Assembly (NCBI GenBank): GCA_024278215.1
Contig: JAJRTR010000204.1
Location: forward strand, 8,644-72,643
DNA: 64,000 nucleotides
Source of the DNA: a bacterium
GTDB lineage: Bacteria > UBP15 > UBA6099 > JAJRTR01
Direction: 5' to 3'
Under the pieces are notes generated by a model. It was given only the letters and a program-made list of their open reading frames with translations. It did not search any database and had not been told where the DNA came from. Below are positions 1 through 64,000 of the stretch, in pieces. The position numbers and the translations under genes were made by a program. Position 1 is the stretch's first letter. Each line of letters starts with the position of its first letter.

Positions 1-888
1 CGCTTCGCTGACGGTTGTCGCGCTTGCGCCGATTGTCATTACCCGGCGCGGGGCGGGATGCGCCAGCAGGGGTATATGCGCGGAATACTCACCGAATACA
101 CTGTCTGGCACAGCGCCCGTGAATTGGCCGTTCGAGAAGATGCTGTACTGCTCGTCATCTTTCAGCACTGTTATGTTGCCGTAGCCGGATTCCATGCTGA
201 ATTCGATGTTCCTGCCCCAGGCCGTTTCACGCGTGTGTTTTTCGACCCGGGCTATCCAGAACGGCGAAGAAATAAGCAGTACGGCAGCTACCGCGAGAAC
301 AACATTCCGGGTCGCGCCGCTTAAATTGAATGTTCCGGCGATAATGACGGCGAGTCCCGCAAGTGCGGCACACGAGGTCGGCGACAGCAGTTGCACGAGC
401 AACAGGCTGAAAGTGACGCCCCCGACGACAGAGCCTGCCGTGTCGAGAGAATAAACGATGCCCGCGCCGCCCCGCCCGCCTTCATCTTCGGCAGACCTGC
501 ATAAAACGGAGAATAGAATGCCTGTGAATACACTCACCGGCCCGAGCGCGATAAGCGCGGCGAGCAGCGTCGTTCCTACCGGTATCATTTCACCCTGGTG
601 AAAACCCAGAAGCTGCCCCTGGCAACGCGCCCAGAAAATGGAAAAAGGTATCAGGAGCCCATACACGATAAGGAGCCACGCGATCGCAGAGGGCGGGGGT
701 TTGAAAAACTTCACCGCAAGCCCCCCGGCCGTGCTCCCGACACCCACCCACAGCAGCCACGCGAAAAACACCAGCGCTATCGACAGTTCGTCGCCGCTGC
801 TCGCGACCATCAACTCGCGAGCGAGCAACAACTGCGCTACCATCGCCCCCGCTCCGACTGTAGCTATGGTCAGTGCTCGTTTATTCAA
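1..888 (-). CDS. Membrane-anchored spermidine-synthase-like protein (C-terminus beyond window)
   Basis: The reading frame stays open from a TTG at 888 to the window edge, so about 296 residues are visible and the 3' end is missing. The N-terminal part is hydrophobic, with the pattern QLLLAREL ... SSGDELSIALVFFAWLL ... GSTAGG and later SLDTAGSVVGG. This is typical of the membrane domain fused ahead of spermidine synthase folds. It is followed by SGYGNITVLKDDEQYSIFSNG, the usual start of the synthase domain, and by RRVMTIGAS at the nucleotide-binding loop position. GAS replaces the canonical GGG, so true aminopropyltransferase activity is uncertain. The gene lies 45 nt after an exported protein of unknown function, probably in one transcript. 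An upstream in-frame TGA leaves TTG 888 as the first possible start; an internal ATG would cut into the first membrane segment. Confidence 0.72.
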   Translation of the reverse strand, partial: MNKRALTIATVGAGAMVAQLLLARELMVASSGDELSIALVFFAWLLWVGVGSTAGGLAVKFFKPPPSAIAWLLIVYGLLIPFSIFWARCQGQLLGFHQGEMIPVGTTLLAALIALGPVSVFTGILFSVLCRSAEDEGGRGGAGIVYSLDTAGSVVGGVTFSLLLVQLLSPTSCAALAGLAVIIAGTFNLSGATRNVVLAVAAVLLISSPFWIARVEKHTRETAWGRNIEFSMESGYGNITVLKDDEQYSIFSNGQFTGAVPDSVFGEYSAHIPLLAHPAPRRVMTIGASATTVSEA

Positions 889-933
889 TGTGCAATCGGC
901 TCAACTATCTTCGATTTGAAATATTGCTCCGCC

Positions 934-2088
934 TCAATCGGACAGCCAGTCGGGCATCTCCAGCGGGAAAAGTATCCGCACATGTGTCAGGTCCTTGAGC
1001 GCGTCGTCTTTCCTGCCGACAAGACCCGGCATCGGTTGCCAGTCTCCACCATTCAACCTGACATCGACGATGAACATATCCAGCAACTGTTCGGTCGTCT
1101 TTCCGCTCACCGATTGCTTGTAGTAGACCGGCCTTAGGAAATAGCGGAACAGCGGCGCTACGCCTTCGGTCGACGGATCGGTCACCGACGGCGGCCCGAC
1201 AACCATCCACTGTGTCAGCAGTCTTGCATAGATCATTTCCGGGCTCATGCCGTGGTTGTCGGGTAGTATCTGGAATCCGCCGATACTGCCCACCGGCGAT
1301 GTCGAGATGCAGATCACGCCCGTATGGTTCGCCCTGATGCGGCCGACGCCCGTGTAGAGCGATCCGCCGAAGCGGCCCGTGCCGAAAATGGGTTTTAAAA
1401 CCTGCCCTATGATTTTGCTGTCACCGTCGGGATACGTTACTGTAATGAAGCCGCCGAACCTGTTTTCGAATACTATTTCCGCCGGATAGCGCACAGGCCG
1501 CTCGACAACTATTGTCAGCCTGTCGCCGTTTTCCGGGTAGTACATCTCCGGCAGCGGTTTCGGCGCGCCGCCGTCCCTCTCGAGCAGTACCCGGTTGCCG
1601 ACGAACGGGCTTTCCGCGCCGCCGAAAAATCGCTCGCCCGCAGGGATGTCGGTTATCATCGACGCGCTTTTGGCATAATAAGAATGGTAGTTCTCCGGTT
1701 GCTCCATGAAGTCGGCGGGCAATATACTGAGCATCACACCGCGGTCCGCGTTCTGTCGCACTTTGATATGCACCGCGTTCACCGCCGTCGCGGCAACACG
1801 CCCGCGCGGCGCCCAGCCGCTCGCCGTATATCCTTTCTTATTAAGCAGCACGATGGGAACCTGCACCCTGCCGTATTCCGTCCAGTTTTCACCGCTGTCG
1901 CGGCTGATCCCGATCTCTCCATCGAAAGTGTTTTCGAATCGAATACGGAAAAGCTCCTCGAGCGCCGGATCGTTTTCACCGGCGACAACTTCCGTCGGAC
2001 CGCGCTGGTCCTCGATCACGCCGCGCGCAGTCTGCGCCGCCGCGCACATCAACAATACACACATCAAACCCGGTAAAAATATTTTCAT
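934..2088 (-). CDS. Exported protein of unknown function
   Basis: This is a 384-residue protein with a clear signal peptide: a Met-Lys start, a hydrophobic core of about 15 residues, and an Ala-rich cleavage region near residue 20. The mature part has no membrane segment and looks beta-rich, with many Gly, Val and aromatic residues and phrases such as GEIGISRDSGENWTEYG. I do not recognise the family. Its ATG shares a base with the TAA stop of the upstream phosphodiesterase (TAATG), which implies translational coupling. The downstream membrane/spermidine-synthase-like gene follows after 45 nt. The three genes probably form one operon, but nothing in the sequence gives this protein a function. 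Confidence 0.75.
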   Translation of the reverse strand: MKIFLPGLMCVLLMCAAAQTARGVIEDQRGPTEVVAGENDPALEELFRIRFENTFDGEIGISRDSGENWTEYGRVQVPIVLLNKKGYTASGWAPRGRVAATAVNAVHIKVRQNADRGVMLSILPADFMEQPENYHSYYAKSASMITDIPAGERFFGGAESPFVGNRVLLERDGGAPKPLPEMYYPENGDRLTIVVERPVRYPAEIVFENRFGGFITVTYPDGDSKIIGQVLKPIFGTGRFGGSLYTGVGRIRANHTGVICISTSPVGSIGGFQILPDNHGMSPEMIYARLLTQWMVVGPPSVTDPSTEGVAPLFRYFLRPVYYKQSVSGKTTEQLLDMFIVDVRLNGGDWQPMPGLVGRKDDALKDLTHVRILFPLEMPDWLSD

Positions 2089-2582
2089 TACCTTATTGCT
2101 CCCAGTTCGATTATTTCCGCTTTCCTTTTTTCCATGTCAACAATGCCGACTGTGCATTTCCCTGTCAGGTATCCGCAGCACTCGCCGGGGTTTATCACGA
2201 TAGGTTTGCCCTCACGCGCGACGACATCGTGCGTGTGACCGAAAGCCACGAGGTCCACCGGAAGCGCCGCCATCACATCGTCGGGCATCGGCTCGTGCAG
2301 CAAGGCGATCCTGTAACCGCCCACCTCGAAAAACGCGGGCGGTTTCAGCAGTTCGCCCACAGGCTCGAACATCTGTTTCAGGAAGAGCCACTCACCATCG
2401 TTGTTGCCGAAAACAGCCACGCACTTCTCGAAACAATCATCATTAAAGAGCGGCACGACAAACGGAGATATGATATCACCGCAGTGCAGTATACATTTCA
2501 CCGCGCGCCTCCTGAACACATCTACCGCCGCTTTCGTGCGGTCGAGGTTGTCGTGCGTGTCCGAAATCATTCCTATCAGCAT
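2088..2582 (-). CDS. YfcE/MJ0936-type metallophosphoesterase
   Basis: A 164-residue single-domain phosphodiesterase of the calcineurin-like superfamily. All metal-binding motifs are present in order: SDTHDN near the start, HCGD around residue 35, FGNNDGE around residue 60, LLHE around residue 95 and FGHTHD around residue 115. A C-terminal NPGECC-type loop is common in this subfamily. Members are cytosolic and hydrolyse phosphodiesters such as cyclic nucleotides or artificial substrates in vitro; the physiological substrate is usually unknown. The ATG start has a good ribosome binding site (AAGGTG, 7 nt upstream). It is the first gene of a three-gene minus-strand run and is divergent from ugd. 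Confidence 0.88.
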   Translation of the reverse strand: MLIGMISDTHDNLDRTKAAVDVFRRRAVKCILHCGDIISPFVVPLFNDDCFEKCVAVFGNNDGEWLFLKQMFEPVGELLKPPAFFEVGGYRIALLHEPMPDDVMAALPVDLVAFGHTHDVVAREGKPIVINPGECCGYLTGKCTVGIVDMEKRKAEIIELGAIR

Positions 2583-2702
2583 GTTTGATCACCTTCCCGG
2601 CGGGACTGTCATTTCATGATACTCGAATTCTGTGCCGTATGGAACAAATCACCGCAAAATGTAGCCTGAAATCTTTAGAGCGTTTCAGCCGCGGCCATCC
2701 CT

Positions 2703-2730
2703 TTGAAACCCTGCATCGGTGTGTTATAAT
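2703..2730 (+). promoter_or_regulatory. Sigma70-type promoter for ugd
   Basis: TTGAAA at 2703-2708 and a perfect TATAAT at 2725-2730 are separated by 16 nt. Transcription would start near 2737, giving a leader of about 34 nt before the ugd ATG at 2771. The same pair with the same spacing recurs upstream of the mutase gene at 59448-59475. Confidence 0.8.
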
Positions 2731-2770
2731 TCGGAATCGTTAGACCTCGACGATCTCGGAGAAAATAAAA

Positions 2771-4072
2771 ATGAATCTGGCAGTTATTGGAATAGGCTAT
2801 GTAGGACTCGTCACAGGCGCAGTGTTCGCGGACCTGGGCAACATGGTGATCTGTGTCGACAACATGGAAGAAAAAGTCAGGATGCTCGAGAACCATGAGA
2901 TGCCGTTCTATGAACCCGGCCTCGAGGAAATAGTGGCAATCAACCACGAGGACGGGCGGTTGTCTTTCTCGACCGATCTCGCAGATGCGGTCCGGCGCTC
3001 CGAGATAATCTTTATCGCCGTAGGCACTCCGCCCATGGACGACGGTCAGACAGACCTCTCCTATGTCGAAGCGGTGGCGGCGGAGATCGGGAGAAACATC
3101 AACGACTACAAAATAATCGTCAATAAGAGCACAGTGCCCGTCGGTACCGGCGAAATGGTCAAGGATATCATCAACCGATTCAAACCGTCGAACATAGATG
3201 TCGATGTCGTGTCCAACCCGGAGTTTCTTTCCGAGGGAACAGCCATATCCGATGCCATGTCGCCCGACAGGATTGTAATCGGCGCGCCCAACAAGCGGGT
3301 GGCGATGAAACTGATCGAACTCTACTCGACGATGGAAAAACCGATGGTGATCACATCGGTGCGGAGCGCGGAAATGATCAAATATGCCAGCAACGCGTTT
3401 CTTGCGACAAAAATATCATTTATAAACTCCATCGCAAACCTGTGCGACAGGGTCGGCGCCGACATAGAAGAAGTCACCCGCGGCGTGGGACTCGACAGCA
3501 GAATAGGCAATAAGTTTCTGCGCGCCGGGATAGGATTCGGCGGCTCGTGTTTTCCCAAAGATACGGAATCTCTGCTATATGTGTCCAGGAAATACGGCGC
3601 GGAAATCGAGATTATCGACGCAAGCATCAGGGTGAACCGAAAACAGCCTGATATCCTTATGAAAAAAGCGGCAGACGCACTCGGCGGACTCGAGGGGAAA
3701 ACCATCGGCGCACTGGGGCTCTCCTTCAAACCCGGAACGGATGATCTGAGAGAATCGAACGCTCTGGCGATAGTATCCGCATTGCTGACGGCGGGTGCCA
3801 CGGTCAGGGTCTACGATCCGATGGCAATGGAAAAGTGTAAACCGATGTGTCCGGACGCAACATATTGCGAGGAACTCTACAAGGTGGCCGAAGGCGCGGA
3901 CGCTGTGATGCTGCTTACGGAATGGAATAAGTTCAAACACCTGAACTTCAACAGGCTGCGGGAACTGATGAGTGGCGACATGTTTTTCGACGGTCGGAAC
4001 ATATACGACCCGCAGGTGGTCAGAAGAGCGGGCCTGAGATATTACGGCATCGGCAGGGGTGCGGACGGCTGA
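2771..4072 (+). CDS. ugd: UDP-glucose 6-dehydrogenase
   Basis: This enzyme oxidises UDP-glucose twice with NAD to give UDP-glucuronate, a precursor for surface polysaccharides. The 433-residue length is normal for the family. The N-terminal Rossmann loop GIGYVGLVTG is at residues 7-16, NKSTVPVGTG at about 118-127, and the catalytic cysteine is Cys260 in GFGGSCFPKD. The C-terminal UDP-binding domain contains the GLSFKPGTDDLRES motif. A GGAG ribosome binding site precedes the ATG. The following glpX lies so close that the two are probably cotranscribed from the promoter at 2703-2730. UDP-glucuronate fits with the many envelope glycosyltransferase-like genes further right, but no dedicated glucuronate user is identified here. 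Confidence 0.95.
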   Translation: MNLAVIGIGYVGLVTGAVFADLGNMVICVDNMEEKVRMLENHEMPFYEPGLEEIVAINHEDGRLSFSTDLADAVRRSEIIFIAVGTPPMDDGQTDLSYVEAVAAEIGRNINDYKIIVNKSTVPVGTGEMVKDIINRFKPSNIDVDVVSNPEFLSEGTAISDAMSPDRIVIGAPNKRVAMKLIELYSTMEKPMVITSVRSAEMIKYASNAFLATKISFINSIANLCDRVGADIEEVTRGVGLDSRIGNKFLRAGIGFGGSCFPKDTESLLYVSRKYGAEIEIIDASIRVNRKQPDILMKKAADALGGLEGKTIGALGLSFKPGTDDLRESNALAIVSALLTAGATVRVYDPMAMEKCKPMCPDATYCEELYKVAEGADAVMLLTEWNKFKHLNFNRLRELMSGDMFFDGRNIYDPQVVRRAGLRYYGIGRGADG

Positions 4073-4127
4073 TACAGTCGGTGAAGGTTTTGAGAACTAC
4101 AAAAGAAAAAAGAACGAGGTGTCGGTT

Positions 4128-5144
4128 TTGACAGGAAACGCGGATTATTCAAGAGAGATCACACTTGAGCTGGTAAGGGTGACGGAAGCTGCGGCGCTGA
4201 GAGCCAGCAGATGGATGGGAAAAGGCGACAAGATAGCGGCGGACCAGGCGGCGGTCGACGCCATGAGGGGCATGCTGGACCTCGTCGACATCCGGGGCAC
4301 AGTCGCAATAGGGGAAGGCGAGAAGGACCAGGCGCCCATGCTGTATATCGGCGAAAAAGTAGGCGGCGGCGGCGTGCACAGCCCGGAAGTCGATATCGCT
4401 GTCGATCCGCTCGACGGTACGAACCTGACCGCCAAAGGCCTCCCCAACGCTATTGCCGTCATGGCTGTCGGCGACGCCGGAACCCTCAAATCGTTCCCGG
4501 GTTTCTATGTCGACAAGATCGCTGTCGGGCCGCGCGCCCGGGGCTGCATCGACATCAACGACACTGTTCGCGGCAACTTGAAACGTATCGCGAAAGCATA
4601 CGACTGCCGGATGCCCGACCTGACGGTTATGCTGTTAGAAAGATCAAGACACGAAAAATTAATAAACGATATTCGCAAGACCGGCGCACGTATAAGAATG
4701 ATAACGGACGGCGACGTCGCGGGTGCCATCGCAACGGCTATCCCGAGTTCCGGCGTCAATGTGCTGATGGGCATCGGCGGCGCCCCGGAAGCCGTGCTGG
4801 CCGCCGCCGCGCTCAAGTGTCTGGGCGGCGAGATACAGGTGAAAGTGTGGCCGCGCGACGACGACGAAAAAAACAAACTGATAGACCTCGGCTATAAAAA
4901 AGGCGATTTCGACGCGATATATACTACCGACGATCTCTGCCGCGGCGACAGCGTCATGTTCTCCGCTACCGGTGTCACCGGCGGCGACTTCCTTCAGGGT
5001 GTCCTCTTCGAAGGCAACACCGCCACCACTCACACTGTTGTTATGAGGGCAAAAACCAAAACTGTGCGCTACATAAAAGCAGTGCATAACCTTTCGACGA
5101 AAACTGTGCCCTCACGCAGCGAAAGCAAGGAAGTCCAGATATAA
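4128..5144 (+). CDS. glpX: Class II fructose-1,6-bisphosphatase
   Basis: GlpX hydrolyses fructose 1,6-bisphosphate to fructose 6-phosphate for gluconeogenesis. Motifs seen are IGEGEKDQAPML (about residues 61-72), the metal-binding DPLDGTN (93-99), ITDGDVAGAI and GIGGAPEAVLAAAA. Lengths are typical, near 338 residues, if translation begins at TTG 4128, just before the conserved ITLELVRVTEAAALRASRW segment. This TTG has a GAGG-type ribosome binding site; GTG at 4119 is an alternative. The frame is also open back to an ATG at 4059 inside the end of ugd, but that would add a nonconserved Lys-rich extension. Placement directly after ugd suggests a shared transcript linking gluconeogenesis and nucleotide-sugar supply. 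Confidence 0.93.
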   Translation: MTGNADYSREITLELVRVTEAAALRASRWMGKGDKIAADQAAVDAMRGMLDLVDIRGTVAIGEGEKDQAPMLYIGEKVGGGGVHSPEVDIAVDPLDGTNLTAKGLPNAIAVMAVGDAGTLKSFPGFYVDKIAVGPRARGCIDINDTVRGNLKRIAKAYDCRMPDLTVMLLERSRHEKLINDIRKTGARIRMITDGDVAGAIATAIPSSGVNVLMGIGGAPEAVLAAAALKCLGGEIQVKVWPRDDDEKNKLIDLGYKKGDFDAIYTTDDLCRGDSVMFSATGVTGGDFLQGVLFEGNTATTHTVVMRAKTKTVRYIKAVHNLSTKTVPSRSESKEVQI

Positions 5145-5196
5145 CCGCTGTCATTCCACGGAGTGAAAACTCCGGCGCAGATGTCAACATAATAAT

Positions 5197-5235
5197 GAGC
5201 CGATTGCAGCAGAATCAGAATTCTGCAATCGGCTC
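5197..5235. repeat. 39-bp internally deleted copy of the 178-bp repeat
   Basis: The two 13-nt arms GAGCCGATTGCAG and CTGCAATCGGCTC are perfect inverted repeats around a 13-nt loop. They match the outer ends of the 178-bp repeat family, except that CAATTG has become CGATTG on one arm and CAATCG on the other, a compensatory pair. The whole interior is missing. It lies 52 nt after the glpX stop and could act as a 3' hairpin, but no T-run follows. Confidence 0.7.
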
Positions 5236-5363
5236 TAATAACGGATGCTTTCGACTTCATAAATAAAGGGATCGTATACTACTGAATGTCGTGTCAACTT
5301 TGTGTAGACGTATGATGTCAATGCAAAGTGTTATGGCTCCAATCTCTGAAAATATGCTCTGAT

Positions 5364-5551
5364 AGTATCATGTCAACAAAGAAAAGACGTAAGAAGGGCA
5401 ATCGTAAAAACGAGAAAAGAGACAAGGGCAGGTCACCGTACCCCGCCTCAACTTGTGCCTGTATAAACCGTTTTCGCGAGAAATATGATCAGGCGCGGGT
5501 CGGTGACCGCGCACTATACATCTTGCGCATTTACAAGTGTGACACGACACC
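5364..5551 (+). repeat. 188-bp dispersed element, copy 1
   Basis: The ends AGTATCATGTCA and TGACACGACACC are imperfect inverted repeats. The interior matches the copy at 20878-21065 along its whole length, for example in the shared blocks GGTCACCGTACCCCGCCTCA and GCGAGAAATATGATCAGGCG. Both copies are exactly 188 bp. It contains the self-complementary GTACCCCGCC region but no gene. The TA next to the ends suggests MITE-like behaviour. Confidence 0.75.
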
Positions 5552-5730
5552 AGTCGCTTTTTGCATTTCTGCCGTTATCCGCCCCCACAGATTCCACGAA
5601 GGAAACAATAACTTGATATTTCAGGATATTATTTTTTAATTGTAAACAGAACGATGGGAAAGCATGTTAGGGAACCTCTGATAGAGGGTATAAAGTAAGC
5701 AGGGCAATATGCTGGTGAGGGTTTTGTGCC

Positions 5731-6645
5731 ATGATGGAGACGCAACAGGACATACTGGATTTTATCGGAGACAGCTTTGCCGATTCAAAAACAAAGGTCT
5801 CGCTGATATTGAGCGGGGGAGCGGACCTTGCGGTTTTTTTCCAACTCGGCGCTATAAACATCCTCCAGGATCACATGGGGATGAAACCCGAAGACCTGCA
5901 CCTGATCGCGGGCGGGTCCGGCGGCGCAATATCCGGACTTCTGACAGCCGGCGGTGTGAATTCGGACAAAACCAGTCTTGTACCGTCTCTCGAGCAGGTG
6001 CTGCAGGAAGAAAAACGCGGCAAGAAACGCTTCGAGAAATTAGGTTTCTACTCACAGGACGGCGTAGTCAAACATATAGAAAACATGCTCGGAGACAGGT
6101 GCAGGCATTTCAAAGACCTGCCGGTCGACCTGCGCATCGCGTCCACCATGGTGTTCCCGCGTTTGAAGAAAGTTATTTTCAGCCGTGACCACTGCCACTA
6201 TCACGGGCGGGAGATCACGACTTATGAAGCAATGAAATGTTCCATTACGGTTCCACTGCTTTATACGCCTGTCGAGATAGCTAACGGCAGGTTCCCGCGA
6301 AGCTACCACCTCGACGGCGAAATCTTCAAGCCCATCCCTATCGAGGAAGGCCGCGACTCGGATGTCATGATCATCATTTCCGTGTATGGTCCGTACAGGG
6401 GGAGCATCCCCTTCAGCAAACTGCCCCAGTTGATAGAGAACAGGTTCAACCATTGGCGGCAACGTGAAATGGACGATCGAATGAAAAAAATCAGATCGTA
6501 TAACCCCGATATAACCATTCTTAAGATCGAAAACGCCCCGGACGATTACGAAACTGCGACATTCGAGAAGTTCTCGATGAAAAATGTCGAAACCCTGAAA
6601 GCGGCCGGTCGCCGCGCCGCATGGAAAGTCAAACAGATAGCATAA
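5731..6645 (+). CDS. Patatin-like phospholipase
   Basis: Patatin-like proteins are Ser-Asp dyad lipid acyl hydrolases. In this 304-residue protein the oxyanion-hole glycines are in LSGGADLAVF (residues 27-36), the nucleophile Ser63 is in GGSGGAISG, and the catalytic Asp195 is in LDGE. DGE is a known variant of the usual DGG or DGA. No signal peptide or membrane segment is seen, so it is likely cytosolic or peripherally bound. Two adjacent ATG codons begin the frame (5731 and 5734), with a weak GAGGG about 10 nt upstream. The gene stands alone between a repeat-filled region and a lipoprotein gene, so its substrate cannot be inferred from context. Confidence 0.86.
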   Translation: MMETQQDILDFIGDSFADSKTKVSLILSGGADLAVFFQLGAINILQDHMGMKPEDLHLIAGGSGGAISGLLTAGGVNSDKTSLVPSLEQVLQEEKRGKKRFEKLGFYSQDGVVKHIENMLGDRCRHFKDLPVDLRIASTMVFPRLKKVIFSRDHCHYHGREITTYEAMKCSITVPLLYTPVEIANGRFPRSYHLDGEIFKPIPIEEGRDSDVMIIISVYGPYRGSIPFSKLPQLIENRFNHWRQREMDDRMKKIRSYNPDITILKIENAPDDYETATFEKFSMKNVETLKAAGRRAAWKVKQIA

Positions 6646-6669
6646 ACCGGTTCCGGCGCAAAATGTCCT

Positions 6670-6697
6670 GACCCGGATTGGTGAAATATGCGGGGTA
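6670..6697. repeat. Short degenerate palindrome (ACCCGSAT family)
   Basis: ACCCGGAT ... GTGAAATATGCGGGGT resembles the better-preserved hairpins at 17582-17608 and 61255-61293. Here the arms no longer pair fully. The rest of the 6646-6856 gap is AT-rich and shows no clear gene. Confidence 0.45.
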
Positions 6698-6856
6698 AAG
6701 CTCGAAAAGCTGCCGCGTATACCAAGAAAACACGCACTGCCACTAACCGCTCTCCACGAAAACATATTTTTATACGGTAAACCACCAGATGTTGCGTACA
6801 CTATCGCAATAAGTTAACATTCCTGTACATAATATATTTGCTTTTTATTATGTGCC

Positions 6857-8899
6857 ATGCAGATGAAAGTCGAGTTGGGTGCAATGAACATTTCCGAAGT
6901 AATAAATAATACGGTTGCCGCGTTAACCTTTCTCATGATCATAATTACGTCGGGTTGCGGCGGTGGTGCTGTCGGCCCCGTCGGAGGCACGGGAACCGGA
7001 GCCGGCGGACTCGCGCCTTCGACCGATACATATTCGCTTTCAAGATATTTCAACCTTGCCGATACTGCTGTATACGACTACGACGACGGTGCGAAAATAG
7101 TATTCGGACAGGGCCCGCTGAATCTTTACCCGTTTCTGGGCAACAGCTACGGCGACGTATTCCGGTTTCAATTCAAGGAAGACGACCCGGACGTTATCGA
7201 CACTTCATTTTTTGCCTTCTCCAGCGACACCGCTCTTCTCTACTATGGCCGCTATGAAAAGACTTCGGGGATCGGAAAATGTGTTGTATTCAGTAAGCCG
7301 GTCGAGGTGGCGCCCGGCACAGTTACATCCGGCACGACATATACGGATCAGGCGGATTTTGTTGTGTATAATCAATGCGGTCCGGACGGTGCCACACAGG
7401 ATGTCACCGGTTCCATATCGTTTTCTTTCACTGTGGAAGGCGAGGAAACGATCGACACGACTGTCGGCAGTTTCAGTGTCGTCAAGTTCTCCCTTGTTGA
7501 ATCGTGGAGCGGGACAGACAGCAGTTCGCAGAGTGTGTCGGGCACGAGGACTGTCGCCTTCTGGATGGCGCTCGACACAGGCCCTGTAAGGTACGAGAAC
7601 TCGGATACCGGACAGGCGTACCACTCCGTGAATACGGCGATTGCAGGCGACACGGTATACACATCACTCGGCAGTGTTTGCGGAAACGGGACAAAGGAAA
7701 TGGGAGAGGAATGTGACGACGGCAATACAACGTCAGGAGACGGATGCTCGTCTGTTTGCCTTGATGAAAACCTCTGGATCAAAACGTATGGCGGAACATA
7801 CGACGACGGAGCGACGGCACTCGAACAGACTTCCGATGGCGGGTTCATTGCCGCGGGATACTACATACCCGATGGTTCCGCCGCAACCGACCTGTGGCTG
7901 CTGAAACTCGATGAGGCAGGCGGGCAGGAGTGGTCGAAGACATTCGGCGGCGCGTCGGCGGACGACAGGGCGAATTCAGTACGCCAGACGACGGACGGCG
8001 GCTATATCGCGGCGGGCTGCACATCTTCGTCGGGTGCGGGCGGTGAAGATTTCTGGTTGCTGAAAGTCGACAGCGCCGGCGACCTGTCGTGGGCGCAGGC
8101 TTACGGCGGCTCGTCCGACGATTGCGCGCAGTCCGTGCGTCAGACGACGGACGGCGGCTATATCGCCGCCGGTTACACGTCTTCGTCGGGCGCGGGCAGC
8201 GGCGACGCATGGTTGCTGAAAGTCGACAGCGCGGGCGGCCTGTCATGGTCGCAGACTTACGGCGGTTCGTCCGCGGACTATGCCTATTCGGTGCGTCAGA
8301 CGGCGGACGGCGGCTATGTCGTAGCGGGCAATACTTCTTCGTCGGGCGCGGGCGGCAGTGATGTGTGGGTGCTTAAACTCGATGCCTCAGGCAACGAGAC
8401 ATGGTCCAAAACCTACGGCGCTTCGGGCGATGACTACGCATACTCGATACAGGAAATTACCGGCACCGGATATATTGTCGCAGGCTCGACCGAATCTTAC
8501 GGCGCGGGCGGCAGCGATGTGTGGGTGCTTCTTCTCAATGAACTCGGCAACCAGGTATGGACAGGCACATTCGGAGACACGGGAGACGAAGCAGGATATT
8601 CAATTATCGCTGAATCCGGCGGCAACTACATTGTGGCAGGCGAAAAGGAATCATCGAACGATAATAATATATGGTTGCTGAGTATTACGGATGCCGGGGT
8701 CGACGCGTGGACGCAGACTTACGGTGGTTCTTACGACGATACGGGCCGGGCTGTCGTTCAGACAACAGATGGCGGATTCGCGGTGGTGGGAGAGACCAGG
8801 TCGACAATGGACGGCGGTTCGGACGCCTGGATAATGAGAACCGACTCCTCCGGCGAGTGCGCCGAACGCCTCGACTCTATGGTCCTGCTCAGGCAATGA
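6857..8899 (+). CDS. Probable lipoprotein with Cys-rich repeat and seven-unit beta-propeller
   Basis: The 680-residue product starts with a hydrophobic segment ending in IITSGCGGG, a plausible lipoprotein signal (Cys about residue 35), followed by a Gly-rich linker. Residues of about 40-270 form a beta-rich region I do not recognise. Next comes CGNGTKEMGEECDDGN ... GDGC, the DUF4215 or Myxococcus-type cysteine-rich motif. After it are seven consecutive units of about 50 residues with the pattern W-KTYGG-DD-A-SV-QT-DGGYI-AG-T-S-GAGG-D-WLLK-D--G. Seven units of this kind would make one closed seven-bladed propeller. The start is uncertain: ATG 6857 lacks a clear ribosome binding site, and ATG 6884 is an alternative. 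Probably surface-exposed; ligand unknown. Confidence 0.8.
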   Translation: MQMKVELGAMNISEVINNTVAALTFLMIIITSGCGGGAVGPVGGTGTGAGGLAPSTDTYSLSRYFNLADTAVYDYDDGAKIVFGQGPLNLYPFLGNSYGDVFRFQFKEDDPDVIDTSFFAFSSDTALLYYGRYEKTSGIGKCVVFSKPVEVAPGTVTSGTTYTDQADFVVYNQCGPDGATQDVTGSISFSFTVEGEETIDTTVGSFSVVKFSLVESWSGTDSSSQSVSGTRTVAFWMALDTGPVRYENSDTGQAYHSVNTAIAGDTVYTSLGSVCGNGTKEMGEECDDGNTTSGDGCSSVCLDENLWIKTYGGTYDDGATALEQTSDGGFIAAGYYIPDGSAATDLWLLKLDEAGGQEWSKTFGGASADDRANSVRQTTDGGYIAAGCTSSSGAGGEDFWLLKVDSAGDLSWAQAYGGSSDDCAQSVRQTTDGGYIAAGYTSSSGAGSGDAWLLKVDSAGGLSWSQTYGGSSADYAYSVRQTADGGYVVAGNTSSSGAGGSDVWVLKLDASGNETWSKTYGASGDDYAYSIQEITGTGYIVAGSTESYGAGGSDVWVLLLNELGNQVWTGTFGDTGDEAGYSIIAESGGNYIVAGEKESSNDNNIWLLSITDAGVDAWTQTYGGSYDDTGRAVVQTTDGGFAVVGETRSTMDGGSDAWIMRTDSSGECAERLDSMVLLRQ

Positions 8900-8976
8900 C
8901 TCTTCTCGTAGCTGACGATAGCTTTCCGCGCAACTTTCTTTATCTTCATAACTCCTGAGTCGCTTGTAAAAGTCTG

Positions 8977-10044
8977 TTATTTCTTGTGCCTCAGCACTAT
9001 GTGTTCACCCCATGCTGGAACCACATAAGGTCGTTTTATTGTGCGGAGCACATTATAGACATATTCATAACTGCGGCGGCCGTTGGGCGGGTGCCCGAGT
9101 TCGTTCTCGTGGCTCGACATGACAAGGTCGGGGTTCACGTATTTCAGAAGCGATGCCAGGTCCGTACTCCATATATTGGGGATCAGCAGATCGATGTGCA
9201 GAGGTTTTTTGAATCTGCGGAACCACTCGTGCCCGACATTGTAAATATTGTTGTTGTCGCCCAGATGCATTATCCTGTTCCCGTTGTCCGGCATAATCAT
9301 ATACACGTTGTTGGCAGTTTTTTTCTGGACACTCGGGAAGACATATACTTTTGCACCCGGATAATTCAGTTTTCCGTTGCGCAGCACGGTCAGTTCGTCG
9401 TTCCGCGGGTAGTCGGGCCAGAAGAGTTCGGGAACGACAACCGGCTTGTTGCGGTCGAGAAACATATCGGCGACACGTTTGTCCGCATGGTCTCCATGCA
9501 CGTGCGTAATCAGCAGAACATCGAGATTATCGACAAGTTTTCCAAGTGTGCCGTCGTCGATTTCCACCTGGTCGAAACCCTTGATAAGGTCGATGACGAT
9601 TTTGATCTTGTTAGTCTGAATAATTTCAGAATGGTTGTAGAGCTTCCAGACGATTGTGTCCTCACCGGGTTCGAGTGCGAGAAAATCTTTCATAAAGTCG
9701 GACATTCTGCTCCTGAAGTAATAGCCGACGCAGGGAAATTGCGGGGCTTCCTTTATGTATAGCGGCTCGTCGATTGTCTTGAGTATTCTCTCGCGCTCCG
9801 CCTGCGACTTTCCGGGTTCAGGAGCCTGCCGGAGCCAGAGATCGAGCGATCTGAAACGATCTTCGTATTTTACGGAAAGTTCCTTAACACGAGCACTCGT
9901 TTCGCTTTTTAGAACAGCGGCAACGGCATTTGTAAATAGTAAAAATGAAAAAAATAATGTGATTAATATTACACCCTGATTCAAACGCCATTGTGTCGTA
10001 ATCCTGCTATAATTGAATTTGATGAATAATACGGTCTTTTTCAT
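8977..10044 (-). CDS. Exported metallo-beta-lactamase-fold protein
   Basis: The signature THVHGDH (H-x-H-x-D-H) marks a metallo-beta-lactamase fold. It is followed by HLGDNN and, near the C-terminus, MSSHENELGHPP, which can supply further metal ligands. The N-terminus carries one strong hydrophobic stretch ending in LLFTNAVAA, a signal peptide or anchor. The start is ambiguous: ATG 10044 gives a long n-region and has GAGG only 2 nt away; TTG 9984 gives a cleaner signal peptide but no ribosome binding site. With ATG 10044 the gene overlaps the divergent PhnD-like gene by 23 nt. It resembles UlaG/L-ascorbate-lactonase-like or RomA-like members more than true beta-lactamases; the substrate is unknown. 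Confidence 0.78.
   Translation of the reverse strand: MKKTVLFIKFNYSRITTQWRLNQGVILITLFFSFLLFTNAVAAVLKSETSARVKELSVKYEDRFRSLDLWLRQAPEPGKSQAERERILKTIDEPLYIKEAPQFPCVGYYFRSRMSDFMKDFLALEPGEDTIVWKLYNHSEIIQTNKIKIVIDLIKGFDQVEIDDGTLGKLVDNLDVLLITHVHGDHADKRVADMFLDRNKPVVVPELFWPDYPRNDELTVLRNGKLNYPGAKVYVFPSVQKKTANNVYMIMPDNGNRIMHLGDNNNIYNVGHEWFRRFKKPLHIDLLIPNIWSTDLASLLKYVNPDLVMSSHENELGHPPNGRRSYEYVYNVLRTIKRPYVVPAWGEHIVLRHKK
10005..10013 (+). promoter_or_regulatory. Extended -10 promoter for PhnD-like gene
   Basis: TGCTATAAT matches the extended -10 consensus TGnTATAAT exactly. No -35 box is seen at the usual distance. It ends 8 nt before the ATG at 10022, so the transcript would be leaderless or nearly so. 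No Shine-Dalgarno sequence precedes that ATG, which is consistent. Confidence 0.55.
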
Positions 10045-10939
10045 TTCCTCACTTATTATCCTTTTCACAGGTTTTTTCAGGGTATCCGCAATTGAAGCGG
10101 CAACACCCGACAGATGCACTATAATCATGGGTGCCCTGACTGATATGATTATCACCGATATGGGTAAATTCTACAACAGCCACTTCGAACCGTACAAGAA
10201 AGTAATAGAATCAACCGGTTGCGAAACGGAATTAAGATTCTTTGGAACCTGCGACGAGTTGATTGAAGCGGGTAATGATGGAGATATAGATGTAGCCGCA
10301 ACACGCAGCGCATGTTATCTGAGAGCGAGACAAATGCTAGGCGTCGAATCGTTTGCCGCATTCGGATCAAATAAAACTTTGATGCACAGAGCGACTATCC
10401 TTGTGAAGAACAACAGTCCTTTCGATAAATTCGAAGACCTGAGGGGAGCCGTTTTCAGCACGATCAAAAGCAGTTCTTTCGAATACAATATTTATCCAAG
10501 ATACCTGTTGAAGAAGCGAATCGGTGAGAAGTCCGGGGAGTTTTTCAGTGAGGTTATGAAATGCCCGTCTATCTTCTCCGCAATCTATTCCGTGGTTTAC
10601 AGCGAAGCCGACGCGGTTGTCGTTGATGAGGAATATCTGAACATCAAACTTGTGAGCGACAATCTACGGCCCATCGAATACTCTTTCGATGTTCCGTATC
10701 CTGTTATTTACGTATTCCCCGGCCATGATAAGTCAATTGTAGATGATACATCGAACTTCCTCAGAAGTATTCTGAAATTGCCGAAAGAGTCAAAATATAT
10801 TGGTAACTTTTTCAGATTAAACGCCAGTGTGTTATGGGTGACGGATTCGGACTTCGACGCATTTCGTGAAGACATGCAAGATAAAGGGCTGCTCGAATTG
10901 GTTATGGAAAAATCCGGGGCTGCCGCGTCGGGCGAATAA
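10022..10939 (+). CDS. PhnD-like periplasmic substrate-binding protein (orphan)
   Basis: A 305-residue exported protein: a signal peptide at residues 1-26, then a type 2 periplasmic-binding fold of the phosphonate/phosphite/phosphate (PhnD, PF12974-like) group. Supporting features are the order IIMGALTDMI, YKKVIESTGCETELRFFGTCDELIEAG, DIDVAATRSACYLRARQ, FEDLRGAVFSTIKSSS and SEADAVVVDEEYL. The family binds phosphonates, phosphite or other small anions and normally works with an ABC permease and ATPase; neither is nearby. Some orphan PhnD-like proteins serve as sensor inputs. The gene is visibly richer in AT than its neighbours, hinting at transfer. ATG 10022 is preferred over TTG 10013. Confidence 0.78.
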   Translation: MNNTVFFISSLIILFTGFFRVSAIEAATPDRCTIIMGALTDMIITDMGKFYNSHFEPYKKVIESTGCETELRFFGTCDELIEAGNDGDIDVAATRSACYLRARQMLGVESFAAFGSNKTLMHRATILVKNNSPFDKFEDLRGAVFSTIKSSSFEYNIYPRYLLKKRIGEKSGEFFSEVMKCPSIFSAIYSVVYSEADAVVVDEEYLNIKLVSDNLRPIEYSFDVPYPVIYVFPGHDKSIVDDTSNFLRSILKLPKESKYIGNFFRLNASVLWVTDSDFDAFREDMQDKGLLELVMEKSGAAASGE

Positions 10940-11018
10940 ATCTCCGCTTGAACCAGTGAAGTAAGCCTCTACGCTACCGCTCCCCAGCTATTGTCTGAAA
11001 TGCGATAAACTCACCTTA

Positions 11019-11196
11019 GAGCCAATTGCAAAATTCTGATTTTGCTGCGGTCGGCTGCTATTGTCCTTAGCTGCGTTGTCGGCAAAAAATCGTCCTCGAC
11101 GTACTCTACAAGTACGCCTGCGAGGATTTTACACCTCCGCCTTGCTCTGCACAATTTCGCTCGACCTCGCTATGAACATAATTTTGCAATTGGCTC
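11019..11196 (-). repeat. 178-bp dispersed repeat, copy A (inverted)
   Basis: Starts GAGCCAATTGCAAAATT and ends with its exact reverse complement. A nested inverted repeat CGTACT/AGTACG lies in the middle. It is in the opposite orientation to copies at 40111, 44535 and 63829. It fills most of the gap between the PhnD-like gene and the DUF3786 gene, and no protein is encoded. Confidence 0.88.
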
Positions 11197-11257
11197 CTTA
11201 TAGTACGATGAACACAGGCTATTACGAGCATTATTGCTTGAGCGACCGGTATTGGGC

Positions 11258-11890
11258 TTACATATATTTCAGTGCGACATTCACCAGCTTGTGTGCGAGC
11301 AACTCCGCTGTCACAACGAGGTCTTCAATATGGAACAGCCTGTCGGCAGTGGAATCGAAAAGCATATTGGCTTCCGCCGGGAGCCCCGGCTCGGCTTCAT
11401 ACACGACGGCCAGCACCGGCATCTTCGGGAAAGGCCAAAACCTGCCGCCCGCGTCGCCCATATCGACTTTCTCGCCTTTCAGCTCTTCGACGGTTTTAAT
11501 AAGTAACGCGGACCGGTCGCCGAATCGCCTGATGAGGATGTTGTCGCTGCGCCGCCGGATTACCTGTTCGTACATCTCGAGCCCGCGAAAAGCCTTAAGC
11601 GGCATAATATCACCTGTCGGCTCGACATCCTTCGCCTGCCACAGCAGGTGCAGCGTGAGGATGCGGAACTGAAGCGGCATATCGCGGCCTGTCAACATGT
11701 TTTTTATATCCCACGTATCGCAGTCGACGCTGAATCGCGTCCCGAGCGAATCGAACTCGAGTGCCGCGCCGTCTCCCGTCCCCGCCACATAATCAAATCC
11801 GCACACAAGCGCACGTTCCCGTGCATCAACTCCGGCGAGTTCGCCTTTCGCCTCTTCGAGTACTTTCATGTAATGTTTTCGTGAATACAT
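11258..11890 (-). CDS. DUF3786-like protein
   Basis: A soluble 210-residue protein. The segment GDRSALLIKTVEELKGEK and the closing pattern LPAEANMLFDSTADRLFH (then IEDL) resemble DUF3786, a family known mostly from anaerobes and often described as putative iron-sulfur or corrinoid-associated, with no established role. One internal cysteine pair (C30 and a CDTWD motif near 57) is present but no classical cluster motif. The gene is the last of the trpD-glycosyltransferase-DUF3786 run, starting 14 nt after the preceding stop. Confidence 0.65.
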   Translation of the reverse strand: MYSRKHYMKVLEEAKGELAGVDARERALVCGFDYVAGTGDGAALEFDSLGTRFSVDCDTWDIKNMLTGRDMPLQFRILTLHLLWQAKDVEPTGDIMPLKAFRGLEMYEQVIRRRSDNILIRRFGDRSALLIKTVEELKGEKVDMGDAGGRFWPFPKMPVLAVVYEAEPGLPAEANMLFDSTADRLFHIEDLVVTAELLAHKLVNVALKYM

Positions 11891-11904
11891 GTTTTTGTCC
11901 TGTT

Positions 11905-13257
11905 CTATTTATCTGTCGTAATACGCGGCTTTCTCGATGGTATGAACCATACAAACAAAATAATAATCAACGGAAAGATGAAATTAAAGAAGCCGATGTC
12001 GATGCCCCGACTGCCAAGAAACGCGCCGGCGAGGTTGTTCATTCCGGGTCTGTATTGCGCACCCATGAACTCGCGCAGAAATCGGTCCGCGCCGCCGAAA
12101 TTGATAATCAGCGAAAAACCGCTCAGAAAACAGAAAGCATTTCTCAGCCACCTGTTGCTGAAATCAATAAAGGTAAGTGGCAGCATGAGGAAGGGAAGAA
12201 GCGGCATGAAAAAACGCGCGCTGTAGGCGTCGAGCCAGCTCTCGCAACTGTTGAAATACAAATATCCGAGCGCCATGAAAAGCACCATGGCCGCCTGGCG
12301 ACGAAACAGCATAAAACGCCGGAATCCTGCAATCGAGAAGACAACGACAATATTCGTAAAAAAGAATCCCCAGCCTGAAAACAGCACACGTATCAGGCGG
12401 GTGGCGTTCCCCGCGGAAGGCAGCGAAATGCCGTAGAATCCCGTCGAGTGCAGTTGATCGTATAGATAAGAATATGAGTAGGAAAGCGGCCACGGCGCGC
12501 CGAATGCCCATGTATTGTAAAGCAACAAAAGCGAAACCGCCACCGCGAAACCCAGAAGTGTCTGAGCGATATACCTGCGGCCCGCTACTGCATAACCCAG
12601 AAGACAGACGGCGGTTATCGCTGCGTAATAATCGCTGAGTACGGCCGCGCCCGCGAGCAGTCCGCCTGCCGCGGCGAGGCCTGCCGCGCCGCGACCCGCC
12701 TGCACGCGAGCCAGGCAATAAAACGATGCTAAACCGCAACAGGCGGTTATCGCCGACGAGAAAAACACCGTGCCGTAGAACAGCGCCATCGTGCCGAGAC
12801 CGTATACAAGGGCGATTGTGACCGCCCGGCGCTCGTCGTCCACCAACATCTGCACGATTTCATATATAAGAACCGCAGTGAGCGCGGTGCATACTCCCGT
12901 GGTGAAGAGTGATACGAAAAACACAATCCAGTTAAGTGGAAGGCCCGCCCTCGAAGCGATGAAATAGACAGGTACAGCGAGGAAAGAACCAAGCGGCGCT
13001 TTGTCTGAAAATATGCGGTCGCCGGAACGTGCGAAGTCCCTGATCTTCCAGCCGGGAGAAATCACCCGCGGCAGCACATTCGTGATCTCGGGGCCGCCCG
13101 TGTCGACAATCGCCGCTGTCAGACTGAACCGCGAAGCGTCATTTGTCGTGAGGTAATCGTTGGTGAAAAACGCGTACACAATCAGGCATGAAAAAAATAT
13201 GCGAAGCGCGTTTCCGGCGGTTGAAGTGTTGTTGTTTTCGCTGTCGTTAAAAGACAT
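11905..13257 (-). CDS. Polytopic membrane protein, GT-C glycosyltransferase-like
   Basis: This 450-residue protein has about ten hydrophobic segments. The first loop carries TTNDASRFSLT and then FSDKAPLGSFLAVPVYF, which resembles the acidic first-loop signature (here ND) and the SxKxP motif of lipid-linked sugar transferases of the GT-C fold (GT39/GT83-like). It would transfer a sugar from a polyprenyl-phosphate donor in the cell envelope. The start is ATG 13257, 5 nt after the trpD stop, so the two are surely cotranscribed although they have no metabolic link. The acceptor is unknown. Confidence 0.68.
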   Translation of the reverse strand: MSFNDSENNNTSTAGNALRIFFSCLIVYAFFTNDYLTTNDASRFSLTAAIVDTGGPEITNVLPRVISPGWKIRDFARSGDRIFSDKAPLGSFLAVPVYFIASRAGLPLNWIVFFVSLFTTGVCTALTAVLIYEIVQMLVDDERRAVTIALVYGLGTMALFYGTVFFSSAITACCGLASFYCLARVQAGRGAAGLAAAGGLLAGAAVLSDYYAAITAVCLLGYAVAGRRYIAQTLLGFAVAVSLLLLYNTWAFGAPWPLSYSYSYLYDQLHSTGFYGISLPSAGNATRLIRVLFSGWGFFFTNIVVVFSIAGFRRFMLFRRQAAMVLFMALGYLYFNSCESWLDAYSARFFMPLLPFLMLPLTFIDFSNRWLRNAFCFLSGFSLIINFGGADRFLREFMGAQYRPGMNNLAGAFLGSRGIDIGFFNFIFPLIIILFVWFIPSRKPRITTDK

Positions 13258-13262
13258 TCATG

Positions 13263-14318
13263 TCACGCGTTGCTGTCCTTTATAAGCAATTCGAGTTTGC
13301 GGAGTGCCGCGCCGCTGTCTATGCTCTCTTCAGCACGCGCCACGCCTTCTTTGAAGCCACCGACTTTACTTGCGGAAACCAGTGCGGCGGCGGCATTGAG
13401 AAGCACGACATTTCGCGCCGCATTCTTCGCGCCATTGAGAACCTTCATCGCTATATCCGCGTTCCTGGCAGCGTCTCCGCCGCGTATGGCCCTCACATTC
13501 ACGCTCTTCATGCCGAAGTCTTCAGGCGCGATCCTGAAAGTTTTAAGTCGACCGGATTTGAGCTGCGTAATTTTTGTGGGTCCTGTGATAGTGATCTCGT
13601 CGAAACAGCCGTCGCCGTGCACAACCATCGCTGCCCTGACGCCGAGGTTCTTCAATACCCGCGCCATCACTTCCGTCAACTCCGGTTTGTACACGCCCAG
13701 CACTTGCACATTTGCCGATGCGGGGTTGGTAAGCGGGCCGAGAATATTGAAGATCGTCCGTATGCCGATCTCGCGGCGTGGGCCGATGGCGTGTTTCATC
13801 GCACTGTGAAAAAGAGGCGCGAAAAGGAACCCGATGCCGATGCGCTCGATGCAGGCTTTAACTTTTTTCGGCGGGATGTCGATGTTCACGCCGAGCTGGC
13901 GCACGACATCCGCACTGCCGCACTTGCTCGAAACGGACCTGTTGCCGTGTTTCGCGACAGTCACGCCCGCGCCCGCCACGACGAAAGCGACAGTGGTCGA
14001 GATATTGAACGTGTTGGTGCCGTCGCCGCCGGTACCGCATGTGTCCAGTATTGTTTCCTCGTCGATGTTGATATCCTCGCGGTCGATGTTCACGACATCA
14101 TTGCGCTTTATGAGCAGCGCCACCGCCTTCTCGCGCATCGCCTGCGCGCTTCCGGTGATCTCGTCTACCGTCTCGCCCTTGAGCCGCAGAGCGGTAATGT
14201 AGCAGGCTATCTGCGCGGGTGTCGCGTCGCCGCTCATGATTATTCCCATCGCCGCGCGCGCTTCCGCGCTGCTGAGATTATTACCCTCGATAACTTTCCT
14301 GATATACGGTTTGATCAT
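13263..14318 (-). CDS. trpD: Anthranilate phosphoribosyltransferase
   Basis: TrpD joins anthranilate and phosphoribosyl pyrophosphate in tryptophan synthesis. Signature motifs are present: DTCGTGGDGTNTFNIST (PRPP and metal binding), AKHGNRSVSSKCGSADV, RREIGIRTIFNILGPLTNP and VVHGDGCFDE. Starting at ATG 14318 gives 351 residues, the usual length, with GAGG 7 nt upstream. A longer frame from 14390 would add a nonconserved stretch. No other trp genes are in the window, so the pathway is dispersed in this genome. It heads the three-gene run that ends with the DUF3786 gene. Confidence 0.94.
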   Translation of the reverse strand: MIKPYIRKVIEGNNLSSAEARAAMGIIMSGDATPAQIACYITALRLKGETVDEITGSAQAMREKAVALLIKRNDVVNIDREDINIDEETILDTCGTGGDGTNTFNISTTVAFVVAGAGVTVAKHGNRSVSSKCGSADVVRQLGVNIDIPPKKVKACIERIGIGFLFAPLFHSAMKHAIGPRREIGIRTIFNILGPLTNPASANVQVLGVYKPELTEVMARVLKNLGVRAAMVVHGDGCFDEITITGPTKITQLKSGRLKTFRIAPEDFGMKSVNVRAIRGGDAARNADIAMKVLNGAKNAARNVVLLNAAAALVSASKVGGFKEGVARAEESIDSGAALRKLELLIKDSNA

Positions 14319-14503
14319 CCTGAACCTCGTTTCCCCGATGTTTTTATTTTCACGTGTAAGGCATAGCGTATAGTATTCTAATAAAAACAAACCCTGCCGC
14401 GCAACTTGAACTTTGCGCCGCGCCGATGTAATCTCAATTATGTATCCGAATAGAGTCGTTATTCATATATGTAAAAGCAAATACACATGAGGGCGAACAA
14501 ATC

Positions 14504-16174
14504 ATGAAAAGTGATGCGATAAAAAAAGGACACGCGAAGGCACCTCACAGGTCGCTTATGAAAGCGCTTGGGCTGACGGATGAAGAGATGCGGCGGCCGC
14601 TGATAGGTGTCATCAATTCGAAAAATGAGATAGTGCCGGGACACTTACACCTCGACACACTGACCGACGCGGTCAAGGCGGGCATAAGGATGGCGGGCGG
14701 CACACCCATCGAGTTCCCGGTGATAGGTGTATGCGACGGAATCGCGATGAACCATATCGGGATGAAGTACTCGCTGGCAAGCCGTGAGATTATCGCCGAT
14801 TCGATAGAGGTAATGGCGACGGCACATGCCTTTGACGCGCTGGTGGGCGTGACGGCCTGCGATAAGATAACACCGGGCATGCTGCTGGCGTTCGCGAGGC
14901 TGGACCTGCCGGCGATAATCGTGGGCGGCGGCCCGATGCTGCCCGGGCGGCTGCGCGGTCGTAGCCTTGATCTCATTGACGTATTCGAAGGTGTCGGACA
15001 GCTTAAGACAGGCAGGATCAGCGCGTGTGAATTGAAAGATATCGAAGACGCGGCGTGTCCGAGCTGCGGCTCGTGCGCGGGGATGTTCACCGCAAATTCG
15101 ATGAGCTGCCTCTGCGAGGCGATCGGCATTGCTCTGCCGGGCAACGGCTCGGTCCCCGCCGTCTATTCCGAGCGTGTGCGCATGGCCAAAGAGTCGGGGA
15201 TGCGTATCATGGAATTGCTCGAAAGGGACATACGACCTTCGGACATCATCACTAAAAAGTCGATAGAAAACGCGTTCGCTATGGACATGGCGCTTGGATG
15301 TTCGACGAACACGGTGCTGCATGTGCTCGCGCTCGCGACGGAAGCAGGCATCGACGTCGGACTCGAGGACATCGACAGGATAAGCAAAAAAACGCCCAAC
15401 CTGTGCAGGCTCAGGCCCGGCGGCGATCACTATCTTGTGGACCTCTACGAGGCTGGCGGCGTGCCGGCGGTGATGAAAGAACTTGCGAAAAAGAAACTTG
15501 TCCATACTGACGTTATCACAGCGACGGGAAAGAAACTCTCGGAAAACTTGAAGAAGGCGGAGAACATCGACAAAACCGTTATCAGGCCGATAAATAAGCC
15601 GTATACGAAAACCGGCGGCCTGACTGTTCTGTGGGGAAACCTCGCGCCCGACGGCGCGGTCGTCAAAAGCAGCGCCGTCGCGGAAAGTATGCAGTCGCAC
15701 AGCGGCCCGGCACGTGTTTTCAACTCGGAAGAGAGCGCGTACAAAGCGATACTCGGCGGAAAGATAAAGGCCGGCGACGTGGTTGTCATTCGCTATGAAG
15801 GACCGCGCGGCGGTCCCGGCATGAGGGAAATGCTGTCGCCCACTTCGGCGGTTATCGGCATGGGACTTGGCGAAACGGTATCGCTTATCACGGACGGTCG
15901 CTTCTCGGGCGGCACGCGCGGCGCGGCCATCGGTCACGTATCGCCGGAGGCAATGGCGGGCGGCCCCATCGCGCTTGTTAAAGAAGGCGATGTCATTTCT
16001 TTCGATATGAAGAAACGCCGTATTTCCGTAGCCCTCAGCGACGAAGAGCTTGAGACGCGACGCGCGAAACTGAAACTTCCGAAACCGAAAATCACTGCCG
16101 GTTATCTGGGCCGCTACGCGCAGATGGTCCGGTCCGCCAACCTCGGCGCCGTGCTGAAAACGATAGACGATTGA
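14504..16174 (+). CDS. ilvD: Dihydroxy-acid dehydratase
   Basis: IlvD dehydrates 2,3-dihydroxy-isovalerate and its methyl homologue to the 2-oxo acids in valine, leucine and isoleucine synthesis. The 556-residue length is normal. The iron-sulfur ligands are visible in [11 protein letters not shown] and [16 protein letters not shown], and an N-terminal Cys is in [10 protein letters not shown]. The C-terminal region has [21 protein letters not shown], as expected. The gene stands alone with its own upstream region of about 110 nt shared with divergent trpD; I see no attenuator or T-box there. Confidence 0.96.
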
Positions 16175-16225
16175 ACCTGGTGCTCGACCGGAAATAACTT
16201 CGGGGAACCCGGGGAGGTAATGAAA

Positions 16226-17566
16226 ATGGATCGTGATAGAATGGAATTTTTAAGGGAACTGCAATTTGACAGGCGGTCGTTCCTGCGTGCGATGGGCGCA
16301 GCGGCGGCAGCGGTGGGCGTGGCAGGGATTTCGCCTGTAAAGACCGCCGCGAAGGTGACGGCGGGTAACCACGTGTCGAAACCGACCCTTATTTCACCAA
16401 ACACTTTCGGCCCTGCAACGGCTATGAAAGGAAGTCCGATCAGCGCGCGGTTGCTGCTGCCCGAGGGTGCGTCTCTAAGGAAAGCGAAACTGATAAATGA
16501 AGCTGCACCTTCCAAAACTGTTAACCTCAAGATCGATATGTCCGCTGTGCAGGGCGGAGTTGCGGAACCGGTTTTTACTCCTGAAAAAACGAGTGGCGAC
16601 GGACCGCACACGCTCGAGCTGACATTCGAGACTGACACCGGCAATACGACGATTACACGTCCACATGCCGTATGGTATAGGGCCGGCTTCCCTGAAAAGT
16701 TCACATTTGGGATACTCGCCGATTACCATGTGGGCGATAACCGGGGCAAGAGAATAGCTCCGCATATTAATCTTACGAAACTGCGCGGCAGGGTGTTGAA
16801 AAGCCTCGCGGCGGCGCAGCCGGAGTTTGTGCTTGTGGCGGGCGACATAGTCTTCCAGCCGGGAATGTATGCAAAAGACTACAGGACGTTATTCGACGAA
16901 TTGTCAGGCAATTTGAATGCGCCGGTCTATGTCGTGCCGGGCAACCACGACCTGATGAAATTGCAAATGGGCAATCTGTGGCGGATCGAGGGCTACGATT
17001 TCTGGCGGGATTACATCGGACCGCCGAAACAGGCGTTCTCTTTCGGCAGGCACAGGTTCATCGGCATCAACAGCCACGACCGTCCCGAAGCCGACCGCGA
17101 CGTAACGAAGATATTCTCAGAACTCGACAACAAGAAGGTCATCTGGACGTTGGCTTCCGGCGCTTTGCAGGCGGCACAATACGAATGGATAAAAGCTGAG
17201 TTGAAAAAAGCAAACGGAGAGGACATGATAATATCCGTGTTCGGGCACCACACGCCACTTGGCGATATGGTCGACAAATCACTTCTGTCCGACACGCCGC
17301 TGATACCGCCCGGAGAATTCCTCGAAGAGATGGAAAGCACCGGCGTGAAGAACTACTTCTATGGCCACAAGCACGCGAATGTTTACGACGAACGCGACGG
17401 CCTGGCGCTGACATGCACCGGCACGTCCGGCAGTGACCTGGGCGACAACAGCGGCTGGGGGTACAGGCTGGTCGATGTCGATGGAGACAGATTCGCTTCA
17501 CATTATGTCGAGGTCGAACCGCATCCACGGAGCAGGAAAAAGAAAGCTGAAACACTACATCGTTAA
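16226..17566 (+). CDS. Tat-exported calcineurin-like metallophosphoesterase
   Basis: The N-terminus has a twin-arginine signal: FDRRSFLRAMG followed by an Ala/Gly-rich hydrophobic core, so the folded metal-loaded enzyme is probably exported by Tat. A beta-sandwich-like segment follows, then the phosphoesterase domain with ILADYHVGD, VLVAGDIVFQ, VVPGNHDL, SVFGHHTPL and FYGHKHANV, a full metal-binding set. Phosphodiesterase or phosphatase activity in the periplasm is likely; the substrate is unknown. GGGGAGG lies 8 nt before ATG 16226, so this start is preferred over ATG 16220. It is 51 nt downstream of ilvD. Confidence 0.86.
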   Translation: MDRDRMEFLRELQFDRRSFLRAMGAAAAAVGVAGISPVKTAAKVTAGNHVSKPTLISPNTFGPATAMKGSPISARLLLPEGASLRKAKLINEAAPSKTVNLKIDMSAVQGGVAEPVFTPEKTSGDGPHTLELTFETDTGNTTITRPHAVWYRAGFPEKFTFGILADYHVGDNRGKRIAPHINLTKLRGRVLKSLAAAQPEFVLVAGDIVFQPGMYAKDYRTLFDELSGNLNAPVYVVPGNHDLMKLQMGNLWRIEGYDFWRDYIGPPKQAFSFGRHRFIGINSHDRPEADRDVTKIFSELDNKKVIWTLASGALQAAQYEWIKAELKKANGEDMIISVFGHHTPLGDMVDKSLLSDTPLIPPGEFLEEMESTGVKNYFYGHKHANVYDERDGLALTCTGTSGSDLGDNSGWGYRLVDVDGDRFASHYVEVEPHPRSRKKKAETLHR

Positions 17567-17581
17567 CTTCGGGGATTTTTA

Positions 17582-17608
17582 AACCCGCATTTGTGAAATA
17601 TGCGGTTA
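17582..17608. repeat. Short intergenic palindrome (ACCCGCAT family)
   Basis: AACCCGCAT, a 9-nt centre, and ATGCGGTT form a hairpin 16 nt after the phosphoesterase stop. A close relative is at 61255-61293. There is no downstream T-run. The rest of 17567-17739 contains a TATAAT at 17695-17700 without a convincing -35 box. Confidence 0.6.
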
Positions 17609-17739
17609 AATGGTGAATGTATCACTCTACGACAAACCCGGTGTGTGGAACCGGCATAAGTATCAAAAAACAGGCAGGCTCCGGATAATATATTTATAAT
17701 GTTAAAAGAGGCACTTAGAAAAACACAGGCAGTGTACGT

Positions 17740-19212
17740 ATGAAAGTCCTTCTGATAGACCCGATGCGGATCAACCTCGAGACGTATCTTATAATCCCGA
17801 ATCTGGGTGTCGGGTACCTCGCAACGGCATTGCGACGGGCGGGCCACGAGGTAACGATCTGCAACGCCGCGCGTGATTCGCTCACTCCCGAGCAGGTAGC
17901 TCAGGATGTCGCCGTCAACCGCTATCACGCTGTCGGCATAACGATTTTCACACCCTATTTCACATCGACCGAAAAGTATGCCGGGGCGATCCGGAAGCGG
18001 TTCCCCGAAGTGTTGCTGCTCGCGGGTGGCCCGCACGCGATTTTCGAGCCGGAGGAAGTTTTCGACTTCATCCCGGAGTTCGACTATGCCTGCACCGGCG
18101 AGGGCGAAGAAACAGTGCCGATGCTGCTTGCCGAACTCGAAAAAAACGATAATCCACCGGTCGAAACGCTCGAGAAAATTCCAAACCTGTGTTTCCGCGA
18201 AGGCGACGGATACCGACGCACCGAACGGAAGTTGATAAAAGACATAAGGCCGCTGGACCTGCCCGCATGGGACCTGATCGAGCCCCACAAGTTCGCCCTC
18301 TATCCCAACGGCATCTTCACGAAACGAAAACATGTCGCGCCGATGGTGACGTCGCGCGGATGTCCTTTCCCGTGCAGGTTCTGCGGTGCGGGCCGGGCGA
18401 TGGGCAAAAAGGTCAGGCACCGCGAACCGGAGAGCCTGATCGAGGAGATAGAACTACTGCGCGACAAGTACAACATCCACGAAATCCAGTTCATGGACGA
18501 CAACTTCTCTGTGGACCGCAATTTCGTGCTGCGTGTGTGCGAACTGATGATCGAGAAGAACCTGGGTGTCGACTGGGGCTGCCCGCCGGGTGTGCGGCTC
18601 GACTGCATAGACGACGAAACTGTCGGCATGATGCGGCGCGCGGGGTGCTACTCGACATCGGTCGGCATCGAGTCGGGCTGGCAACGTGTGCTGGACCTGA
18701 TGAAAAAGAAGATCAAACTCGAAAACGTCGAGCCGAATATAGCGATCCTGCGAAAACACGGCATCCGCATCACCGGCCTTTTTATTCTCGGCTTCCCCGG
18801 CGAGACTGTCGAGGAAATGCGCGAAACCGTGAAACTCGCGCTCAAGCTGGATATCAATCGCGTGAACCTGTTTCCGTTCACACCCTTCCCCGGCAGCGAG
18901 ATGTACGACAAGCTGAAATCCGAAGGCAAACTCCAGGGCCTCAGCTACGACGAAACGTATATCCACAACCTCAGTTACTGCGACGAATCCATATCTATTA
19001 AGGACCTGATAAAAGTCCAGCGTATGGCGCACTTCAGGTTCTACCTGAGGCCGAGAATCATCTGGGGTATCCTCAAGGAGATACATTCAGTTACACAGTT
19101 GAAGATTGTGCTTCAGAGAGCGATGAAAATAATCTTTCCGGGGCGTGTCGGACAGCATTACCGGGATAATGAAATATCGCGCGCCGCCAACAGTGGACCG
19201 AACAATCACTGA
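17740..19212 (+). CDS. B12-binding-domain radical SAM protein
   Basis: The N-terminal ~140 residues form a cobalamin-binding Rossmann domain (IIPNLGVGYLATALRRAGHEV, LLAGGPHA). The radical SAM core follows with TSRGCPFPCRFCGAG, whose CxxxCxxC ligates the 4Fe-4S cluster, and then IQFMDDNFSVDR. Such proteins (BchE/P-methylase/hopanoid-modifying types) methylate or rearrange lipids, antibiotics or tetrapyrroles, usually with methylcobalamin. The 490-residue length is normal. The context of membrane glycosyltransferase-like genes suggests a lipid or glycan substrate, but this is inference. It converges on the membrane/propeller gene at 19254. Confidence 0.88.
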   Translation: MKVLLIDPMRINLETYLIIPNLGVGYLATALRRAGHEVTICNAARDSLTPEQVAQDVAVNRYHAVGITIFTPYFTSTEKYAGAIRKRFPEVLLLAGGPHAIFEPEEVFDFIPEFDYACTGEGEETVPMLLAELEKNDNPPVETLEKIPNLCFREGDGYRRTERKLIKDIRPLDLPAWDLIEPHKFALYPNGIFTKRKHVAPMVTSRGCPFPCRFCGAGRAMGKKVRHREPESLIEEIELLRDKYNIHEIQFMDDNFSVDRNFVLRVCELMIEKNLGVDWGCPPGVRLDCIDDETVGMMRRAGCYSTSVGIESGWQRVLDLMKKKIKLENVEPNIAILRKHGIRITGLFILGFPGETVEEMRETVKLALKLDINRVNLFPFTPFPGSEMYDKLKSEGKLQGLSYDETYIHNLSYCDESISIKDLIKVQRMAHFRFYLRPRIIWGILKEIHSVTQLKIVLQRAMKIIFPGRVGQHYRDNEISRAANSGPNNH

Positions 19213-19253
19213 AAAAACGGCGCAGCATACCTGTGGTTTATCTCGACCTGCAA

Positions 19254-20834
19254 TCAAATCTCCACTCTGAATAATCCTGTGGTTCCAGCTACATAAAGGG
19301 CTTTTTCATGCGTCGAGTACAGGAAATAACGCGGGAACGGCAGGTAAAAAGTATCGAGCAGTTTCAACGTGTCAAGGTCGAGAACATCCACACGACCGGA
19401 AATCTGGCAGCCGACAAACAGCCGCCGCTTCACGGGGTCGACCGCCAGCGCGCGCGCTCCCAGTCCAGACCTGACAACATTCTCAACCTTCAGAGTTTTC
19501 TCGTCAATTACTGCCACTATCGACCTTAACGGTACACTTTGGAACAGGCGCCGAGTGTCCGGGTCGCGAATTGTCTCCCACACGAGATAGCCTGTAAACC
19601 TGTATCTGATCGGCAACCCGCAACACGGCTGCAGCTCTGTAATAAATGGTCCCATCAGGCAGCCGGAGACAAACATCCGGGCATGATCATTGTCGATGTC
19701 GATCCTGACGACGCCCTTGCCCGCGGGGCCGGGCGGCACCGGAGCGGCGGGCACTTCGAGCGATGTGCGGTCTATAACGAAAAGATCACCTGTGTCGTCG
19801 CAACCGGCATATATCAGATTGCGCCGTGTGTCCACAGCCACAGCGTTCAATTGCGTGCATCTCTCCGGCGGTATGTCCAGCGCGTCGATCACCTCGAACG
19901 GCGATTCCGAAATTATCTGCAATTGCTTTTCAGTGACAGAGTGAATGGCGATGTAAAATCTGCCGGGTGCCCTGTCGTAAGCAAGCTGTCTGGGGTATCC
20001 GGGCATAGCGAGACTCTTAACACGCTTCAGGGTTTTGCGGTCGACGAGGTCTACGGACGTGTTGGACTTGTTGAGATAAACTATATGCCTGCCGTCCGAC
20101 ATAAACTCGATGCCCGCGCCACCGCCTATAGCGCTGTTTGCAGATATTTTCAGGTCGCCGCGTCCATCGTTTATGTTCGGGAACCATGTGAAATACATTA
20201 TTATGATTGCGCCGCCGTAAAACACGTATGCAAATTTGTTGCGCGCGATATTTCTCCATAATGTTTTTTCGCCGAATTTGAAATTTAGAAGCGGGTATAT
20301 CCTTATGGCGATAAGAAGCGTGACGAATAATACGAGCGTTGTCAGGGAAACAAGTATACCGGTTATGAGCAAAAGAACGACCGCGAATAATAATGTCGGC
20401 GATACGTAGGAAACGATGATATTGGCTACAACACCTTTGTTTACGATCGTCATCTTTTCACTGGCGACTATCGAAATAGAAGCGAAAACAAGCACACATG
20501 CGGAGAGCCGCAGGTCGAGACACAGAGCGACTGTGAATCCTGCGAGACAATATAAGATGAATAAAATATCCAGCCCCGATATTGCCGTGTGCCACTGTCT
20601 GCGCGCCCATAGGCCGATGCTTGAGACGCCGCCGAGCTTCATTAATACTGACAGAATAATAACCGCGAAAAGCAGTACAACAAATAGTATCACGCTGCCG
20701 AATATGCCGTTAAAAACAAATGCGAATATATAATCGACGAAAGGCCACGGCGCACTAAGCACCACGAGCGCAATGAAACAGAGCATCAGTACAAGCAATG
20801 TGTTTATAATGATTTTCGTTACTGCCGTTTTCAT
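19254..20834 (-). CDS. Polytopic membrane protein with C-terminal YncE-like beta-propeller
   Basis: About 225 N-terminal residues contain six or more hydrophobic helices. The remaining ~300 residues have repeating propeller strands, for example GRHIVYLNKSNTSVDLVDRK, NLIYAGCDDTGDLFVIDR and KRRLFVGCQISGRVDVLDLD, typical of YncE/NHL/lactonase-like propellers that monitor value pairs. The propeller probably faces the periplasm. ATG 20834 is preferred over an upstream TTG at 20858. Its function is not recognised. It converges with the radical SAM gene and lies beside a 188-bp repeat. Confidence 0.7.
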   Translation of the reverse strand: MKTAVTKIIINTLLVLMLCFIALVVLSAPWPFVDYIFAFVFNGIFGSVILFVVLLFAVIILSVLMKLGGVSSIGLWARRQWHTAISGLDILFILYCLAGFTVALCLDLRLSACVLVFASISIVASEKMTIVNKGVVANIIVSYVSPTLLFAVVLLLITGILVSLTTLVLFVTLLIAIRIYPLLNFKFGEKTLWRNIARNKFAYVFYGGAIIIMYFTWFPNINDGRGDLKISANSAIGGGAGIEFMSDGRHIVYLNKSNTSVDLVDRKTLKRVKSLAMPGYPRQLAYDRAPGRFYIAIHSVTEKQLQIISESPFEVIDALDIPPERCTQLNAVAVDTRRNLIYAGCDDTGDLFVIDRTSLEVPAAPVPPGPAGKGVVRIDIDNDHARMFVSGCLMGPFITELQPCCGLPIRYRFTGYLVWETIRDPDTRRLFQSVPLRSIVAVIDEKTLKVENVVRSGLGARALAVDPVKRRLFVGCQISGRVDVLDLDTLKLLDTFYLPFPRYFLYSTHEKALYVAGTTGLFRVEI

Positions 20835-20877
20835 TGCGTGTCCGTTTCTATGTAACAATCGGTGCCCGGCTCAACAT

Positions 20878-21065
20878 AGTGTCGCGTCAAGAAGAAAAGC
20901 CGTAAGGAAGGTCACCGTAAAAACGATAAACAAGGGCGGGGTCACCGTACCCCGCCTCAACTTGTGCCTGCAAAAACCGTGTTCGCGAGAAATATGATCA
21001 GGCGGAGTACGATGCCACCGCTCTTGTCTACATATCTTGCGCATTTAGAAGTGTGACACAACACT
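20878..21065 (+). repeat. 188-bp dispersed element, copy 2
   Basis: The ends AGTGTCGCGTCA and TGACACAACACT are imperfect inverted repeats flanked by TA (TAGTGT ... ACACTA). It matches copy 1 (5364-5551) throughout. Its right end reaches into the stop codon of the radical SAM gene at 21064: the TAG is formed by the last two bases of the repeat and the next A. Confidence 0.8.
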
Positions 21066-22482
21066 AGTTCCATTTCGCGCTCAGAAAAGACAACGCGTCT
21101 TTTATCAGGCCGCCCGTCCTGAGCGAATGAAAAAACCGTTTTATAATGTATTTCGGCCTGAGATACACACGCCTGAAGGCGAGTTTATACAGTTCCTCGA
21201 TCTCGTCCCAGCCGAGATTCGGATGATCGTACAGCGGCACGTCCGTCCGGTGAAAGATGTACCTGCTCCAGTCTTTCGTCCTGACGAGCCCCCGTGAATC
21301 CAGTTGCTCGAACATTACTGTGCCGGGCAGAGGAACGGCGATATCGAACTTGCTGATTGTCATATCGAGTTCGATGGCGAAATCAATCGTGTCCATGATC
21401 GTAGCGCGCGTGTCCTCGGGAAGCGCGACAATAAAGAAGCCGAATGTTTCGAGACCGTGTTTTTTGCATAGCGACACGGCACGCCGAATGTCGTCCTTGT
21501 TCAGGCCCTTGGAAACACTGTCGAGCACAGCGTCGTTTCCCGATTCGACGCCTAAAGCGACCTGGTAGCAGCCGGCGCGCCTGAAAAGGACGCACATTTC
21601 ATCGTCGACACGGTCGGCGCGTATGCCGTTGAACAGGTTGAAAGGAATCGTCACATTGCGGTCGATCATCAGGCGGCATATCTCTTTCGCGCGCGCGAGA
21701 TTTGTCGTGAAGCCGTCGTCCACGATATGAATCTCCCTGAAACCGTGCCGCCGTATCATGTACTCTATTTCGTCGACCACGCGCTCCGCCGACTTCGCGC
21801 GGAACCGCCGACCGAATATCGTTTTGTCGCAATATATACAACCGAACGGACACCCCCTGCTCGTTTCTATATAACCGCCCGGTCGGCGGCGTTCTGTAAG
21901 GTGCGACATGTGGTATCGCCCGAGATCGAACATTTCCCACGCCGGCATCGGCAGCGAGTCGAGATCATCTATCAGCGCTCGACGCTCCGCCGACACTTCG
22001 CCGTCTGCGCCACGAGATGCAACGCCAGGCACAGCAGCCGGAGCGTCGCTATCGAGCAGATCGCAAAGTGTGAAGTCCGACTCGCCCAGCGCGACATAAT
22101 CCACACAGTCTGTCGCGAGTGTTTCCTCCGGGAACCGTGTCGCGTGCACTCCTCCGCATATAACAGTTGTCTCGGGAGAAATCGCTTTTACTGCGGCCGC
22201 GATGTCCATTGCGCCGCGCCATGTGGGTGTTATAGATGTAATACCCGCCGCATCGGGCTCAAACTCGAGAATTGTTTTCCTCAGCAACGCGCCGGTGTGT
22301 TCTCCAGCGATATCCGCGACATCGAGGTCCAGCACGCGCGGACTGTGGCCGCACGCGGCGAGTGCTCCGCCAAGGGCGGCAAGCCCGAGCGACGGGAGGA
22401 CCGGCGCGCCGACTTTAACATTGGTTTCAAGGTATACCCGGCGTGTGCCAGGCGGATTTATAAGGAGGATTCTTTTCTTCAT
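21064..22482 (-). CDS. B12-binding-domain radical SAM protein
   Basis: A 472-residue relative of the protein at 17740. The cobalamin-binding domain (PSLGLAALGGALAACGHSPRV, CGGVHATRFPEE) is followed by the cluster motif TSRGCPFGCIYCDK and by IHIVDDGFTTN. The C-terminal helices with LRPKYIIKRFFHSLR are common in B12-dependent lipid-modifying family members. The stop codon overlaps the 188-bp element. It is the last gene of a minus-strand run with two large membrane proteins and a PQQ-type propeller (27428 to 21064), spaced by 21 nt from the preceding gene, so it probably acts on a product of those membrane proteins. Confidence 0.87.
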   Translation of the reverse strand: MKKRILLINPPGTRRVYLETNVKVGAPVLPSLGLAALGGALAACGHSPRVLDLDVADIAGEHTGALLRKTILEFEPDAAGITSITPTWRGAMDIAAAVKAISPETTVICGGVHATRFPEETLATDCVDYVALGESDFTLCDLLDSDAPAAVPGVASRGADGEVSAERRALIDDLDSLPMPAWEMFDLGRYHMSHLTERRRPGGYIETSRGCPFGCIYCDKTIFGRRFRAKSAERVVDEIEYMIRRHGFREIHIVDDGFTTNLARAKEICRLMIDRNVTIPFNLFNGIRADRVDDEMCVLFRRAGCYQVALGVESGNDAVLDSVSKGLNKDDIRRAVSLCKKHGLETFGFFIVALPEDTRATIMDTIDFAIELDMTISKFDIAVPLPGTVMFEQLDSRGLVRTKDWSRYIFHRTDVPLYDHPNLGWDEIEELYKLAFRRVYLRPKYIIKRFFHSLRTGGLIKDALSFLSAKWN

Positions 22483-22503
22483 TTTATTTGTTTCGCGAAC
22501 ACA

Positions 22504-24495
22504 TTACTTGCTGTTTGTCTCCGTCGGTCTGTAATCGCCCCCTGCATCGAGCACCCCGGTGATCCCTCCCTCCGACTTCAACTTATAACTGTTATAGACA
22601 TTGAAATACGCGGCAGGTTGCTTTATCGCAATAAAGCCTATCGGATCATTATCGGAATCGGCAATCGAAGTTCTGCCGCCGCTGCCGAGCACGAGCGGAG
22701 CGAACCCGTGGTATTTCAGCACAGCGCGTCCGGCGGCGGAAGCGCTCACTCGATAACATCGAATGCCGGACCGGTCCGCAACGACAAAGCCGTCACCTTC
22801 AATAAACGGGTTCATGTTGAAATCCGCGTACTTGTAGACCTCGAATCGTCCGATAACATTTTGTTTAACAAATCGTCTGCCGATGTCGCCGCCGGTATTG
22901 CCAGTACCGCCGAATGTATTCTTACAGGCATCGCTCCAGCAAACGATCCAACGAATGTAATATCTGTCGAGGGCGGCCGCAAGTTCACTTTCCGAATAGC
23001 TGCCTATATCTTTCCCGAGAAATACGCCATCGTGGAAATCGGCGTGATGATGCTTGAGAAAAAGATATGGATAGGGACCGCCGATGAACTCGCGTCCTGT
23101 GATGTCGGACAGCAGTGAGGGGAACTGGCTCTCGCTGTATTTGGGTGGCCTGCCGTCGCGGTCGTTCCAGCCGGAGTCCTCGAGCATGACGCGCCCGTTG
23201 GGTGTAGTCGCGTCGCGGAGATATTGCGCGAGTTGCCGTGTGTCGTCGTCCAGCCGCTTATCCGTCAGGCGGGTGAAGATAAGATAGGGCATCACGGAAA
23301 CGGCAAGCAATACTGCAATTGCAACGGTCGCGGCGACAGTCTTCCGCGCCGCGCTGATCCTGCCTGCCGCCATCTCACTGAGTGCGGCGACACCGGTCAT
23401 AGCGGGGATTACGAGAAACCAGTCCATATACGCAATGTATCTCGTGGGATAGAACAACGCGGTAAACCACCAGAATGAACCGAAGTATACCTCGCCCATG
23501 AATACGGCAACAACAAAGAAAAAGAATGAGGCGAGCGCTCGCTTTCCTGTCTGCCACATCCGGTATAAACCGAACATTCCAAACCAGAGAAGGAAGTTGC
23601 GAAGTATGGTATTCGGGACGGTAAGCACCAGTGATTCCGGGCCGGAAATCACCTTGTGCCCCATGATTTTAGAGAGAGTGAAGTAGTCCTTGAAAATGCG
23701 CAGTGGGTCATAACAAAGGCCGTGCGGCGCTTCGGCGAGTGCGACCCGGAACTTCACGAGATCGAGAAATGGAATCAGCCAGAACGAATTCACCGCGAGT
23801 GTCAGCGCGGCTATAAGTATAAGGTGTACAAGGTATCTTATTTTCAACTTGCGCAGTTGACACAAGATGATTAAAAGGAACGGCACGCCCAGTATGACAA
23901 AAGCTGTTTTATGTGCAAGAAAACAAAGTGGAACCAGCACGTAAAGCTGCGGCAGCACACGCCTGTCGTCGGCATCGAAGAGGCGGTAGAAAAGAGAAAC
24001 GGCGTAGAACGACAGGTGAAAAACGATCAGACCTGCGGGCATCCCCAGCAGCATGAATGTCACTGGAAGTCCGGTCCACCAATAGGCTGTAAGAACAATC
24101 ATCGCAAGGTATCTTTTTGCGCCGACGACACCGAAATTCTTCAACCCGAAAAAGAACATGAACGGTGCCATCGCAACTGAGAACACTGTTGTCGCCAGCA
24201 GCACGATGTACTCGGGGACCGGTTGCAGCAGCACAGAAAGAAACTGGAGTATAACATTGCTGTTCCATGTAAAATTGAGTGGATAGCCCGCCGAATAGCC
24301 CGTATCATATCCCCACATGTTATGGAACGCGGAAAAGAACTCGACCGCCCTGTGCTGCTGGTAGATCATCAGCGCGTAATCATTGTGCAGCAACGGCCCG
24401 GAAGCCGTCGCGCCAAGGTACAGGATCACCCCGAGGTGAACGGCCACAAAAAGGATTGCGAATCCCTTCAATATGTTTCCGAGTGTTTTATTCAT
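22504..24495 (-). CDS. Large polytopic membrane protein (6-pyruvoyl-tetrahydropterin-synthase-related / GT-C-like)
   Basis: The 663-residue product has about 11 membrane segments in its first 410 residues, then a soluble C-terminal region of about 230 residues. The first loop has LLHNDYALMIYQQHRAVEFF and the phrase YDTGYSAGYPLNFTWN, which resembles the large family annotated PTPS-related membrane proteins and GT-C sugar transferases. A later FTALFYPTRYIAYMDWFLVI matches their characteristic central helix. The C-terminal part, with RVMLEDSGWNDRDG and YIRWIVCWSD, is also typical. Likely an envelope sugar or lipid transferase. It overlaps the upstream gene by 8 nt. Confidence 0.68.
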   Translation of the reverse strand: MNKTLGNILKGFAILFVAVHLGVILYLGATASGPLLHNDYALMIYQQHRAVEFFSAFHNMWGYDTGYSAGYPLNFTWNSNVILQFLSVLLQPVPEYIVLLATTVFSVAMAPFMFFFGLKNFGVVGAKRYLAMIVLTAYWWTGLPVTFMLLGMPAGLIVFHLSFYAVSLFYRLFDADDRRVLPQLYVLVPLCFLAHKTAFVILGVPFLLIILCQLRKLKIRYLVHLILIAALTLAVNSFWLIPFLDLVKFRVALAEAPHGLCYDPLRIFKDYFTLSKIMGHKVISGPESLVLTVPNTILRNFLLWFGMFGLYRMWQTGKRALASFFFFVVAVFMGEVYFGSFWWFTALFYPTRYIAYMDWFLVIPAMTGVAALSEMAAGRISAARKTVAATVAIAVLLAVSVMPYLIFTRLTDKRLDDDTRQLAQYLRDATTPNGRVMLEDSGWNDRDGRPPKYSESQFPSLLSDITGREFIGGPYPYLFLKHHHADFHDGVFLGKDIGSYSESELAAALDRYYIRWIVCWSDACKNTFGGTGNTGGDIGRRFVKQNVIGRFEVYKYADFNMNPFIEGDGFVVADRSGIRCYRVSASAAGRAVLKYHGFAPLVLGSGGRTSIADSDNDPIGFIAIKQPAAYFNVYNSYKLKSEGGITGVLDAGGDYRPTETNSK

Positions 24496-26200
24496 TATCT
24501 CCGGACAGTTCCTGCGACATGCTTTGTATATATGTCACGCACGAGTCGTCTCCGTCGCACCCCTTTATCAGCGCGTCGATTATTCCCGCCTCTTTATCCC
24601 GGTCGTATCCGCTCAATGCGATTTGCGCAGTTCCGGTTGCGAAGTCATCAGACATAATAAGTTTTGCAGCCTTTTCGTAGTCGAAATAACTGTTGACGAA
24701 CAGATCGAAAAGAAGGGCATCCTTATAACCTGCGTCTTTCAGGCGGTATGCTCTCGCGTTCACACCGCCCGCGGATGATGCCGCGTCCACCATTCGCGCA
24801 TGTGCCGCCAGCCATGCCGATATTCTTTCGAGCATCGCCTTTTTACCCGTGTCCTTTATTCTTCCCTTCAGCAGTTCCGGTTCACAGTCACGCGGCTCCC
24901 TCATGCTGCAATTGTTGAAAACCCACACTCTTTTGCCCATCAGGAACGCTTCTTTCAGGTTGAACAATTCGTCCTTCACGGCAGCTGCTTCGTTCAACCC
25001 CCTGAAATGCGGTCCAAGATCGAGCAGAAGGGCATCGCTCTTCCCGCCGGGGACTCGCTTTACCGATTTGTTTATACCGGCGTCGTGAAGATAATGTTCA
25101 ATAAGTGACGTGTCCGCATTCAATGCCGCATCCATGAAAACATAAGAATCCGATTGTTTGAATTTCGTGGAAGTTTCCGCCGCAAAAACCGATGCAACCG
25201 CATCGTTGCTCTCCCGTCGGAGCGATATTGCCGCGACCTGAAAAGTCGTCAGAGCGCCGAGAACTACCGTCGCGAAAACAAACAGCACCACACCGGCCAC
25301 AATACGTCCGCCGCCACGGCCCGGCCGGAGCAGCATAACAACTCCTGAAATCAGCGCGAGTCCTATGAACATCTCAACCGCAACGGCCGTTTGTATCGAG
25401 CCGATCGCGGCTTCCGGTTCGGGCAGCAATATGCCCGGCGACAACCCCGCGCCGACGCCTGTAAAAGCCTTCAGCCATATAAGCAGTCCGGGAATAAAAT
25501 AGAGAAAAACTTTCAGGAACGCTTTGAGCCCCGCCGCGGATACTTTCCCTCGCCGCCTGTATTTCAATATGAAAAGAATCGACGCCTGCGACAGATAAAG
25601 CGGCAATGCGAAACGGACCGTATAGAGCGCGAGAATTGTAAAGATGAAATACAGTTTGGAATACTTTTCCGCGCCGAAAGCGAAAACGAATAAAAAAAAC
25701 AGCATCGAAAAAGCCGCGAGACACAAACCCAGCGGTGCCGGATCGGCGGAAAGTACATAAGCCTTCGCCGCCGGTAGAAATATTATTATCAGAAGAGCCG
25801 CAGAAACGCCCCGGATAATCCAGGATGATTTCGAATAACTCTTTTCATTTTCAGCGTCGGCAGTAAACAACCCGACGATTTTCAGACACGCGAAAAACGC
25901 GGCGCTCAGAAGAAGCGGCGAAATCAATTGCAATATGTGAAGGTCCGAAGCCTTTCCGGTGAATACCAGAAAGTGCGCTGGAAGATAATAAAGAGGCATT
26001 CTGCCTTCGATTGCAGAGAGCAGGAACGTGATGGAGAAATAATTATTCGCGAAAATAAATGTCTGTGCTCCGGCTGGTGTAACCGCGTGGCTTTCGGGAT
26101 AAAGAAGGAAAATCGACACGCAGAATAAAGCGGACATAACTATACAGGACCATAATCCGCCCCGTTTCCATATAGTTGTTTCAGTGCTTCGCTCGTCCAC
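24488..26200 (-). CDS. Polytopic membrane protein of unknown function
   Basis: A 570-residue protein with about ten hydrophobic segments in the first 330 residues and a soluble C-terminal part of about 240 residues. A short motif ANNYFSITFLLSAIEGRMPLYY after the first membrane helix lies where GT-C enzymes keep acidic residues, but no clear signature is visible. Its architecture parallels the downstream 663-residue protein, with which it overlaps by 8 nt. I do not recognise a characterised family. The start ATG at 26200 lies 1 nt from the stop of the upstream propeller gene, showing tight operon organisation. Confidence 0.6.
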   Translation of the reverse strand: MDERSTETTIWKRGGLWSCIVMSALFCVSIFLLYPESHAVTPAGAQTFIFANNYFSITFLLSAIEGRMPLYYLPAHFLVFTGKASDLHILQLISPLLLSAAFFACLKIVGLFTADAENEKSYSKSSWIIRGVSAALLIIIFLPAAKAYVLSADPAPLGLCLAAFSMLFFLFVFAFGAEKYSKLYFIFTILALYTVRFALPLYLSQASILFILKYRRRGKVSAAGLKAFLKVFLYFIPGLLIWLKAFTGVGAGLSPGILLPEPEAAIGSIQTAVAVEMFIGLALISGVVMLLRPGRGGGRIVAGVVLFVFATVVLGALTTFQVAAISLRRESNDAVASVFAAETSTKFKQSDSYVFMDAALNADTSLIEHYLHDAGINKSVKRVPGGKSDALLLDLGPHFRGLNEAAAVKDELFNLKEAFLMGKRVWVFNNCSMREPRDCEPELLKGRIKDTGKKAMLERISAWLAAHARMVDAASSAGGVNARAYRLKDAGYKDALLFDLFVNSYFDYEKAAKLIMSDDFATGTAQIALSGYDRDKEAGIIDALIKGCDGDDSCVTYIQSMSQELSGDNE

Positions 26201-26201
26201 T

Positions 26202-27428
26202 TTACTTTTTTCTCAGTGCATATACTCTGCCGTCGAGACTACCGATAACGACAATGCCGGCGCCGACCGCGGGTGAAGATTCGTCGATGTCCCAGCCGGT
26301 GAGAAAACGCCATTGCTCTTCACCGGTCTGTAAATCAATCGAATGGAGGAAACCGTAGTGGCACCCGACGTAAACAGTGCCGTCCACAATAGCAGGCGAC
26401 GACTCGAACGGTCCGCCGCCGCCATAGACCCATCTTGTTTTGCCGTCGACGGCGGACAGTCCGAAAAGGCGGCCCGACATCGTGCCGATAACAATCGTTT
26501 TCCCGGTGCCCGCCGCCGAAGACTGGATGCTGCCGCCAAGGTTTTTCTCCCACAACTTGTGTCCGAACCCTGCGTCCAGCGCAACGAAAATGCCTTCCTT
26601 GCCACCTGCATACACCGCGCCGTCAAGCACCAGCGGCATGCCCTCTATCCCGCCGCCGACTTCGTAGCTCCACGCGAGTTTGCCGGTTTCGACATCCACA
26701 GAATAGAGTGTGCCGCTGTTGCAGCCGAAATATACCCTGCCCGAAGCGAACGCCGGTGAAGACTCGACCGGTCCGTTCGTGGCGAATGCCCATAGTTGCT
26801 TTCCGCTCGACGCACCCACCGCCAGAAATTGTGAGTTGTCGGCCCCTATATAGATAACGCCCGACGCCATAACAGGAGAAGACTCCGCCCATCGTATGTT
26901 GAGAAACCATTTCTGCTCGCCGTCCTCCGTGCTCAGCGCGTGAAGTCCGTCATGCGAGGCCACATAAACGACATCACCCGTCACCAGCGGCTTTGTCTCC
27001 ACATCTCCGCCGACCCCCACACTCCACAGCACTTCGCCGGTTCCGGCGTCGAGTTTGTAAAGCATGTCCGCGTTGTTGCCGATATATACAGAGCCGGACG
27101 CTATCGCAGGCGTGCCGATCACAGGCGCTCCCGTATCGTATATCCATGCGACGTCGCTTTTCAGCATCTTACCGGTGGTTCGAAACGCCTCGACAAGCGC
27201 CTTCTTCCCCATTTTTCCGCGATGGATATAGAAATCCGGTTCGAGCGACACCACCGCGCCGAGCATCGACACCGCGCCGGACGTGTCACCGCCCAGCAAC
27301 AGCTCATAAGCCCTGCGGTGCAATGTGCGATCTGCAAGATGCAAGCCGCCCCACAGAAGCAACACTACAGCGGGCCACACGAGTTTCCTCAATAATCTCA
27401 ACGTGGTTGCCGTCCTTTCGTCCGTCAT
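26202..27428 (-). CDS. Membrane-anchored PQQ/BamB-like beta-propeller protein
   Basis: Residues 14-32 form a single N-terminal anchor. After a linker the protein has a run of about seven or eight blades with the PQQ/BamB motif: DAGTGEVLWSV, STEDGEQKWFLNI, ASSGKQLWAFA, DVETGKLAWSYEVGG, LSAVDGKTRWVYGG, DLQTGEEQWRF, and alternating TPAIASGSVYIG-type strands. It probably scaffolds protein or carbohydrate interactions in the periplasm rather than binding PQQ, as no quinoprotein active site is seen. ATG 27428 is chosen; an open frame reaches 27578 but adds an unlikely N-terminus. It is the first gene of the four-gene run ending with the radical SAM gene at 21064. Confidence 0.8.
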   Translation of the reverse strand: MTDERTATTLRLLRKLVWPAVVLLLWGGLHLADRTLHRRAYELLLGGDTSGAVSMLGAVVSLEPDFYIHRGKMGKKALVEAFRTTGKMLKSDVAWIYDTGAPVIGTPAIASGSVYIGNNADMLYKLDAGTGEVLWSVGVGGDVETKPLVTGDVVYVASHDGLHALSTEDGEQKWFLNIRWAESSPVMASGVIYIGADNSQFLAVGASSGKQLWAFATNGPVESSPAFASGRVYFGCNSGTLYSVDVETGKLAWSYEVGGGIEGMPLVLDGAVYAGGKEGIFVALDAGFGHKLWEKNLGGSIQSSAAGTGKTIVIGTMSGRLFGLSAVDGKTRWVYGGGGPFESSPAIVDGTVYVGCHYGFLHSIDLQTGEEQWRFLTGWDIDESSPAVGAGIVVIGSLDGRVYALRKK

Positions 27429-27643
27429 GCCGGCGCATATGGTAATATCCTGAACCGGCAATTCTTGAACTGCTATATGGCCTGTGATAGACTTTAATAT
27501 ATTATTCCAGAAGCAGCGTGGTTTTTCCATGTCCGGCTGTTTGAAATGAAGACCGTAATAAAAAATGTGAGGCGGCAAAGCACCGAAAGAGCAAATCCGC
27601 CGGATAAATGTGGCCGACGACTATAAGGGCCGCGAGGTAGAAA

Positions 27644-30370
27644 GTGCCTGAACAGTTTCCATTTATTTACATAATTCATCTTATTATCAGGATCATTTCC
27701 GCGCTGCCCGGCGCGGCGGACACGGCATTCGACCACATCGGCACATATTTTTTCCTTGCGTTTTTTGTACCGTCCTTTGTCATCATTGTAACCCTTGTCA
27801 TATATTTTATAGTCTATTTTCTCATTGTCGTATTCGTCGCGTGGCTTATGAGCGCTACCTCGGCACTCGCGGGAATACCGGTGTATCTGAAAATCCCGGC
27901 CGGTGTTATCATTGCCGCGATCACGTTTATTGCAGTCCGATGGTTGAAGCGGCGCAGACCGTCGGGCGATGTTGCAGTCCTGCACAAGCTCGACGCCTCG
28001 AACAGCGAAAAGTTCGGCGAAAAAGCAGCCTCGCTCGGCAGACTGGCGGCATCCGGTTTACAGGTGCCGTTCGGCTACGCGCTTTCCGGAGCTTTTTTCG
28101 CGCGCTATATGAAAAAGAACGATGTAGAAGCACCGCCCGGCAACCTTTCGGGCGATGAACTTGAAGAGGCGCTCGTCAGGAACGCGCGCAGGATCATGAA
28201 CGGCAAGTTCGGAGTCGTCGACAGTGTAAGATTGCGGCTGGTGTACACGGCGCTCACTATTCGCTGGGGACTGGACGCGGCGTTCATTGTCAGATCGTCG
28301 TTCAGCGGTGAAGATGTCGCCGGCAAACTTTCACCGGGCCAGTATAAATCCTATGGCTCGCGCAATTCTTTCCGCTCTTTCCAGCAGGCTGTCCGCGACT
28401 GCTGGCGCTCATTCTACAACATAACAGCACATGAATATCGAACACGGATGAAGATAGCGCACGAACCTTTCCTGCCGGTGGTCGCGCAGGGCCAGTTGAA
28501 GTCCGAATTGCTCGGCACAGCGGCGGCAGCGGACCCAGCCCGCGGGTTCAGAGAAAAAGTCGTCGTGGATTTCGCCGCACCGCCTGAAGAAGATTCCTAC
28601 CTGGTGACGGAGCAGGGTGACGCGGAAACGATTGTCGCGGATATGGCGCTGTCGTATCCCGAACCGCCTGCCGACGAGCGCCTTCCCTTCCTGCCGCGAC
28701 TCGCCGCCGATATGCGCACTCTGTCGAACGCAATGGAAACAACGCCGGTCGTCGAATGGGCGTGGGCGAAGGGCCGTCTGTACTATCTTCAGGCCCGGCC
28801 ACTCGCGGGACTGCCGGTTGTGAAAACTTATATCGCCGCGGGCATGGTAGACGTCACTCCCGAACCGCTCACTCCGATGACAATCTCGCTTATTGAAAAG
28901 GTACGCACACTGGACTCCTTTATCACTGGACCTGTCGGAGAATACATGAAGATTTCCGGTCATAAAGACATCCTGCAGGTGATAAACAGCCGCATTTACG
29001 CGGATTTCGACGCGCTCGAAGAACTCGCCGGAGAAATGACTATCGATCCGCGCGATTTCAAAAAACTGTTCGACTTCTGTACCCGCAAAGCGGATAAGAT
29101 CAATAAATATCTTGAAACACTGGACGGGATTCTCGGGGAGTTCGACAAATTCGATATAAAAGCAGCCGGAATTGCGCAACTGCATAACTGGATAATTGAA
29201 CTCAACGAGGAGATACAGGGACGGGGAGCGGGTTTCCAGGCATCCGCCGCGCACCTCACGCAACTTTTCTCAACTTTTTTCGAACAAACTGTGAAACGCG
29301 CCGGGGTCCCTGCGAGCCGGATACACTCGCTGCCGGTATATGAAGAAGGATGTGTCGCCGCGAAACGAATGTCCGCCCTGCACGAGCTCGAGGCGGCGGT
29401 GGCGGAGGAAGCGGGTCTGTACGACATCGACAGGATACCCGTCGAGGGAGGCCGGGCGGCGGCGCTGCTCGCGGACTATGTCCGCGAATTCGGCTATCTC
29501 GGGCCCGGCGATGAGATAGACATCGCTGTGCCGAGGATCGAAGAGGAACAAACGGAATTCATACACAGACTCGCCGCAGGCGGCGGCACGGGACCGGCGG
29601 GCGACGCACCGACAGAATCGGGCGGCGGAAAAGTCAATGCTTTTGCCATCTGGAAACTCCTGCGAACATCCGGCGGCCAGAATTTCATCCCATGGGACGT
29701 GCCGGTTGTCGGCTTCCTGCACAAGTGGTTCAGGACATACGCGACGATCCGAGAAGAAACGAGATACAGGCTGCTGCGGGGTTGGAGCCTGCTCAGGCTC
29801 ATGTTGCTCGAACTCGCCTCGCGCGAACCGCTCGCATCCGTTCTGCCCGAACCGGGTGACATCTTTTTCCTGACCGAAAGCGAACTCGCCGACGCGATAA
29901 ACGGAGATGTCGACGCTGAAACTCTTAACAGGCGCAAACAGAAATTTTCGTCGGACAAAGAAAAATATCGAAGTCCTGTCATTCATGTCGGCGAATCGGG
30001 TGAAATAATAATCGAAGAAGAGATCGACACAAAAGACATAAAAGGGCGTGTGTTCCGGGGCAGAGCCGCGAGTTCGGGAACAGCTACGGGGACAGCCAGG
30101 TGGATAAGCCATCCCGATGACGCGCAGAAAGTCAAGGAAGGCGACATCGCGGTAGTCGACGTGTGCAGCCCTTGGATGTCGGTGCTGCTTGCCAGGGCTT
30201 CGGGAGTCGCGGCTTGCAGTGGAGGCGTGGTGTCGCACCTGGCGCTGGCCGCACGCGAATACGGCAGGCCGATGGTGGTGTCGGTGTTCGAACTCGCCGA
30301 CATCAGCGTCGACGGCGTCACGATGGAAATAAATGCCGAAACGGGCACTGTGAAGATTCTGGAAGGATAG
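27644..30370 (+). CDS. Membrane-anchored PEP-synthase/rifampin-phosphotransferase-like protein
   Basis: The 908-residue product begins (GTG 27644, GAGG 7 nt upstream) with three hydrophobic segments within residues 5-105. A PEP synthase-type ATP-grasp domain follows: GEKAASLGRLAASGLQVPFG, then VRSSFSGEDVAGKLSPGQY. A helical middle region of about 400 residues leads to a C-terminal swivelling domain with the phosphorylated-His motif SGGVVSHLALAAREYGRPMV. There is no PEP/pyruvate-binding barrel. This order (ATP domain, helical region, His domain) is that of rifampin phosphotransferases and related dikinases, which move phosphate from ATP via His to an acceptor. The membrane anchor is unusual. 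The acceptor is unknown; a lipid or envelope molecule is possible. Confidence 0.75.
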   Translation: MPEQFPFIYIIHLIIRIISALPGAADTAFDHIGTYFFLAFFVPSFVIIVTLVIYFIVYFLIVVFVAWLMSATSALAGIPVYLKIPAGVIIAAITFIAVRWLKRRRPSGDVAVLHKLDASNSEKFGEKAASLGRLAASGLQVPFGYALSGAFFARYMKKNDVEAPPGNLSGDELEEALVRNARRIMNGKFGVVDSVRLRLVYTALTIRWGLDAAFIVRSSFSGEDVAGKLSPGQYKSYGSRNSFRSFQQAVRDCWRSFYNITAHEYRTRMKIAHEPFLPVVAQGQLKSELLGTAAAADPARGFREKVVVDFAAPPEEDSYLVTEQGDAETIVADMALSYPEPPADERLPFLPRLAADMRTLSNAMETTPVVEWAWAKGRLYYLQARPLAGLPVVKTYIAAGMVDVTPEPLTPMTISLIEKVRTLDSFITGPVGEYMKISGHKDILQVINSRIYADFDALEELAGEMTIDPRDFKKLFDFCTRKADKINKYLETLDGILGEFDKFDIKAAGIAQLHNWIIELNEEIQGRGAGFQASAAHLTQLFSTFFEQTVKRAGVPASRIHSLPVYEEGCVAAKRMSALHELEAAVAEEAGLYDIDRIPVEGGRAAALLADYVREFGYLGPGDEIDIAVPRIEEEQTEFIHRLAAGGGTGPAGDAPTESGGGKVNAFAIWKLLRTSGGQNFIPWDVPVVGFLHKWFRTYATIREETRYRLLRGWSLLRLMLLELASREPLASVLPEPGDIFFLTESELADAINGDVDAETLNRRKQKFSSDKEKYRSPVIHVGESGEIIIEEEIDTKDIKGRVFRGRAASSGTATGTARWISHPDDAQKVKEGDIAVVDVCSPWMSVLLARASGVAACSGGVVSHLALAAREYGRPMVVSVFELADISVDGVTMEINAETGTVKILEG

Positions 30371-30372
30371 TT

Positions 30373-31335
30373 TTGACTCAACTCATACTGCACATTATGA
30401 GATTCTGTTTCGAGGCCGTTGTGATCTTCGGCTTCAATTATGTCATGATCGCCGGGATCAGAGACATACTATATTTTCTGCTGCCCATCGGCCCTCCGGG
30501 TAAAAAGAAATATCCTTCGATATCGTGGGCGGAGTTCCTCAAGCCAACCGTCATCTATCGAATAGTTTTCTGGGGCCTGTTTGTGCTTGCGATGCTGCTC
30601 CTGTTCAGATTCTTCGTTCATTTCGTAATATTCGTACTCGTTTCATATTTCCTCTTTACCGCCGCGGAGCGCAGGCGGCTTGCACCCGGCCCGCTCGTTC
30701 TGCTCACTTCGCTCCTGATAATGGCGATCACATTATTCCTGATCAACAGCCAGCCGGTGCTTCTGATGATCGAAAACCATCTTTCCGTCGACCTGTGGGT
30801 ATACAATGCGGGCAACTCGCTGATCGACTCGATGATCTCAGCCGGTCTCAAGCTGGGAATCGACACATCGGGCATCGAACGTCTGGCCGCTGTTGTGCCT
30901 GTGGTACAGAAGCACCTCGTCGGTATACTTTATATCTCGATATATCTCCTGTCTCTCGTTGTCACGGGAAGCCTCGTGAAGGTCATTCTTCCGTGGTCGA
31001 AATTCAAGCTGCCGGAATTCCACGAGATACCACCGGTGAAAATGTTTCCGCTCGTTACCGCCGCCTGCCTGATTACTGCTCATTATATGAAAGCCCCGGA
31101 ACTGGTCTTTGTCGCACTCGCCATATATTATTTCTGGGGAATCAACTTCCTGTTCCACCTCATCGGCGGCGCGCACTGGCTGCTGTTCCTGATAGCAGTC
31201 GCCGCAGGCAGCCTGAACGCAGTCGTCATCCCGGTTTTTATCATCATCGGCATACTCGACAACCTCTTCGACTTCCGCAGGATTCTCCGCATGATCGGTG
31301 TCGGCAAAGCCGTCAACACGACATTTACCGATTGA
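30373..31335 (+). CDS. Polytopic membrane protein, possible DUF2232/YybS-like
   Basis: A 320-residue, very hydrophobic protein with eight or nine membrane segments. The last segments read VVIPVFIIIGILDNLFDFRR, similar to the closing GLLDxxFDFR pattern of DUF2232 (YybS-like) proteins, though I hold this loosely. Translation starts at TTG 30373, 2 nt after the stop of the PEP-synthase-like gene, with AAGGA 8 nt upstream. The two are clearly cotranscribed and may form a membrane complex. The function is unknown. Confidence 0.6.
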   Translation: MTQLILHIMRFCFEAVVIFGFNYVMIAGIRDILYFLLPIGPPGKKKYPSISWAEFLKPTVIYRIVFWGLFVLAMLLLFRFFVHFVIFVLVSYFLFTAAERRRLAPGPLVLLTSLLIMAITLFLINSQPVLLMIENHLSVDLWVYNAGNSLIDSMISAGLKLGIDTSGIERLAAVVPVVQKHLVGILYISIYLLSLVVTGSLVKVILPWSKFKLPEFHEIPPVKMFPLVTAACLITAHYMKAPELVFVALAIYYFWGINFLFHLIGGAHWLLFLIAVAAGSLNAVVIPVFIIIGILDNLFDFRRILRMIGVGKAVNTTFTD

Positions 31336-31362
31336 CACATCACCAGCGTAAAACGGCATATG

Positions 31363-31391
31363 TTCCGGATTGTTTTGTGAGAAATCCGGGA
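31363..31391. repeat. Hairpin between convergent genes (CCGGAT palindrome)
   Basis: CCGGAT at 31365-31370 pairs with ATCCGG at 31384-31389 around a loop with TTTTGTGAGAA. It sits between the convergent membrane-protein and jag genes and resembles the ACCCGGATTTCTCAC element at 42596. There is no T-run, so classical terminator function is doubtful. Confidence 0.45.
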
Positions 31392-31467
31392 TAATATACG
31401 GACATATACACTTATTTCCGATTGCAATAACAACAATGACCGAATGGGAGATGAGGTTGCTTGTTTG

Positions 31468-32229
31468 TTATTCCTTAAAGTAAATAACAACTTTACGATT
31501 GTTACCGTTGCCTTCACTGGAAGTTCTTATGTTTTTGAAATTAGACAGGGCGAGATGGACAATCCGGCGGTCCTGTGGTGTCATGGGAGCGAGCGACTCG
31601 CTCTTTTTTGATTTCACGACTTTGCGGGCGACGTTGCGCGAGAGTTGCTTGATGCTTTTTTCGCGGCGGCTGCGGTAGTCGCCGACATTGATAATGATTT
31701 TCTTTTTATTGCCGAGCTTTTTACCCATGATGACATTTGTGATGTACTGGATGCTGTCGAGAGTCTGGCCGAATTTGCCGATTACAACGCCCGAGTCTTT
31801 GCCGCTGATGTCGACATAGATATCGCGCTCGCCTTCATTGACTTCGATATCGCATTTGACTTTAAGGTGTAGAAAAAGTTGCCGGAGGAATCCCTCGATC
31901 TGGTCTTCAGGCGGATCGTCCATGTTGAAATGATGGCTGGTAGGGAGCGGCAATTCATCGTCTTGCGATGTTTCCTTCCTGTAATTGCCGGTTTCTTCAG
32001 TCTTATCATCTTCTATCTGAGCAGGTGAAGGTTCCTTGTCTGATTCCGGCGGTTCTTTGAGAGTGACCCGCAGTTTGCAATTCCGCGAGCCGAGCAGTCC
32101 GCCGAGAAATCCCTCACGGCCTTCGTCGATCACTTCGACTTCGACTTCATCTTCCTTCGCTTCAAGTTTATCGAGCGCTGCTGCCAGCGCATCTTCTTTT
32201 GTCTTGCCTTCCTGAATAACTTCGTTCAT
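31468..32229 (-). CDS. jag: Jag/KhpB RNA-binding protein
   Basis: KhpB-type protein of 253 residues with the three expected parts: a Jag N-terminal domain (residues 1-55, VIQEGKTKEDALAAALDKL, EGFLGGLLGSR), an acidic linker, a KH domain at about 115-180 (GKDSGVVIGKFGQTLDSIQY, a full GXXG loop), and a C-terminal R3H domain (MTPQDRRIVHLAL). The family binds mRNA or sRNA in the cytosol and affects envelope growth. It belongs to the rpmH-rnpA-yidD-yidC-jag cluster, 226 nt downstream of yidC. mnmE, often next, is not present: a convergent membrane-protein gene follows. Confidence 0.92.
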   Translation of the reverse strand: MNEVIQEGKTKEDALAAALDKLEAKEDEVEVEVIDEGREGFLGGLLGSRNCKLRVTLKEPPESDKEPSPAQIEDDKTEETGNYRKETSQDDELPLPTSHHFNMDDPPEDQIEGFLRQLFLHLKVKCDIEVNEGERDIYVDISGKDSGVVIGKFGQTLDSIQYITNVIMGKKLGNKKKIIINVGDYRSRREKSIKQLSRNVARKVVKSKKSESLAPMTPQDRRIVHLALSNFKNIRTSSEGNGNNRKVVIYFKE

Positions 32230-32455
32230 AATCAGCCACCTGGTTCATGTCGTATTTCACCGCATTCCCGCTGTTTATTCCCCAAAAGAAAATCAGCAAC
32301 CTATAATTATGGCCGCGCCGCCAGCGATTGCCGTTTTACAACAGGAATGTCCTGAGTATATCATTTTAACTTCTATATACAAGCCGAAATGCGGCGATAT
32401 GTCTCTGTGAAATCCGGTGCGGCGCCTGTCCGGGTTCTGCCGGCGCGGTGCCTGT

Positions 32456-33373
32456 CTATCTCTTTCTCTTTTTTCTTCTCTTACCTTTTTTCTTAGAACC
32501 GGTATTCGTTTTCTTATTGCCTTTTACTTTATTATCCGATTGTGTATCCTGTTTGTTTCCGTTTTTTGTTTCTTTGCCAGATTTCGGGCTGGCCGATTTC
32601 CCGTTTTTTGCCGCTGCCGCTTTTTTCAGGATTTTGCTCTTGAATTTATCATTGTCCGGCAATTTCGTGGCAGCCTGCTGCGCGAACTGGAGCACGTTCG
32701 ACACACCCCAGTAGAGCAGCACTCCCGCAGGCATAACAAATGAAATGTAGACAATGAAAATGTTCATGAACCACATTGTGCTTTTCTGCTGCGGGTCGAC
32801 AGTCATCATTTTCTGCTGGATCACTGTGGTCACCGTCATGAGAGCGACAACAACGAGCACCGGCGTGTACAGGTAAGCGTTCTGGAAAAAACTGATGCCG
32901 AACTTGCTCAGGTCGATCATGCCGGGCATGATAAGCGCGAGGTCCTTGAGAAAAACCGGCGAAAGTTTTGTGAATGCCGCGGACGACAGGTTCATTCCGT
33001 AGAAGTCCGTGTTGACGAGTATGAAGCCGTTTAGTTCGGGCAACTGGAGCACGCGGTAGAGGGCGATGAACACAGGCAACTGGAGCACCATGGGCAGGCA
33101 ACTGCTGAGCGGGTTCACGCCAAGCTCTTTGTAGAGCGCCATCATCTCTTTGCTCTGCCGCTCTTTGTCGTCCTTATATTTTTCCTGGAGCGCTTTGATC
33201 AGAGGCTGCGCGGCCTGCATCGCTTTCATACTCTTGAGACCGGAGAATGTCAGCGGCAACAGAACTATCCGCATTACCGCCGTAAGGATGATGATGTCCC
33301 ATCCGTAGTTTCCTGTGTACTGATGAAGGTATTGTATTACGTCGAGTATGAGCTTGAAGAACCAATCGAACAT
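32456..33373 (-). CDS. yidC: YidC membrane insertase (short form)
   Basis: YidC inserts membrane proteins with or after Sec. The 305-residue protein has five hydrophobic segments and the conserved positive residue in its first helix (ILTAVMRIVLLPLTF). The long periplasmic P1 domain of typical Gram-negative YidC is absent, so its size is closer to Gram-positive SpoIIIJ/OxaA forms, but no lipobox is present. A lysine- and arginine-rich tail of about 60 residues (ending in KGKRRKKRKR) may contact ribosomes. It ends in TAG. Neighbours are the expected yidD upstream and jag downstream. Confidence 0.94.
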   Translation of the reverse strand: MFDWFFKLILDVIQYLHQYTGNYGWDIIILTAVMRIVLLPLTFSGLKSMKAMQAAQPLIKALQEKYKDDKERQSKEMMALYKELGVNPLSSCLPMVLQLPVFIALYRVLQLPELNGFILVNTDFYGMNLSSAAFTKLSPVFLKDLALIMPGMIDLSKFGISFFQNAYLYTPVLVVVALMTVTTVIQQKMMTVDPQQKSTMWFMNIFIVYISFVMPAGVLLYWGVSNVLQFAQQAATKLPDNDKFKSKILKKAAAAKNGKSASPKSGKETKNGNKQDTQSDNKVKGNKKTNTGSKKKGKRRKKRKR

Positions 33374-33491
33374 TATTCAATTATCTCTTTTCATATTCAG
33401 TGATTATTCCATCGTCTGTAATCGTTGACGGCACTATGCAGGGCCAATCATAAATATAAAGTCCGGTATACTCCGCGTTCGCGCCGCGAAT

Positions 33492-33743
33492 TCACTGCGG
33501 TTGAGTAATTTCATCATTCTTATCATGCCGGGGCGGCACCGGGTCGACACCACCCTTCGAGAACGGATTGCAACGCAAGACCCGCCATACGGCGAGTGCT
33601 GTGCCGCGGATAAAACCGTGGGTGTGGAGCGCCTGCACTGCATAGGTCGAGCACGTGGGATGATATTTACACGTTGCAGGGAAAAGCGGCGATATCAGAG
33701 CCTGGTAACACTTAATGATGAAAATCGCTGCTTTAGCGAACAT
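33492..33743 (-). CDS. yidD: YidD membrane protein insertion efficiency factor
   Basis: An 83-residue member with the diagnostic cysteine pattern: the family motif CRYxPTCSxYA appears as CKYHPTCSTYAVQAL, with GTALAVWRVLRCNPFSKGG after it. It assists YidC at the inner membrane. The start lies 6 nt from the rnpA stop, and yidC follows 118 nt downstream. Confidence 0.95.
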   Translation of the reverse strand: MFAKAAIFIIKCYQALISPLFPATCKYHPTCSTYAVQALHTHGFIRGTALAVWRVLRCNPFSKGGVDPVPPRHDKNDEITQPQ

Positions 33744-33749
33744 ATAGAT

Positions 33750-34124
33750 TCATACTCCGGGCATCCTGTCCAGCATTTCCCGGAGTTCCTTTTTCGCTCC
33801 TTCAAGATATTTCTCTGTGACGGGCTTCCTGCACAGAACGATAATGTCTTTGCCGATCATCGCAGGATGCGCAGCCTGCCTGAGGTTCTCGCGAAGAACT
33901 CTTCGCGCCCTGTTCCTGAGAACGGCGTTGCCGAGCCGCTTCGGGACAAACACGGCACATCTGGCGCGGTTGTCCGACCGTCGCATGTAGAGAATGTTGA
34001 TGTTCCTGCCTCTTATGCGTTTACCCCGCCGGAAAATCGAGTCTATGTCGTTCCTGCCGTGAAGCCGCTCGATGTGTCCCGCCTCATACGCTGAGGCGTT
34101 TGCGTCCTTTTCTTCTGCGGGCAT
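33750..34124 (-). CDS. rnpA: Ribonuclease P protein component
   Basis: RnpA binds RNase P RNA for 5' processing of tRNA. In this 124-residue protein the conserved basic helix is [18 protein letters not shown], preceded by [12 protein letters not shown] and followed by [10 protein letters not shown]. No start other than ATG 34124 precedes the conserved IERLHGRND segment, so the gene overlaps the end of rpmH by 41 nt in another frame. This gives an N-terminal extension of about 17 residues ([16 protein letters not shown]) not usual in the family. yidD follows after 6 nt. Confidence 0.93.
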
Positions 34125-34218
34125 TGATCACTCTGCGTCCGGCTTTGGTTTTCATCCGCGCCCGGAATCCGTGTTTTCTTTTCCTTCGCCTGTTGTGAGG
34201 TCTGTACGTCGGCTGCAT
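34084..34218 (-). CDS. rpmH: Ribosomal protein bL34
   Basis: The 44-residue product reads [27 protein letters not shown] and [12 protein letters not shown], an essentially canonical L34. ATG 34218 has GAAGGAG nearby. Its 3' end overlaps the rnpA start by 41 nt. A gap of about 300 nt lies upstream, and dnaA, its usual neighbour, is absent. Confidence 0.96.
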
Positions 34219-34534
34219 CTTATCCTGCTCCTTCTTTAATATTTTCTGTTTATCTGCATAATGTTTTCATGTTACTAATGAAAGGATTCTGTGCATGCTT
34301 CGAACTTATTTTACAGAATCACAATACCGCATAAACCGCACCGCAAACACGCCGTCACGCGGCATTACGGAATCAGGGTAGAAATATACCACAAGCCCGG
34401 CTCATTTTCAAACCCCGGCCGTATATAACTGAAATGCTACTGAACGGGAACTTGTTTTTTCGATGTATAATGTCCATATATTACCCCAATATTATGATTT
34501 GTTACCGAATCTGCGGATTCTGCGATGAGAACCA
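34219..34534. other. Intergenic region upstream of rpmH
   Basis: The part near rpmH (34219-34340) is AT-rich and must hold the rpmH promoter; on the minus strand TAAAAT is a possible -10 box, but no strong -35 box is seen. No TTATCCACA-type DnaA boxes are visible, and no gene is supported. Confidence 0.45.
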
Positions 34535-34567
34535 CGAAAAAAGCCCCCTGCTGTGAGGGGGCTTTTT
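34535..34567 (-). terminator. Rho-independent terminator after the porin gene
   Basis: AAAAAGCCCCCT, a short loop, and AGGGGGCTTTTT form a strong GC-rich hairpin flanked by A- and T-runs on both strands. On the minus strand it lies 24 nt after the porin stop codon. It could work in both directions. Confidence 0.9.
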
Positions 34568-34590
34568 GTTGTTATTGCTGAACAGCCGGT

Positions 34591-35826
34591 TCAGTATACG
34601 ATCATGAATTCTACGAATGTCAGGTCGTTGTCTGTAAAGCTGCTGAAGTCTGTGCCGGCGATTGCCGGTTCGTCTTCCATATTGAATTCCTGCTCGAACT
34701 GGAGCCATGCCCTGGGGGCGAGTTTGTGCTTGTAGGAGATGATTACCTGCTGTTTGTCCCATACATCCGTGAGTGCGGCCACGCCGCTTGCGGCGGTTGC
34801 GCCGGAGGCGTCGAGGCTGTAGTTCAGGTCATAGTTGAGCTGGCCATATTCGACATAGAGTGAGTTCGCCGCATCGAAGTTGTAGCCGATGAGAGTCTGG
34901 AAGCCGTCGAAGTCGAGGCTGGCGATCTGGCCGTCTGTGTATTCACCCTGGAACATCCATGTGCCGTTGTTGTACTGGAAGTCGACACCGAGCATATCAT
35001 GCGTGCGGGTCGAGTCGGTTTTGCCTGAAAGTGTCGCGAGAGCGGCAGCGTCTGTGGCAATCACCTTGCTGGTGTAGTAACTGGCACCGATCTTGAGTGA
35101 AGGAATAACTTTACCGGCGAGTCGAATGGAGACCGCACGGTTATTGTTGTTTTCATATCCGGAGTCTTTGTTGGCGAGCAGACCATAGGAGTCTGTTGTG
35201 GCCTTCTGTTTTGAACCTGTGTAAGAAGCGACACCGACTGTGCGGGCAGATGAAGATGTGCCGGTTGTAGAGCCGATGAGATAACCGTTAAGGATACCGA
35301 TATTGAGGTCGATCTTGCCGTTGTCCAGTTTGTTGAGAGACTGGAGACCTGTTACGCGAGCCTGGTTGATGGCGGCGTTGTAGAGGCTGTAGTTCGACGT
35401 TTTGCGGTTTTTGCCGTGGGGAGTAATGCCGTAGCACCAGCTGCGGTTCTTACCGAGTATCAGCTTGCTGCCTTCGCCGATTCCCACGTCATCGAGAATC
35501 ATCATGCCGGATTCCATGTAGGTGTAGCCAACAGAGGGCCAGAACCATATATGTGCTTCGCCATGGACCTTGCTCGAAGCGTCCCAGCGGGGCTGGAAGG
35601 CGACTTCTGTGGATTCCCATGTGCTGCCGTCCGCCTCGGATGACGAGAGCCGGCCCCTGAAGTACCCGTGGAAAGTAAGACCCGCGGGCAGTGGGGACTT
35701 GTTCATGTCCGCAACCTGCTGCTTGAGTGCTGCGAATTCCGCTTCGTCTACCGAAGCTGTCGCTGTGTACGCGATACCTGCAATCGCCAGACAGCAACCC
35801 AATACAAACATCATAACCTTTTTAAT
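34591..35826 (-). CDS. Outer-membrane porin-like beta-barrel
   Basis: The product has a signal peptide (KKVMMFVLGCCLAIAGIAYT) ending near ATASV, a short coiled N-terminal region (EAEFAALKQQVADMNKS), and alternating beta-strand sequence thereafter, ending in VEFMIVY with a C-terminal aromatic residue, as outer-membrane proteins do. It forms a passive channel or anchors sugars; specificity cannot be told. The best start by context is AUU at 35826: GGGAGG lies 6 nt upstream, and it adds the expected Lys-Lys to the signal peptide. The first AUG (35814) has no good ribosome binding site and lacks positive charge. A strong terminator and a TTGACA promoter frame the gene, so it is a monocistronic, probably abundant protein. 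Confidence 0.82.
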   Translation of the reverse strand: MKKVMMFVLGCCLAIAGIAYTATASVDEAEFAALKQQVADMNKSPLPAGLTFHGYFRGRLSSSEADGSTWESTEVAFQPRWDASSKVHGEAHIWFWPSVGYTYMESGMMILDDVGIGEGSKLILGKNRSWCYGITPHGKNRKTSNYSLYNAAINQARVTGLQSLNKLDNGKIDLNIGILNGYLIGSTTGTSSSARTVGVASYTGSKQKATTDSYGLLANKDSGYENNNNRAVSIRLAGKVIPSLKIGASYYTSKVIATDAAALATLSGKTDSTRTHDMLGVDFQYNNGTWMFQGEYTDGQIASLDFDGFQTLIGYNFDAANSLYVEYGQLNYDLNYSLDASGATAASGVAALTDVWDKQQVIISYKHKLAPRAWLQFEQEFNMEDEPAIAGTDFSSFTDNDLTFVEFMIVY

Positions 35827-35916
35827 TTGAAACCTCCCTGGACCTTTAACTTCTTTTTCTATTTTTATAATAATCCGGGCAGTCTTTTCGACATACCCCG
35901 GTAATGAAAAGAAATT

Positions 35917-35930
35917 TGTGTTAAAACACA
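35917..35930. promoter_or_regulatory. Perfect palindrome in the porin leader (possible operator)
   Basis: TGTGTT-AA-AACACA is a perfect inverted repeat about 25 nt downstream of the porin -10 box. Such a site could be an operator or an mRNA hairpin. No matching regulator is in the window. Confidence 0.4.
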
Positions 35931-35954
35931 GTACTACGGATACTTCAAGTTACT

Positions 35955-35985
35955 ATAGTAGCATATATACCAATCGAGTTGTCAA
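35955..35985 (-). promoter_or_regulatory. Promoter of the porin gene
   Basis: Read on the minus strand: TTGACA (35985-35980), a 19-nt spacer, then TACTAT (35960-35955) preceded by TGC, which makes an extended -10. The spacer is slightly long. The leader to the start codon would be about 125 nt. Confidence 0.6.
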
Positions 35986-36016
35986 CCTTCTTTGCTAAAA
36001 TATAATCCAAACGAAC

Positions 36017-37324
36017 CTATACTTTTTGCCTGTTATCTACAACTCTTTGAGATTTTCCTTCGCTGCGTTCGATAGTTTTCGGCTCGACGAGCTTGATTTT
36101 CGCCGACAGGCCGAGTGCGCTCGCCATCTCGTGTTCGATGCGGTTTTTGAGTGCGTGCATGGCTTTCATCTCGTCTTTGAAGATTTCGTCCGAAACCTAG
36201 ACCCACACTTCGAGCCGGTCTTTCGCGCCTTCGCGAGTCACATAGATCATGTAGTGTGGCTTTGTGCCTTCGATGTTCAGGAGCACGTGTTCTATCTGTT
36301 GCGGATATACATTTACGCCGCGTATGATGAGCATGTCGTCCGAGCGGCGGGCAATGCGTTCGATCCGGGCAAGTGTGCGACCGCAGCCGCATTTTTCATA
36401 GTGGAGCCGTGTGATGTCTCGCGTTCTATACCTTATTAATGGTAATCCTTCTTTGGTAAGCGTAGTAATGACGAGTTCGCCTTCTTCGCCCGGCGGAAGC
36501 TGCGCACCGGTTTCCGGGTCGATGATCTCGGGCAGGAAGTGGTCTTCGGCGATGTGGTGACCGCACCGCTCGGGGCATTCACCTGCGACGCCCGGTCCGA
36601 TCACCTCGCTGAGTCCGTAGTTGTCGGTGGCTTTGATGTACAACTTCGATTCGATCTCTTCGCGCATCTTTTCCGTCCAGGGCTCGGAGCCGAACAGCCC
36701 CAGGCGAAGATCGGTTGTTTTGGGGTCGACACCCTGTTCTTCCATCGCCTCGACGATTGTCATGGCGTAGCTCGGAGTGCAGACAAGGGCAGTAGACTTG
36801 TAGTCGCGCATAATGAGTATCTGCCTGCGCGTGTTGCCCACGGAAGTGGGGATGACGGAAGCGCCGATGAGTTCCGCGCCCTGGTGGAGTCCGAACGCGC
36901 CTGTGAAGAGTCCGTAGCCGAAAGCGATCTGTATGACGTCGTCGCGGCCGACGCCGACCATGGTCATCATGCGCGCGCACAGTTCGCTCCAGTGCAGCAG
37001 GTCGTTACGCGTGTAGCCGACAACCGTGGGGTGGCCGGTGGTGCCGGACGACGAGTGTATCCTGACAATCTCGCGCAGCGGAACCGCGAACATATCATAG
37101 GGATAAGAGTCCCTGAGATTGTCTTTTACGGTGAAAGGCAGTTTTCGCAGGTCATCGAGTGAGTTCACATCTTCGGGGAGCAGGCCCATTTCGTCGAACT
37201 TCTTTTTATAGAACGCCACGTTCCTGTAGCATCTGTGGACGATAGTCTGGAGACGTTCGAGTTGCAGTTGTTCAAGTTCCTCCCTGTCCATCAACTCATA
37301 TTCGGGTTTCCATACGCTGGTCAT
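36017..37324 (-). CDS. paaK: Phenylacetate-CoA ligase with an in-frame TAG
   Basis: PaaK adenylates phenylacetate (or another aryl acid) and transfers it to CoA. Motifs are [19 protein letters not shown] (P-loop), [13 protein letters not shown] and [19 protein letters not shown], all characteristic. The frame stops at TAG 36199-36197 (codon 376), but the same frame continues for 60 more codons to another TAG at 36017, giving [17 protein letters not shown] and, near the end, [12 protein letters not shown], the conserved C-terminal lid with its catalytic Lys. The total of 435 codons is the normal size. Without readthrough the protein loses its lid and should be inactive. Most simply GAG (Glu) became TAG. 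The start ATG 37324 shares a base with the livF stop. Confidence 0.85.
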
Positions 37325-38055
37325 TATTCCCATACCTCCTTGTACCCCTTGCCGAGGTACGCTCGTTTGACTTCGCTGTTCTCCTTCAGGTCTTCGACAG
37401 GGCCCTGGACGACGATCCGGCCGGTTTCCAGAACGTAGGCGCGCGAGGCGAGATTGAAAGCCTGCCTGACGTTTTGTTCGACGACAAGCAGAGTGAGTCC
37501 CTCCGCGCGGAGCCTGCGCAGAACGCTGTAAATCTCTTCTACAATGGTGGGCGCCAGGCCCATCGAGGGTTCGTCGAGCAGCAGGAGTTTCGGCTTGGAC
37601 ATCAGGGCGCGGCCGATAGCCACCATCTGCTGTTCACCGCCGCTGAGAGTGCCCGCATACTGTTTTTTCCGCTCGGCGAGCCGCGGCAGCATTTCATATA
37701 TTTTTTCAAGGTCGTCGTCGATCTCGGACTTATCGGCTGAAAACCGGTGGTATGCGCCCAGCATGAGATTATCGAGCACAGTGAGAGCGGCGAAAAGTTT
37801 GCGGCCTTCGGGCACCAGCGCGATGCCTTTGCGGACGATCCTGTTCGCGCTCGTCCCGGCGATGTTTTTGTCCATGAACAGGAGTTTGCCCCTGCGCGGC
37901 GGCAGCAGACCGGTGATGGACTTCATGAGTGTGGTCTTTCCCGCGCCGTTCGCTCCTATGAGGGCTACCGCTTCGCCTTCGCGCACATGCAGGGACACCC
38001 CGCTGAGGACGCGCAGATTGTCGTAATATGTCGATATGCTTTGTATCTTCAGCAT
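37324..38055 (-). CDS. livF: Branched-chain amino acid ABC transporter ATPase (LivF-type)
   Basis: A 243-residue ATPase with Walker [10 protein letters not shown], the LivF-type [19 protein letters not shown] segment, signature [15 protein letters not shown], Walker [11 protein letters not shown] and the H-loop position occupied in [12 protein letters not shown] (Gln in place of His, as usual for LivF). It drives import of branched-chain or aromatic acids. The partner genes livG, livH, livM and livK are not in the window; upstream there is repeat-like sequence, so the operon may have been truncated. The stop TAA overlaps the start of the aryl-CoA ligase, a combination common in aromatic-acid uptake clusters. 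Confidence 0.9.
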
Positions 38056-38183
38056 TTACAGAACCCTTTGTTATCGAAGTCGGCATTCGTGCCCAAACAA
38101 ATGAGGTTTGAGCACGGCACGCAATCTATAGTTCGAGCACGGCATACAGAGTTTCATCGTTCCTGCCGTCCCTTTCATCAACC

Positions 38184-38296
38184 AGTGTCGTGTCAGGCGG
38201 CAAGTGTCGACAGAGGCATGGTTACCGCATCCCGTCTTCTTTCTTTTTCGCACTATCCATCCTTCATACACGTCATTATACCTTTGACGCGGCACT
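38184..38296 (-). repeat. Divergent 113-bp element with 188-bp-family ends
   Basis: The ends AGTGTCGTGTCA and TGACGCGGCACT are near-perfect inverted repeats and match the termini of the elements at 5364 and 20878. The interior is shorter and only loosely similar in the opposite direction. It lies in the 272-nt gap upstream of livF (38056-38327), which also contains a small direct repeat GAGCACGGCA near 38108 and 38137. Confidence 0.5.
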
Positions 38297-38327
38297 AAGG
38301 CGAAAACATTTTCTCATTCACAGCGCG

Positions 38328-39926
38328 TTAAGGACCGGCTATCCTCTTCACTCCGAACGAAACGATGTGGCGGCGGAAGTGTTTTTCAAGTGCCGCATAA
38401 TGTTCTTCCTCGAATTCATCCAGCACATCCATAATCCTGTCGTAAAAAACAAAATTGCCCGCGTCGTCTTTATGTGTCAGAACAGAGCCGTAAGTAATGT
38501 GAATGAGTTGTCTCGCGTTGTTTTCGTCCATAAGCGGTTCGAGTTCGTTGTCCGAAAGTGTGCCGACAACAGGAATCTTTGCAAGGTCGGTCGTTACGTG
38601 ATATGTCGCCCTGTCATGTTCGAAACGGGAAAGTGCAAACTTGTGTATCTCCCTGTAAAGGGCGGGAGCATGCCGCGCAACTATCCGTATCGCTTCAATA
38701 TAGCTCGTGCCTGCGGTTTTTTCGTGGAACAGCCCGCGTGTCAATTCTCCGATCACAGGGAAAACACTGAACTTGTCGCTGCCTGAATGGATACTGAGTT
38801 TGTATGGTCCCATGCACCGGGCGATCAGCGCGTGAAGCAGCAGTGAGTCGCGCAGCATATCAATGTCGCCGATGTAATCTATGCCTTTCTGGAACTCGCC
38901 GATATAGCGCGGTGCAAGGCTCTGTGCGCTGATCGCATTCGCTTTAAGTTCGGCTGCGACAAAAAGGTGTTCTTCGGGCGTAGTCGGCTGGGAAGTCTCA
39001 TCGACCGACATCTCGAAATCGAAATTCCCGGCACTGCCGAGCAGTTCCACAAGCAGCGCGTGAAGCTTAATTGTGTGTTTTACGGCGGGATAGTACTTAA
39101 CTGCAATTCTCGCCAGTTTTATTTCATCGAAGATGAATGTCGCCGTGAATCCTGTGTCCGGGTCAGTAAGGGAAATGTCATTTTCCGTGTACCTTTTGAC
39201 CATAGCAGCCTTTTCGGCATCATCATTGAACAGAGCATCGAATGCCTGCACCAGTCGGCTGCCGCTCATGTCGTCTGCGTCATGATTGAGTTGTGCGGAA
39301 GGATCGATCGTGTAGAAGGTGAAACCCGCTCCGGCGGTGCGGCGCACATCGTCTTCAGTTTTCAGGTGGTCGGCATCTGCGCCGAACGGTTCCCTGTATC
39401 CCTCCTGAAAAACACTCCAGCAGGCATCGTCCATCACCTGTTGCGGTGTGCGGCTCGTGCGTTCCATTTCCCTTATGGATTGTTGTGGAAATATCGGGCG
39501 TATGTCGTAACCCGCGGCGGCCCTGATGTGGCCGGGAGTTGCTATGCCGAGCCGGTCACCCATGCCGATAGATGCTTCGAGCCCGAGTATGGAGGGCGCT
39601 GTAAAAGGAAGCGTTTTGCGGAGTGCGCCGGCGTTTTGCGCAGACGCGGCACATTCCTTTATGAACACGTCCCTGCCGCCTGCGGTTATCTTCATCACGC
39701 TTCCCGCGAACTCTTTCCCCGGGTCGTCATCGCCGGGCTTGATTATCATGAGTTTGCGCGCGCGCGGCGCTTTTCGCAGGCAGAACACTTCTCCTTTGTA
39801 TGTGCATGCGGATGTGGCGTACATAGCTGAATCCGCAACTGCGATTTTCTCTTTAATCGTATCAGAAAGTGGGCCTGTTTGATCGAAACAGTTATTGCTG
39901 ATAAGAATTTCAACTATATTGTTCAT
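38328..39926 (-). CDS. uxaE: Tagaturonate/fructuronate epimerase family protein (UxaE-like)
   Basis: The 532-residue protein matches the UxaE family in several stretches: GMGDRLGIATPGHIRA, PIFPQQSIREMERT, PQQVMDDACWSVFQEGY, FGADADHLKTEDDV, GFTFYTIDPSAQLN and LSIHSGSDKFSVFP. Characterised members interconvert tagaturonate and fructuronate, joining galacturonate and glucuronate catabolism. A metal-dependent mechanism is expected, with His/Asp ligands in the HLKTED and SIHSGSDK regions. ATG 39926 has GGAG 8 nt upstream. No uxaA, uxaB or uxaC homologue is nearby, so the pathway role is inferred from the family only. A broken ArsR gene lies just upstream. Confidence 0.75.
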   Translation of the reverse strand: MNNIVEILISNNCFDQTGPLSDTIKEKIAVADSAMYATSACTYKGEVFCLRKAPRARKLMIIKPGDDDPGKEFAGSVMKITAGGRDVFIKECAASAQNAGALRKTLPFTAPSILGLEASIGMGDRLGIATPGHIRAAAGYDIRPIFPQQSIREMERTSRTPQQVMDDACWSVFQEGYREPFGADADHLKTEDDVRRTAGAGFTFYTIDPSAQLNHDADDMSGSRLVQAFDALFNDDAEKAAMVKRYTENDISLTDPDTGFTATFIFDEIKLARIAVKYYPAVKHTIKLHALLVELLGSAGNFDFEMSVDETSQPTTPEEHLFVAAELKANAISAQSLAPRYIGEFQKGIDYIGDIDMLRDSLLLHALIARCMGPYKLSIHSGSDKFSVFPVIGELTRGLFHEKTAGTSYIEAIRIVARHAPALYREIHKFALSRFEHDRATYHVTTDLAKIPVVGTLSDNELEPLMDENNARQLIHITYGSVLTHKDDAGNFVFYDRIMDVLDEFEEEHYAALEKHFRRHIVSFGVKRIAGP

Positions 39927-39958
39927 GTTTCATCTCCACGATTCTGCAATCGCTCTGC

Positions 39959-40110
39959 GTGTATCAGATAGATATTTTATTACCTCCGGCAGCGAAATGT
40001 GAAGAAATTGGAGCAGAATGTGCATTTGTGTCGAAACACCTTTCCATTCTGAAGGGCGCGGGAATTGTTGCAGACGATAAACACGGCACGCAGGTTTATT
40101 ATACACTAAG
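39959..40110 (+). pseudogene. Remnant of an ArsR-type regulator gene, cut by a repeat
   Basis: The frame contains EEIGAECAFVSKHLSILKGA, GIVADDKHGTQVYYTL, which is the recognition-helix and wing region of ArsR/SmtB winged-helix repressors (SKHLSILKGAGIV is characteristic). It ends abruptly where the 178-bp repeat begins at 40111. The 5' part of a normal ArsR protein is also missing or unrecognisable, so the gene is decayed and probably not functional. Confidence 0.6.
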
Positions 40111-40288
40111 GAGCCAATTGCAAAATTATGTTCGTAGCGAGGTCGAGCGAAATTGTTCAGTGCAAGGCGGAGGTGTAAAATCCTCGCAGGCGTACTTGTA
40201 GAGTACGTAGAGGATGATTTTGCACCGACAACGTAGCTGAGGACAATAGCAGCCGACCGCAGCCGAATCAGAATTTTGCAATTGGCTC
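40111..40288 (+). repeat. 178-bp dispersed repeat, copy B
   Basis: Begins GAGCCAATTGCAAAATT and ends with its reverse complement, exactly 178 bp like copies A and C. It truncates the ArsR remnant on its left, and its right end supplies the final G of the TAG stop codon of the YrdC/YciO gene on the minus strand. Confidence 0.9.
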
Positions 40289-40908
40289 TAAATAAAGATG
40301 CCTTTTGTAGTGCCTTTGCCTTCGCGGACGATGAGCACATCATCGCCTTCGCTGAAGTCGATGACGGTGGATGGTTCGCGAGGGATGATGCCGCCGTCGA
40401 GAATGTAGTCGACAGCATGGCCAAGCTTGTCGCTGATGTCGTCGGGATCGTCGTAATAGGAGCGGTCGGAGGCCATGGCGGTGGTGCTGATGATGGGGTT
40501 GCCGAGTTCTTCGATGAGCGCCTGGCAGATATTGTTGTCGGGCACCCTGATGCCGACGGTTTTTCGCTTTGTCATGACGAGTTTGGGCACTTCCTTTGTG
40601 GCGTTGAGGATGAAGGTGTAGGGGCCGGGGAGCAATTCTTTCATCACACGGTAAGCTGCGTTTGAGACTTGTGCGTAGCGGCTGATGTCTTTGAGGTCGG
40701 CGCAAATAAAAGAAAGCGCTCTTTTCTTTTTGTGTGGTTTCAGTCGGTATATCCTGTCGATGCCCTTCTTATTGAAGAGATCGGCGCCCATGCCGTAAGT
40801 TGTGTCGGTGGGATAGATGATAACCCCGGATTTTCGCAGCGAATCGACGGCACGGCCTATCTGGCGTTTCTGTGGATACGTAGGATTTACTTTCAGAAGA
40901 ACTGACAC
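40288..40908 (-). CDS. YrdC/YciO-type threonylcarbamoyl-AMP synthase-like protein
   Basis: This 206-residue protein has the YrdC-fold signature: SGVIIYPTDTTYGMGADLFNK at the N-terminus, RIYRLKPHKKKRALSFICAD, ELLPGPYTFILNA, KTVGIRVPDN and PIISTTAMASD. Members make threonylcarbamoyl-AMP for tRNA t6A37 modification; the short form without the Sua5 C-terminal domain and the KRALSF region point to the TsaC/YciO branch, whose exact activity is less certain. The start is GTG 40908 with GGGAG 8-9 nt upstream. The TAG stop shares its last base with the repeat at 40111-40288, so the repeat defines the end of the protein (GTTKGIFI). Confidence 0.87.
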   Translation of the reverse strand: MSVLLKVNPTYPQKRQIGRAVDSLRKSGVIIYPTDTTYGMGADLFNKKGIDRIYRLKPHKKKRALSFICADLKDISRYAQVSNAAYRVMKELLPGPYTFILNATKEVPKLVMTKRKTVGIRVPDNNICQALIEELGNPIISTTAMASDRSYYDDPDDISDKLGHAVDYILDGGIIPREPSTVIDFSEGDDVLIVREGKGTTKGIFI

Positions 40909-40957
40909 GTAAAAAAACTCCCTTGAAGGTTTAGTGCATCAAAGACAAACTGTTTGT

Positions 40958-41293
40958 TCAGGATTCGCTGGTATCGCTTTTTGCGGCGGTGGCGGCGGCC
41001 TGTTCAATGAGTTCGGCGACTCTGTTTTTCAGCAGGTCGCGTTCCTCCTCGGCGGAGCGCAGTTGTTTTTGCAGTACTTTTGCGTTTTTCCATGATTTCA
41101 CCTGTCGTCCCAGATCGAACAGCCCCATCAGGACAACACCTGCCGTAAAACTTATAAGTATCAGGATTGCGACTGATGTACGCCATGTCTGAAATCCAGG
41201 GAAATTCACTGGGACATTCGTATTGTTGGCAAGCGCGAAAATCGCTACTACCAGAAGGAGCGCGAGTGATAAAACAACATATAATTTCTGCAT
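40958..41293 (-). CDS. LapA-domain (DUF1049) membrane protein
   Basis: The 111-residue protein has two membrane helices (residues about 3-23 and 38-60) with the DUF1049 core FALANNTNVPVNFPGF and ILILISFTAGVVLMGLF. A coiled, charged C-terminal tail follows (KVLQKQLRSAEEERDLLKN). LapA-type proteins act in lipopolysaccharide assembly or regulation in the inner membrane. ATG 41293 has GGGAGG 8 nt upstream and is preferred over the upstream GTG. Confidence 0.85.
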   Translation of the reverse strand: MQKLYVVLSLALLLVVAIFALANNTNVPVNFPGFQTWRTSVAILILISFTAGVVLMGLFDLGRQVKSWKNAKVLQKQLRSAEEERDLLKNRVAELIEQAAATAAKSDTSES

Positions 41294-41376
41294 ATACAAC
41301 ACCTCCCGCTAAAACCTGGCGCCGAATGTAAAAACAACAAATGTCTTTATCCCACACCGGCAAAATATGCGGTCGG

Positions 41377-42342
41377 CTACTCATCCTCCGGACCGAGATA
41401 GAGGTAGCGCTCGAGCAGCCTGTCGTAACCTGTCCATCGCGAGTTTTGAACGTGGGTTGAAGAGTTCTCGATTATCTGTATGAAGCGTTTTGTCTGCGCG
41501 TCGAGATTTTCCAGGAAATGCAGAGCGCAGGCTTCGGCTGTTTTCGGTCTTTTGGGCGAGCCGGTAGCGCCTTCGCCGTGGTGGCTGACGACCATGTGGA
41601 GCAGTTCGTTAGCAAGTTCTTCAGGGAAATCGCTGATCGAGTTTATTTTTTCGAGTACCATCTGCTGGCCCAGAACGATGTGGCCGAGCAGGCGCCCTTT
41701 GTCTGTGTAGTCGACTTTCCGGTCGAAACTCATCTCCACTGTCTTGCCGATGTCGTGAATGATAACGCCGGTGACAAGCATATCCCGGTCGAGTTGCGGA
41801 TAGAGTTCGCAGAGAGTGAGCGCTATTTTCATGCAGTTTCGTGTGTGCTCGAGCAGGCCGCCGAGATAGGAGTGATGGACGGACTTGGCGGCGGGGCTTC
41901 GTTTGAATCCTTCGGCGAATTCTTCATCGAGAAAAAAACCTTCCAGAATCTTCCTGAGAAATGGATTCTGAATAGTCGGAATGGTGTCGAGGATGTCCTT
42001 GAAAAGCGCTTCGATATCGAGGTCGCTGACGGGGATGAAGTCCGACGGGTCATATTCGTTTTCGGTCTTGGTCCTGAGTTTTTCCACATTGATCTGGAGT
42101 TGCCCGTTGAAGACAACGACTCTGCCGTCGACATGTACTATGTCTCCGTCGGCCGCTTCCCGCCTGTACCGCTCGCCTTTGTCCCAGCACACACCTTTTA
42201 TTTGTCCGGTTTTGTCCAGGAAAGTGAATATCGCATACATTCCCGGCTTGCTCTTGAACTTGAAAAGATTGCCCTCCTCGATCTGAAGAAAACTCGACAC
42301 ATAGTCTCCCTCATGGAGGTCTTTGATCATTTGTTTTGCCAA
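41377..42342 (-). CDS. YhaM-type 3'-5' exoribonuclease (OB + HD domain)
   Basis: The protein of 321 residues has an N-terminal OB-fold (about 10-100, GMYAIFTFLDKTGQIKGV) and a C-terminal HD domain with HHSYLGGLLEHT, VIIHDIGKTVEMS and VVSHHGEGATGSPKRPKTAEA, all typical of YhaM. YhaM removes nucleotides from 3' ends of RNA or DNA in a Mn-dependent way. TTG 42342 has AAAGGA 9 nt upstream; ATG 42330 is the alternative. The gene ends with TAG. LapA follows 83 nt downstream. Confidence 0.86.
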   Translation of the reverse strand: MAKQMIKDLHEGDYVSSFLQIEEGNLFKFKSKPGMYAIFTFLDKTGQIKGVCWDKGERYRREAADGDIVHVDGRVVVFNGQLQINVEKLRTKTENEYDPSDFIPVSDLDIEALFKDILDTIPTIQNPFLRKILEGFFLDEEFAEGFKRSPAAKSVHHSYLGGLLEHTRNCMKIALTLCELYPQLDRDMLVTGVIIHDIGKTVEMSFDRKVDYTDKGRLLGHIVLGQQMVLEKINSISDFPEELANELLHMVVSHHGEGATGSPKRPKTAEACALHFLENLDAQTKRFIQIIENSSTHVQNSRWTGYDRLLERYLYLGPEDE

Positions 42343-42435
42343 TTGAAAATATCCTTTCCGGGATCCAGCAAAGTTTGCGGCATTTCGACCGCGTTATTTT
42401 TATCTTCACAGGGATTATATATCAAAACTCGTAAT

Positions 42436-42482
42436 GATCCAATTGTAAAATTATGATTCGGCTGCGGTCGGCTGCAATTGTG
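42436..42482 (-). repeat. Truncated copy of the 178-bp repeat
   Basis: About 47 bp match the right end of the family in reverse: CCAATTGTAAAATTATGATTCGG then GCTGCGGTCGGCTGC. The match stops at 42482 and the other end is absent. The outer GAGCC is decayed to GATCC. Confidence 0.75.
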
Positions 42483-42595
42483 TGGGTGAAACGATATTCA
42501 TCGTTCCGGGGCTCTGACCCGGAACGTATGGTCTGAACGCTCTGCATCACCATAGAAAACAACTTGCTTTCCAGGACAAAAAACGAAAAGTTTTC

Positions 42596-42637
42596 TAACC
42601 CGGATTTCTCACAAAGAAATCATGGATTCCGGGGTTA
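42596..42637. repeat. Palindromic intergenic element (AACCCGGATTTCT type)
   Basis: TAACCCGGATTTCT is followed by AGAAATC and GATTCCGGGGTTA, giving a nested palindrome. It resembles the hairpin at 31363 and, more loosely, those at 17582 and 61255. Confidence 0.5.
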
Positions 42638-42651
42638 TGCGCCAGAATCGG

Positions 42652-42686
42652 GAAATGAAAAAAGCCCCACGGATTGAGGAGCTTTT
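42652..42686 (-). terminator. Terminator downstream of tRNA-Ile
   Basis: On the minus strand AAGCTCCTC, a short loop, and GTGGGGCTTTTTT form a hairpin with one mismatch followed by a T-run. It lies just after the tRNA 3' end. Confidence 0.75.
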
Positions 42687-42689
42687 GAG

Positions 42690-42763
42690 TGGGTGATCGC
42701 AGATTCGAACTGCGGACCTCATCCTTATCAGGGATGCGCTCTAACCGACTGAGCTAATCACCC
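42690..42763 (-). tRNA. tRNA-Ile (GAT)
   Basis: The minus strand folds as a standard cloverleaf. Acceptor arms GGGTGAT and ATCACCC pair, the D-arm has AGCTCAGTCGGTTAGAGC, the anticodon loop is CTGATAA with anticodon GAT at 42729-42727, and the T-arm contains GGTTCGAATC-like sequence (CAGTTCGAATCTG). The discriminator base is A. CCA is not encoded and must be added after transcription. It stands alone, not in a ribosomal RNA operon. Confidence 0.95.
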
Positions 42764-43015
42764 GCAACGGAGAAAGTGTAACAACAGCGGGTTTGTGTGT
42801 CAAGATTTACTCCCATGTTTTATGGTCGAGCGCATGTTGATACTGGTGTTGATTATTGTGTTTTGCGGCAGGGGGGGGTTATATAATCACGCGATTATTT
42901 CATAAATGTGTTGACTGTAACATGAAAAAAAGAAAAACAATTTTGACAATATATAACAAATAAATAAAATACGTATTGCAGTAGTATTTACCTTATATGA
43001 CCGGAGACTGGAAAA

Positions 43016-44533
43016 CTGCTGAAAAAAATACTGATAGTTATAGTTCTTGCGCCGCTGATTATTGCCGGCGCGGCTTTGCGTGCAACGGCTCAGGCAGGCG
43101 GTGACAACGTGATACGGATAAACCTGGTTGTGAGCGATCAGAGGATACTCATTTATTCGGGTTCTGACCGGGGATTGCATACCGGACAGAAGTTGAAGGT
43201 GTTCAGGGGGCAACGCCAGATCGGGCTTATCGAGTTGACCGAGGTGCATTCGAGCTATTCCGTGGCCCGGGTGGTGTCGAAGACTGAGGACTTGCAGGAC
43301 ATGGATGTGCTTGGCGCGCCCGCACCGGAGGCGACGGAGAAGGTTGCTGCCTCGAAGAGCGCGGCGACCGGCAAGACTGCGGTGGAGAAAAAAACTGCGG
43401 TGGCGAAAAAGGCTTCTTCGCGGAAGACTGATGCAAAAGCTGAGACTACGAAAAAAGAAACGAAAGAGAGTGCGGAAAAGAAAACAACTGAAAAGAAGAG
43501 CGGCAGGGCTTCGTCCCGGAGGTCGTCGCGCGGCAGCAGTAAGGCGGCTTCGGATGACGACAAGAAATCGGACGCCGGGAAGAGTTCGAGTCGAAGTTCG
43601 AGAAGACGTAGCGCGAGCAAAAGCGGCAGCTCTGAGGATGCGTCAAGCGGCGACTCCGAAAAGAAAAGCACATCAAGCCGCAGCAGGGGCAGATCGAAGA
43701 GTTCTTCTTCCGCCGCCGATAAAAGTAGCGATAAGGATAAGGCAGGTGCAACCAAAACTGAAAAGGCCGCAAAAGAGAAGTTGAAAGTGGTGAGTCCGCT
43801 GCTGTATAAGTTTCCGACCAGCATGGGCGGTACGGGACTCTGGACTGTACCGACAGCCGACATACTGGATAAGGGGCACTATGCCGCTTCTTATTACAGG
43901 GGTTGGTACAGTGCCGCCCGCAGCGGATATGTTTACGGCCCGGACACCTCGTCTTACATAGAGTCCATAGATTACGATGAAGATGTTTTTTCGATGACTT
44001 ACGGGCTTGGCAACAGGCTTGAGGTGTATTTCGCGCTGACTAATGTGTCGATCACGAGCGTGAAGAAAACGACGAACATGACGCCCGCGTTCGATCGTTC
44101 GTCGAATTCAGACCTGGACGGAAATGCGATAGGTATCAAGTATAATCCCGGCAAGAATTATGTTCTGAAAGAGACAACACATAAGAAGTGGGATTTCGCG
44201 CTGGGCGGAACGAGAGTGCAGATGGACAATGTGGACGGCAGTGAATTCTATGGAGTAGTTTCGCTGCCGCTCAAGAAGTTCAACATGCACGCCGGTTTAT
44301 TCTACTACAATCTCGAAGGCATGAGCGGTAAGAACTTCGGGACGATGATGGGAGTTGAATTTCCGCTTCGTTCGGACCTTTCGCTGATCGGCGAAGGGAA
44401 GCTTTTCCAGTCCAACTACACATGGAACGCCGCGCTTCGTTATATCTACCAGGAGAGGGGCGCGTTGCTCCTGGGTATTTCTGATACAGACGACACGCAG
44501 GTGAAACAGGTTGGTCTGTCATATTCATATTAG
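43016..44533 (+). CDS. Outer-membrane protein with SH3-like N-domain and Ser/Lys/Arg linker
   Basis: After a signal peptide (KKILIVIVLAPLIIAGAAL) comes a domain of about 75 residues (NLVVSDQRILIYSGSDRGLH, SYSVARVV) that looks like an SH3-type surface-binding module. A low-complexity linker of about 150 residues, made almost only of Ser, Lys, Arg, Ala and Glu, follows. The last ~240 residues have beta-barrel character, with GTGLWTVPTADILDKGHYA and a terminal VGLSYSY. The start is uncertain: no ATG, GTG or TTG gives the signal peptide. CTG at 43016 (or 43019) has GGAG 9 nt upstream and an in-frame TGA just before it. The ATG/TTG-initiated frame from TTG 43076 would lack the signal. The stop is TAG-TGA next to a 178-bp repeat. 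Confidence 0.72.
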   Translation: MLKKILIVIVLAPLIIAGAALRATAQAGGDNVIRINLVVSDQRILIYSGSDRGLHTGQKLKVFRGQRQIGLIELTEVHSSYSVARVVSKTEDLQDMDVLGAPAPEATEKVAASKSAATGKTAVEKKTAVAKKASSRKTDAKAETTKKETKESAEKKTTEKKSGRASSRRSSRGSSKAASDDDKKSDAGKSSSRSSRRRSASKSGSSEDASSGDSEKKSTSSRSRGRSKSSSSAADKSSDKDKAGATKTEKAAKEKLKVVSPLLYKFPTSMGGTGLWTVPTADILDKGHYAASYYRGWYSAARSGYVYGPDTSSYIESIDYDEDVFSMTYGLGNRLEVYFALTNVSITSVKKTTNMTPAFDRSSNSDLDGNAIGIKYNPGKNYVLKETTHKKWDFALGGTRVQMDNVDGSEFYGVVSLPLKKFNMHAGLFYYNLEGMSGKNFGTMMGVEFPLRSDLSLIGEGKLFQSNYTWNAALRYIYQERGALLLGISDTDDTQVKQVGLSYSY

Positions 44534-44534
44534 T

Positions 44535-44712
44535 GAGCCAATTGCAAAATTATGTTCTTAGCGAGGTCGAGCGAAATTGTTCGGAGCAAGGCGGAGATGT
44601 AAAATCCTCGCAGGCGAACTTGTAGAGTACGTCGAGGACGATTTTGTGCCGACAACGCAGCTATGGACAATAGCAGCCGACCGCAGCCGAATCAGAATTT
44701 TGCAATTGGCTC
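44535..44712 (+). repeat. 178-bp dispersed repeat, copy C
   Basis: Exactly 178 bp with the shared ends GAGCCAATTGCAAAATT and reverse complement. It begins 1 nt after the TAG of the preceding outer-membrane protein gene and ends 24 nt before the mutase small-subunit gene. Confidence 0.9.
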
Positions 44713-44736
44713 TAGAGAAGATACTGGTGAACATTT

Positions 44737-45144
44737 ATGCCTGATAGAAAGATAAGAGTAATAATAGCGAAACCGGGTCTCGATGGTCACGACCGGGGCG
44801 CGAAAGTAGTGGCGCGTGCGTTGCGTGACGGCGGGATGGAAGTGATCTACCTGGGTCTACAGCAGACACCCGCGGATATAGTTAATGCGGCGATTCAGGA
44901 AGATGCGGATGTCATCGGGCTAAGCTCGCTCGCCGGTGCGCACATGACACATTTCAAACGTGTCCTTCAGTTGCTTAAAGACAACGATGCTGAAGATATT
45001 CTTACGGTCGGCGGCGGGATAATACCTGAAGAAGACAAGAAGGCGCTGCTCGACATGGGTGTCGCCGCGCTTTTCGATCCCGGCGCTCACACCGACGAGA
45101 TTATCAGGACAATCGAGCAGCTTGTCAAACAGCCTGTAGTTTAG
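44737..45144 (+). CDS. Methylmalonyl-CoA mutase, small (B12-binding) subunit
   Basis: A 135-residue cobalamin-binding domain with the DxHxxG box in GLDGHDRGAKVVARAL, SLAGAHM (SxL-type) and VGGGIIPEED. It carries the cofactor for the large mutase subunit encoded at 59591, giving a split, archaeal-type mutase that isomerises methylmalonyl-CoA and succinyl-CoA. The length is normal and the TAG stop is followed by no conserved sequence. It lies 14 kb from its partner, between a repeat and pheA. Confidence 0.92.
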   Translation: MPDRKIRVIIAKPGLDGHDRGAKVVARALRDGGMEVIYLGLQQTPADIVNAAIQEDADVIGLSSLAGAHMTHFKRVLQLLKDNDAEDILTVGGGIIPEEDKKALLDMGVAALFDPGAHTDEIIRTIEQLVKQPVV

Positions 45145-45286
45145 GTTCGTCCGGAAATATTCCGGACAAACATTGTGCAGAAAATCCTCTTTACTATAGA
45201 TCGGTCCTGTTTGTTCACACTGTATACCTGCCTGAAGGAGAAAATCCAATAAGCATGATTCAAGTTATTTGGAAGCGGGGAAAAAT

Positions 45287-46345
45287 ATGGGGAAAAAAGA
45301 AATACGAAAAAAGATAGATGCAATAGATTCGCGGATACTCGAGCTGCTCAACGAGCGTGCCGGTCTGGCACTTCAGACCAGTAAGTTCAAGAAGCATTTT
45401 TACGATCCGGTGCGCGAGCGGCAGATTTTCGAGCGTCTGTGGGAGATGAACAAGGGGCCGCTCGAAGATGACCACATTGCAAACATATACAGGGAAGTGT
45501 TGTCTGCCTGCCGCGGACTCCAGAGGCCACTCAAGGTTGCATTTCTGGGGCCGAAAGCGACGTTTTCACACGCCGCCGCAAAAAGTCGTTTCGGCGCGTC
45601 CATCGAGGAACATCCCTGTGCGGACATCGGACTGGTTTTTGATGAAGTCGAGAAGGACCGCGCCATCTACGGCGTCGTGCCGTTCGAGAACTCGAGCGAG
45701 GGCATTATCAACTACACGCTCGACCGCTTTGCCGTCACGCCGGTGAGTATATGCGGCGAGATTTACAGCGAGATCGTTATGAACCTGATCTCGAAGCAGG
45801 AAGACATATCGAAGATAAAGAAAATATACACGCATCCCAAGGCAATCGAGCAGTGTTCCGAGTGGCTGCGTCGGAACGCTTCGGACAAAGAGGTTATCCA
45901 AGTGGCGAGCACCGGGCTTGCCGCCCAGAGGGCAGCGCGCAGCAGGTCAGCCGCCGCCATTGCCGGAAAACTCGCGGCGGAAATATACAGCTTGAAAATC
46001 ATCGAATCGCACATCGAGGACAGCCGCGACAATGTCACACGTTTCATGATCATCGGCAAGCAGAAAATGCCGAAAACGGGCAATGATAAAACATCCGTGC
46101 TTTTCTCCGTCCGCCACGAACCGGGCACCCTCTACCGGGCGCTCAATTCGTTCGAGAAGTACAACATCAATCTGACAATGATGCAGGCGCGTCCTTCGCG
46201 GAAAGGGCAGTGGGAGTATATCTTCTTTGTCGATCTGATGGGGCACAAGTCGGACGAAGAGGTCAAGAGCGCGCTGGCCGAAATGAAAAAGGAAACCATC
46301 ATCCTTAAAACCTGCGGTTCCTATCCCGCTTCCGATCAACAGTGA
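45287..46345 (+). CDS. pheA: Bifunctional chorismate mutase/prephenate dehydratase (P-protein)
   Basis: PheA converts chorismate to prephenate and then to phenylpyruvate for phenylalanine synthesis. Residues of about 1-85 form an AroQ-type mutase (IRKKIDAIDSRILELLNERA), about 90-270 the dehydratase (VAFLGPKATFSHAAA, VPFENSSEGIINYTLD, NVTRFMIIG), and about 280-350 an ACT regulatory domain (RALNSFEKYNINLTMMQARP) expected to bind phenylalanine. ATG 45287 gives 352 residues, the usual length; a TTG 18 nt upstream is less likely. It converges on the glycosyltransferase gene with a 6-nt gap. Confidence 0.94.
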   Translation: MGKKEIRKKIDAIDSRILELLNERAGLALQTSKFKKHFYDPVRERQIFERLWEMNKGPLEDDHIANIYREVLSACRGLQRPLKVAFLGPKATFSHAAAKSRFGASIEEHPCADIGLVFDEVEKDRAIYGVVPFENSSEGIINYTLDRFAVTPVSICGEIYSEIVMNLISKQEDISKIKKIYTHPKAIEQCSEWLRRNASDKEVIQVASTGLAAQRAARSRSAAAIAGKLAAEIYSLKIIESHIEDSRDNVTRFMIIGKQKMPKTGNDKTSVLFSVRHEPGTLYRALNSFEKYNINLTMMQARPSRKGQWEYIFFVDLMGHKSDEEVKSALAEMKKETIILKTCGSYPASDQQ

Positions 46346-46351
46346 CGGGTT

Positions 46352-48061
46352 TTATTCAGTTGATTTCAACTTATAAATCTTTATCTCCGGGCCGGGGCGG
46401 GCCGGGGTTTCGGGTATGAGCTTGATGAGCGCGGCTTCGGCGTCGAGGTCGTCGTAGAAGCGGACTGCGGCGGGGTAGTATTCGCGTGCGGCGCAGTAGC
46501 GGTCATATATCGCACTGGATGCAACAAGGTATTCATATCCTTCTTTCCTGTACATTTCCATTTTGTAGGCCGACAGTGAGTATGTGTTGAAGACATAGTA
46601 TTTCTTCTCGATTTTTTTCAGGGCCATCAAGTGAAATTTCTTTTGTGACGATGCTTCCGCTTCAGGCGTTTTGCGGTTTTTGTATGCGTAGAAGGGTACA
46701 GCTTCCTCGACATAGTATTTTTCGTAGCGCGCGGCGCGGCCTGTGTCGGTAAGCGATGCCGCGGTGGGGTGCAGTTGCGGGCCACCCATCTCGATGGCGA
46801 TGCGCGCGCCGGGCGGTATATTTTTTTCTATCCATTCGCGAGCGATCGTTCTTGTGTTGGTCTTTCTGATAAAGGCGTCGTATTTTATAGTTGCTGTTGC
46901 GGGAACAATTGTCAGGATGATTGCGACGGCGGCGACAACGGCGGCGCGGCGCGGCGCGGGTATTCTTAAGCGCTCCGGAAATTCCGCTACGATCCTGCCC
47001 GAGAGTATGCAAAGCGCCGGGATGATAATAACCATGTAGCGCTCGAATACCTGCGCGGACATGAATCCGTGGATGATGTAAAAGACGGCAATGTATGTGA
47101 GCAGCATCCAGTCCGCGCCGCGACGCTTTGCGGCGGCGAACGCTATAGCGCATAATGACACGAGCAGCAGAGGGAGTCCGAGGCCGTCGCGAAGGTAGAC
47201 CGCCGGGATTTGCCACCACATTTTCGACAGTACTTCCATACCGAGCCAGCCGTGTTCGAGCAGGCTGCGTTGTATGTTTATGTCCTGTGCGAAGGTTCTG
47301 AAATCGAGTATGGTGTACGGCGCACACAGGAAGAAGGCGGCGGCGGAGGCGAGGCTCATGAGAATAAGATTTACATTTATATGTTTAAGAGGATTCGCCG
47401 CGTGCCTGTCGGTGAACATGTGTGACGAGTGCGAAACGATAAGCGCGGGGACGACAACGAAGGCTGTGTATTTTGTGGCTATCGCTGCGCCTGCGGCGAG
47501 TCCGGCGAGGACGTAGTTTCTTTTTGTCGACGTGGCACCCGGTCCCGGCGCGAGAAACATTGCCAGCATTATCCAGAAAGTAACGGGCACGTCGGTTGTA
47601 GCGAAGTGGGAATGAACGCAGTGGAGATGCGCGAACGCGAGAAGCATAGCGGCGGCGAGACCGGCGCGTTTCCCGTAATACTTTTTTCCAATCGCGTACG
47701 CAAGCCAGACAGTTGCGACGCCCATGCAGGCCGAGAGAGTGCGGGCGATGAGGTAGAGAGGTGTGGGGTCGATGAAGTACATTGTGCCGAAGGCTGCCGC
47801 GCTGTGAAAGATGCCTGTGAAGCTGCCGACTACGAAATATGCGCCGAACAGAATGAAGACGAGATACATCTGGAGTGCGGGGTAGAAAAAGAAGTGCGGG
47901 TTGAGATCGCCTTTGCCGAAACGGACTGCACGGGCAACGATGTGGACTTCGTCGATATTGAGTTGATCGGGGAGACCGGATCCGTTGCCGTAGAGCCTGA
48001 CGGCCAGGGCGGCGACAAGTATCGTTGCGAGTATCAACCTGTCTTTAGTGCTGGTGGTCAT
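46352..48061 (-). CDS. Glycosyltransferase family 39-type membrane protein
   Basis: The 569-residue protein has about 11-12 membrane segments. The first loop carries LNIDEVHIVARAVRFG; the acidic DE is the catalytic-site signature of ArnT/PMT-type (GT39) transferases, and HFATTDVPVTFWIML and YALNHSHFATTD-like sequence follow in the expected places. Such enzymes transfer a sugar from a polyprenyl-phosphate carrier to proteins or lipids in the periplasm. It follows bioY by 77 nt and might be read through from the propionate operon, but no functional link is apparent. Confidence 0.82.
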   Translation of the reverse strand: MTTSTKDRLILATILVAALAVRLYGNGSGLPDQLNIDEVHIVARAVRFGKGDLNPHFFFYPALQMYLVFILFGAYFVVGSFTGIFHSAAAFGTMYFIDPTPLYLIARTLSACMGVATVWLAYAIGKKYYGKRAGLAAAMLLAFAHLHCVHSHFATTDVPVTFWIMLAMFLAPGPGATSTKRNYVLAGLAAGAAIATKYTAFVVVPALIVSHSSHMFTDRHAANPLKHINVNLILMSLASAAAFFLCAPYTILDFRTFAQDINIQRSLLEHGWLGMEVLSKMWWQIPAVYLRDGLGLPLLLVSLCAIAFAAAKRRGADWMLLTYIAVFYIIHGFMSAQVFERYMVIIIPALCILSGRIVAEFPERLRIPAPRRAAVVAAVAIILTIVPATATIKYDAFIRKTNTRTIAREWIEKNIPPGARIAIEMGGPQLHPTAASLTDTGRAARYEKYYVEEAVPFYAYKNRKTPEAEASSQKKFHLMALKKIEKKYYVFNTYSLSAYKMEMYRKEGYEYLVASSAIYDRYCAAREYYPAAVRFYDDLDAEAALIKLIPETPARPGPEIKIYKLKSTE

Positions 48062-48138
48062 CAGGAAATCCGCCGCAGTTCGGTGCGATGTATTTGTTGT
48101 GAAACCGTCAGGTAACGATAGTGAATAAGGTGATATGT

Positions 48139-48747
48139 TTACCAGTGCCAGCCCAGTGAGCGGTTACGTTTCCTGAAAGTAATGTATATTGCTCCGGCGG
48201 CTGCGGCTTTCAATATTGCTCCGGGGATGAAGGGGACGAGGCCCATCATGACAACTTCGCGAATGCCTGTGCCGGTGACGAGTTTGAGGTGTAGACAGCC
48301 GAAGAAAAAGATTACGGCAAGTCCCGCGACAAGTGCTGAAGTTATTCTGAGAATGTTTTCCTTCTGAGAATCGTTGTTTCCGATTATGTAACCTATGACG
48401 GGCTGTGCGGCGAGAAAGCCGACGATGTATCCGCCTGTGGGGCCGGTGAGATGCGCTATGCCCACGCCCATGAGCGTGAACATGGGCATGCCCGCAATAC
48501 CAAGCACGATATATGCCGCCTGTGACACTGTTCCGTAGCGAGGACCAAGCAGCAGCGCGCCGAGCAGGACGAAAAACACTTGCATTGTGAAGGGCACAGG
48601 TGTGAAGGGGAGAGGAATCCTGATAAACGCGCCTATGGCTGTGAGAAATGTGAATGCCGCTATTCCAAGCATCACACTTATCTGTTTACTTATCAGAATA
48701 TCCCTGTTGGGAACTGAAGTTGCAATTTGTGGTCCTTGTATTCTCAT
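48139..48747 (-). CDS. bioY: Biotin transporter BioY
   Basis: BioY is the substrate-binding membrane subunit of biotin import (ECF type or working alone). The 202-residue protein has six hydrophobic segments and the family motifs PLPFTPVPFTMQVFFVLLGA, GPRYGTVSQAAYIVLGIAG and TGPTGGYIVGF. ATG 48747 has AAGGTG 6 nt upstream; GTG 48756 is the alternative and overlaps the birA stop. Its place next to birA and after the biotin-dependent carboxyltransferase genes makes biotin supply part of the same transcriptional unit. Confidence 0.93.
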   Translation of the reverse strand: MRIQGPQIATSVPNRDILISKQISVMLGIAAFTFLTAIGAFIRIPLPFTPVPFTMQVFFVLLGALLLGPRYGTVSQAAYIVLGIAGMPMFTLMGVGIAHLTGPTGGYIVGFLAAQPVIGYIIGNNDSQKENILRITSALVAGLAVIFFFGCLHLKLVTGTGIREVVMMGLVPFIPGAILKAAAAGAIYITFRKRNRSLGWHW

Positions 48748-48752
48748 GTCTT

Positions 48753-49520
48753 TCACCTTATCAGAGTGGTTTCTTCAAACTCGACTGATTCTGTCGATCC
48801 GTTGTCATTGTGAACGATGAGCCGCCCGCGGTTGTCGATGTCGACAGGAACAACCTTTCGCTTGTTGCCGTCCGGCGATTGCAGAATTACATTGCGCCCG
48901 AACAGCACAGCCCTTTTTCTCCATTCCGCAATGATGTTATCTAATGAACCGGATTTGAATTCAGCGATTCTATTATCTATCATAATCGTGATTATTTCAA
49001 GCATTTTTTCAATCGGCCAGTTATTGCCGGACAGTGATTTTACAGAAGTGGAATGCTCCTGTATTTCCGCAGGCAACTGCTCCGGCGAGTTGTTCACGTT
49101 GATCCCGATGCCGATTGCCACGAACGGAATACTATTTTCGACAGATGTCGCCTCGCACAATATTCCGGCGATTTTTTTCATATCGACGAGCACGTCGTTC
49201 GGCCAGCTGAGACCAATGGAATCGGGCGGCAGTCCGAGTTCCACGAAAACCTTTTCGAGCGCGTCCGCCGCAGCAACACCTGCTGCAATGGACAGAGCGG
49301 GAAGACGCGCGATGTCTTTTGCGCCGGGTCGCACAAGCACACTCATCCACAGGCCGCCGCATGGCGAGTGCCACACGCGGCCCCGGCGGCCACGCCCCGC
49401 ACGTTGCTCGGCGGCGACGGCTATGGTTCCGTCCGGCGCACCGGCAAGCCCCAGCCTTCGGATCTCGTCGTTTGTGGATTCCACCACGCCGAACCGGTGG
49501 ATTCTTTTTGTTTCAGGCAT
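48753..49520 (-). CDS. birA: Biotin-protein ligase (no repressor domain)
   Basis: The 255-residue protein attaches biotin to the carrier lysine. It shows GVVESTNDEIRR, the biotinyl-AMP loop AGRGRRGRVWHSP, and LSWPNDVLVDMKKIAGIL with the catalytic Lys region. There is no N-terminal helix-turn-helix domain, so it does not repress. ATG 49520 is chosen; the frame is open to TTG 49547 just after the carboxyltransferase stop. Its likely target is the biotin carrier at 58590-59063 in the same operon. Confidence 0.93.
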   Translation of the reverse strand: MPETKRIHRFGVVESTNDEIRRLGLAGAPDGTIAVAAEQRAGRGRRGRVWHSPCGGLWMSVLVRPGAKDIARLPALSIAAGVAAADALEKVFVELGLPPDSIGLSWPNDVLVDMKKIAGILCEATSVENSIPFVAIGIGINVNNSPEQLPAEIQEHSTSVKSLSGNNWPIEKMLEIITIMIDNRIAEFKSGSLDNIIAEWRKRAVLFGRNVILQSPDGNKRKVVPVDIDNRGRLIVHNDNGSTESVEFEETTLIR

Positions 49521-49558
49521 ATCCGGTATTCCGAATAATGGTTTCAATTACTTGGTGC

Positions 49559-52522
49559 CTACAGTGCGATATTGCCGTGTTTGCGGCGCGGTCGGTGCTC
49601 GCGTTTCGACTGGAGCATGTCCAGCGCGGTGATGATACGCTGGCGTGTGTCGTTCGGAGCGATAACATCGTCGATGTAGCCGAATTCCGCCGTGATGTAG
49701 GGATTGGCGAATTTTTCACGGTACTCGCGTGCGAGTTCGGCGCGTTTGGCTTCGGGGTCGGCAGCCTCGCTGATCTGTTTTCGCGCAATTATGTTGATCG
49801 CGCCGTCGGGGCCCATCACGGCAAGTTCGGCGGTGGGCCATGCGAGGTTGATGTCGCCGCCCGAGTGTTTCGAGCACATGACGTCGTATGCGCCGCCGTA
49901 AGCTTTTCGTGTGATGATCGTGATCTTCGGCACAGTCGCTTCGCAGAAGGCATAGAGGAGTTTCGATCCGTGGCTGATGATGCCGCCATGTTCCTGGTCT
50001 GTGCCGGGCAGGAAGCCGGGCACATCAACGAATGTGACGAGCGGGATATTGAAAGAGTCGCAGAACCGAACGAAGCGGGCTGATTTGCGCGACGCGCTGA
50101 TGTTGAGGCAGCCTGCGAGGTAGTTGGGCTGGTTGGCGACGATACCCACGGGGAAGCCGTTATAGCGGGCGAAGCCGACGACGATGTTCTGCGCGTAGTA
50201 CTGGGCGACTTCGAGGAATTCGCCGGCGTCGACGGTTTTAGCGATGACATTTTTTATATCGTAAGGGTGGTTCGGATCGTCGGGGAGGATGTCGACGAGG
50301 TTTTCGCCGGGTTCGAGAATCGCGTCGCGCGGCTCGGCAAGCGGGGGGTCTTCCATGTTGTTGGAGGGCATGTATTCGAGCATATAGCGAACGAGGTCGA
50401 GACAGTCTTTCTCGGTTGGTGTGACGAACTGAACGACGCCGCTTGTGGAGTTGTGGGCCATGGCGCCGCCGAGTTCCTCGAAGGAAACTTCCTCGCCTGT
50501 CGCGGCCTTGATGACCTGCGGGCCGGTGATGAACATGTGGCTGGTTTTGTCTACCATGGCGATGAAGTCGGTCATAGCGGGCGAATAGACCGCGCCGCCG
50601 GCGCACGGGCCGAGGATCGCGGATATCTGAGGCACGACGCCTGAGCTGAGCACGTTGCGGAAGAAGATGTCGCCGTAGCCGGCGAGGCTCGCGACGCCTT
50701 CCTGAATGCGAGCGCCGCCGCAGTCGTTAAGCCCGATCACAGGCGCTCCGGCCTTCATCGCAAGGTCCATGAGCTTGCATACTTTCTGCGCGTAGCGTTC
50801 ACCGAGCGCACCGCCGAAGACAGTGAAATCCTGCGAGAAGACGAACACCAGGCGACCGTTTATGTTGCCGTATCCGCAGGCGACGCCGTCTCCGATCGGC
50901 CTTTTCTTGTCGAGCCCGAAATCGCGGCACCTGTGGCGCACAAACCTGTCGATCTCGACGAAAGTGCCCTCGTCGAGCAGGTAATCGATTCTTTCGTAGG
51001 CGGTCATCTTGCCGCGTTCGTGCTGTTTGTCGATGGCCTTGAGACCGCCGCCGAGTTTCGCTTCTTCGGACATCGTTTCATAAAGCTTCATTTTTCGCTG
51101 GTTGTCCGTGAGAGATTCGTCTTCCTCCTTCTCGGGGAGAGTGATCTCCGGCGCGGGCCGTTCCGGTTCTTTCTGTTTTTCGAGACGCTTCTTGAAGAAG
51201 TCGACGGCGACCTGCGGGAACAGCACATAAGTGAGGACGTCTTCTTCCGACTGTTTCCACTCTTTGACGGCTTTGCGGGCGGCGGGCAACTCGGGTTTGA
51301 TGGTCGCGCCGGGCCTGTCGGTGATGGGTTCGATGTCGCCGATTGCTTTTTTGAGCAGTTTTTTATTTATCTTGCCGGGCGCGCGGCCGTAGAGTCCCTT
51401 AAGATAAAGTTTCACTTCCTCGGTGATGATTTTATAGCGCTCGCCGGTCATTACGTTTATCGTAGCCTGTACGCCGACGATCTGGCTCGAGGGCGTAACG
51501 AGTGGCGGGTAGCCGAGGTCTTTGCGCACGCGCGGCACTTCGTCGAGCACTTCGTCTATCTTGTCCAGCATATCCTGTTCCTTGAGCTGGTTGACCAGGT
51601 TGGAGAACATGCCGCCGGGGATCATGTGCACGAGGATGCCGGTGGAAACGCGCTCGGACAGTGGGTTCAGCAGGTCCGCGTAATTCTCACGGACATGTTT
51701 GAAGCGGTCGGAAATCTCGACAAGTTTCGCGAGATCGAGGCCGGTGTCGTGTTCCGTGCCACGGAGCGCGGCGACAGTGGTTTCGGTGGGAGGTTGCGAC
51801 GTGCCGCCGGAAAGGGGCGAAAGCGCCGTGTCGAGAATATCCACGCCCGCGTCGCACGCGGCCATATACGCCATCGGCGCCATGCCGCTTGTGCAGTGGC
51901 TGTGCAGATGCACGATGGTGTTGAGCTTTTTCTTTAGCGCTTTTGTCAGTTCATATACAGCCTGTGGCGTGATGACACCCGCCATATCTTTTATACATAT
52001 CGAGTCCGCGCCCAGCTCGTGGAGTTCGGTGGCCGTCTCGACAAACTTCTTTATCGTATGCACGGGGCTGACCGTGTATGAGATGGTGCCCTCGCAGTGT
52101 GCGCCGACTTTCTTCACTTCGCGCATCGCCACTTCCATGTTGCGCACGTCGTTAAGGGCGTCAAACACACGGAACACATCCACGCCGTTCTTGTGCGCGA
52201 GCTGCACGAATTTTTTCACAACATCGTCCGCGTAGTGTTTGTAGCCGACGACATTCTGCCCGCGCAGCAGCATCTGCATCGGTGTGTTGGGGCATGCCTT
52301 CTTGAATCGGCGTATACGTTCCCAGGGGTCTTCGCCGAGGAACCTGATGCAGGAGTCGAATGTCGCGCCGCCCCAGGTCTCGAGCGAGAAGAACCCGATT
52401 TTATCCATGTCCGAGGCGATGGGCATCATGTCGTCGATCTTCATACGCGTTGCAATCAGCGACTGGTGCGCGTCGCGGAATATCGTGTCTGTAAGCTGAA
52501 CTTTTTTGTTTTTCCTTGCCAT
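49559..52522 (-). CDS. Fused 5S-12S carboxyltransferase (transcarboxylase-like)
   Basis: Two normally separate subunits are joined in one 987-residue chain. Residues 1 to ~450 are a PYC/OADA-type biotin carboxyltransferase (5S subunit): [13 protein letters not shown] with metal ligand Asp12, CIKDMAG with the carbamylated-Lys position Lys178, and VHLHSHC with His205/His207. A charged linker (about 451-475) leads to an acyl-CoA carboxyltransferase (12S type): [13 protein letters not shown]-like core ([17 protein letters not shown]), [14 protein letters not shown] near 640 and AYGGAYDVM. There is no biotin site; the carrier is separate. In Propionibacterium these subunits make methylmalonyl-CoA:pyruvate transcarboxylase. 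No biotin carboxylase gene is present, which supports that role; a decarboxylase or carboxylase complex with genes elsewhere remains possible. Cytosolic. Stop is TAG. Confidence 0.9.
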
Positions 52523-52583
52523 TTATGTAATCCTCTTTTCTGCTATTATCACAGCATCATTGTATCCGCGCATATATTTCGAT

Positions 52584-52988
52584 CTACTCGCAGATTTCTA
52601 CAAGTATGCCGCCCGTCGCTTTTGGGTGGATGAAAGCGATTTTCTTATTGTGGGCACCGATGCGCGGCTTCTCGTCGATCATCCTCACGCCTGAAGCCAT
52701 AAGATTTTCGATGACCGATTCGATATTCTCGACAGCGATGGCAATGTGGTGGAGGCCGTCGCCTTTCTTGTCGAGGAATTTCGAGATGGGGCTGTCGTCG
52801 GTCGTCGGCTCGATCAGTTCGATTTTCGCGTCGCCCGTGTCGAGTATCGCGGCCTTCACCTTCTGCTCAGCGATCTCCTCGATGCCCTCGAATTCGAGTC
52901 CGATTAGGTCTTTATACAATCTGAGCTGCGCGTCGATGCTTTTGACGGCTATGCCTATGTGGTCGAGACCGTTTATTTTGTTTGCCAT
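52584..52988 (-). CDS. mce: Methylmalonyl-CoA epimerase
   Basis: This vicinal-oxygen-chelate protein of 134 residues converts (S)- and (R)-methylmalonyl-CoA. The metal-binding His of LDHIGIAVKS, the second His in GLHHIAIAVENI, and the Glu of ILVEICE are present, as are HPKATGG-type sequences. GGGGGA lies 8 nt before ATG 52988; an upstream frame to 53003 is unlikely. It sits between sdhB (186 nt) and the carboxyltransferase fusion (61 nt), in the order expected for a succinate-propionate pathway. Confidence 0.94.
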   Translation of the reverse strand: MANKINGLDHIGIAVKSIDAQLRLYKDLIGLEFEGIEEIAEQKVKAAILDTGDAKIELIEPTTDDSPISKFLDKKGDGLHHIAIAVENIESVIENLMASGVRMIDEKPRIGAHNKKIAFIHPKATGGILVEICE

Positions 52989-53174
52989 GATTATTTCCCC
53001 CATTTGATTTTATGTGTAGCTCGTCGAAAAAAAACGGTAGTGGAAGCCGGTGCCGGCGGTTTCCGGTGTTCCCGGGGGCCGGTCGGGTAACACACAGACT
53101 GAACGCTCCCGCGTTCACAACCTTTTCTTTTCGCTACAAACGATTGGTGATTGCCGGTCCGGTGTCGATTCAAG

Positions 53175-53870
53175 TTACAGATCATTCAATTTAAGTTTCA
53201 GTCTTGCGATAGCGTTTGTAATGTCGATGTCCTTGGGACACGCCTCGTTGCAGTTGAAAATTGTGTGGCACTTCCACGGCCCCTTGCTCGTGTTTATCAG
53301 GGCGAGCCGTTCCTTCTGTGCCTGGTCGCGCGTGTCGAATATGAACCTGTAGGCTTTGAGCAGAGCGGACGGGCCGATATAATCGTCGTCTGCCCAGAAC
53401 GAGGGGCACGAAGACGTGCATGAAGCACACAGGATGCAGGATGCGGCTTCGTCGATAAGCTCCTGGTCTTCCGGCCACTGTATCCGCTCGGTGTCCGGTG
53501 GCGGCGAATTGTTCACGAAATATGGCATGATCGAGTAGAATCTTTCATAGAAGCGGTCCAGGTTAACGATGAGGTCTTTCTCGAGCGGGAACGAGCGAAG
53601 CGGTTCGACGATGATGTTTTTTCCGACATTCTTTACAAGGGTCTGGCAGGCCAGTCGGTTCTGTCCGTTTATCGTCATGGCACAGGAACCGCAGATCGCG
53701 TGGCCGCAGGAGCGGCGGAAAGCGAGTGTGCCGTCCTGGTGCCATTTTATCTCGTGCAGGCAGTCGAGCACCGGTGTTTCCGGCTCGGCCTCGACCGTGA
53801 AATCCTCGAAGTGAGGCCGCCTGTCCTTTGCAGGGTTGAACCTCTTTATCCTGAAGCGGATCTTCTGCAT
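53175..53870 (-). CDS. sdhB: Succinate dehydrogenase/fumarate reductase iron-sulfur subunit
   Basis: The 231-residue subunit carries three cluster-binding sites: [2Fe-2S] in RRSCGHAICGSC and LAC, [4Fe-4S] in CILCASCTSSCP, and [3Fe-4S] in CHTIFNCNEACP with CPKDI. It transfers electrons between SdhA and the membrane subunits. The start ATG shares one base with the sdhA stop (TGATG), showing translational coupling. It can work toward fumarate reduction in a propionate-forming cycle or in the oxidative direction; the sequence does not decide. Confidence 0.95.
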   Translation of the reverse strand: MQKIRFRIKRFNPAKDRRPHFEDFTVEAEPETPVLDCLHEIKWHQDGTLAFRRSCGHAICGSCAMTINGQNRLACQTLVKNVGKNIIVEPLRSFPLEKDLIVNLDRFYERFYSIMPYFVNNSPPPDTERIQWPEDQELIDEAASCILCASCTSSCPSFWADDDYIGPSALLKAYRFIFDTRDQAQKERLALINTSKGPWKCHTIFNCNEACPKDIDITNAIARLKLKLNDL

Positions 53871-55579
53871 CAGTACTTCCTTTCCTTCGGCTGGTAGCGT
53901 GTTATCACCACATCGCGCCAGGCTGTATGTGGTTCTTTGTCTGTTTTAAACAGGAGTGTATGCTTGAGGAAATTCGCATCGTCGCGTTCGGTGAAATCCA
54001 CACGCGAGTGAGCGCCTCGACTCTCCTTGCGCTGCATGGCCGAGTAAGCGACCGCGGCAGCGAAATCGAGCATATTTTTCAGTTCCAGCGCTTCCTGGAG
54101 TTCGGTGTTGAACTGTTGCGTTTTGTCGTCAAGCGCGATTTTGTCGTAGTCGGCGGCGAGTTCGCGGACCTCATCATAAGCCTTCTGCATCCGTTTTTCT
54201 TCGCGGTACGCGCCGCAGTTTTCCATCATTGTGCCCTGCATCTTTTCGCGAAGTTCGGAAATCCTTATGCCGTCCGTTTTCGACAGCAGTTTCTTTATCA
54301 GTGCTTCGGTTTTCTTTTCGGGTCCGGCGGGCAGTGCCGGGCGTTGCGCTTCAGCAAGGTACTCACGCATATCTTTTCCTGTGCGGCGACCGAACACAAC
54401 AGTGTCCACCAGTGAATTACAGCCGAGCCGGTTCGCGCCATGGACCGATTCGCAGGCGGCTTCTCCGGCGGCGTAGAGGCCCGGAACCGGCGTGTTGTTT
54501 TCGTCGGCGATCACACGTCCCATAGTGTCGGTGGGAACGCCGCCCATCATGTAGTGGCCTGTGGGCATCACAGGTATCGGGTCCTTCGTGCAGTCGACGC
54601 CGACGTAAGTCATGCAGAACTTATAAATTTCAGGCAATTTTTTAAGGATGGCTTCGCGCCCGATGTGGTGTATCCGGAGATAGACATATTCTTTGCCGTT
54701 TATGCCGCGGCCCGCGGCGATTTCGTCATAGATAGCGCGTGAAATAATGTCGCGCGGGGCGAGGTCTTTCATGTCCGGCGCGTACCTTTCCATGAAGGGC
54801 TCGCCTTCGGAATTTATAAGTATGCCGCCCTCGCCGCGCACGCCCTCGGTGATGAGTATGCCGAGCGGATAGAGTCCGGTGGGGTGGAACTGCGCGAACT
54901 CCATATCCTGGAGCGGTATGCCCGCGTTGAATGCCATCGCGTAGCCGTCGCCAGTGCCTACATGCGCGTTCGACGTGATCCTGTAGATGCGGCCGCCGCC
55001 GCCCGTGGCAATCATTATCGCTGTGCAGTGGAATATGTGCAGTTCGCCCGTTTTCATGTCTGCCGCCACCGCGCCGCAGACCGTGCCGCCGTTCAACAGT
55101 AGTTCGGTGACGAAGAATTCGCTGTAGTAGTTGACTTTCGCGCGTACGCTCTGCTCGAACAGCGAGTGCAGGATAACATGGCCGGTGCGGTCGGCGGCGT
55201 AGCACGCGCGTGGGTGCGAGTGGCCGCCGAACGGTCGCTGCGCGATCCGGCCTTCGGGCGTTCGGCTGAACGGAACGCCTATATGTTCGAGTTCATACAC
55301 GGTCGGTATCGCGTTGTTGCAGAGAATCTCGATCTGGTTCTGGTCGCCGAGATAGTCGCTGCCCTTGACGGTGTCGAACATGTGTTCCTCGGGCGAGTCG
55401 GGTTCCATGTTGCCGAGCGCGGCGGCGATGCCGCCCTGCGCGGTGGTCGAGTGCGAGCGCGTGGGGAACACTTTCGTCAGGACCGCCACGCTGCATGTGT
55501 CGGCAAGTTCGATAGCCGCCCGCGTTCCCGCCAGTCCCGCCCCGATAATCAGAACATCATAAGTATGAAGTTTCGCCAT
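53870..55579 (-). CDS. sdhA: Succinate dehydrogenase/fumarate reductase flavoprotein
   Basis: A 569-residue flavoprotein with the dinucleotide fold IIGAGLAGTRAA, the FAD-linking His region RSHSTTAQGGIAAALGN, PFGGHSHPRACYAADRTGH, the substrate site EFAQFHPTGLYPLG and TEGVRGEGG, and GANRLGCNSLVD. It interconverts succinate and fumarate at the membrane. The preceding sdhD is 24 nt away and sdhB overlaps its stop, giving the canonical sdhCDAB order, directly downstream of sucCD. Confidence 0.96.
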   Translation of the reverse strand: MAKLHTYDVLIIGAGLAGTRAAIELADTCSVAVLTKVFPTRSHSTTAQGGIAAALGNMEPDSPEEHMFDTVKGSDYLGDQNQIEILCNNAIPTVYELEHIGVPFSRTPEGRIAQRPFGGHSHPRACYAADRTGHVILHSLFEQSVRAKVNYYSEFFVTELLLNGGTVCGAVAADMKTGELHIFHCTAIMIATGGGGRIYRITSNAHVGTGDGYAMAFNAGIPLQDMEFAQFHPTGLYPLGILITEGVRGEGGILINSEGEPFMERYAPDMKDLAPRDIISRAIYDEIAAGRGINGKEYVYLRIHHIGREAILKKLPEIYKFCMTYVGVDCTKDPIPVMPTGHYMMGGVPTDTMGRVIADENNTPVPGLYAAGEAACESVHGANRLGCNSLVDTVVFGRRTGKDMREYLAEAQRPALPAGPEKKTEALIKKLLSKTDGIRISELREKMQGTMMENCGAYREEKRMQKAYDEVRELAADYDKIALDDKTQQFNTELQEALELKNMLDFAAAVAYSAMQRKESRGAHSRVDFTERDDANFLKHTLLFKTDKEPHTAWRDVVITRYQPKERKY

Positions 55580-55603
55580 GTTTTCTTCTCGCGGGTTCGT
55601 TCG

Positions 55604-55996
55604 TTATTTGAACGGAAACCCCAGTATTGTTATTGTTCCGAGCGCATACAGGAGTATGCCGGACAGGATAAGCGCCGAATATATGGCGAGCCGCCAACTG
55701 TTTGTTTGCACATAGTCGGCGACGACGACCCACACACCGGCGAATCCGTGGTACAGCGCGAATGTCAGGAATGCCATATCGAAACACTTCCACAGCGGGT
55801 TCGAGAGCCGGTTCGCCACTACGTCGTAGGTCACTTCGCCCGTGCCGATCAGGTGGTTTATGCCGAAGTGAAGAAGGATGATCAGCACGATAAAAAGACC
55901 TGTGAGCCGCTGGAACAGCCATGTGCGCGAGCCGCCTGTCCCGGTGTTTCTGACCCACATCGACTGCGTATGTTCCTGTTTTTTCTCGTCCGACAT
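55604..55996 (-). CDS. sdhD: Succinate dehydrogenase membrane anchor subunit
   Basis: This protein has 130 residues and three membrane helices. It begins with a polar stretch, then [20 protein letters not shown], with an Arg and a His near the haem/quinone site, and [16 protein letters not shown]. Its small size and helix pattern fit SdhD of the type C/D enzymes. Located between sdhC (73 nt) and sdhA (24 nt). Confidence 0.87.
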
Positions 55997-56069
55997 CTTC
56001 TGTCCATTCCATTTATATAGGTTTTATCAGTACTTGACACTTACGAGTCGACCGCGCGTTTGTCCGAGA

Positions 56070-56450
56070 TTAATGAGCGAGTGCGTTCAACAGGTGCCCC
56101 GCAATCGGCGCCGCGCCCGCGACGAACAGCGCGGCGGCTATCACCATCATGATCCAGAAAAGCTGTTTCTGTATCTTCGTGCCGCCCCAGAAATCTATGA
56201 TTATCACACGCAGGCCGTTGAAAGCGTGGTAGAGTATCACGCCCAGCAGGCCGATCTCCATCAACTTGAACGCAGGCGAGCCGAGCAGTTCCATCACCCT
56301 GTCGAATCGTTCGGGGCCGTAGGCCAAGTTGTGGATCACGAATATGTGCAGGCAAAGGTAGGCGACGAGCGCGAGTCCCGACAGCCTGTGCAGCGCCCAG
56401 GAGACCATCCCGAGCTTCCACCTGTATCGAAATTCAAATATCGGTTTCAT
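56070..56450 (-). CDS. sdhC: Succinate dehydrogenase cytochrome b subunit
   Basis: The 126-residue product has three hydrophobic helices. The motif [19 protein letters not shown] and the downstream [12 protein letters not shown] match SdhC, including the His residues that ligate haem b and the Ser-Arg quinone-site region. It is the first of sdhCDAB, 101 nt after sucD. Confidence 0.88.
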
Positions 56451-56551
56451 AATCGGTTCCGTTTTTTATTGTTTAGCAACACGGCACCCGGCGACAGTGT
56501 AGTGATGCCCATATATTATACCCAACATAACGTTAATTATGTAAATCCACT

Positions 56552-57418
56552 TCAGTCGATACGTTCTTTAACTTTGTCGACGAGTTCAGACACGAGCCCC
56601 GCCACCGGCGCGCCCGCCGCCTCCAGCGCTTCTATCTTCGACTCCGCCGTACCGACACCGCCCGATATTATCGCCCCGGCGTGTCCCATGCGCTTGCCTT
56701 TTGGCGCAGTTCGCCCGGATATAAATGCTACGACCGGCTTCGACATGGTTTTGATATATTCCGCCGCCCGCTCTTCGTCCGTGCCGCCGATCTCGCCCAC
56801 CATCACGACGACTTTTGTGTCCGGATCGTTCTCGAACATCTCCAGCACATCAATAAAAGTCGTACCGATTATCGGGTCGCCGCCTATGCCTATGACAGTC
56901 GTCTGGCCCGCGCCCGCGTGTGACAGTTCCGAAGCCACTTCATAGGTAAGTGTTCCGCTTCGGGAGATAATGCCCACGGGACCCGGCTCGAAAATGTGGC
57001 CGGGCATGATGCCCACTTTAGATTTGCCGACCGTCACCAGCCCCGGGCAATTCGGGCCGACAAGTCTCGATCCGCCCTCCCGCAGACGCTGGTTTATCTC
57101 GATCATATCCTTCACCGGGATGCCCTCGGTGATGCAGATAACCAGCGGCACATCGTTGAAAAGCGACTCGCGTATCGCGCCGGGCGCGAACGGAGCGGCG
57201 ACGAATATTATAGATGTATTCGCTCCGGTTTCCTTCACGCAATCCTCGACCGTGTCGAACACCGGCACGCCGTCGATAGCCTGTCCGCCCTTGCCGGGCG
57301 TTACGCCGCCCACGACATTTGTGCCGTACTCGATCATGCGCGCGAGATGGAACGAACCGTCGCGCCCCGTGATACCCTGTATGAGTACTTTTGTGTTTTC
57401 GTCTATCAGAATTCCCAT
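56552..57418 (-). CDS. sucD: Succinyl-CoA synthetase alpha subunit
   Basis: The 288-residue subunit binds CoA ([13 protein letters not shown] region) and carries the phosphohistidine in [19 protein letters not shown] and [17 protein letters not shown] are also characteristic. With SucC it interconverts succinyl-CoA and succinate with NTP or NDP. ATG 57418 has AAAGGTG 8 nt upstream; the longer frame to 57451 is less likely. It follows sucC by 42 nt. Confidence 0.95.
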
Positions 57419-57460
57419 ATTAACGCACCTTTCGGAGCTTATGCCACACACGATTGTCGA

Positions 57461-58588
57461 TTATTTCACCGCGACCGCTTTTTTTACAGCGTCTTCCATG
57501 CGGGTGTCGGCGGAAATATTCTCTTTTTCCAGCATCTCGCGGGCGATCTCCTCGTTCGTGCCCGACAGCCTGATGAAGACCGGCCGGTCGATATTCTCGC
57601 TCCGCAGCGCTCCGATGAAACCGGCCGCGACATCGTCGCAGCGCGTGATGCCGCCGAATATATTTATCAGGATCGACTTCACATTTTTGTCACTGAGTAT
57701 CAGTTTCATTGCCTGCTTCATTTTTTCCGTATTCGAGCTGCCGCCGATATCCAGAAAGTTAGCGGGCTCGCCGCCGAAGTGTTTTACCATGTCCATCGTC
57801 GCCATGGCCAGCCCCGCGCCGTTGACTATGCAGCCTACGTTCCCGTCCAGTTTCACATAACTGAGTCCGTATTCTTTCGCTTTCACTTCGTCGGGGTTTT
57901 CCGGGTCGGCGCGTTCGAACTCTTTTATTTCTTTCCGGCGGTACATCGCGTTGTCGTCGGTGATGATCTTCGCGTCGACGAGAACGAGGTTTCCTTCGTC
58001 GGTCACCACCAGTGGGTTGATCTCCAGCAGTGTCAGGTCCATGTCCACAAACATATCGTAGAGCGCCAGCGCAAGTTTGATGAACTGATTGTGGAGTTCG
58101 CGCGGCACACCCATCGCGGCGGCGGCGCGTCGCACCTGGAAATCATATATCTTTCCTCTGGTGTCGGAAGTTATCTTAAGGATAGCCTCCGGGTTTTCTT
58201 TTGCCGTTTCCTCGATATCGACGCCGCCTTCGCCGCTCAGGATCATAGTGCAGGCGCGTTTTTCGCGGTCGAAAATGACACCGAAGTAAAATTCTTTTGC
58301 TATATCGCAAGCCCTGGTAACGAGCAGTTTTTTCACCGGCAAGCCCTTGATCGTGAGCCCCAGTATTTTCTCCGCAGTGGGCACGACATCTTCCATACTG
58401 CCTACAACCCTGACACCGCCCGCCTTGCCGCGCCCGCCGACATGCACCTGCGCTTTGAGCACCACCGGCAGGCCGATCTCTTCGACTATTTCCGGCACTT
58501 CCGCCGCACTCGCCGCCACGCGGCCCGGCATAATCGGCATCCCGTTTTTCCCGAGAAGTTCTTTCGACTGGTATTCGTGAAGTTTCAC
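57461..58588 (-). CDS. sucC: Succinyl-CoA synthetase beta subunit
   Basis: An ATP-grasp subunit of 375 residues with the N-terminal MKLHEYQSKELL, VLKAQVHVGGRGKAGGV, LEINPLVVT and INIFGGITRCD motifs. GTG 58588 has GGAGG 5 nt upstream inside the end of the biotin-carrier gene, and only 1 nt separates the genes. In the Wood-Werkman direction SucCD makes succinyl-CoA, the substrate of the mutase. Confidence 0.95.
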   Translation of the reverse strand: MKLHEYQSKELLGKNGMPIMPGRVAASAAEVPEIVEEIGLPVVLKAQVHVGGRGKAGGVRVVGSMEDVVPTAEKILGLTIKGLPVKKLLVTRACDIAKEFYFGVIFDREKRACTMILSGEGGVDIEETAKENPEAILKITSDTRGKIYDFQVRRAAAAMGVPRELHNQFIKLALALYDMFVDMDLTLLEINPLVVTDEGNLVLVDAKIITDDNAMYRRKEIKEFERADPENPDEVKAKEYGLSYVKLDGNVGCIVNGAGLAMATMDMVKHFGGEPANFLDIGGSSNTEKMKQAMKLILSDKNVKSILINIFGGITRCDDVAAGFIGALRSENIDRPVFIRLSGTNEEIAREMLEKENISADTRMEDAVKKAVAVK

Positions 58589-58589
58589 A

Positions 58590-59063
58590 TCAACCTCCGG
58601 TTTTTATCGTACACATCACATTGCCTTTTTTCATGATATCGCCGACATTCACAGAAATGGAAACGACGGTCCCGCTTGCCGTAGCGAGTATCGAGTTCTC
58701 CATCTTCATGGCTTCGAGGATGAAAACCGTGTCGCCTTTTTTTATCGTGTCGCCTTCGGCGGCCTTGACGGCAACTACCTTGCCAGCCATCGGCGCGACG
58801 ATTTTCGCGTCTCCGGCACCGGCTCCGGCATCCGCACCGGCGGGCGGGGCGGCTTTTGTCGTCGCCTGGGACGGACTCGGCGCTTTATCCGCCGACACCG
58901 TAAATGTCGGCACACTCCGGGCCGCCGCCTGCTCCTTTTCAACAGCAACCCTGAACTCCTTGCCCTACACATCGACAGTGAAACACTTCCGCGCACCTTC
59001 CGTGCCCTCGCTTTTCACAACGACCTCGAATTTATCTCCATCTACTTCAATTTTATATTTCAA
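58590..59063 (-). CDS. Biotin carboxyl carrier protein with an in-frame TAG near its 5' end
   Basis: This 1.3S-type carrier shuttles carboxyl groups between the two active sites of the carboxyltransferase. The C-terminal biotinyl domain is intact: IVAPMAGKVVAVK, then ILEAMKMENS with the biotinylated Lys, and VNVGDIMKKGNVMC. A Pro/Ala/Gly hinge precedes it. Starting at TTG 59063 (GGAGG 9 nt upstream), codon 33 is TAG (58967-58965), in the conserved FTVDV-GKEFRV segment where most carriers have Asn, Asp or Glu. Readthrough would give 157 residues. Alternatively GTG 58913 restarts translation and yields a 107-residue protein with the whole biotinyl domain. A GAG-to-TAG change, a sequencing error, or suppression are possible. 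Confidence 0.82.
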
Positions 59064-59144
59064 CTCTGTGTGCCTCCGTTGTTGAAGTCTGTATTACTTA
59101 ACAGTCCGTGTCATCGCTCCGGGGTAGTTCATTACCTGATAAAA

Positions 59145-59342
59145 TTACGCGATTCCGAGCCGTTCGGCACGCCCCGCCATTTTCCATGCCTCGCGCGGCG
59201 CTTTCCGCGCGCCGCGATCGGGCGAGGCCGCAACGTTGCCCGCCTTGCTCATTTCCATCACTACCGCAGCTATCGCGGCGACCCGCATCCTGTCTTTTTT
59301 AGTGGACTTTCGAGAAGTTTTCTTCGTCTTCTTCTTTGCCAT
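59145..59342 (-). CDS. Small basic protein at the head of the propionate operon
   Basis: A 65-residue product: a lysine-rich N-terminus (KKKTKKTSRKSTKKDR), then RVAAIAAVVMEMSKAG and AWKMAGRAERLG. The helix with the IAAVV core and the final W-AGR pattern resemble small proteins that accompany acyl-CoA carboxylase/decarboxylase carriers in several anaerobes. I hold this as tentative. It is the first gene after the TTGACT-TATTAT promoter and lies 81 nt before the biotin carrier. Confidence 0.6.
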   Translation of the reverse strand: MAKKKTKKTSRKSTKKDRMRVAAIAAVVMEMSKAGNVAASPDRGARKAPREAWKMAGRAERLGIA

Positions 59343-59386
59343 AATGTAATATTCCGACCATCTGGATTTTAACTCTGAATTACAAG

Positions 59387-59415
59387 ATAATATATTGATT
59401 ATCGCTAATAGTCAA
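59387..59415 (-). promoter_or_regulatory. Promoter of the succinate-propionate operon
   Basis: On the minus strand TTGACT (59415-59410), 17 nt, TATTAT (59392-59387): a good sigma70-like pair. It lies 45 nt before the small protein at 59342 and would drive the run of twelve genes down to bioY. Confidence 0.7.
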
Positions 59416-59447
59416 ACAGAAAACGATGGACGTCTCATGTCTGAAAA

Positions 59448-59475
59448 TTGAAAAAGGTGTGTTATCAGGTATAAT
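59448..59475 (+). promoter_or_regulatory. Promoter of the mutase large-subunit gene
   Basis: TTGAAA (59448-59453), 16 nt, TATAAT (59470-59475), identical in boxes and spacing to the ugd promoter. It is back-to-back with the operon promoter on the other strand, only 32 nt away. The leader to ATG 59591 is about 110 nt. Confidence 0.75.
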
Positions 59476-59590
59476 AGAAATTCGTAATCAGCCGGAAATC
59501 ATGACATTGCGCCGATGACTGAATCCGGTGCGGCAGACGCGCGGACAGGCGTGTTTCAATACAGTTCATTTCACACAGGAGGCAAAGGCT

Positions 59591-61255
59591 ATGACCGACA
59601 TCGACAGGATCAAACAGGAAAAAGAGAAATGGGAAAATGAAAAAGTCGACAAGGTGACCGCCAGATTTCCGGAAATGAAGGAACAGTTTGAAACACCGTC
59701 GGGCATTCCCGTGGAAAGACTGTACACACCGCCTGATACGGAAGAAGTCGACTATGTCGACGATATCGGTTTTCCCGGCGAATATCCCTTTACGCGCGGC
59801 GTGCAGCCGACGATGTACCGCAGCCGCTACTGGACGATGCGCCAGTATGCCGGGTTCGGCTCGGCGGAGGAAACGAACAAGCGGTTTCGCTACCTGATAG
59901 AACAGGGCCAGAAGGGGTTGAGCGTCGCATTCGACCTGCCGACCCAGATGGGCTACGACTCGGACGACGAACTTGTCGAGGGCGAAGTGGGCAAGACGGG
60001 CGTCGCCATCGACTCGGTGCGCGACATGGAGATTCTTTTCGACGGCATCGACCTTGGCAGGATCAGCACTTCGATGACGATCAACGCGCCCGCGAATGTT
60101 CTGCTTGCTTTCTACATCATCGTCGCGGAGAAAAACGGCGCGAAACAGGAAGACCTGAAAGGAACGATACAGAACGACATATTAAAGGAATATACCGCGC
60201 GCGGTACATATATATTTCCACCCGCGCCGTCGATGCGGCTTATCACCGACATATTCAGCTACTGCGGCGCGCACGTGCCGAAATGGAACACCATCAGCAT
60301 CAGCGGCTACCACATCCGCGAGGCGGGCGCGACGGCTGTGCAGGAAGTCGCTTTCACCATCGCCGACGGTATCGCCTATGTCGAAGCCGCGCTGGAAGCA
60401 GGACTGGACCTCGACGCGTTCGCGGGCCGCCTCAGCTTTTTCTTCAACGCGCACAGCAATCTTTTCGAGGAAATCGCCAAATTCCGCGCGGCGCGTCGCA
60501 TGTGGGCGAAGATTATGAAGGAGCGCTTCGGAGCGAAGAATCCGCGTTCGATGATGCTGCGTTTCCACACCCAGACGGCGGGCTCGATGCTCACAGCGCA
60601 GCAGGCGGAGAACAACATAGTGCGCGTGACGCTACAAGCGCTTGCCGGTGTGCTTGGCGGCACGCAGTCGCTGCACACGAACTCGATGGACGAAGCGCTC
60701 GCGCTCCCCACGGAAGACGCCGCCCGCATCGCGCTGCGCACACAACAGATAATCGCCCACGAGAGCGGCGCGGCCGACACCATCGACCCGCTGGCAGGCT
60801 CATACTTTATCGAATCGCTCACCGGCGAAATCGAAAAACGCGCCTTCGAGTACATCGACAAAATCGACAAAATGGGCGGCGCGGTCAAGTCGATCGAGAA
60901 AAATTACATGCAGGAGGAGATACATAACTCGGCCTATAAGTGGCAGAAAGAAGTCGAGCAGAACAAGCGTGTCGTCGTCGGCGTGAATAAGTTCCGGATC
61001 GAGGAAAAGACACGCCCGCCGCACTTCCATCTCAATCCGGAAATGGAAAAAGCGCAGAGAGAAAAACTCGCCCGCCTGCGCGACGAACGCGACGGCGACG
61101 CCGTGGACGCCGCGCTCGCGAAACTGAAGTTGCAGGCTCAAGACCCGAAAGGCGAGTTGTTTCCGTACATACTCGACGCGGCCCGCCGCGAGGCCACTCT
61201 CGGCGAAATATGCAACACACTCCGCGCCGTTTTCGGCGTGTACAGGGCAAAGTAG
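59591..61255 (+). CDS. Methylmalonyl-CoA mutase, large (catalytic) subunit
   Basis: The 554-residue protein is the catalytic barrel without the B12-binding domain, which is encoded separately at 44737. Family motifs include [69 protein letters not shown] (catalytic His), and [19 protein letters not shown]. It interconverts succinyl-CoA and (R)-methylmalonyl-CoA. ATG 59591 has AGGAGG about 9 nt upstream; an upstream GTG at 59528 is not supported. It is divergent from the operon that supplies and removes its substrates. Stop is TAG. Confidence 0.94.
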
Positions 61256-61293
61256 TTTTTCACCCGCATCTGTAAAATATGCGGGTTGAAAAC
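61255..61293. repeat. Hairpin between convergent mutase and SpoIID-like genes
   Basis: ACCCGCAT (61262-61269) and ATGCGGGT (61279-61286) pair perfectly around a 9-nt loop, and the flanking GTTTTTC and TGAAAAC extend the stem. It overlaps the mutase stop codon and ends 8 nt before the next stop. It may terminate both genes, though no long T-run is present. Confidence 0.65.
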
Positions 61294-61300
61294 ACAAAGA

Positions 61301-62581
61301 TCAGTATCGGTCCACAATTTGCGAAGACGGGAAATAATATTGAATGATTTCAGTATATGATTTGCCGAGCTTCGCCATCTCGCGGGCACCGTACTGGCAG
61401 AATCCGATGCCGTGTCCGAAACCCCTGCCTTTAAAAATTATGTAGTCGTCTTCACGGATAATATCATAAGAATTGCTGAGGATCAGGTTCCATCCGAAAC
61501 TTCTGGAGACAGCGCGGCGGAATTTATCGCCCTGTATCGTATAAACTTTTCCTTTGTCCTCGACTGTAACTTCCTGGGTGTAATCGCCCAACTCCGATCT
61601 GGATGATACGTATATCCGCGCATCGCGAGAAAGGGTGACGCCAAGTTTCCAGCCTGCGGCATTTATCACATTGCGTCTTTTTATCTTTCGTATCCAGGGG
61701 AAATATTTTGTGCCGCTTTTGTGAAAAGGGTCGCGCACCTGGACAAGGTTGTGATCCACAGAACCACCCCAGATTATGTCCGGTGTAGCTGTGTATCCGG
61801 AACATGCCGCCGTGTAATATGTTACCACCGGTTTGCCGTTGCGGTATATCACTTTGCCTTTAGTTTCTCTGATAAGCGACTTGATTTTCGCGGTTTGCGC
61901 GCGGCCTGTTTCTTCCCATACGGAATGGCCTCTGAAAAGCTGGCAATGGGTCGTGTCGCAAAAATCGAAGTCTTCCTTCCTGTGCCGCGCCCCGTGCGCT
62001 GTAATGTATGATCGTGAAACAATTGCCTGTGCCTTGATCACTTCCTTTTCTTTAAAACCCTTTATCTCCGATGCTACAACCATTGCGATGTAGTCTTCGA
62101 GATTTTTTGTAATCACAGGAAGTATCGTGCCGTTCTTCCTGAACTTTATCTCGAGCGAGCCGTAGTATTTCCTTATAACTTTTCCCGGTATTGTTATCTC
62201 GAAATCGAAGGGTGCGTTTGTGATCGAAGAAGGCGCGAAACGAAGATTGTGCACCTGTGACTTCGAGAAAATGTCGTTTCCGCTGTCACGCCCCAGAACA
62301 CGCAGGTAGCCTGCGCTGTCGGCCGCGACCTCGATGGTTCCGTCAGGGCCGACCGGCGAATCTCTCAGCGGTTCTCCGTTGATTACTGGTATTACAGGCT
62401 TCCCGTAGCGCTTGAATGTTATGATTATGTGCTGCGGTTTGTAGAGAGTAAGCACGCCGATGCGGACACGGCTTCCTATTTTTTCGGCGCGTGCTGTTTT
62501 AGTGAATAAGGCGGACGTGAGGAATGAAAAAAACATTATTGAAATGACAAACAGCAAATATAAGGTGTGGGGCGGCGACAC
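61301..62581 (-). CDS. SpoIID/LytB-domain protein
   Basis: SpoIID domains act on peptidoglycan, as glycan-strand hydrolases or as amidase enhancers. Diagnostic stretches are LEDYIAMVVASEIKGF, EVIKAQAIVSRSYITAHGARH, TYYTAACSGYTATPDIIWGG, YTQEVTVEDKGKVY and FKGRGFGHGIGFCQYGAREMA. A hydrophobic segment near the start (LYLLFVISIMFFSFL) ending before ARAEK indicates export. The start is unclear: GTG 62581, TTG 62557 or ATG 62536 would all keep that segment, and the frame is open to 62743. It converges with the mutase gene. Confidence 0.82.
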   Translation of the reverse strand: MSPPHTLYLLFVISIMFFSFLTSALFTKTARAEKIGSRVRIGVLTLYKPQHIIITFKRYGKPVIPVINGEPLRDSPVGPDGTIEVAADSAGYLRVLGRDSGNDIFSKSQVHNLRFAPSSITNAPFDFEITIPGKVIRKYYGSLEIKFRKNGTILPVITKNLEDYIAMVVASEIKGFKEKEVIKAQAIVSRSYITAHGARHRKEDFDFCDTTHCQLFRGHSVWEETGRAQTAKIKSLIRETKGKVIYRNGKPVVTYYTAACSGYTATPDIIWGGSVDHNLVQVRDPFHKSGTKYFPWIRKIKRRNVINAAGWKLGVTLSRDARIYVSSRSELGDYTQEVTVEDKGKVYTIQGDKFRRAVSRSFGWNLILSNSYDIIREDDYIIFKGRGFGHGIGFCQYGAREMAKLGKSYTEIIQYYFPSSQIVDRY

Positions 62582-62764
62582 GGGAACGCCCTGTGAACAG
62601 TTGCATTTATTGTTGTCTGAGTATGACAATGCCACACCTGCCGCTGCCTCGCGTTTTGTTGTAGATAGTGTTAACGGCGCGGGGTGAAATGTCAACGTGA
62701 CGGGCTTTGCCGGGGGATGGGCGGCATAAAAACAGCATGTCATGGTTTTTCCATGCTCCCGCGG

Positions 62765-63745
62765 TCATTCGCCATCCCGGTCGCCTGTCGTTCGTTTCGG
62801 ATGACTGCTGAAGAAGTCCCACATAATATCTGTTGCGGATATGCCTTCAAAGGGTTTGTCCTCGACAAAGAAAACTCTCTTCCCGCCCGGCCACGAGTGG
62901 GTTCCTCCCGCAATCGTATACAACACGACATCCGTGCCGGTTTCGGGGCAGGCATAGGAATCGACTCTTATGTCGCCGTCGGTCCGCGTGTGAGGCGTGT
63001 CTTCGCATTTGTTGTTATGTTTCCAGAGAGCAACAGCATATTCGACGGATTTCTTTTTGAGTTTCACCAGGGCGCGAGGGCCGACGCCGCCGTTGTACGG
63101 TACATTCAGATCGTTTGTTCCGTGAAACATTATCACATTTATCGGGTCTTCCGGTTCGCAGTGAGGAGTTGTGACACAGCCCGCGACAGGCGCGATAGCG
63201 GCGAGCCGGCGCGATAGTCGGCAGCCGAGATGGTGGGCGAGCATCCCTCCGTTCGAGAAGCCCGCCGCGTATATCCTCGCCTGATCGATACTGTACTTTG
63301 CCGACACATCGTCGATGACTGCTTCGACAAAACCGACATCGTCGATATTATTGTCCATCGAATATTTGCAACATCTGTCGGCGTTCCACGTGAGCATCGC
63401 GTTATTCATGTAGCCGGAACCGTTGGGATATACAACGATGAAGCCTTCCGCGTCCGCTTTATTATTGAATCCAGTGTTCAGCAAAGCGTGTCGCGCGTTG
63501 CCGCCGCCGCCGTGCAGCACTATCACGAGCGGGATGTGCTCCTTATGCCCAGTCCCCGGCGGCACGTGAATAAGGTAACTGCGCGCTCTGCCGTCGTGTG
63601 TAAGTTCTCGCGAGAAGGTGTTTTCAGAGTCCGGCCTGTCGCCGGCGCGAGCGCGGGGCGGACATGCGGCTGAACATAACAACAAGGCAAATATCAGACA
63701 AACAATGTGTCTGATAATACAACTACGTCCATTAATATATTCCAT
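62765..63745 (-). CDS. Exported poly(3-hydroxybutyrate)-depolymerase-like esterase (LpqC family)
   Basis: An alpha/beta-hydrolase of about 326 residues. The nucleophile is in AAGFSNGGMLAHHLGC, preceded by IVLHGGGGNARH; a later FHGTNDLNVPYNGG and AGGTHSWPGG supply the Asp and His positions. The N-terminus is a signal peptide ending in LLLCSAACPP, which could be a lipoprotein site. Family members hydrolyse polyhydroxybutyrate, feruloyl esters or related substrates; the target is not determined. ATG 63745 is chosen because it begins the signal sequence; the frame extends upstream to 63841. It is adjacent to a 178-bp repeat. Confidence 0.83.
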   Translation of the reverse strand: MEYINGRSCIIRHIVCLIFALLLCSAACPPRARAGDRPDSENTFSRELTHDGRARSYLIHVPPGTGHKEHIPLVIVLHGGGGNARHALLNTGFNNKADAEGFIVVYPNGSGYMNNAMLTWNADRCCKYSMDNNIDDVGFVEAVIDDVSAKYSIDQARIYAAGFSNGGMLAHHLGCRLSRRLAAIAPVAGCVTTPHCEPEDPINVIMFHGTNDLNVPYNGGVGPRALVKLKKKSVEYAVALWKHNNKCEDTPHTRTDGDIRVDSYACPETGTDVVLYTIAGGTHSWPGGKRVFFVEDKPFEGISATDIMWDFFSSHPKRTTGDRDGE

Positions 63746-63828
63746 GTCAGGAATTGTAGCAGATTTTGAAATGCCGGTGTGAAAAACGTAAAAATAAGAC
63801 CGTGATTTTCGAAATAGTATTCTGACAG

Positions 63829-64000
63829 GAGCCAGTTGCAAAATTATGTTCGAAGCGAGGTCGAGCGTATTCGGTCGGAAGCAAGGCGGAGGTGCAAAAT
63901 CCCCGCAGGCGTACTTGTAGAGTACGTCGAGGATGATTTTGTGCCGACAACGCAGCTGTTAACAATTGCAGCCGACCGTAGCCGAATCAGAATTTTGCAA
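63829..64000 (+). repeat. 178-bp dispersed repeat, copy D (cut by window end)
   Basis: Starts GAGCCAGTTGCAAAATT (one change from the consensus) and runs to the end of the window at GAATTTTGCAA, a few bases short of the expected right end. It lies just upstream of the esterase gene. Confidence 0.85.

Follow-up and report, generated by a model that had tools for sequence, protein, structure and literature searches.

A single open reading frame in the window (the whole stretch of 64,000 nucleotides analyzed here) appears to carry both carboxyltransferases of the classic Propionibacterium transcarboxylase, whose 5S and 12S subunits are separate proteins in a 26S complex, and it raises the question of whether such a fusion is genuine and which biotin-dependent enzyme it would form. 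Its parts are the following.

49559..52522, minus strand: fused 5S-12S carboxyltransferase, 987 aa (intact open reading frame; Pfam and PDB matches to both subunits)
51179..52522, minus strand: 5S-type oxaloacetate/pyruvate carboxyltransferase half, residues 1-448 (domain and PDB matches)
51077..51178, minus strand: charged tether, residues ~449-482 (gap between the homologous regions)
49562..51076, minus strand: 12S/PccB-type acyl-CoA carboxyltransferase half, residues 483-987 (Pfam and PDB matches)

The frame runs uninterrupted through 987 codons from ATG to TAG, and Pfam places HMGL-like at residues 7-272, PYC_OADA at 296-465 and Carboxyl_trans at 499-985, the last with 657.5 bits (E = 1.6e-197). 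The metal site of 5S (an Asp, a carbamylated Lys and two His), numbered D23/K184/H215/H217 in the literature, is present by alignment as D17, K178, H207 and H209. Comparison with solved chains matches residues 6-448 to the transcarboxylase 5S subunit (1rqb) and the C-terminal half to PccB and the 12S subunit (1vrg at 479-987, 1xnv at 475-987 and 1on3, i.e., 12S, at 486-985 with E = 1.3e-174), while the N-terminal half also matches the 5S relatives PycB and OadA in sequence. The earlier note, which had read the polypeptide as a 5S-type joined to a 12S-type carboxyltransferase with the metal and Lys ligands of the former kept, is thus borne out on both points. D880 of the C-terminal half aligns with D422 of PccB, a residue conserved in propionyl-CoA carboxylases (PMC7835884), a position that would favor propionyl-CoA and biases the choice of substrate without fixing it.

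The linker was correctly described as charged (50% of its residues), and its proposed length of ~25 residues was a fair estimate of the ~34 (449-482) given by the homology boundaries. An AlphaFold2 model of the fusion, built on a 28-row alignment from which one plasmid-collection row was left out, has a mean pLDDT of 76.9 and a pTM of 0.52. Confidence is good over most of the 5S half and more uneven over the 12S half, which was modeled as a single monomer although its family is hexameric; the lowest values (pLDDT <50) fall on the tether core, residues 452-468. The model fits a flexible tether, the relative placing of the two halves and the oligomer being beyond its reach.

From its gene assignments, the surroundings of the fusion read as a complete succinate/propionate cluster.

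44737..45144, plus strand: methylmalonyl-CoA mutase B12-binding subunit (TIGR00640, 155.6 bits, above cut-off)
48139..48756, minus strand: BioY biotin transporter component (PF02632)
48753..49547, minus strand: biotin protein ligase (TIGR00121, 156.1 bits, above cut-off; Pfam)
52584..53003, minus strand: methylmalonyl-CoA epimerase (TIGR03081, 163.7 bits, above cut-off)
53175..53870, minus strand: succinate dehydrogenase/fumarate reductase iron-sulfur subunit (PF13085 and 4Fe-4S matches)
53870..55579, minus strand: succinate dehydrogenase/fumarate reductase flavoprotein (PF00890, PF02910)
55604..55996, minus strand: Sdh membrane subunit (PF01127)
56070..56450, minus strand: Sdh membrane subunit (PF01127)
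56552..57451, minus strand: probable succinyl-CoA synthetase alpha, SucD (reading of the translation)
57461..58588, minus strand: probable succinyl-CoA synthetase beta, SucC (reading of the translation)
58590..58913, minus strand, frame open to 58964: biotin carrier, Biotin_lipoyl domain with EAMKM (Pfam and motif)
59528..61255, plus strand: methylmalonyl-CoA mutase large subunit (PF01642, E = 5.8e-232)

In content it resembles the mmc cluster of Pelotomaculum thermopropionicum (PMC6046458), where transcarboxylase, epimerase, mutase and Scs genes also lie together, but, unlike in the window, in the company of genes for fumarase, malate dehydrogenase and pyruvate:ferredoxin oxidoreductase. The Biotin_lipoyl frame in the cluster agrees with the earlier claim that the carrier is encoded apart from the fusion. 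Its gene (58590-59063, minus strand) is parted by a TAG at 58965-58967 into a recognizable N-terminal segment and an intact biotin domain; the carrier has a GTG start, upstream of which the frame runs on toward the N-terminal segment until the TAG. The same codon also ends the fusion and several neighboring genes, and in the carrier it may reflect a nonsense mutation, a sequencing error or downstream initiation.

Very probably the fusion unites in one chain the two catalytic subunits of a methylmalonyl-CoA:pyruvate carboxyltransferase (Wood-Werkman transcarboxylase, EC 2.1.3.1) and serves as the core of that enzyme. The features of such an enzyme that can be looked for in sequence appear to be in place, i.e., the 5S ligands, the 12S half, a carrier in the cluster and no biotin carboxylase partner found, and the assignment is reached by elimination, since neither a biotin carboxylase nor a subunit of a Na+-pumping decarboxylase was found in this 95%-complete genome. 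Several observations count against it: the genome is 95.2% complete, so that a biotin carboxylase may have been missed, and one is present in a genome of the same order; the carrier frame is broken by the TAG upstream of the biotin domain; and the fusion scores below the curated NCBIfam cut-offs of the mmdA and oadA models and reaches 571.5 bits with the 5S model PRK12330, against a cut-off of 827.

For its substrates, activity, direction and assembly we infer the following scheme. CO2 would pass between (S)-methylmalonyl-CoA and the biotin on the separate carrier at the C-terminal half, and between carboxybiotin and pyruvate/oxaloacetate at the N-terminal half. The net reaction would be methylmalonyl-CoA + pyruvate = propionyl-CoA + oxaloacetate, with no need for ATP, free CO2 or Na+ pumping. 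Held near each other by the flexible tether, the two sites would be served by a single carrier. The pathway could run toward propionate formation or oxidation, the sequence alone fitting no single sense.

The main competitor, which we regard as improbable, is a bifunctional carboxylase whose carrier is charged by an ATP-dependent biotin carboxylase encoded elsewhere, the fusion then making both oxaloacetate and methylmalonyl-CoA. It gains from the Giardia fusion discussed below, described as ACC plus PC domains in PMC8700996, and from the biotin carboxylase of the same-order relative (G001). However, the genome of the window (4.55 Mb) has no match to PF02785 at its 95% completeness, whereas 13 of 14 controls do, and biotin-carrier matches in it amount to one strong and one weak partial. 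The earlier note had named a biotin carboxylase gene closely linked to this family as evidence that would speak against its reading, and this search returned none.

Quite unlikely, too, is that the enzyme supplies malonyl-CoA, converting oxaloacetate and acetyl-CoA to malonyl-CoA and pyruvate in place of an acetyl-CoA carboxylase for lipids, although the genome search found no acetyl-CoA carboxylase component except the fusion. Neither FabD nor a full-length ketoacyl synthase was found in this genome and six relatives from its phylum (seven genomes, the best 95% and 97% complete), which would leave malonyl-CoA without a fatty acid synthase to consume it; ketoacyl synthase matches were short and partial only, AccA-family matches lay only within 12S-type proteins, and type II fatty acid synthesis appears, from these searches, to be missing from all seven. 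The preference for propionyl-CoA suggested by D880 and the location of the genes in a propionate cluster also argue against this function. A further alternative, the core of a Na+-pumping oxaloacetate or methylmalonyl-CoA decarboxylase working with a membrane beta subunit, is favored by the good scores that the two halves likewise obtain with the oadA and mmdA models, but it has little probability, as such a pump has no need for both carboxyltransferases and the genome has no match to OAD_beta (PF03977; OadB/MmdB) in a search that did match two of the 14 controls.

The transcarboxylase reading, like its competitors, presupposes a genuine fusion, and its occurrence was examined by searching for six peptide patterns in 84,980 species genomes, retaining the best 80 of 423 loci and reading their open reading frames. 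Among these 80 there is one further true fusion. This locus (L004), of 1013 aa, lies in the MAG CSSed162cmB_222 (SKWY01000368.1), titled Deltaproteobacteria, i.e., in another phylum than the genome of the window, and has the same 5S-tether-12S order, no stop and 70% identity to the window fusion over its whole length. Its tether is longer (86 residues between LFPQVA and AIDKQH, as opposed to 62), and its carrier, also encoded separately, differs in lying directly upstream, at 95 nt. No biotin carboxylase match was found in its genome, which may reflect either an assembly gap (a possibility raised by the presence of FabD, completeness not being given) or an unusual malonyl-CoA supply. FabD and ketoacyl synthase are both present in that genome.

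Elsewhere among the best 80 of 423, every locus that showed both genes has them separate, 12S then 5S. Of 16 apparently full-length loci, 15 proved to be two such neighboring genes, as did a Subdoligranulum plasmid (H1), and the long frame of another candidate (L075) is a 12S gene with an unrelated upstream frame. Separate 12S and 5S genes, adjoining or near and in that order, occur in three records titled archaea (L005, L007, L017) and in five Planctomycetota (L006, L012, L023, L041, L048). Six other genomes of the window's own phylum, 194 other genomes of the phylum of L004 and 392 genomes of the phylum of L006 yielded no additional fusion, the positive control for the last search lying elsewhere, in the query match obtained in the search of L004's phylum; in the window's own genome, neither the fusion nor its halves recur. 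As a scan by peptide pattern can miss diverged fusions, the claim is one of rarity and not of two cases only: the 5S-12S fusion rearranges a known enzyme in a rare way and is not a new kind of enzyme.

That a frameshift or misassembly erased the stop between two ordinary genes is scarcely credible even though 5S and 12S genes are separate in nearly all related loci that have both nearby (among the best 80 of 423), since the independent MAG holds a homologous fusion of the same order, 70% identical and without a stop, which excludes a local assembly error (the objection that the earlier note had itself raised), and since the usual order of the neighbors is the reverse of that in the fusion.

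Separate phylogenies of the two halves, as had been proposed, show the two fusions as sisters in the maximum likelihood trees of both the N-terminal (bootstrap 100, SH-aLRT 99) and the C-terminal half (SH-aLRT 100). The best explanation of this agreement is one fusion event, from which both most likely descend, followed by transfer between lineages, in one direction or the other. An earlier study inferred that transcarboxylase genes have been transferred laterally in Pelobacter propionicus (PMC2669807).

Among known systems, the Propionibacterium transcarboxylase (12S, 5S and 1.3S; PDB 1on3 and 1rqb) resembles the window in both catalytic folds, the active-site residues, the separate carrier and the propionate pathway, and differs in having its catalytic subunits on two chains. 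A precedent for a single chain comes from Giardia intestinalis, whose fusion has the acyl-CoA carboxyltransferase first, whereas in the window the pyruvate carboxyltransferase comes first. According to PMC8700996 (citing Jordan et al. 2003), this protein (GL50803_113021, 1338 aa) has both carboxyltransferase types on one polypeptide, like the window, together with the carrier, which in the window is encoded separately at 58590-58913. The earlier statement that no characterized example was known therefore has to be narrowed: a single chain with both carboxyltransferases is on record, although the Giardia protein, unlike that of the window, also holds the carrier. Joining the two enzymes is thus already known from Giardia, and no description of the bacterial form with a separate carrier turned up in the literature searched, which lay mostly outside subscription journals.

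In the 26S particle of Propionibacterium, each 12S hexamer carries six 5S dimers, which gives a 5S:12S ratio of 2:1. Such a ratio would be beyond the reach of a fusion, and the 1:1 stoichiometry that the earlier note expected it to enforce would correspond to the smaller, 18S-like form and not to the complete 26S complex. It is possible, though doubtful, that the fusion forms a 1:1 particle unlike 26S, such as three 5S dimers tethered to one 12S hexamer. The tether would there act as the scaffold in place of the carrier, and the carrier, having lost its N-terminal segment to the stop, would be only a shuttle; the whole would be the only biotin-dependent enzyme in a lineage where type II fatty acid synthesis was looked for and not found. 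The fusion shows, in two phyla, a classic multi-subunit enzyme in natural single-chain form with its carrier kept apart, and makes it testable how much of the large transcarboxylase architecture carboxybiotin needs to pass between distant sites. If its activity is as proposed, the fusion and its carrier would make up a compact two-gene module for ATP-independent carboxyl transfer whose expression could be of use in propionate engineering.
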